Source of the DNA: a virus
Reading direction: 5' to 3' (one strand)
IMG/VR virus record: IMGVR_UViG_3300001979_000007
Location: 1-21,093 of that record
Length of the DNA: 21,093 nt
Part shown: piece after piece, positions 1 through 21,093 of the stretch
Layout of the letters: each line of letters opens with the position of its first letter
Numbering within the stretch: position 1 is the stretch's first letter
The notes under the pieces: generated by a model
What the model saw: only the letters and a program-made list of their open reading frames with translations
Database searches by the model: none
Told to the model about the DNA's origin: nothing
Made by a program: the position numbers and the translations under genes

Positions 1-56
1 CTGCCCCTGATAAGGGCGTTAGATACGAAGTGTGAGACGTCCGTACTGGAATACCC

Positions 57-140
57 ACATAGCTTCCCCCATATACTAGAATTGAGTTTTGAGAATGTTA
101 TTTCTCTTTACAATGGTTCTGGTATATGGGGGAAGTGTGT
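57..140. repeat. Large imperfect inverted repeat with nested hairpin
   Basis: The arm CTTCCCCCATATAC (63-76) is the exact reverse complement of 122-135. Pairing continues inward through one wobble to AGAA (78-81)/TTCT (117-120), and outward with interruptions to ACA (57-59)/TGT (138-140). The loop holds a second hairpin, GAGAA (91-95)/TTCTC (102-106). It could be a bidirectional terminator, a repressor or metal-sensor operator, or the remnant of a small mobile element. No T-run follows either arm, which weakens the terminator reading. Confidence 0.7.
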
Positions 141-294
141 ATCAATCCACCTGGAATGAATCAGGAATAATCAAAACATCTTCCACTGCTTCTTCTGCTC
201 ATCGCTCCTCCGACTAACTTCAAAAGCAATCGCTTCAAACAATCTGCCGCTTGGAGTGCGATCCGCACGAAAAGCGAGTAGATTGTGTAGAAGC

Positions 295-319
295 AGGACG
301 ACGCGTCAGCGTTCGTCCT
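295..319. other. Stem-loop downstream of the 281-aa gene
   Basis: AGGACGA-CGC (295-304) pairs with GCG-(T)-TCGTCCT (309-319) around a GTCA loop, with one bulged base. It lies 75 bases past the stop of the minus-strand gene that ends at 394, so it may act as a terminator or mRNA 3'-end structure. It lacks a clear U-tract on either strand. Apart from this and the 57-140 repeat I see no gene in 1-393. Confidence 0.4.
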
Positions 320-393
320 CCTCTATATAGAAACTATCGCTCAGCGCGATGTCCATGTAATAGCCGCTATGGATCAATCGGTAATTTAATGGC

Positions 394-1239
394 TTATACC
401 TGATCGGGATTAGGAAGAAGCGGAGGATTCGAATTATGGTTCGATGAGCCGTTTATTTCTACTTGTACGTCTACTTCAGGTCCTTCTATAGCGTGAAAAT
501 CTCCTGCAATGAAGTGATAGATGCTTTCGCCGTGGGTAAGAAGATTATCGGTGTGTTCTACAACAGCAGAAGCGGTTGTTATAACGCCGCCGACAACAGC
601 CAATGCTGGTAACGCCTTCTTGAACCACCCTTGTGCGGCAGGTGACTTTGCTCCCCTAAATCCAAAGCTCCGCATGATCTCTGCATGGGCCGCACCGTAT
701 GTGCGGCAAACACCATCAATTCCGATCAGATTGAAGTGATCAATTGCCCACAAGAGGGTCGAAATTTGTGATCTTACAAAAGCTTTTAAGCGATCATCCA
801 TGTCGACAGTGTCAAGGTCGCTTAGAACCCCCGCTATTCTGTCCCGGATTTCCTCGATAGTTTTCTTTGGCACATCGCGGTGATCAAGTGGCTCAAGGAA
901 GTCATCGACCAGAGTGAGGTATTCAAACGCTTGAGTATGTTGAGCAATCTCTTTTGTAGTTGTCTCCATCAAACCCGCCAGCGTGACATATCTCGCAAAG
1001 GTATTTACGGCTCCTACGTAGAGAGACTTGCTTCCAGCCTTGAGCGGAGATGCTTCGATGTCCCGGCGAAGCTGATCAATGTTTCGCCTCACTGCCGCGA
1101 TGGCCATATAGAATTGCTCGCTGCCTTCTTCCACATCGAAATGGACAGCCCAGCCTTCTCTCGTCCTCCGACTTTGCTGACTGGCAACGTCGCGGAACAG
1201 TTCCCTTATCTCAGTTGCCAACGTTCGCTCGTCAGTCAT
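394..1239 (-). CDS. Hypothetical 281-aa protein with one C-terminal membrane segment
   Basis: I do not recognise the family. The protein is largely alpha-helical. Residues about 209-227 (ALPALAVVGGVITTASAVV) form one membrane-like segment, followed by a 54-residue tail rich in Asn, Pro and His. It is the last gene of a minus-strand operon: its ATG lies 4 bases after the TGA of the nuclease-like gene, with GGAG about 10 bases upstream inside that gene, so translation is probably coupled. Linkage to a PD-(D/E)XK protein suggests the pair acts together, with the nuclease perhaps brought to the membrane. That is inference only. Alternatives are a host gene beside a prophage or a phage lysogenic-conversion gene. 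Confidence 0.75.
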   Translation of the reverse strand: MTDERTLATEIRELFRDVASQQSRRTREGWAVHFDVEEGSEQFYMAIAAVRRNIDQLRRDIEASPLKAGSKSLYVGAVNTFARYVTLAGLMETTTKEIAQHTQAFEYLTLVDDFLEPLDHRDVPKKTIEEIRDRIAGVLSDLDTVDMDDRLKAFVRSQISTLLWAIDHFNLIGIDGVCRTYGAAHAEIMRSFGFRGAKSPAAQGWFKKALPALAVVGGVITTASAVVEHTDNLLTHGESIYHFIAGDFHAIEGPEVDVQVEINGSSNHNSNPPLLPNPDQV

Positions 1240-1243
1240 TTGC

Positions 1244-1774
1244 TCACTTCTCCGCTATCGTTTCAAACCCTATCGGAGTTGCTGATCCAAGCAAATACCA
1301 AGCTTCGCGGTATGGCTTCAGCCAGCCAGATTCGTACTGGCCCATTGCCAGATGATTATAGCCGGGCAGGAATCGGCGCATATCGCCATCCTTCCTCTGT
1401 TGTCCCTTCTTACCGGGCTGCTTGACCCACGCGAGATGCGTTTCGGCCAGAACCTGTGCCACGGTAGCCGCCGGGACGACATAGGTGAACGCGCCGCAAT
1501 CCTTGCCCATGGCGAAATCCACGAAGCAGTAGAAGAGCGTCGGGGCGGTCAGGCTTTCGTGCTTCTTGCCCATATGCCAGCCGCCATCTGCGCCGGTATT
1601 ATTTCGGGTCTTCACCTGAATGGCGCACAGCCGGTCCCCAATGTCGTCGGTAACGATGATATCGCAGTTAGGAACGCCAGCGGGAGCCAGAGCCGCAATA
1701 TAGCCGCGCCGCAGCAATTCGCTCATCACGTAGTGTTCGCCAGCGGCCCCGGTCAGGCTGGTTGCGGAAATCAT
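1244..1774 (-). CDS. PD-(D/E)XK nuclease-fold protein
   Basis: The first 60 residues show the core PD-(D/E)XK pattern: GAAGEHYVMSELLRRGY with E13, NCDIIV with D38, then AIQVKT with Q53-x-K55. Together these match the conserved acid and Q/E-x-K set of restriction-endonuclease-like folds (Holliday-resolvase and group I intron homing types). The remaining ~115 residues, ending GYNHLAMGQYESGW, are not assigned. The family includes DNA-cleaving enzymes and also inactive or structural relatives, so cleavage activity is inferred. Its ATG overlaps the stop of the DUF5818-like gene (TAATG), and the 281-aa gene follows within 4 bases, so the three genes form a tight operon. Candidate roles are a defence nuclease, a moron or a DNA repair factor. 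Confidence 0.75.
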   Translation of the reverse strand: MISATSLTGAAGEHYVMSELLRRGYIAALAPAGVPNCDIIVTDDIGDRLCAIQVKTRNNTGADGGWHMGKKHESLTAPTLFYCFVDFAMGKDCGAFTYVVPAATVAQVLAETHLAWVKQPGKKGQQRKDGDMRRFLPGYNHLAMGQYESGWLKPYREAWYLLGSATPIGFETIAEK

Positions 1775-1986
1775 TAGAGCGCCTCGATCCGATCAACGTT
1801 TAGCAGGTCGAATTCGCCCCGTGTTCCCGCGATGCGGACCCGCTTGCCGATCAGTTTGCGGCTACGCCAGCTAAGCCAGAACCCCACGTCCAGACGCCAG
1901 CGGCCTCCTTCGTCACGGCGCAATATCCATTGGCCGTCACGTTCATTAAGCCAGCCTGTTTCGTCGTGGCGTGATCCCATAGGCAT
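1774..1986 (-). CDS. DUF5818-like small protein (70 aa)
   Basis: The product begins MPMGSRHDETGWLN, then WILRRDEGGRWRLDV, and ends RVRIAGTRGEFDLLNVDRI. This matches, from memory, the DUF5818 small proteins common in sphingomonads, whose function is unknown; the fold looks like a small beta barrel. The frame stays open up to a TTG at 2118, but the ATG at 1986 is chosen because GGGGGA lies 6 bases upstream and family members start at this point. The stop TAA overlaps the ATG of the nuclease-fold gene. It is first in the operon and sits directly downstream of an operator-like palindrome. The family assignment is the main clue to the host lineage. Confidence 0.75.
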   Translation of the reverse strand: MPMGSRHDETGWLNERDGQWILRRDEGGRWRLDVGFWLSWRSRKLIGKRVRIAGTRGEFDLLNVDRIEAL

Positions 1987-2009
1987 TATCTGTCCCCCAT
2001 TTCGAGACA

Positions 2010-2025
2010 GCACTACAGGTAGTGC
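2010..2025. promoter_or_regulatory. Palindrome, likely operator for the DUF5818 operon
   Basis: GCACTAC-AG-GTAGTGC is a perfect 7-bp inverted repeat 24 bases upstream of the minus-strand ATG at 1986. On the minus strand TTGCAT precedes TGTAGT by 16 bases, and that -10-like hexamer falls inside the palindrome. A repressor bound here would block the promoter. The promoter hexamers are weak matches; the palindrome is certain, its role is inferred. Confidence 0.5.
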
Positions 2026-2051
2026 GCAACATGATGCAAGGAAACCGGCAC

Positions 2052-2066
2052 ATAGGCCGCGCCTAT
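2052..2066. promoter_or_regulatory. Second palindrome in the divergent intergenic region
   Basis: ATAGGC-CGC-GCCTAT is a perfect 6-bp inverted repeat in the 168-bp gap between the divergent genes starting at 1986 and 2155. It differs in sequence from the 2010-2025 palindrome, so it is probably a site for another protein. I see no strong promoter for the 2155 gene; only weak hexamers lie near 2101-2128. Confidence 0.4.
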
Positions 2067-2154
2067 TTCCGTGAATGGCTATCCGTAAATCGCCGCCATA
2101 TTGTAATTTGATACGCAAGCATTAAGTTGCCGCAGATGTTAAAGGGGCAGGGAA

Positions 2155-3405
2155 ATGGCTGACGCAACAACAATTACAGGGCAAATCGCTGTGGCACTGG
2201 AGGCGCTGGCGGTACAGCTCATCAATACGGTACCAAATGACCAGTCATTTATGGAAACTTGGGGATGGAATCTTCCTGCAATCAACAGGACGGAATTTGC
2301 CGATTATATTCGGACGCCCATTGCAATTATAAATTCCCTGCCGAGTAAAGAATTCAGTGAGGCTGATTTACAGGCTTTGACGCAGTTTCCTTCGCGCATT
2401 GCTTATTTTCAAGCAAACTCTCTTCCCCAGCTTCCGGGCGGTAATGCCTTCCACGTCTACCTTACAGCGCGCTCTCTTATCGACCGGTTGATCCAGATTT
2501 TGTCGAAATATGTGACTACAGATATTGATTGGGATAGCCCGGAAACTGAAAGCCTCCTGCCCGCGACACAACTTAGGAAGTTACGTCAGACCCAAAAGAA
2601 TATAGCTCGACTTGAGCAGGAAGGTGGTGAACTGAAAGGGCAAATTGCCGAAATCAATGCGGCATATAGTGCGGCGAAGGAACTGCCAACGAGCCTCGCA
2701 GAGTTGTTTGATGCCCGGACAGACTATAGAAATGCAGTAGATGACCTCACGCAATCAGCTCAGAAAATTAGCGATGCCAAGTCGGTTGCGGAAGCGCAAC
2801 TTAAGACGATAAAAGAGCTTCGTCTAGAAGCTGACCAGCAGATGAAAAACTTAGACGCCGCATATAGTGCAGCTACCACTCAGGGATTGGGAAAAGCGTT
2901 TGGCGACAAGGCCCAGCATTTGTCGAGGTCAACATGGGGTCTATTTGTCGCGCTTGCCGTAACTCTTGGTATTGGCGCTTGGATCACCTTTAGTCGTGTT
3001 GACTGGCTTCACACCCTTATGGAAAGGCCGAACGTCTCGCTGTCTCTACTTTGGATCAACGTATGGTTGACACTCGCCAGTGTCGCAGGACCAATCTGGT
3101 TTGGCTGGTTGCTAACAAAACAAATTGGTCAACGATTTAGGCTCGCTGAGGACTACGATTTTAAGGCGTCGGTGGCAAAAGCCTATGAAGGCTACCGTCG
3201 AGAAGCAATTAACATTGATCCCGAACAAGGGAAGCGGTTGTTTGCGATGGCGCTAGATCGATTGTCCGAAGAGCCACTCCGTCACGTTGAGCGTCAGTCT
3301 CATGGATCACCTGTTCACGAATTGATTGGAAGCCTGACGCGTCGTAAACAACTTCCGCCCCCTCAGCCGCTAATTCCAGCACCGAGCGAGACTGTTGAGG
3401 GATGA
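2155..3405 (+). CDS. Coiled-coil membrane protein (416 aa), candidate moron
   Basis: Residues 138-236 read as a long charged coiled coil. Two hydrophobic segments follow at about 261-279 and 297-321, then a cytoplasmic-looking tail with RLAEDYDFKASVAKAYEGYRRE and a proline-rich end. I recall the RLAEDYxxK...AYEGY pattern after two membrane helices in uncharacterised bacterial membrane proteins, but no function. A strong GGGGCAGGGA ribosome site precedes the ATG. It is transcribed against the late operon and converges with the 287-aa fibre gene, 15 bases away, with no visible terminator between. A plus-strand membrane protein at the end of a virion operon fits a lysogenic-conversion or superinfection-exclusion gene; this is inference from position. 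Confidence 0.8.
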   Translation: MADATTITGQIAVALEALAVQLINTVPNDQSFMETWGWNLPAINRTEFADYIRTPIAIINSLPSKEFSEADLQALTQFPSRIAYFQANSLPQLPGGNAFHVYLTARSLIDRLIQILSKYVTTDIDWDSPETESLLPATQLRKLRQTQKNIARLEQEGGELKGQIAEINAAYSAAKELPTSLAELFDARTDYRNAVDDLTQSAQKISDAKSVAEAQLKTIKELRLEADQQMKNLDAAYSAATTQGLGKAFGDKAQHLSRSTWGLFVALAVTLGIGAWITFSRVDWLHTLMERPNVSLSLLWINVWLTLASVAGPIWFGWLLTKQIGQRFRLAEDYDFKASVAKAYEGYRREAINIDPEQGKRLFAMALDRLSEEPLRHVERQSHGSPVHELIGSLTRRKQLPPPQPLIPAPSETVEG

Positions 3406-3420
3406 TCGGCGGGCTCCTCG

Positions 3421-4284
3421 TCAGATTTGCTGATACACCCCATTGGCCTGATCGATCAGAACGAGTGTAAGCGGCGTATAAGCCCCCAGCGCATAGGGCG
3501 TATTCACCCCGGCATAGTTGATCTGGCCGCCTGTAGGTGGATAGATATTCAGTCCAGTGCCCGTGCCGTTGAAGATCGTGAACACCGTGCCGAGCGTCAT
3601 ACCAGCGGGCAGGATGATGCCGGTATTCGAGGCATCCGCACTGCCGATATGGAAAACGGATTTGGTGATCGCGCTGGCGGTTCCTTGCGTTGTGCCGGTC
3701 GCGCTCTGGAATGCCACCGTGGGCAAGCGCACATAGCTTGCGTCAATGGGTCTATTCGAGAGATCGTTATAGCTGCCGCTGGTCGCTACCGTACCAAGGC
3801 CGGTAATCGTGCTGGCCGCCTGTGTCCCCGTATGGGTGGATCGGTCTCTTAAATCAGCATTCGTTGCGTTTGCTGTCGCGCCTGTCGCAATGCCATTCAG
3901 CTTCGTTTTGTCCGAAGCGGACATAAGGCCGTCAACCGATATGGTAGCCGCCGTTGGCTGGCCGGTCAGGTCGTCATAATCCCCGGTGGTCGCAACATCG
4001 GACAAGCCGGTGATCGTGCTGGCGTTCTGTGTTCCGGTATGCGTGGATCGGTCACGAAGCGCCGCGTTACTCGCATTTGCGGTAGCGCCAGCCTCAATGG
4101 CATCTAGCTTGGATTTGTCGGAGGCAGATAGGAAGCCCGCAACAGTGGTGGTCGCATTGCTAATCAAGGCCAGCACTTGGGCAACTGTCATCTTGTAATT
4201 GAAACCGGACTTTAAGATCGGGAACGTTTCTGTCCCGTCAACGCTTGGCGCGCTACTGAGTTCGGAAATCTTCTTTGTCGCCAT
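3421..4284 (-). CDS. Tail fibre protein with tandem repeats (287 aa)
   Basis: The N-terminus MATKKISELSSAP resembles the attachment end of many phage fibre proteins. Residues 52-110 and 121-179 are two copies of one repeat (SASDKxKLxxIxxGATANA, LRDRSTHTGTQ, STITGL) offset by 69 residues; the STHTGTQ/STITGL type is common in shaft regions of tail fibres. The last ~100 residues, glycine-, threonine- and tyrosine-rich and ending TLVLIDQANGVYQQI, look like a beta-rich tip. The ATG is preceded by AGGAG. It is the last late gene, following the 952-aa receptor-facing protein by 25 bases. Its likely role is host recognition at the distal tail. Confidence 0.85.
   Translation of the reverse strand: MATKKISELSSAPSVDGTETFPILKSGFNYKMTVAQVLALISNATTTVAGFLSASDKSKLDAIEAGATANASNAALRDRSTHTGTQNASTITGLSDVATTGDYDDLTGQPTAATISVDGLMSASDKTKLNGIATGATANATNADLRDRSTHTGTQAASTITGLGTVATSGSYNDLSNRPIDASYVRLPTVAFQSATGTTQGTASAITKSVFHIGSADASNTGIILPAGMTLGTVFTIFNGTGTGLNIYPPTGGQINYAGVNTPYALGAYTPLTLVLIDQANGVYQQI
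3748..4131 (-). repeat. Two tandem 69-residue fibre repeats
   Basis: The segments 4131-3955 and 3924-3748 encode homologous copies offset by 207 bases. Shared cores are SASDK, GATANA, DRSTHTGTQ, STITGL and Y(D/N)DL. Copy number in such shafts can change by recombination. Confidence 0.85.
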
Positions 4285-4309
4285 GGCGTCTCCTGTCTTT
4301 TGTTTTTAT

Positions 4310-7168
4310 TTAATCGAACACCAAGACGTCTCCTGCTTCTGTCGTGATCGTAATTTGACCTGCAAATTCCATCTCAATCGGCGGCATGACAACTGGTTTG
4401 TCGAAAGCGATAACCTCGCCGGTTTCGAGGGTGACAAAGGTATCCTCTTCAAATTCCATCTGCTCGGGTTCTGCGATGACAGATGATGGCGCTCGCAACT
4501 GCTGGTCTTCCATCAGGATTGACGAGGATAGCGCCCTGAGAATTTCGCCTACCCAGAACCCGTAGAACAGTCGTGTCGAGGGGCTAGGGGAAAAGCTACC
4601 CGACATATCCCCGCTCTTGCTGAAAAGGCCATAGAGGTAGCTGAGGCTCCTTTCGCGGGCCTCTGCAATGTCGGCTGTCGTATGACCCGCCTCAATCAGC
4701 GCCGATAGGGCGTTGATATGGAGCGCAGCGATATGCGGCTCGTCATATGTGCCAAGGGGTAGTGATGATCCATCCTGAGCGAATAGCGTGGGTGGCTGGT
4801 TCGCATTGTCGCGCAGGAACTCAACAAGGAACGACGCATAGTCGTCCACGACCTCATAGAGCGCGGTCGGGATCGCATTGCCGTCCCTGTACAGTTGCAG
4901 CAACAGACTGGCAGCGCCGTAGAACGAGCGCGCTTGGAAGCCGCCCCAATATGTGTTCGGGTCAGGGCCGGTTGCTGAGAAGCCTTCGGCTTGTCCATAT
5001 GCGACGTTATCCCATTTGGGCCAGATATAAACCTGCGAGAAGGGACCGCGAAGGCCACTTTTGGCCTCGTAATCGTCCTGGCTGTCCACATAGAATTCTA
5101 TGACCTGGCTAACATGATCCAGCTTGCCTAGCATCGCCCAAACAGAAGGATATTGGTAAGCGACGTAAGGCGTCCCGCGCCAGAATTTGGTGCCTTCCTT
5201 GCCGTTTTTGTCGGTCGTGAATGGTACGACGCCCGGGCTGTAACGGTAGCTGATCGGCAAGCTGTTCGAGACGTACATATCCCCGAACTTAGCGGTGATC
5301 GCGGCTCGGCTTTTCATTTTCAGCTTCACTTCCGTCAGCATCGCTTCGGGAAGATCAAAGTTCGTCGGCTCGTCGCCATAGCAATATACGTCGATAGAGG
5401 CCGGCCCGGTTTCAGGGACCGGCGCGAAGCTGAAGCTATTAAAGCTGTCCCCTGTGGGAAACGCGCTCGGTGGCGTCCCTGTGTTGTTCTGGTAGGGCCA
5501 TGGCGTGAGATCCCCGGCGCTGAGCGTATATTGGCTCCAGCTACCTGATCCTGCGGCTAATTCCTTGCCCCAAATCCATCCGTCGGCGTCCTGAATAGTG
5601 ATGGCGCAGCGACCGGATTTGAGGCGGTATGTAAGTGCGTCGAGGCCGATCGATCCCGATGTGACGGTCCAGAACCCTACGACGCAATATGCTTCCGGGG
5701 ATGGCAGGGAAATACCGGCGAAGCCGACGAGGCGATCATTGAAATAGCCTATCTGTTTCGTCGCCACCGCGCCCGAATTGGGCATGATCTCGGCCTGATC
5801 GGCGGTTAGATAGCTGGTGCCATCGCTTTTCTTCTTGCTACGAAACGTCTTCAACTTGAAGGCGCGGAGTGGCACTGAACTCAGGCTATCGTCGGCAAGC
5901 AGCACTTGGCTAAACGTTTGCGGCTCTGCTCCCAGTTCGGGGCTGACAGTGATGGTCAGATCGCAGAATGTGTTGGGGCTGTTAAGCAGCATTTCGCAGT
6001 TAAGAATGGTTTCCGGGGTGATGCGGTTGATTACGCCTGTTTGCGCGACTTCCAGTTCCGCAATGTCAGAACCAGTTTCCGCATATTTCGTAATAGAACT
6101 GTAGCCGCGATCAACTCCAACGAATGCGGTTCTAGTGGTGTTGCTGAGCGACCAATAGGAGATGCCATGCTTGAAGGCTTTGGAAGCGGTTAGATTCTTT
6201 TTGAAGTAGTAGGCATCTGGGTCCAGTCGCGTTGCGGAGTCGAGCGAGTAGGCAGCGGAGTTGAAGGCGCGCAGATAGTCGGTGTTGCCGGTGTTGTCGT
6301 ACATCACCTTGAATAATTCGATGTGCCAGAGTTCAACGTCCATTGCGCTCGCGCACTCGCCATACCCCAGCTTGCGCCACATAGGCCAAGCATCAAAGCC
6401 ATTGTTGCGCGCAATGACGGCACCTGTACGAGCCGCAGAGACGACTTTCAGCGGCCCGGTGAATGGCTCAACCAACTTGATCTTGCCTGCCGTTTCGCCT
6501 GCTTGGATACCGAGTTCAACACCGTTGGCATCCATCTTCATCAATCGGCTGTCGATGAAATAATCCACCGCATATTTGTCGCCGGTATCGGCCAGTACAT
6601 CGGCAAAGACGTTCTTCCAAAGCAGTTTTGCGGTAGCGACCGGGCCGTATGCAAAATAGACGCGAGCGGTTTGCTCGCCAAAGTTCGGGGAGCCATGCGG
6701 TATGAAGCCAATCCCATCATCAAAATCCACGACAAGATCGAACGAACCGGATTGCTGATAGTCCCGCGTCTCAACTGGACCCAAAACTTTGAACGGGTAT
6801 TTGCCATTGATGACCCAATGATGCCGCCATTCGCCCACGGAGATCGGCAGCGAATATGCCGGAAAGTAGTTTTCGAGATAGGCGTCCGTGAACTTGACGG
6901 CACGCTCTCTGAACATGGGGATGCCGGTCGCTTCATAGGCGCGGATATAACCCAGCGCGAGAAGCACTTGGCTTTCGCTGGTAGCCGCATTTGACGGCAG
7001 ATAGCTACCGCGACCGCTTTCATAATGCAGCGAATTGTTGACCACCCCGGCATTGTTGACGAGGTAATTGGCGTCCTCGCCTACGGCAGCATCGCCGGTA
7101 TATCGCTCCACGAAATTGTGGAGGCTGATAATCATGCTTACGATGTCGTTGGAAAACGCGCCGGTCAT
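4310..7168 (-). CDS. Large tail protein, candidate receptor-binding depolymerase (952 aa)
   Basis: The ATG at 7168 is chosen because it overlaps the upstream stop (ATGA); a longer frame begins at 7204. The N-terminal third (LLALGYIRAYEATG, FTDAYLENYFPAY, ELFKVMYDNTGNTDYLRAFNSAAYSL) and the C-terminal part (SLLLQLYRDG, LSALIEAGHTTADIAEARERSLSYL) show repeated helical hairpins like those of alpha/alpha-barrel glycosidases or lyases. The middle is beta-rich, with GSWSQYTLSAGDLTP typical of sugar-binding sandwich domains. I cannot name catalytic residues. The last ~50 residues hold two copies of MEF...T.E.G.V..FD. Position between fibre genes supports a tail spike or fibre; enzyme activity is inferred. 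Confidence 0.7.
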   Translation of the reverse strand: MTGAFSNDIVSMIISLHNFVERYTGDAAVGEDANYLVNNAGVVNNSLHYESGRGSYLPSNAATSESQVLLALGYIRAYEATGIPMFRERAVKFTDAYLENYFPAYSLPISVGEWRHHWVINGKYPFKVLGPVETRDYQQSGSFDLVVDFDDGIGFIPHGSPNFGEQTARVYFAYGPVATAKLLWKNVFADVLADTGDKYAVDYFIDSRLMKMDANGVELGIQAGETAGKIKLVEPFTGPLKVVSAARTGAVIARNNGFDAWPMWRKLGYGECASAMDVELWHIELFKVMYDNTGNTDYLRAFNSAAYSLDSATRLDPDAYYFKKNLTASKAFKHGISYWSLSNTTRTAFVGVDRGYSSITKYAETGSDIAELEVAQTGVINRITPETILNCEMLLNSPNTFCDLTITVSPELGAEPQTFSQVLLADDSLSSVPLRAFKLKTFRSKKKSDGTSYLTADQAEIMPNSGAVATKQIGYFNDRLVGFAGISLPSPEAYCVVGFWTVTSGSIGLDALTYRLKSGRCAITIQDADGWIWGKELAAGSGSWSQYTLSAGDLTPWPYQNNTGTPPSAFPTGDSFNSFSFAPVPETGPASIDVYCYGDEPTNFDLPEAMLTEVKLKMKSRAAITAKFGDMYVSNSLPISYRYSPGVVPFTTDKNGKEGTKFWRGTPYVAYQYPSVWAMLGKLDHVSQVIEFYVDSQDDYEAKSGLRGPFSQVYIWPKWDNVAYGQAEGFSATGPDPNTYWGGFQARSFYGAASLLLQLYRDGNAIPTALYEVVDDYASFLVEFLRDNANQPPTLFAQDGSSLPLGTYDEPHIAALHINALSALIEAGHTTADIAEARERSLSYLYGLFSKSGDMSGSFSPSPSTRLFYGFWVGEILRALSSSILMEDQQLRAPSSVIAEPEQMEFEEDTFVTLETGEVIAFDKPVVMPPIEMEFAGQITITTEAGDVLVFD

Positions 7169-7767
7169 GAGGTGAACGCCACCCCGGCAAAGATGCCGAA
7201 CCAACTCACCCCGCCGTCGATGCTCGATAGGTCGATGATATCCGTGTAACCCGGCGTCACCGAAAGGATCGGCTCGCGCTGCTGGTTCCAGACGACATTC
7301 GAGGGCCAGCTAATATCCCGGCCCCCTGATCCATCCTGCGTGAGGTACAGGCGCAGCCGATGCTCATGGGCTGTATCGGCGGCGGTAACGCCCACTGTGA
7401 GGGTCAGGCTGGCCGTGTTCAGCGTGATATGCGCGACCGGCCCCGCAAGTGCGTCCACGAACAGGCTTGAGGACGTAGGGGTGATCCGCTGGATAATCAC
7501 CTGTGAAATATCTCTCAGTTTCGCGGGACAGGCTGCGAGCTGGGTGTAACCAGTGGCATCGGTGAGGGGATAATAGCCGTCCCCATTGGGACCGCCGTTG
7601 ATCGTGCCGGTCATCCATGTGCGAAATTCGGTTTCTCGCGCCTGCCATTTGTCGAGCAGTTCGGACATCTGGTTGGTGAGTTCGGCACGGCTAGGCGACA
7701 ACTCCGCGCCGACGGCCGTTTCAAGCGCCGCTAGATCGGTATCAAGCTGATCGAGTGTTCTGGACAT
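7165..7767 (-). CDS. Tail fibre-associated protein (200 aa)
   Basis: The protein starts with a short helical stretch (residues 5-55, heptad-like, MSELLDKWQARETEFRTW), then GGPNGDGYYPLTDATG, then a beta-rich domain ending VSWFGIFAGVAFTS. The helix-plus-GDGxYPL layout is seen in phage proteins that sit between the tail tip and the fibre. The ATG at 7767 has only a weak ribosome site. Its stop overlaps the next start (ATGA), so it is coupled to the 952-aa gene and probably works with it as a connector or baseplate component. It is separated from the J-like fibre by a 2-kb non-virion block. Function is inferred from position and domain style. Confidence 0.7.
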   Translation of the reverse strand: MSRTLDQLDTDLAALETAVGAELSPSRAELTNQMSELLDKWQARETEFRTWMTGTINGGPNGDGYYPLTDATGYTQLAACPAKLRDISQVIIQRITPTSSSLFVDALAGPVAHITLNTASLTLTVGVTAADTAHEHRLRLYLTQDGSGGRDISWPSNVVWNQQREPILSVTPGYTDIIDLSSIDGGVSWFGIFAGVAFTS

Positions 7768-7992
7768 ATGTTACTTATCGGTCCAGCAACGATGCTTGGC
7801 AGTGTCATTTCCAAAAATTCGGGAGCGACCGGGATGGGTGGTTAGCCGAATGGCAGCTTACAGCGGCTGGAAGTGTGAGCCGGACACTTTCTCAAGCGAG
7901 AGGATTGGCACCAACGAGCCCTCCGCCGGGGCGCCACAATTTCGTGCAGGCGTCCATTGACGAAAACGGCTTTAGGATCGCAACCTGAGACG

Positions 7993-8001
7993 TGGTATGC
8001 T
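7993..8001 (+). promoter_or_regulatory. Extended -10 promoter candidate for the 8081 gene
   Basis: TGGTATGCT fits an extended -10 (TGnTATnnT), with no good -35. It lies 34 bases before the conserved leader at 8036. The minus-strand gene at 9531 has TGATAAGAT at nearly the same distance (32) from its leader copy. The rest of 7768-7992 shows no gene I can support. Confidence 0.35.
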
Positions 8002-8035
8002 GGCGCATCCCGGCTTCGACTCCGTCCATGGCCGC

Positions 8036-8063
8036 CGTGACTGAGAGACTATCGCGCTCCCGC
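8036..8063 (+). promoter_or_regulatory. Conserved 5' leader element, copy 1
   Basis: The element opens with CGTGACTGAGAGAC and closes with GCGCTCCCGC. It matches the minus-strand copy at 9579-9552 in 25 of 28 positions. It ends 17 bases before the ATG at 8081, with the ribosome site AAGGAGAG between. Weaker similarity (ATC..CCGG.TTC) extends ~30 bases upstream, so promoter and leader appear to be shared. Likely an RNA regulatory element or protein site; function unknown. Confidence 0.65.
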
Positions 8064-8080
8064 CCGACAAGGAGAGTGAC

Positions 8081-8416
8081 ATGTCCACCTCACCAAACAC
8101 ACCGTTCCAATTGCCATTGCAGCAAACTGTCCTGCATGCTCGAGTCGAGCGGCTAGGACTCGCACTGGGTGCGGCGCGAGAACGAACGCTTCGTGCTGGT
8201 CTCATACTAGTGCCGGGAGAAATTAGCCCGAACACGGCTATCGACAGATGGGAAAATGAAGGCGGCAGTCCTTCCGATGTCACCACGCCGCGAAGTACGA
8301 AAATATTCCGGTTCAGCGCTGATCTCTGCCGTGATGACACCTTAGCCCGCGCGGTCATCATGAACGCGTCACTTATTCTTATTGCAGCAACTATTCTCAT
8401 CCTGATGTACGATTAA
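8081..8416 (+). CDS. Small protein with WENEGG motif and C-terminal membrane helix (111 aa)
   Basis: A strong AAGGAGAG ribosome site 7 bases upstream and the conserved leader at 8036-8063 support this start. Residues 14-62 are helical and end in IDRWENEGG (W57-G62), a motif also ending the protein encoded at 9259-9531. A 49-residue extension follows, closing with a hydrophobic stretch (about 92-109) that could anchor it in the membrane. I do not recognise a named family. Similar WENEGG endings occur, as I recall, in short alphaproteobacterial proteins of unknown role. It starts a plus-strand group of small genes set against the phage late operon, so it is probably an accessory gene. Confidence 0.6.
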   Translation: MSTSPNTPFQLPLQQTVLHARVERLGLALGAARERTLRAGLILVPGEISPNTAIDRWENEGGSPSDVTTPRSTKIFRFSADLCRDDTLARAVIMNASLILIAATILILMYD

Positions 8417-8426
8417 GTTCAGAAAG

Positions 8427-8663
8427 ATGGAAATAGGCCAAGAAATCAACAATTGTCCAACAGCAAATAACCTGGATCTCGCGGCCATGATCATCAAGGC
8501 TCAGTCTGGCTTGGCCAGTACGCCCAACAGAACTCAAAAGCATCTTCGGACTCTTGAAGGGCTGCTCACCAGTGCGCGTGACCAAGTAGCGCGCGGCGAA
8601 CTTCTGACTCATTCCGACGTGCGTCGGCTCAACAAGGCTTTCGGCGACGTGGCGGCACCTTAG
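8427..8663 (+). CDS. Hypothetical small protein (78 aa)
   Basis: The start is 10 bases after the stop of the 111-aa gene; AGAAAG just before the ATG is a poor ribosome site, so translation may depend on coupling. The product is mixed helical with KHLRTLEGLLTSARDQVARGELLTHSDVRRLNKAFG near the end, written here only as LRTLEGLLTSARDQ and HSDVRRLNKAFG. No family is recognised. A weaker frame of 118 codons lies opposite (8397-8753) but lacks a convincing start. Coding status is moderate. Confidence 0.45.
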   Translation: MEIGQEINNCPTANNLDLAAMIIKAQSGLASTPNRTQKHLRTLEGLLTSARDQVARGELLTHSDVRRLNKAFGDVAAP

Positions 8664-8779
8664 AAACGCTGGGTTAATCACCCGGCTTGTCCGGTCCGCA
8701 GAACGAAATCGAGGTTCAGCGGTGTCCGGCTCCGAAATTGTAACTCTACTCAAATGGATGTGGAATATGTCTGATGCGC

Positions 8780-8808
8780 AAGGAGGTCAAAGGCGCTTTA
8801 GCGCCTTT
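8780..8808 (+). other. Perfect Shine-Dalgarno followed by a stable hairpin
   Basis: AAGGAGGT (8780-8787) is followed directly by AAAGGCGC-TTTA-GCGCCTTT (8789-8808), a perfect 8-bp hairpin. No start codon lies at normal spacing. It could be a standby ribosome site, an attenuator, or a weak terminator for the 8427 gene (the stem ends in TTT). It lies 135 bases upstream of the 8944 start. Confidence 0.45.
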
Positions 8809-8943
8809 CGATCGGCAGCCGAAGAAGTAGGAATGGCTAACGAACGAAACGCTGCAGCAGAACCCCGTTCAAAATACGTGGTTCGGCAGAAGGCTGCATT
8901 ACAAAGCGCTTCGCAGAAGTGTGACCAAAGGAATGTCATCGCT

Positions 8944-9183
8944 ATGAATATTGAAAATACTGATCTGGAACGCCGGGTACTTGCCCATGAACGCATATTA
9001 CGGGCCTTGATCCGTCATATCGCAGAAGAGCAGCCCGACATTCTGATACGCCTCAAACAAACATTCGGGCAAGGTCATGTCCTCGGGGAGCATGAACAGG
9101 ATTATGTGACCACGCAGCAATATGGTGATCAATTCATCAGGGCGATTGAGCTGGCGATAGCGCGACAGGCTGACACGGTGTAA
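8944..9183 (+). CDS. Hypothetical small protein (79 aa)
   Basis: The product is NTDLERRVLAHERILRALI..., then DILIRLKQTFGQG, EHEQDYVTT and FIRAIELAIAR: a short helical protein. I recall similar small proteins (ERRVxAHERIL) from sphingomonad plasmids and genomes, without known function. The frame is open back to a GTG at 8722 (with GAGG upstream), which would add 74 residues spanning the 8789-8808 hairpin. The ATG at 8944, with AAAGGAA about 10 bases upstream, is preferred because the similarity begins there. It converges with the minus-strand gene ending at 9259, with no clear terminator between. Confidence 0.6.
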   Translation: MNIENTDLERRVLAHERILRALIRHIAEEQPDILIRLKQTFGQGHVLGEHEQDYVTTQQYGDQFIRAIELAIARQADTV

Positions 9184-9258
9184 AGCCGCGCGAAAGACCC
9201 CGCACTGAAAATGTTCTCGCTTACCAGACAGTACAGCCGTGTGGGCTCTTCGCTCGCC

Positions 9259-9531
9259 TTACCTCGAGATGCCACCGCCCTCGTTCTCCCATTCGTCAAG
9301 AGCAGTAGCGAGTTCATCTCTCCTCCCCCGGCTCCACCAGGGCTGATCGTCCAGCTTGTGGTCCGCAGCGCTTGCCAGCGGACGCCCGTGGCGTCCGGCC
9401 AGCCAAATCCGGGCAGCGACGATTTTCTCATAGCCGAAGATCGATCCGGCATTGGCTATTCCAGCAGCAGCGCGGAAGACATAGTCTGCCCATTCGGCAG
9501 GTCCGGCCTTGTTTTTAGTATCGGTAATCAT
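9259..9531 (-). CDS. Small protein ending in WENEGG motif (90 aa)
   Basis: GCGGAG lies 6 bases upstream of the ATG and a conserved leader copy lies at 9579-9552. The product has a helical N-terminal half (WADYVFRAAAGIANAG, IVAARIWLAGRHGRPL), a WW pair at residues 65-66, and ends LATALDEWENEGGGISR (W81-G86). The motif and leader are shared with the plus-strand gene at 8081, though the rest of the two proteins is not obviously alike. No named family is recognised. It is the only minus-strand gene in the 7768-9782 block and converges on the 8944 gene. Confidence 0.6.
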   Translation of the reverse strand: MITDTKNKAGPAEWADYVFRAAAGIANAGSIFGYEKIVAARIWLAGRHGRPLASAADHKLDDQPWWSRGRRDELATALDEWENEGGGISR

Positions 9532-9551
9532 GATGAACTCCGCGTCAGCAA

Positions 9552-9579
9552 GCGGGAGCGCAAAGGTCTCTCAGTCACG
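9552..9579 (-). promoter_or_regulatory. Conserved 5' leader element, copy 2
   Basis: Read on the minus strand, it opens CGTGACTGAGAGAC and closes GCGCTCCCGC, identical in 25 of 28 positions to 8036-8063. It ends 20 bases before the ATG at 9531. The pair faces inward, so the two copies also form an inverted repeat around 1.5 kb. Confidence 0.65.
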
Positions 9580-9611
9580 GGATGCTTGCGACTAGAACCG
9601 GGTGATAGTGC

Positions 9612-9620
9612 ATCTTATCA
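9612..9620 (-). promoter_or_regulatory. Extended -10 promoter candidate for the 9531 gene
   Basis: On the minus strand TGATAAGAT fits an extended -10 and aligns with TGGTATGCT upstream of the 8081 gene, at almost the same distance from the shared leader. No good -35 is seen. I find no supportable gene in 9580-9782. Confidence 0.3.
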
Positions 9621-9782
9621 TAGTTGAACGAACCAGAAGAGTCCTGTTTTACACCCATTGCGTCGAGCGCGGATGTACGACCGCAACTGGCTTGCCGCAC
9701 CGCTGTCTTCGGCGTCAACAAGTGGTCGCCAATGGTCGATTGCGGATGGCAGCTCAGGATGGAGCCTGATTTGTTCAACCGA

Positions 9783-11423
9783 TCAATAGATCGTCATGGA
9801 GAAGAGCGTTCGCGCATTGGCCGTCACGGAACTCTCAGCAGCGAATATAACATCGACGGTGTAGGTGCCCGCTGGCAGAGCAAGGGAACCGCTCAACGGC
9901 ACGGCGTCATCGGTCTTCATACCGCCCGCAGGGAAGACGACCTGTCCATTGATCCGCAAGCGAAGGTTCCAAGTCTTGTCGCCGTCTGGAAAGCCCTGAG
10001 CGACACTGGCTTGGGCAAAGATCGTTCCCGCGCTTGCCAACGTGATCGACTGCGAGAGGATTGTGTGCCAATCGCTCGTTCCGGTCCCGCTGACCGGCGA
10101 TGTTGCCGAGTTGGTGGTCGGATTTGCGACAGTGCCGCTTGTGCCGACCTTGATGGTATCGACTTCGACGTTTGTCATACGGATCACGCCATCGCTATAG
10201 ATAAATGGCTGAATTGGCGTTCCATCGTTGGGATCGATCAATCTCAATACGTCAGCGACAATCGCAAACTCACCGACTGTCCCGTCATTCGTGTTTACCG
10301 TTCCGGTAATGTGACCATCGACATTGATTTGAAGAACGGACTTTGCCGTTACGCCGTCCGTGCCAATTAAAACTTCACTCAAGTTGATGATCGAGGCTTC
10401 ATGGTCGCTTGTTGCGGCGCTGATTTCGTCTAGCGTTGATGCTAGGGTTTTGCCCGGTTGGCTTTGAACCGTTGCTGCATCCAGAATGAAGGCCGTTCCA
10501 TCAGAGCTTTTAGCGCCAATGAGATCGAGCGTCGTGTTGATAGCCGCGATGTCCGTTTCCCGCTGGGTTCGTTCATTCAGAACAAACGTGCCTACCGGCT
10601 GTCCTTCAACAAAGGTTCGGGCGTCATAGACTGTTTCCATGTTATCGACGCGAAAAGTCTGCTCAAGCATGGAGTCGGCATTAAACTCCAAGTCGGCAAG
10701 TACCTCGCTGACAGGGCGCGCGCCAACAAATGTTCCCTCTGGTGCGCCAACAGTGGCATTGTCTTCCGGCTTCGTTCCGTTGGGATCGGTTACGCTATCC
10801 CATGCGATGCGCGAACGCTGGAGCATCTGATAGAGCGTAACCCTATCGGTGCTGAACTCGCTGCCATTGGGAACTACGGCCTCCACCACAAGTGCAGAGA
10901 CGCCGTTTGATCTGCAAAGGTCGTCAAAGAGAGGGGCGTCGATAGCGATGCTGTTCGCGTTTGCTGAACTGCTGATCTTCCCGGCTGTAAGCAGAGCAGA
11001 AGCGGTTCCCTCGGCGACAACCGTGTTATCAACCCTCTTCAAACGCCATTGAGTAGCGGAAGTGAGGTTATACTTGGTCAGCGTTAGAGTAGTGGTCTGC
11101 GCTAATGGCTCATTGTTAGCGTCATAGGCATAGAAGAAGTGGCTAGTCGCTAGTTCAACATACTTGCTCGTCCCGTCAGTCTCGCGGGCTTTTGCGATGG
11201 TGAAGGTCTTGTAGATGTCATAGCCATTATAGTAGGCGCGAAACGTCGCATTGGCATTGTCATCTTCAACAGCCGTAACCCCGTAGGCGCCGGTCGCGCT
11301 ATTAATGGTGACAGTGCAGCCTTCTTGAAATGCTACCTCATAGATTGCGCCATTGCCGGTCGTCACATCAACCGCATTGTCGTAGATTTTGAACTGTCCG
11401 CTAAACGTGTCAAGGGAGGTCAT
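9783..11423 (-). CDS. Tail fibre protein, gpJ C-terminal (DUF1983-like) region (546 aa)
   Basis: The ATG at 11423 (MTSLDTFSGQ) has AGGTGA 4 bases upstream; an in-frame TTG at 11450 lacks a ribosome site. The N-terminal half is beta-rich and repetitive. The region SVLQINVDGHITGTV ... GEFAIVADVLRLIDPNDG ... DGVIRMTNVEVDTIKVG matches the DUF1983 segment of lambda gpJ, the central straight fibre. The C-terminal ~110 residues (SGTGTSDWHTILSQSITLASAGTI...) resemble a beta-sandwich tip. In lambda these parts are fused to the tail-tip hub; here they are a separate gene 30 bases after the J-like hub gene. It probably trimerises below the tip and takes part in host contact. Confidence 0.8.
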   Translation of the reverse strand: MTSLDTFSGQFKIYDNAVDVTTGNGAIYEVAFQEGCTVTINSATGAYGVTAVEDDNANATFRAYYNGYDIYKTFTIAKARETDGTSKYVELATSHFFYAYDANNEPLAQTTTLTLTKYNLTSATQWRLKRVDNTVVAEGTASALLTAGKISSSANANSIAIDAPLFDDLCRSNGVSALVVEAVVPNGSEFSTDRVTLYQMLQRSRIAWDSVTDPNGTKPEDNATVGAPEGTFVGARPVSEVLADLEFNADSMLEQTFRVDNMETVYDARTFVEGQPVGTFVLNERTQRETDIAAINTTLDLIGAKSSDGTAFILDAATVQSQPGKTLASTLDEISAATSDHEASIINLSEVLIGTDGVTAKSVLQINVDGHITGTVNTNDGTVGEFAIVADVLRLIDPNDGTPIQPFIYSDGVIRMTNVEVDTIKVGTSGTVANPTTNSATSPVSGTGTSDWHTILSQSITLASAGTIFAQASVAQGFPDGDKTWNLRLRINGQVVFPAGGMKTDDAVPLSGSLALPAGTYTVDVIFAAESSVTANARTLFSMTIY

Positions 11424-11433
11424 GCTGTCACCT

Positions 11434-11454
11434 AATATTGGAACTCCCAATATT
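11434..11454 (-). promoter_or_regulatory. TAAATA-hairpin element before the J-fibre gene
   Basis: On the minus strand, AATATTGG-GAGTT-CCAATATT forms an 8-bp hairpin with a 5-nt loop. The TAA stop of the upstream gene is part of the ATAAATA motif at its 5' edge. The ribosome site AGGTGA abuts the 3' arm. The layout matches the elements at 13520 and 18671. Confidence 0.5.
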
Positions 11455-13517
11455 TATGTGATGTTGCCGGTTGCGTCGGATGGGAAGGAGACGTTCTCAT
11501 TGGTTAAGTAGCCGACAACGCTTGAAGCGTAACTGTCCCTGAGGCTTTCAACTTGCGTCTCTGTCCAGCTACCCCACATGCCGCTGAACATGAGGAAGCG
11601 CGCTCTAATGATGTGGTTCACGCCGCCAGCGATTGCAGAGAACGAGAACATCTCCGCTTCATGACTGAACCTGTCAGTTGCAGTTTGCCAAGTGTCGCCA
11701 TTCTGTTCACGGAACTCAATCTGGATAGCTTGAACACCTGCGTCGGGGGCAATCCAGCTAACATCAATCTGGCCGACTTGTGCGCCGTTGCTGTTAGTGA
11801 TGGTTCGCGTTGAAGCTACCAACCCTTCAACGCCAATGCTTTCATACGGATCATAAGCCGGAACTTTGACGTAAGGGGGAAGCTCTTTCGTCTCGTCGTC
11901 GTCCCATGCGTAGATTTGTGCAGCTTCCTCTTGGAGCGTCATGTTGAACGCGAGGTCCACAGTCTCGCTTTGGCTGATGACGCGGAACAGCTTGCCATTC
12001 GTAACCCAGCCTAATTCAGGGACGACCATGCGGACAAGCGAGCCGACCTGTACTGCGAATGCTTTGGGACCGAAGATACCACTGAATGTGCCGGTATATT
12101 TGTTCCTTACTAGATTCTGCTTAGCAATGCGCTGCGCTTGCTCAAATCGGGTGATGGCCGCAAAATCGAGGACAACTGGACGCGGTATGTTGTCGTCCAG
12201 CGGCGCAATCTCGATCTGTCCCCAATCGTTCAACTGGTACAGGTTCTCAGGATCAGGGAAGCGTCCGCGAGCGATGTTGTAGCTATCTTTCAGGGATAGA
12301 TTGTCGGGGGTGTGCGAGTATTGCCCGATCAGATCGTCCGGCGTGAACGTGATCGACGGGCCGTCTAGGTCATCATAGCCGCCGATAAGCTGATACATGC
12401 CAGCGGTATCGACCAGCTTAGCTGTACCCATGGCCGCAGCGATGATGTTGATGTTGGTTTCGTGGGTATCGGCTGTCGAGAGCAGCACATCGCAGAAATA
12501 GCGATTGGTCGTCGTACCATCATTCGTGATGACGGGTTCCTCGCACATATTGGCGTAGGTCATGAAATTGCCGAGGTCGATGCGATCCACAGGAACGCCC
12601 ATGCCCCAAGCAAGGCGACCATTGATCCGCCAGCCAATCAGGTAAGTGAGCAGGGCAAGGGCCGGATTGCGGCCAATATCCTCAGAGCCGCTGATAAAGG
12701 ACCATGTGTCCTGATTGTCGGGACGATGGGAGCCGACGCCGCCGACTGTGCTATCGAGGCGAGGGTCGTAAACCGGGCAACCGTCAACGATTGTAGTGAT
12801 GCGGGTTGGCAGACCATCAGGGTAATTGTCCGTGCTGAGACGGAAGATCATTTTCAGATAGGCGCAGCCGGTAAACGTTGCGGTGTTCTTCCAATAATCG
12901 CCGCTGCCGAACTTTTCAGCGTTTTCGGTATCACCTTCTGCAACTGCACCGATTACAAGGCCGCTCTTGTCATCATATTTGCCGGTGGTGCTGCCATTGA
13001 GGTAGGAAAGCTCGTCCTCTAGATAGACCTTCGAGATTTTGTGAACGCGATGGCTTGCGAGAGCGATGACCCTGTGAAGATAATCGCCCTTCTTCAACAC
13101 AGTCACTTTGGGCACTTGTCCCCAAAAGCCGCTCTTCGGATTGCTGGCAATTAGTTCCGACAGATAGTCCCAACTGTCGCGCTTCACTTTCTCATGGAAA
13201 CGTTCGTCCGTGCCTGCTGCTGTCCGTCCGAAGACGATCTTGCGAGGTGCAGTAGGGTCTGTTGTTATGTTGAAGCTGAGGCCAGAGCCGAATGACTTGG
13301 GCTTACCCATAATCAGTCTGGACGCCAGCGACATACCCAGACCAACAATCAACCCTGCCGCTACTTTAGCTGCTACCGCAGTGAAGCTAGTTCCTGCTGC
13401 TGCCAGCGCGCCAGTTCCGCCAAACGCGCTGAACAGTGCTGGTGCTAGATAACTGAAAGCAACCATAGCAACTACGGCAAGCGCAATAACTGCTACGAAC
13501 TTAATGATTTTGCCCAT
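11454..13517 (-). CDS. Tail tip protein, gpI/gpJ-like host-specificity hub (687 aa)
   Basis: The N-terminus has two hydrophobic Ala/Gly-rich segments (about 5-32 and 44-68), as in the lambda gpI family and in J proteins with a fused gpI-like part. The centre (PRKIVFGRTAAGT, VIALASHRVHKISKVYLED, WRINGRLAWGMGVP, FCDVLLSTADTHETNINIIAAAMGTAKLVDTAG shown here only in part) matches the tail-hub region of J-type proteins. A fibronectin type III-like domain covers about 562-660 (IDVSWIAPDAGVQAIQIEFR). It follows the NlpC/P60-like gene, as gpJ follows gpK/gpI. It forms the cell-proximal tail tip. The ATG is preceded by a hairpin that contains its ribosome site AGGG. Confidence 0.85.
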   Translation of the reverse strand: MGKIIKFVAVIALAVVAMVAFSYLAPALFSAFGGTGALAAAGTSFTAVAAKVAAGLIVGLGMSLASRLIMGKPKSFGSGLSFNITTDPTAPRKIVFGRTAAGTDERFHEKVKRDSWDYLSELIASNPKSGFWGQVPKVTVLKKGDYLHRVIALASHRVHKISKVYLEDELSYLNGSTTGKYDDKSGLVIGAVAEGDTENAEKFGSGDYWKNTATFTGCAYLKMIFRLSTDNYPDGLPTRITTIVDGCPVYDPRLDSTVGGVGSHRPDNQDTWSFISGSEDIGRNPALALLTYLIGWRINGRLAWGMGVPVDRIDLGNFMTYANMCEEPVITNDGTTTNRYFCDVLLSTADTHETNINIIAAAMGTAKLVDTAGMYQLIGGYDDLDGPSITFTPDDLIGQYSHTPDNLSLKDSYNIARGRFPDPENLYQLNDWGQIEIAPLDDNIPRPVVLDFAAITRFEQAQRIAKQNLVRNKYTGTFSGIFGPKAFAVQVGSLVRMVVPELGWVTNGKLFRVISQSETVDLAFNMTLQEEAAQIYAWDDDETKELPPYVKVPAYDPYESIGVEGLVASTRTITNSNGAQVGQIDVSWIAPDAGVQAIQIEFREQNGDTWQTATDRFSHEAEMFSFSAIAGGVNHIIRARFLMFSGMWGSWTETQVESLRDSYASSVVGYLTNENVSFPSDATGNIT

Positions 13518-13519
13518 TG

Positions 13520-13546
13520 AAATACCCTACTTGTTGTAAGGTATTT
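13520..13546 (-). promoter_or_regulatory. TAAATA-hairpin hiding the ribosome site of the J-like gene
   Basis: On the minus strand, AAATACC-T-TAC-AACAA-GTA-G-GGTATTT pairs with one mismatch around a 5-nt loop. The ribosome site AGGG lies in the 3' arm, 7 bases before the ATG at 13517, so the folded RNA would block initiation. TAAATA overlaps the 5' arm. Confidence 0.55.
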
Positions 13547-13564
13547 ACCGCTTGGGCTTCCTAG

Positions 13565-13996
13565 TTAGCCGATGCGCCAACAAGCATCGCAGTCCACAGA
13601 CGGCCAAGGAACTAGGCCATTGTCATCTAGGAAGTAGCTAAACTTTCCAACGCAGACGCCGAGATAAAATCGTCCATTGTCTTGTCGGCCTACAATGTCA
13701 CCGCGCCTTGCTTGAGAAGCATGTACGCTCTCGCCTAAACGCTGGTTAGCGCAGTCATAGAACGACCTGTAGCCGTTCTGGATCAGCCATTTTCCTGCTT
13801 CTTTCCAGCTCGTATATTTGCCTGCAAAATCCTCGGTAATGTCCACGCCCGTCTGAGCCTTGATCGCTCCACAAATGAACGTGGCGCAGTCATGGGTGTC
13901 AGGCTTGGTCGCGCCCCAATCGAAGCGATATTCGCTCACGCGGTCGAGATAGGTCGAAAGCGCGTCAGGCCAGTATTTCGTGCGCTGGAACATCAT
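13565..13996 (-). CDS. NlpC/P60-like tail protein, DUF6950 family (143 aa)
   Basis: The layout RTKYWPDALSTYLDR ... RFDWGATKPDTHDCATFICGAIKAQTG ... RRGDIV ... FYLGVCVGKFSYFLDDNGL ... DACWRIG matches DUF6950, a set of phage proteins related to NlpC/P60 cysteine peptidases. C37 in HDCATF is the likely nucleophile. In tailed phages this slot (lambda gpK) holds a peptidoglycan-cleaving or tail-assembly peptidase. I do not see an obvious catalytic His, so activity is uncertain. The ATG overlaps the upstream stop (ATGA) with GGGAGAG in front, and the gene is followed by a 47-base gap with a hairpin, then the tail tip gene. Confidence 0.8.
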   Translation of the reverse strand: MMFQRTKYWPDALSTYLDRVSEYRFDWGATKPDTHDCATFICGAIKAQTGVDITEDFAGKYTSWKEAGKWLIQNGYRSFYDCANQRLGESVHASQARRGDIVGRQDNGRFYLGVCVGKFSYFLDDNGLVPWPSVDCDACWRIG

Positions 13997-14613
13997 TTCT
14001 CTCCCGTAGCAAGACGGCCAGGTACGCGGGGATCATTGGCGATGCTCACAGCATAGGCTTGGCTGGTATCGTCGGGATCGAATAGCGGCTGATCGAGATA
14101 GGTGCTGGCGGTCGCGTTCGTGATCGAGGCCGCGTGGCTTTCGATGGTCAGCGTGAAAAGGCGCTGCTGTCCGTCATAGGACAGGGATAGCTTATCCATA
14201 ATCCCGCTACGGATGCGCCTGAACGCCCATGTTGCGGGCGCAACAGCATTGGGTGGCGTAATCATGAGAGCGCGCCAGAGGATGGCTCTACGGCCCTTAT
14301 ACTCGCTGCTATCCAGTGATGCCGCTATGAGCGCGTCAGGGGCAGTTTGGGGCACGGCGATCGCCAACTCAAGCTGATCGGACCCCTGATACGAAAATGT
14401 ATTCTCGCCAATCTGGATCGGGACGCCCTCGGCAATCGGGTCGAACACATAATTATCGAGATAAATGTCGCCGCTACCCATGGGCTGGATCGTCGTCCAT
14501 CCTGTCCACAAGCGGGTTGGATCAGATTTAAAATCGAGATAGCCCATGATGGCAGTTCGGATGCCTTGCGCTTCTAAAGCGTCCAGCCATTCGCCTGTAA
14601 TTCCGTCGCGCAT
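13993..14613 (-). CDS. Distal tail protein, gpL-like position (206 aa)
   Basis: Near the N-terminus YLDFKSDPTRLWTGWTTI is the typical start of a phage minor-tail family; it is followed by beta-rich sequence with QLELAIAVPQTAPD and, later, RRIRSGIMDKLSLSYDGQQRLFTLTIES. These features resemble DUF2163-type distal tail proteins that sit before the NlpC/P60 peptidase, equivalent in position to lambda gpL. The stop overlaps the start of the DUF6950 gene, and the start is 9 bases after the preceding gene, so translation of the three genes is probably linked. The exact family is not certain. Confidence 0.7.
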   Translation of the reverse strand: MRDGITGEWLDALEAQGIRTAIMGYLDFKSDPTRLWTGWTTIQPMGSGDIYLDNYVFDPIAEGVPIQIGENTFSYQGSDQLELAIAVPQTAPDALIAASLDSSEYKGRRAILWRALMITPPNAVAPATWAFRRIRSGIMDKLSLSYDGQQRLFTLTIESHAASITNATASTYLDQPLFDPDDTSQAYAVSIANDPRVPGRLATGEK

Positions 14614-14622
14614 ATTGCCCCC

Positions 14623-15225
14623 TTATAGCTTCTGGACGCAGCTAAGGGATCGCAGGTACATAACCTCCGCGTCCTGACTGTAGCCGTTGAACTCGTCACC
14701 ACTTGCTAGGCGGAGTTCGGTCTTGGGATTGGCGAATTCGACAATGGCATCCGCTGCATAGTTCTTCCTGAGCGGAGGCTGGAACTCAATGTTTGCTCGA
14801 CCACTGCTTGCGTTTGTCGGAACCACTGTAATTTGATGCAAGGAGTTGTTGATGCTGAAATAGTCGCCAACTTCTAGCCCGGTTGCTTCGCTTCCAGTCC
14901 AGCCCTTTACAGCGATCACGTTGCTCTCAGCATATGCGCCGTTATAGATCGACTTGCCGATGATCGCTTTGCCACTGCCATGAGGCTGATAGAGAAAGCT
15001 GCCCATAGTGCCGTTTAAGGACATGACCCAAGCAACATGCTCTTTGGCAATGCTGCTGCCGCGCTTTTGGTTTGGGAATGATAGCTGAACTTGCCACTGT
15101 GAAAAGTTGTTCACGATAGAAGCGTGACCGGAAAAGGGTGACTGAGCGACACCCTGATTATTGACCAGCCTAATATCTTCGGTCGATGGAGTGATCGGGG
15201 GTCCGCTGATCGGATATGTTGTCAT
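14623..15225 (-). CDS. Minor tail protein, gpM-like position (200 aa)
   Basis: The sequence (DIRLVNNQGVAQSPFSGHASIV, WQVQLSFPN, WVMSLNGTMGSFLYQPHG, ending SLSCVQKL, given in pieces) is of a type common in phage tail modules between the tape measure and the NlpC/P60 gene. It is beta-rich throughout. In lambda this place is taken by gpM, which joins the tail tip to the tape measure. It starts a fresh transcription unit after the antisense DUF3800 gene: the ATG follows GAGAGG and an upstream CCAATAAATA motif. Its role is inferred from position. Confidence 0.7.
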   Translation of the reverse strand: MTTYPISGPPITPSTEDIRLVNNQGVAQSPFSGHASIVNNFSQWQVQLSFPNQKRGSSIAKEHVAWVMSLNGTMGSFLYQPHGSGKAIIGKSIYNGAYAESNVIAVKGWTGSEATGLEVGDYFSINNSLHQITVVPTNASSGRANIEFQPPLRKNYAADAIVEFANPKTELRLASGDEFNGYSQDAEVMYLRSLSCVQKL

Positions 15226-15251
15226 TATAGAAGCCTCTCGCCCATTTTAGA

Positions 15252-15284
15252 TATTTATTGGCCGAACATTGGCGGGTTTCGGCC
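15252..15284 (-). promoter_or_regulatory. CCAATAAATA motif with upstream stem-loop before the distal tail genes
   Basis: On the minus strand GGCCGAA/TTCGGCC (15284-15278 with 15266-15260) forms a 7-bp stem, directly followed by AATAAATA (15259-15252). The ten bases CCAATAAATA recur exactly in front of the tape measure gene. As the region lies between divergent genes, the distal tail genes need a promoter here unless read-through crosses the DUF3800 gene. Confidence 0.4.
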
Positions 15285-15351
15285 CGGTTCGTCCGTGCTA
15301 CGCAGCTTGACCTAGGCGGTTGGCTAAATGATTGATTTTTTGGCCAAGTGC

Positions 15352-15369
15352 TAGGAGCCTTGACTCCTA
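15352..15369 (+). promoter_or_regulatory. Inverted repeat upstream of the DUF3800 gene
   Basis: TAGGAG-CCTTGA-CTCCTA is a perfect 6-bp inverted repeat 59 bases before the ATG at 15429. It may be an operator or a leader hairpin. A possible -35 (TTGACC) lies at 15308-15313, but no convincing -10 follows. Confidence 0.3.
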
Positions 15370-15428
15370 CGGCCTTCAAAGGGACACAGGCTGGTCAACG
15401 GATTTCTAAGTTTCGCAGTCGGGGTGGC

Positions 15429-16277
15429 ATGCACTTTTTTTATTTGGATGAGACTGGTTGTACTGGCGCGGATTTGGCCAACCAACAGCAACCAATATTC
15501 GTAATAGGTGGGATCTCGGTCAAAGCTCAGGGATGGAGAGAGACTACCGATCAATGCCGAAAAATATTGGACGACTTTTTCGGCGGCGCTGTGCCAAACG
15601 GGTTCGAACTCCACGCCACTGACTTAGTCAATCACCAAGGCGCATTCGCTGGCTTTACGCAAGAACAATGCAACGCTCTCGCCCACAGCTTTCTTGACCT
15701 AATCGCCGAGCGTAAACATGCGATCCATTTCGTTGGGATCGACAAAGCGAAGCTGGCTGCGGCTTTGCCGGGAAGCGGTCATGAAGTTGTGAACTGTGCA
15801 GTTCCCTATCTATTAGGGTTCAATTATCTTGTAAGTTATATCGAGCGATATACAAAGGAGGTCCTCGGTAGAACGGTGAGAGGTATGATTATTCTTGATG
15901 AAAAGGATAACTACCATTCAGACATTGATGCGATAACGAACTACCGTCGTTACGAGATTGCAAAGGCCAGAAGATTAAAATGGCTTGTTGAATTTAGCTA
16001 CCCGATCGATTCTGTAAGACACCCGATGATCCAAGTTTCTGATCTCGTCATATTCCTTGTGAGGAAATTTCTGGAGATGGAGAATGGGTATCGTCCCAAT
16101 TGGCCTGATGCTGCTAAAAGTTTTTATGCCAGTTGCTACGCAAAGATCGACAAAAGGATCAAGTGGGGTAAATTAATTGACGTTCCAGGCAATGAAGAGA
16201 AGGGCGCGCACGCCTTGCTTAATGCCGCACGTTCAACCCATCGGCAACAATGGAAGAGGTACTACGACATCGCGTAA
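15429..16277 (+). CDS. DUF3800 domain protein, antisense moron (282 aa)
   Basis: The start MHFFYLDETGCTG is the usual opening of DUF3800 proteins; the ATG has GGGGTGG just upstream. A GTG at 15348 would add 27 residues with no family match. Conserved acids are visible: D7-E8 (YLDETG), the ELHATDL block with H62 and D65, D157-E158 (IILDEKDNYHSD) and D205 (QVSDLVIF). DUF3800 is predicted to have an RNase H-like fold, so a metal-dependent nuclease is plausible, not shown. The gene lies antisense between the tape measure and distal tail genes, 39 bases from the tape measure stop. Its position points to an inserted accessory gene, perhaps for defence against other phages. Confidence 0.8.
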   Translation: MHFFYLDETGCTGADLANQQQPIFVIGGISVKAQGWRETTDQCRKILDDFFGGAVPNGFELHATDLVNHQGAFAGFTQEQCNALAHSFLDLIAERKHAIHFVGIDKAKLAAALPGSGHEVVNCAVPYLLGFNYLVSYIERYTKEVLGRTVRGMIILDEKDNYHSDIDAITNYRRYEIAKARRLKWLVEFSYPIDSVRHPMIQVSDLVIFLVRKFLEMENGYRPNWPDAAKSFYASCYAKIDKRIKWGKLIDVPGNEEKGAHALLNAARSTHRQQWKRYYDIA

Positions 16278-16316
16278 ATTGCTTTTCCGTTCTTGTATCC
16301 GGTGTTAGTTGGCCGG

Positions 16317-18668
16317 TCAGAGCCTCGATCTGCCCAGCTGATCCATTGTGTAACTGTTGGCCTGCTTCTTAATCATCGGCATGGCCTGTAGGATGCCATT
16401 CATGACCAGTTCCTGCGTGCGGGCTTCGTTCTGGCTTTCGCGGGCATCAACATTGATCGTTAGGCCGCCGCGATCACCGGATATGCCGGAAAGGACGTTA
16501 TGCGAGAGGACGCTTGTGCCGCCTTTCAAATAGGCTAGTTCCGGCCCACACTCACCAACCAGCTTCCAACCGGAGGACGAGACGTGGCCGCCATTCGCAT
16601 GAGCGCCCACGAAATTGTTGTAAGCGCCACCCATCACTATATCGCTGCCGCTGGAACCGCCACCAATGCCGATGCCCGACAGAGCGCCGCTCAATAGCCC
16701 GCCAATGGGCTTGATAAACGCCTGCTGGATGATGATTTCCGCAATGGTGGCGAGGACCTTTTTCCCGACCTCTAGGAACACATCACCAAAATTCTTCGCG
16801 TTCACGATTGCGTCAGCCAAACCGCTGCTGATCGATTGAAGCCCCTCTGTGCCGATGCTTTCTAGGGCTTCCTGAACCTCGGCCGCGCTTCCGGGTAAGC
16901 TGTCGAGATAGCTTTCCAGCGGTCCCATCGTGTTCTTGATCGCATTGTCCGAGAGCGCGCCATATTTGGCGTCCAGACCGTCAAGCCTGCGCTGCGCTGT
17001 TGCGCGTTCTTCCGGCGAAGCGGTGCTGGTGGCTGACAGAACAGCTTCAAGTTCCAGCTTTTCGCGCTTCTTTTGCAGTTCGAGCGTGCGAAGTTCGACC
17101 TCGCGGCGCTGGCGGGCTGTCTTAGACATTTCGCCAACTATGCTCAGCATGTCGAGTTGATCGGATAGTTCAGCTTCCTTGCTTTTGAGCAGTTCAGCTT
17201 CGATGCGGACAGCTTCCTCGTTGTTAATCTGGCTCTTCTCCGCGAGAGCGATCTTCTCCTGAAGCTGAATGAGGCTGTTTGCCTCTTCCTCAGTGTATTT
17301 GCCGCTGGTGTTCTGCTGCGTCTTTACATCATTGAGGATTTCCTGCTTGCGCTGCGCCAGTTCCTTGTCGATGGCTTCGCGCTCTAAAGCATAGCCCTGC
17401 GCGTAGTCGCCACGATCAATGTAAGAAGCGCGGGCCAGGTCGGCATTGGCGCGGGCAAGATCAGCCTTATATGCGGCTAAGCGATCAACCTCCTTCTGCG
17501 CTAGTTCTGCTGCCGTTGGACCGGACTTAGCGGGTGTAGGCTTTGGCGTTGGCGTAGGAAGCGCAGTGCCATGACCAGCATTACCTGTCTTTGCCGCAGC
17601 GACCGCTTTGTTGAGCAGCCCGACTTGTCGCTGCCATTCTTTCAACAAGCCCTGAGTGTCATGCCTGACTGTGCCGATGCCAATATCAGTGCTGCCCGCT
17701 GCCTTGGCATCATAATATTTCCGCCTTGCTTCGTGCATCTTCTGCTGGCGAAAGCGCAGGTCCATGTTGCTGTCCTGCATGGCCTGATCCATCTTGCCAC
17801 CAAGATAGACGCCGCCAGCAGCACCAGCGGCGGCACCCCACGGACCGGAAGCCAGACCACCGGCAATCGCGCCCATGATGCCCATTGCTGTTCTGGGGTT
17901 CTGTGCCCAAAACTTCATGAGCGCCGATGTCACGCTCGAAATACCGCTGGCAAATCCCGCGATTGCGCCTGCATTGGCAGAGATATTTGCTGCCATTTGC
18001 GCGCTGAGGATCATCTTCATGGTATCAAGCTGATCGTTCGCCTGACCCGCATTGCGGATAATGCCATCCTCCAGCACGATGCCCAGATCGCGAGCAGCCC
18101 TTGCTTGGAGTTCCAGACCTTCCGAACCGCCTGCAAGGGTTTGTGTCAGGGTACCGGCCTTTTTGCCAAACAGGTCCATCGTGGCGGACATCTGTTTAGT
18201 CGGATTATCCATCTTCTTGATGCTGTCGGCGGCTTGCTTCACCGCCTTATCGACTTCAAGAGTGGTGACGCCGTATTCATTCAGCTTCTTGATCGCTGCT
18301 TCATTGCCATTCGCCGCGTCACCAACGGTCTTTGAGAACTTTTCCAAGCCAGCATCGGCTGTCTCGAAGTCCGATCCTGCCATCTGGGCAGCGTAACGGA
18401 ACTCTTGGATCATCTTTGTTGAGACACCGGTTCGATCCGACATGTCCGCGATGGCATCGCTGAAATCGAGCGCGTTCTGAGTAAGGCCAACAAGCATATC
18501 GACGCCGACGGCGGCAGCTAGACCTTTGACTGCGAAGCTGGCTTTGTCCATCGAGCCTTGAATGATGCGCGATGTCTTGGTGCTTTCATCAGCGGCCTTC
18601 TTCATGCCGCTCAAGAATGATGCGCTCTCAAGTGAAAGGCTGGCGTAGAGACTGCCGAACTGTGACAT
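16317..18668 (-). CDS. Tail tape measure protein (783 aa)
   Basis: It is the longest tail gene and directly follows the G/T chaperone. The N-terminus (FGSLYASLSLESASFLSGM) is followed by long helical regions. A Gly/Ala-rich hydrophobic segment covers about 262-290. The charged coil at about 400-560 (KEVDRLAAYKADLARAN, REVELRTLELQKKREKLELE) is followed by the typical tape-measure C-terminus: NAKNFGDVFLEVGKKVL, IIIQQAFIKPIGGLL, and later GGTSVLSHNVL. It sets tail length and probably passes into the host envelope at DNA entry. At about 0.15 nm per residue it predicts a tail near 115-120 nm. Its ribosome site GGAG sits in the 3' arm of a perfect hairpin. Confidence 0.92.
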   Translation of the reverse strand: MSQFGSLYASLSLESASFLSGMKKAADESTKTSRIIQGSMDKASFAVKGLAAAVGVDMLVGLTQNALDFSDAIADMSDRTGVSTKMIQEFRYAAQMAGSDFETADAGLEKFSKTVGDAANGNEAAIKKLNEYGVTTLEVDKAVKQAADSIKKMDNPTKQMSATMDLFGKKAGTLTQTLAGGSEGLELQARAARDLGIVLEDGIIRNAGQANDQLDTMKMILSAQMAANISANAGAIAGFASGISSVTSALMKFWAQNPRTAMGIMGAIAGGLASGPWGAAAGAAGGVYLGGKMDQAMQDSNMDLRFRQQKMHEARRKYYDAKAAGSTDIGIGTVRHDTQGLLKEWQRQVGLLNKAVAAAKTGNAGHGTALPTPTPKPTPAKSGPTAAELAQKEVDRLAAYKADLARANADLARASYIDRGDYAQGYALEREAIDKELAQRKQEILNDVKTQQNTSGKYTEEEANSLIQLQEKIALAEKSQINNEEAVRIEAELLKSKEAELSDQLDMLSIVGEMSKTARQRREVELRTLELQKKREKLELEAVLSATSTASPEERATAQRRLDGLDAKYGALSDNAIKNTMGPLESYLDSLPGSAAEVQEALESIGTEGLQSISSGLADAIVNAKNFGDVFLEVGKKVLATIAEIIIQQAFIKPIGGLLSGALSGIGIGGGSSGSDIVMGGAYNNFVGAHANGGHVSSSGWKLVGECGPELAYLKGGTSVLSHNVLSGISGDRGGLTINVDARESQNEARTQELVMNGILQAMPMIKKQANSYTMDQLGRSRL

Positions 18669-18670
18669 AA

Positions 18671-18699
18671 AAATACTCCGTAGGACTTACGGAGTATTT
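18671..18699 (-). promoter_or_regulatory. Perfect 12-bp hairpin hiding the tape measure ribosome site
   Basis: On the minus strand, AAATACTCCGTA pairs fully with TACGGAGTATTT around the loop AGTCC, and TTTTT-ATG-type sequence follows. GGAG in the 3' arm is 7 bases before the ATG at 18668. CCAATAAATA overlaps the 5' arm. The structure can act as a translational block and, with its U-run, as a weak terminator. Confidence 0.65.
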
Positions 18700-18704
18700 A
18701 TTGG

Positions 18705-19046
18705 CTATGTAGGGTCCTTCTTGTTCTGGCGTTCGGCGTATGCCTTGAAGTAGCCCTTGATCTTGTTATGCAGATGGCTTTCCGGTTCCGGTTCAGTCTT
18801 CTCTTCCAACTTCCATCTGTCGTAGAATGTGGGGATAGGAGTATCGGATGAAGCCCGGTAAGCGGAGTAGAACAGTGTAAGCTGGTTTCTGGAACGCTCG
18901 TCCTCGACTGGACAGCCCCATGGCTCAAGCTCATAATAGGCTGCCCATGTAGTGAACTCAGGCAACGGCATGGCTGCGACTTCGGAGAGGCTTTTGCCTA
19001 GGGCCAAAGCCAGTCGGCAGATAAACAGCCTCTCCGGGTTATCCAT
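18705..19046 (-). CDS. Tail assembly chaperone T domain, made by -1 frameshift
   Basis: The product (RLFICRLALALGKSLSEVAAM, PEFTTWAAYYELEPWG in pieces) matches the gpT-like half of tail assembly chaperones. Its ATG overlaps the G stop (TGATG), but the frame is also open backwards through the A-run at 19052-19059, which is the -1 frame relative to G. Most of it is therefore expected as a G-T fusion covering 18705-19444 (246 residues: 131 from G, then R-L, then these 113). The charged tail (RWKLEEKTEPEPESHLHNK, shown in part) is probably flexible. The fusion chaperone recruits tube subunits onto the tape measure. Free initiation at 19046 is possible but has no good ribosome site. Confidence 0.85.
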   Translation of the reverse strand: MDNPERLFICRLALALGKSLSEVAAMPLPEFTTWAAYYELEPWGCPVEDERSRNQLTLFYSAYRASSDTPIPTFYDRWKLEEKTEPEPESHLHNKIKGYFKAYAERQNKKDPT

Positions 19047-19444
19047 CAGTCTTTTTTTTCGGCCTCGACTTGCTCTGGCATGTTTCCGCCTGACAGCGAC
19101 ATGGACAGCATATGCAGATAAATGTTCTGGATTTGCTGATATGGCAGCTTCTTTAGTGCTGGAATATCGTCAAGGGAGAACATAAGGTTGCCTTTGCCAT
19201 CCACCACACTGAACACGATACCAACCATCGCTTCATCAAGAGGTTCAACATATGGGTTGGCTTTTGGATCATCGTTGTGAGCCTGAACCGCTTTGGCATT
19301 GTCTTGAAGGGTTGTCACGAAAGCCACGCGACGTTCGACATTGAACGCCTCCAAGCGAATTGTTGCATTCCACTCTGGGATGAACAGTTCGGTTGAACGT
19401 GGCTTTTGTGATAGCAAGAACGACTTTGTAGCCAGCTTTGCCAT
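19046..19444 (-). CDS. Tail assembly chaperone G (132 aa)
   Basis: It lies between the tail tube and tape measure genes, the fixed place for gpG-type chaperones. The protein opens MAKLATKSFLLSQKPRSTEL and has a helical core (PYQQIQNIYLHMLSMSL). It ends EAEKKD, encoded by GAA AAA AAA GAC TGA. The A-run lets a fraction of ribosomes slip into the T frame. In lambda, G and GT wrap the tape measure and bring in tube protein, then leave the finished tail; the same role is inferred here. Its ATG overlaps the tube gene stop (TAATG), so it is translated by coupling. Confidence 0.85.
   Translation of the reverse strand: MAKLATKSFLLSQKPRSTELFIPEWNATIRLEAFNVERRVAFVTTLQDNAKAVQAHNDDPKANPYVEPLDEAMVGIVFSVVDGKGNLMFSLDDIPALKKLPYQQIQNIYLHMLSMSLSGGNMPEQVEAEKKD
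19052..19058 (-). other. Programmed -1 ribosomal frameshift site (A AAA AAA)
   Basis: Codons GAA AAA AAA GAC TGA at the G end contain the heptamer A-AAA-AAA in the correct X-XXY-YYZ register, followed by G. A -1 slip gives GAA AAA AAA AGA CTG ATG, which stays open to 18705. The register, the A8 run and the gene position all agree with the G/GT scheme of lambda-like phages. Confidence 0.85.
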
Positions 19445-19854
19445 TAGCTCACCGTCACATCGCCGGAGATTTCGATAGTGGCCGAGCCGGTAACGGCTGC
19501 GTCAACACCGCCGTTCAGTGGCTTGCTGATAACGAAGCCGGAAAAGGCATAGGTTGTGTTGTCGGTATCATTCAACTGTAGCTTGAAATTCTTGAGGGAG
19601 CGCGAAGCCTTAGCTGCTTCAAGAGCGACCTGACCGGCATCATTTGGGATGACAAGGAAGTTGATGGATACCTGACCGAAATCCTGCAAGCCCATCAGCT
19701 TTTCTTTAGCGGTGCTGTCGAGGTTGGTTGTATCGATGACCGATGCCGAGCCGCTGAACGCGGAGAAGTCGGTGATCTTAGCAACAGGGGTGAAAACGCC
19801 GGTTGCGGTTTCAATGGATAGGACAGTGCCCTGAGTTTCTACGGCGGTTGTCAT
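19444..19854 (-). CDS. Major tail tube protein (136 aa)
   Basis: The sequence (FTPVAKITDFSAFSGSASVID, NLDSTAKEKLMGLQDFGQVS, LKNFKLQLNDTDNTTYAFSGFV in pieces) fits the lambda-type tail tube family: small, beta-rich, with the conserved T-N-L-D/S start and a G-x-V central strand. It forms the hexamer rings of the tail tube. A GGAGG ribosome site lies 11 bases before the ATG, as expected for a highly made protein. The next gene overlaps its stop (TAATG). A complex set of competing stems lies in the 84-base gap upstream. Confidence 0.85.
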   Translation of the reverse strand: MTTAVETQGTVLSIETATGVFTPVAKITDFSAFSGSASVIDTTNLDSTAKEKLMGLQDFGQVSINFLVIPNDAGQVALEAAKASRSLKNFKLQLNDTDNTTYAFSGFVISKPLNGGVDAAVTGSATIEISGDVTVS

Positions 19855-19872
19855 TATGTTTTAGCCTCCAAA

Positions 19873-19921
19873 AGTTGGTAGCTCGCCTCTCAGGGCTTGC
19901 TTCCAACTATTTATTTGTTGG
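19873..19921 (-). promoter_or_regulatory. Competing-stem leader before the tail tube gene
   Basis: On the minus strand CCAAC (19921-19917), GTTGG (19907-19903), CCAACT (19878-19873) and TTGG (19871-19868, beside the GGAGG) can pair in alternative ways. The stem 19908-19903/19878-19873 gives a long hairpin. ATAAATA (19914-19908) lies between the first two arms. The arrangement suits a conformational switch; this is inference. Confidence 0.4.
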
Positions 19922-19938
19922 AGACTGGGGCCGTTCTC

Positions 19939-20304
19939 TTAGTCGGCGGCGAAGTGAGCAGTCACTTCAATGATCATTCTGAACAACTTGGGATCACCGG
20001 ATAAGTCCGAAGCATCGAACTCATTTTCGATCCTGATAAAGTTGATGGGCGCGGCGTTATATGCAGCAAGGCCGGTCACAACATCGTTGGCAATCTGCTG
20101 TGCTGCCTTGAGAGAGGTTGCGTAAACATCGATGCGATATGACGCAGAAGCCAATCCGATCAGTCCATCAAGTGCGACCCCGCGTTGGGTGCTGGTGCGC
20201 TGGTAAATGACGAACGGAGCAGCCGCGCTATCAGGCGCGAGAACCGGATAGACCTTCACGGTTCCTGTCTGTGCGCTGAGAGCGGCGTAGAAAGCGCTAT
20301 CCAT
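19939..20304 (-). CDS. Tail completion protein, DUF3168-like (121 aa)
   Basis: The sequence MDSAFYAALSAQTGTVKVYP, PFVIYQRTSTQRG and YRIDVYATSLKAAQQIANDV fits DUF3168, the gp17-like tail terminator or completion family that joins the tail tube to the head-neck. The ATG at 20304 is chosen over an in-frame TTG at 20310 because GGGAGG lies about 8 bases upstream and the family begins with the M-[DE]-xx pattern. It starts 2 bases after the stop of the HK97 gp10-like gene. Order and size (about 120 aa) agree with other siphophages. Confidence 0.8.
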   Translation of the reverse strand: MDSAFYAALSAQTGTVKVYPVLAPDSAAAPFVIYQRTSTQRGVALDGLIGLASASYRIDVYATSLKAAQQIANDVVTGLAAYNAAPINFIRIENEFDASDLSGDPKLFRMIIEVTAHFAAD

Positions 20305-20306
20305 GA

Positions 20307-20771
20307 TCAACGCCTCCCATACTTCTTTGCGAGGCGATCAATGGACGCGCCTAGCGATGTTTTGACTTTTTCCAGAACAATGATCGACGCATTGTCGAAG
20401 GCGGGCTTGGCAAATGGCTTCGCGGCCATCTTCACAGTGCCATATTCAAGGAAGCGTGCCCAGAACGCAGAGCCGAACGTAACAATGGCAACGACATTGA
20501 ACGCCTTCTTCGGGCGTCCCATTTTAACTTTGATGTTGTCGCGCATATGGCCGTAGTCCACACGCACTTGCTCACCGCTCTTGTTGCGATAGGTGCGGGA
20601 AGTATCATCATCGCCAACCGGCGTAGCGGCTTTCACCTCTTCTGACAGAGCTTTAGCGCCAGCACGGATCGCGGACTTTCCAGCCCTAGTAGCTAGTTCT
20701 GGACCGAGTTGTTCCAAACCCCTCTTGAGTTCATCCCATCCCCTCATTTCAATGCGTAGTCTGTCGGCCAT
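20307..20771 (-). CDS. HK97 gp10-like neck protein (154 aa)
   Basis: The opening RIEMRGWDELKRGLEQLGPE and the end FLEYGTVKMAAKPFAKPAFD are the signature of the HK97 gp10 family (phage neck or head-tail joining component, minor structural). The N-terminal helical part is Lys/Arg-rich. It follows the head closure gene by 26 bases and is followed at once by the tail completion gene. It connects the head portal complex to the tail. The start ATG at 20771 has only weak A/G-rich sequence upstream. Confidence 0.85.
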   Translation of the reverse strand: MADRLRIEMRGWDELKRGLEQLGPELATRAGKSAIRAGAKALSEEVKAATPVGDDDTSRTYRNKSGEQVRVDYGHMRDNIKVKMGRPKKAFNVVAIVTFGSAFWARFLEYGTVKMAAKPFAKPAFDNASIIVLEKVKTSLGASIDRLAKKYGRR

Positions 20772-20797
20772 CTTTTATGTTCTCTTTATCCAGATGC

Positions 20798-21093
20798 TTA
20801 TGCGGTCATGCTGCGGACCATCACGAACAAGCCCTGACCGTCCTCATATTCTTCAAGGCCAGTGATTGCGTAAGTGACGCCTTTGTGCTGTACGACCATC
20901 TTTGTTGTGATGTCGGCGCGGTATCGAATGAGGAACTTTGCCTCTGCCTGCGCGGACTGACCGGCTGCGCGAGTGATGTCCTTGACAGTCAACTGATATT
21001 TGGCGGCCCAGACCGTTGCGACCTCAGTTGGAGCGTCCTCAACCACCTCGCCAATGTCATTCGTGGTCGTGGTGCTGCTCAGGAACGTGATGC
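20798..21093 (-). CDS. Head closure protein (head-tail joining), partial at the right edge
   Basis: The frame stays open to the window edge. The visible sequence ITFLSSTTTTNDIGEVVED..., VATVWAAKYQ, AEAKFLIRYRADITTKM and VTYAITGLEEYEDGQGLF fits the SPP1 gp16/HK97 gp6-type head-tail adaptor (Phage_H_T_join). A GTG at 21046 begins a shorter frame, but the family motif starts upstream of it, so the gene is probably longer and its true start lies outside. It seals the portal after DNA packaging and begins the tail module in this window. Confidence 0.8.
   Translation of the reverse strand, partial: ITFLSSTTTTNDIGEVVEDAPTEVATVWAAKYQLTVKDITRAAGQSAQAEAKFLIRYRADITTKMVVQHKGVTYAITGLEEYEDGQGLFVMVRSMTA

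What the first reader, a model, noticed from the sequence alone, without database searches (positions are those of the whole stretch)
11434..19921. TAAATA plus SD-blocking hairpins recur at late-gene starts
TAAATA is found just before the starts at 4284, 11423, 13517, 15225, 18668 and 19854, and only once elsewhere on the minus strand by my reading (inside the 281-aa gene near 1003). In four cases a hairpin follows; at 13520 and 18671 the 5-nt-loop hairpin begins in TAAATA and its 3' arm holds the Shine-Dalgarno, 7 bases before ATG. T4 late promoters carry TATAAATA, and some T4 late genes place this inside an SD-blocking hairpin, so that only late-initiated RNA (lacking the 5' arm) is translated. 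A siphophage using this logic would be notable. No gp55-like sigma gene is in the window.
Basis: partly seen in the sequence, partly recalled or inferred. Interest (0 to 1): 0.65.

Follow-up and report, generated by a model that had tools for sequence, protein, structure and literature searches.

The report
Late-gene promoter with built-in translation switch
A family of temperate phages from Sphingobium-type bacteria puts the same six-letter DNA signal, TAAATA, in front of most of its structural gene units, often inside an RNA hairpin that would hide the ribosome-binding site unless transcription starts at that signal; this resembles a phage T4 trick, but T4's reader protein was not found and an unknown phage protein pair travels with the signal instead.

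Summary
TAAATA lies before exactly the six starts named, all on the minus strand, with one copy elsewhere; leaders hold 6 against 0.30 expected. In about ten relatives, down to ~50% protein identity, it is conserved before terminase, portal, capsid, tail-tube, tape-measure, Dit and hub genes while flanks diverge. Best reading: a T4-late-like, -10-only promoter. ATG starts peak sharply 4-5 nt after TAAATA (leaderless genes), matching T4's start-site spacing. SD-blocking arms lie upstream of the inferred start: opening the SD costs 7.8 kcal/mol in read-through RNA, 3.0 in RNA started at TAAATA, 4.9 with shuffled 5' parts; leaders without TAAATA show no such effect. TAAATA's place in the hairpin varies (stem or loop), arguing against an RNA-binding site. 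No gp55 or sigma-70 region 2 was detected (T4 control worked). A small unannotated protein, ORF B (with paralogue A), tracks the motif: its profile retrieved three structurally different phages, all with strand-biased TAAATA. No transcript data exist here; promoter, switch and A/B role are inferred, in decreasing order of confidence.

The parts
19908..19913 (-). TAAATA, proposed late-promoter -10 element for the tail tube gene; predicted start 5-8 nt downstream (about 19903-19900)
   Evidence: conserved in all close relatives, down to 62% protein identity
19863..19926 (-). SD-blocking structure of the tail-tube leader: arm AGTCTCCAA (19926-19918, upstream of TAAATA) pairs with TTGGAGGCT (19871-19863) holding the SD
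   Evidence: opening energy 8.6 vs 6.5 kcal/mol without the 5' arm; upstream-arm pairing seen in relatives
19444..19854 (-). major tail (tube) protein
   Evidence: PF16460 E=4.5e-16; phrog_158 E=2.2e-26
18695..18700 (-). TAAATA before tape measure gene; predicted start about 18690-18687
18673..18699 (-). hairpin AAATACTCCGTA-AGTCC-TACGGAGTATTT, SD GGAG in 3' arm
   Evidence: 10.9 kcal/mol to open the SD in read-through RNA, 2.1 in RNA started at TAAATA; kept in 11 distinct leaders
16317..18668 (-). tail length tape measure protein
   Evidence: phrog_9483 E=2.6e-28
15252..15257 (-). TAAATA before Dit-like gene; this unit follows a plus-strand gene (DUF3800)
   Evidence: in relatives it sits in the loop of CTCGCCC...GGGCGAG
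14623..15225 (-). distal tail protein
   Evidence: phrog_1302 E=8.1e-28
13542..13547 (-). TAAATA before tail hub/fibre J-like gene; predicted start about 13537-13534
13520..13546 (-). hairpin AAATACCTTAC-AACAA-GTAGGGTATTT, SD AGGG in 3' arm
   Evidence: compensatory changes in relatives, 95.5% of cells paired, covariation score reached by 1/500 shuffles
11454..13517 (-). tail hub / central fibre J-like protein
   Evidence: phrog_5616 E=5.9e-84, phrog_31 E=2.5e-30
11451..11456 (-). TAAATA (its TAA is the stop of the preceding gene) before fibre gene
11434..11454 (-). hairpin AATATTGG-GAGTT-CCAATATT just before SD AGGTGA
   Evidence: weak SD effect: 5.1 vs 2.6 kcal/mol
9783..11423 (-). tail/fibre-region protein starting at ATG 11423
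   Evidence: phrog_31539 E=3.8e-134
4307..4312 (-). TAAATA (TAA is the stop of the preceding gene) before the 287-aa protein gene
   Evidence: SD effect small but above shuffles (3.9 vs 1.8 kcal/mol)
3421..4284 (-). 287-aa tail-fibre/decoration-like protein

Best explanation
TAAATA (mostly AATAAATA in this clade) is the -10-type core of a phage late promoter with no -35 element, placed before each late transcription unit; transcription starts about 5-8 nt downstream. At several units (TMP, hub J, Dit, tail tube, portal in part) the sequence upstream of that start, often using TAAATA itself as part of the arm, folds back on the Shine-Dalgarno. Read-through RNA from upstream genes is then poorly translated, while RNA started at TAAATA lacks the 5' arm and is translated. 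At other units (terminase small subunit and several genes in distant relatives) the start codon is at the inferred +1, giving a leaderless message with the same consequence. The element is read by host RNA polymerase with a phage factor that is not recognisably gp55 or a sigma-70 protein; the small paralogous proteins A and B, encoded divergently beside the late operon, are the leading candidates by association. Shown by computation: motif, conservation, spacing, predicted pairing, co-occurrence. Inferred: that TAAATA is a promoter, the start positions, the late timing, the translational effect and the role of A/B.
For: TAAATA is the commonest of all hexamers in 67 leaders of three clades (29) and 9-14 copies per longer relative are late-strand-biased (14:0 in G007; Poisson P down to 1e-10 in G411). 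It is conserved at orthologous leaders while flanks diverge. ATG opening an ORF of 40 aa or more occurs 16 times at spacing 4-5 nt against about 1.1 per other offset, over 101 distinct sites; about 10 of the 16 lie outside the clade's terS, including a terminase large subunit and unrelated genes (Poisson 3e-9, 1e-4 without clade terS). The T4 TATA box starts at -13, one helical turn before the start site (PMC2988020). No -35 signal. SD opening energies 7.8 / 3.0 / 4.9 kcal/mol (read-through / started at TAAATA / shuffled 5' part) against 5.7 / 4.6 / 5.2 in leaders without TAAATA; per-gene test P=0.005. SD partners lie at or upstream of +7 for most leaders. TAAATA also heads a short stretch with no ORF that ends in a terminator-like repeat. 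A profile of ORF B pulled out three other phages, all TAAATA-rich on one strand.
Against: No RNA 5' ends. No identified reading factor; the A and B models matched nothing significant, so their link is co-occurrence only, and G379 has a B-like gene with no TAAATA in 19 kb. MCP and gp10 leaders show no hairpin effect; J in G007/G008 and Dit in the window show none or the reverse. Relatives share ancestry, so leader counts are not independent. Energies are nearest-neighbour predictions. In the terS leaders with spacing 4 the start codon lies one base before the T4-type +1.
Confidence: 0.72

Rival explanations
1. UAAAUA is an RNA-level element (binding site for a phage or host RNA-binding protein, or an A/U-rich ribosome stand-by/enhancer) that works with the hairpins to tune translation of one long late transcript; no promoter is involved.
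For: Strand-specific, upstream of genes, associated with hairpins; two sites overlap stop codons, fitting an mRNA context.
Against: Its place in the structure is not constant: stem (TMP, J), loop (Dit, tail tube, portal), or no hairpin (MCP, terS). Distance to the start runs from 4 to about 100 nt, with a sharp peak at 4-5 nt in genes lacking an SD. It also heads a non-coding stretch ending in a terminator-like repeat.
Confidence: 0.13
2. Endonucleolytic processing: RNase E or a phage nuclease cuts at UAAAUA and the hairpins protect the new 5' ends or set stoichiometry.
For: A/U-rich sites next to hairpins are typical cleavage contexts (general knowledge); processing would give 5' ends near those predicted.
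Against: At TMP and J the 5' arm lies 3' of UAAAUA, so cutting there would not free the SD, and UAAAUA is partly base-paired; the leaderless spacing peak is not explained.
Confidence: 0.06
3. Hairpins are transcription attenuators or serve translational coupling (a terminating ribosome opens the hairpin), and TAAATA is only AT-rich intergenic sequence.
For: The TMP hairpin is followed by T5; hairpins start 0-20 nt after the upstream stop at 11423, 13517 and 18668.
Against: TAAATA is the top hexamer and exceeds dinucleotide shuffles of the same leaders 10- to 20-fold; T-runs are absent at J, Dit and Dit's relatives; Dit in the window follows an opposite-strand gene, so coupling is not possible there.
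Confidence: 0.07

Closest known systems
Phage T4 late promoters (TATAAATA, gp55/gp33/gp45)
   Same: Short AT-rich -10-only element, no -35, repeated before late units, start site about one helical turn downstream (PMC2988020)
   Different: Core TAAATA, octamer not required; gp55 and sigma-70 region 2 not detected; small temperate siphophage-type genomes; a preference for G at the fourth base past TAAATA
SD-blocking leaders of T4 genes e, soc, 49 and I-TevI
   Same: SD sequestered in long read-through RNA, freed in RNA from the late promoter that overlaps the 5' arm (PMC3014915)
   Different: Here predicted at structural genes (tape measure, hub, Dit, tail tube, portal), and combined with leaderless late starts in the same genomes; not tested experimentally
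Leaderless mRNAs of alphaproteobacteria
   Same: Start codon at +1; 375 in Caulobacter crescentus and 171 in Sinorhizobium meliloti (PMC4117421)
   Different: Here tied to one phage promoter-like motif

Membership tests
T4-type late transcription system | TATAAATA octamer at -13 to -6 | tested here: not met
   0 TATAAATA in the window; core TAAATA preceded mostly by AA in this clade and by mixed bases in distant phages
T4-type late transcription system | no -35 element | tested here: met
   no conserved upstream element over 53 and 36 sites
T4-type late transcription system | gp55 late sigma factor | tested here: not met
   phrog_234 finds T4 but none of the phage records nor the two host genomes; PF04542 none in phage records; records may be incomplete
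T4-type late transcription system | gp33 co-activator and gp45 sliding clamp | not tested
   no profile search for gp33 or gp45 was run
T4-type late transcription system | RNA 5' ends about 6 nt after the TATA box | not testable with these tools
   only indirect: ATG spacing peak at 4-5 nt
T4-type SD-blocking leaders | SD paired in read-through RNA but free when the 5' arm upstream of the late start is missing | tested here: met
   met in prediction for TMP, Dit, most J, tail tube, some portal; not for MCP, gp10
T4-type SD-blocking leaders | lower translation of long transcripts in vivo | not testable with these tools
   needs experiment

The most novel reading that the evidence does not exclude
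ORFs A and B are founding members of a new phage late-transcription factor family, unrelated in detectable sequence to gp55 and sigma-70, that directs host RNA polymerase to a -10-only TAAATA promoter; phages with unrelated structural genes share this module and use it with two ways of silencing read-through mRNA (SD-blocking hairpins and leaderless starts).
Probability: 0.35. Interest if true: 0.88.

Novelty: new variant of a known kind. Interest (0 to 1): 0.72.

Why it matters
T4's late promoter with hairpin-gated translation is usually presented as particular to large T4-like phages with gp55 and a sliding clamp. Finding the same logic in small temperate phages without a detectable gp55 suggests convergence or an unrecognised class of factor, gives a clear candidate (A/B), and provides many natural promoters whose start sites are predicted to within a few nucleotides. 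It also offers a rule for annotating late units in sphingomonad prophages, and ties leaderless and SD-blocked messages to one promoter.

Tried and rejected
Chance or AT-rich intergenic sequence: rejected by shuffles and hexamer ranking. Host use of the motif: AATAAATA is rare in the host genomes outside the prophage. Known RNA family: no Rfam hit. gp55/sigma-70: none found. ORF D (50 aa, right end) weakly resembles the SutA RNAP-binding domain (E 5e-7 to 5e-5 in three phage records, all below the curated cut-off, and not found in G007/G008): left as a lead. ORF B against T4 gp55 by profile: no similarity. A/B folds: no significant match; weak PURA hits are not significant. Distant J relatives in sphingomonads (about 40% identity) lack TAAATA near J, so the system is not general to this tail type. 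ORF B has no relative in INPHARED phages. A profile of A was too diverse to scan. Literature searches found no description of this motif in sphingomonad phages, but the library is partial.

Full report
What the window is. A 21,093-bp virus record with a minus-strand tail gene block: tail tube, two chaperone-like genes, tape measure, Dit, NlpC/DUF6950, hub J, fibres. Relatives with 78-99% identical hub proteins lie in IMG/VR records and in Sphingobium sp. TCM1 and S. bisphenolivorans YL23 contigs; in TCM1 the block lies downstream of a serine integrase. So this is most likely a temperate phage family of sphingomonads.

The observation. The total is unremarkable against shuffles of the whole window, but the placement is not: six in leaders against 0.30 expected. 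In each of seven relatives the leaders carry 7-10 copies against about 0.5-0.7 expected, and in 67 leaders from three clades TAAATA is the commonest of all hexamers.

Conservation. Reading orthologous leaders in up to 15 records shows TAAATA kept at terS, portal, MCP, gp6, tail tube, tape measure, Dit, J and fibre starts while the sequence around it changes, including relatives at about 50-60% protein identity. Genes whose start overlaps or abuts the preceding stop (terL, chaperones, NlpC) have none. In the more complete relatives the copies are 9-14 on the late strand against 0-2 on the other.

Why a promoter. (a) Start codons that open a frame of at least 40 codons pile up 4 and 5 nt after TAAATA (8 and 8 over 101 distinct sites; about 1.1 at any other offset; none at 0-3 or 6), and these genes have no usable SD: terS in most of the clade, and non-homologous genes in other phages. 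A leaderless message needs its start codon at or next to +1; in T4 the TATA box begins at -13, which puts +1 at the sixth base past TAAATA. Leaderless messages are common in alphaproteobacteria (PMC4117421). (b) No -35 signal is visible. (c) A copy heads a short stretch with no ORF that runs into a terminator-like repeat at the left end of the late region in G003, G004, G005 and G007, and similar places in others. (d) In the window, Dit follows a plus-strand gene, so coupling to an upstream late gene cannot explain its leader.

The hairpins. Folding read-through RNA from 40 nt above TAAATA to 35 nt into the gene, and RNA started at the sixth base past TAAATA, gives mean costs of opening the SD of 7.8 and 3.0 kcal/mol over 78 distinct leaders; shuffling the 5' part gives 4.9. 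TMP is the clearest (13.8 / 1.9 / 6.2), then Dit (8.9 / 2.5 / 4.2), J (9.3 / 3.4 / 5.9) and tail tube (8.2 / 5.9 / 6.0). Leaders without TAAATA in the same genomes show 5.7 / 4.6 / 5.2, and the difference holds with one value per gene (P = 0.005). In most TAAATA leaders the bases that pair with the SD lie at or above position +7 after TAAATA. In J the stem changes in a compensatory way (CCTTAC/GTAGGG, CCTCAC/GTGGGG, CCTCAA/TTGAGG), 95.5% of cells paired and the covariation score reached by 1 of 500 shuffles, though on six related sequences only. In Dit and tail tube TAAATA is in the loop and the arm lies above it; in TMP and J TAAATA is itself part of the stem. What stays constant is that the arm would be absent from RNA started at TAAATA. 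MCP, gp10 and some single leaders do not show the effect, so the switch is common, not universal.

Who reads it. gp55 (phrog_234) and sigma-70 region 2 were not found in the phage records although T4 gave the expected hit. Left of the late genes, on the opposite strand, relatives with that end carry ORF A (about 175 aa) and ORF B (about 135 aa), which are paralogues by profile comparison (98% probability, E 9e-15), without a convincing Pfam or PHROG match and without a fold match. Profiles of A and B found, in Sphingomonadaceae genomes, two more A+B pairs (G099, G370), both with TAAATA sites divergent from the pair, including TAAATA-N4/5-ATG. In viral contigs a profile of B found three phages with different head genes (G410, G411, G412), with TAAATA 7:0, 16:2 and 6:0 on the two strands while the reversed pattern gives 0-3. 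One B-like gene (G379) has no TAAATA within 19 kb. The pair shares its neighbourhood with the integrase and DUF2958, which could equally be passengers or actors; the link is association only.

Verdict. Everything about RNA ends, timing, translation and the role of A/B remains to be measured.

Noticed in passing
L040:3545-3640 (G005); same place in G003, G004, G002, G410, G411: TAAATA is followed by about 90 nt without an ORF and a terminator-like repeat shared with the end of ORF A; many versions contain CTCCTT, which resembles an anti-Shine-Dalgarno sequence. Possible late small RNA.
   Followed up: partly
G003 late-oriented position 33736 (minus strand; L036 about 6117-6122), also G002, G005, G006; plus strand 28123 in late-oriented G007: A TAAATA on the opposite strand precedes a conserved structured leader with an internal terminator-like repeat (GTCCGCTGCG...CGCAGCGGAC TTTTT) ahead of ORF C (about 170 aa).
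   Followed up: partly
L040:10694-10800 (MCP leader) and relatives: The capsid leader core GTGAGCCGCTACAGGGGCGATCCTGTCAATAGGTCAC is nearly identical in phages whose capsid proteins differ strongly; looks like a structured 5' UTR.
   Followed up: no
late-oriented G004 30137-30289 and G005 29051-29203 (minus strand): A 50-aa protein (MTQQELEDFLAKGGRITKV...) weakly matches the SutA RNA-polymerase-binding domain (PF20661), below cut-off.
   Followed up: partly
window 15348-16277: A plus-strand DUF3800 gene sits between tape measure and Dit in the window; G005 has no gene there, others differ (moron insertion site).
   Followed up: no
late-oriented G007 about 18344 and G008 about 17373: The hub gene seems to start at ATC, or further downstream, where close relatives have ATG or GTG.
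   Followed up: no
G001, G003-G005 between integrase and terminase: No replication or repressor genes were recognised; the element may rely on the host or carry unrecognised early genes.
   Followed up: no
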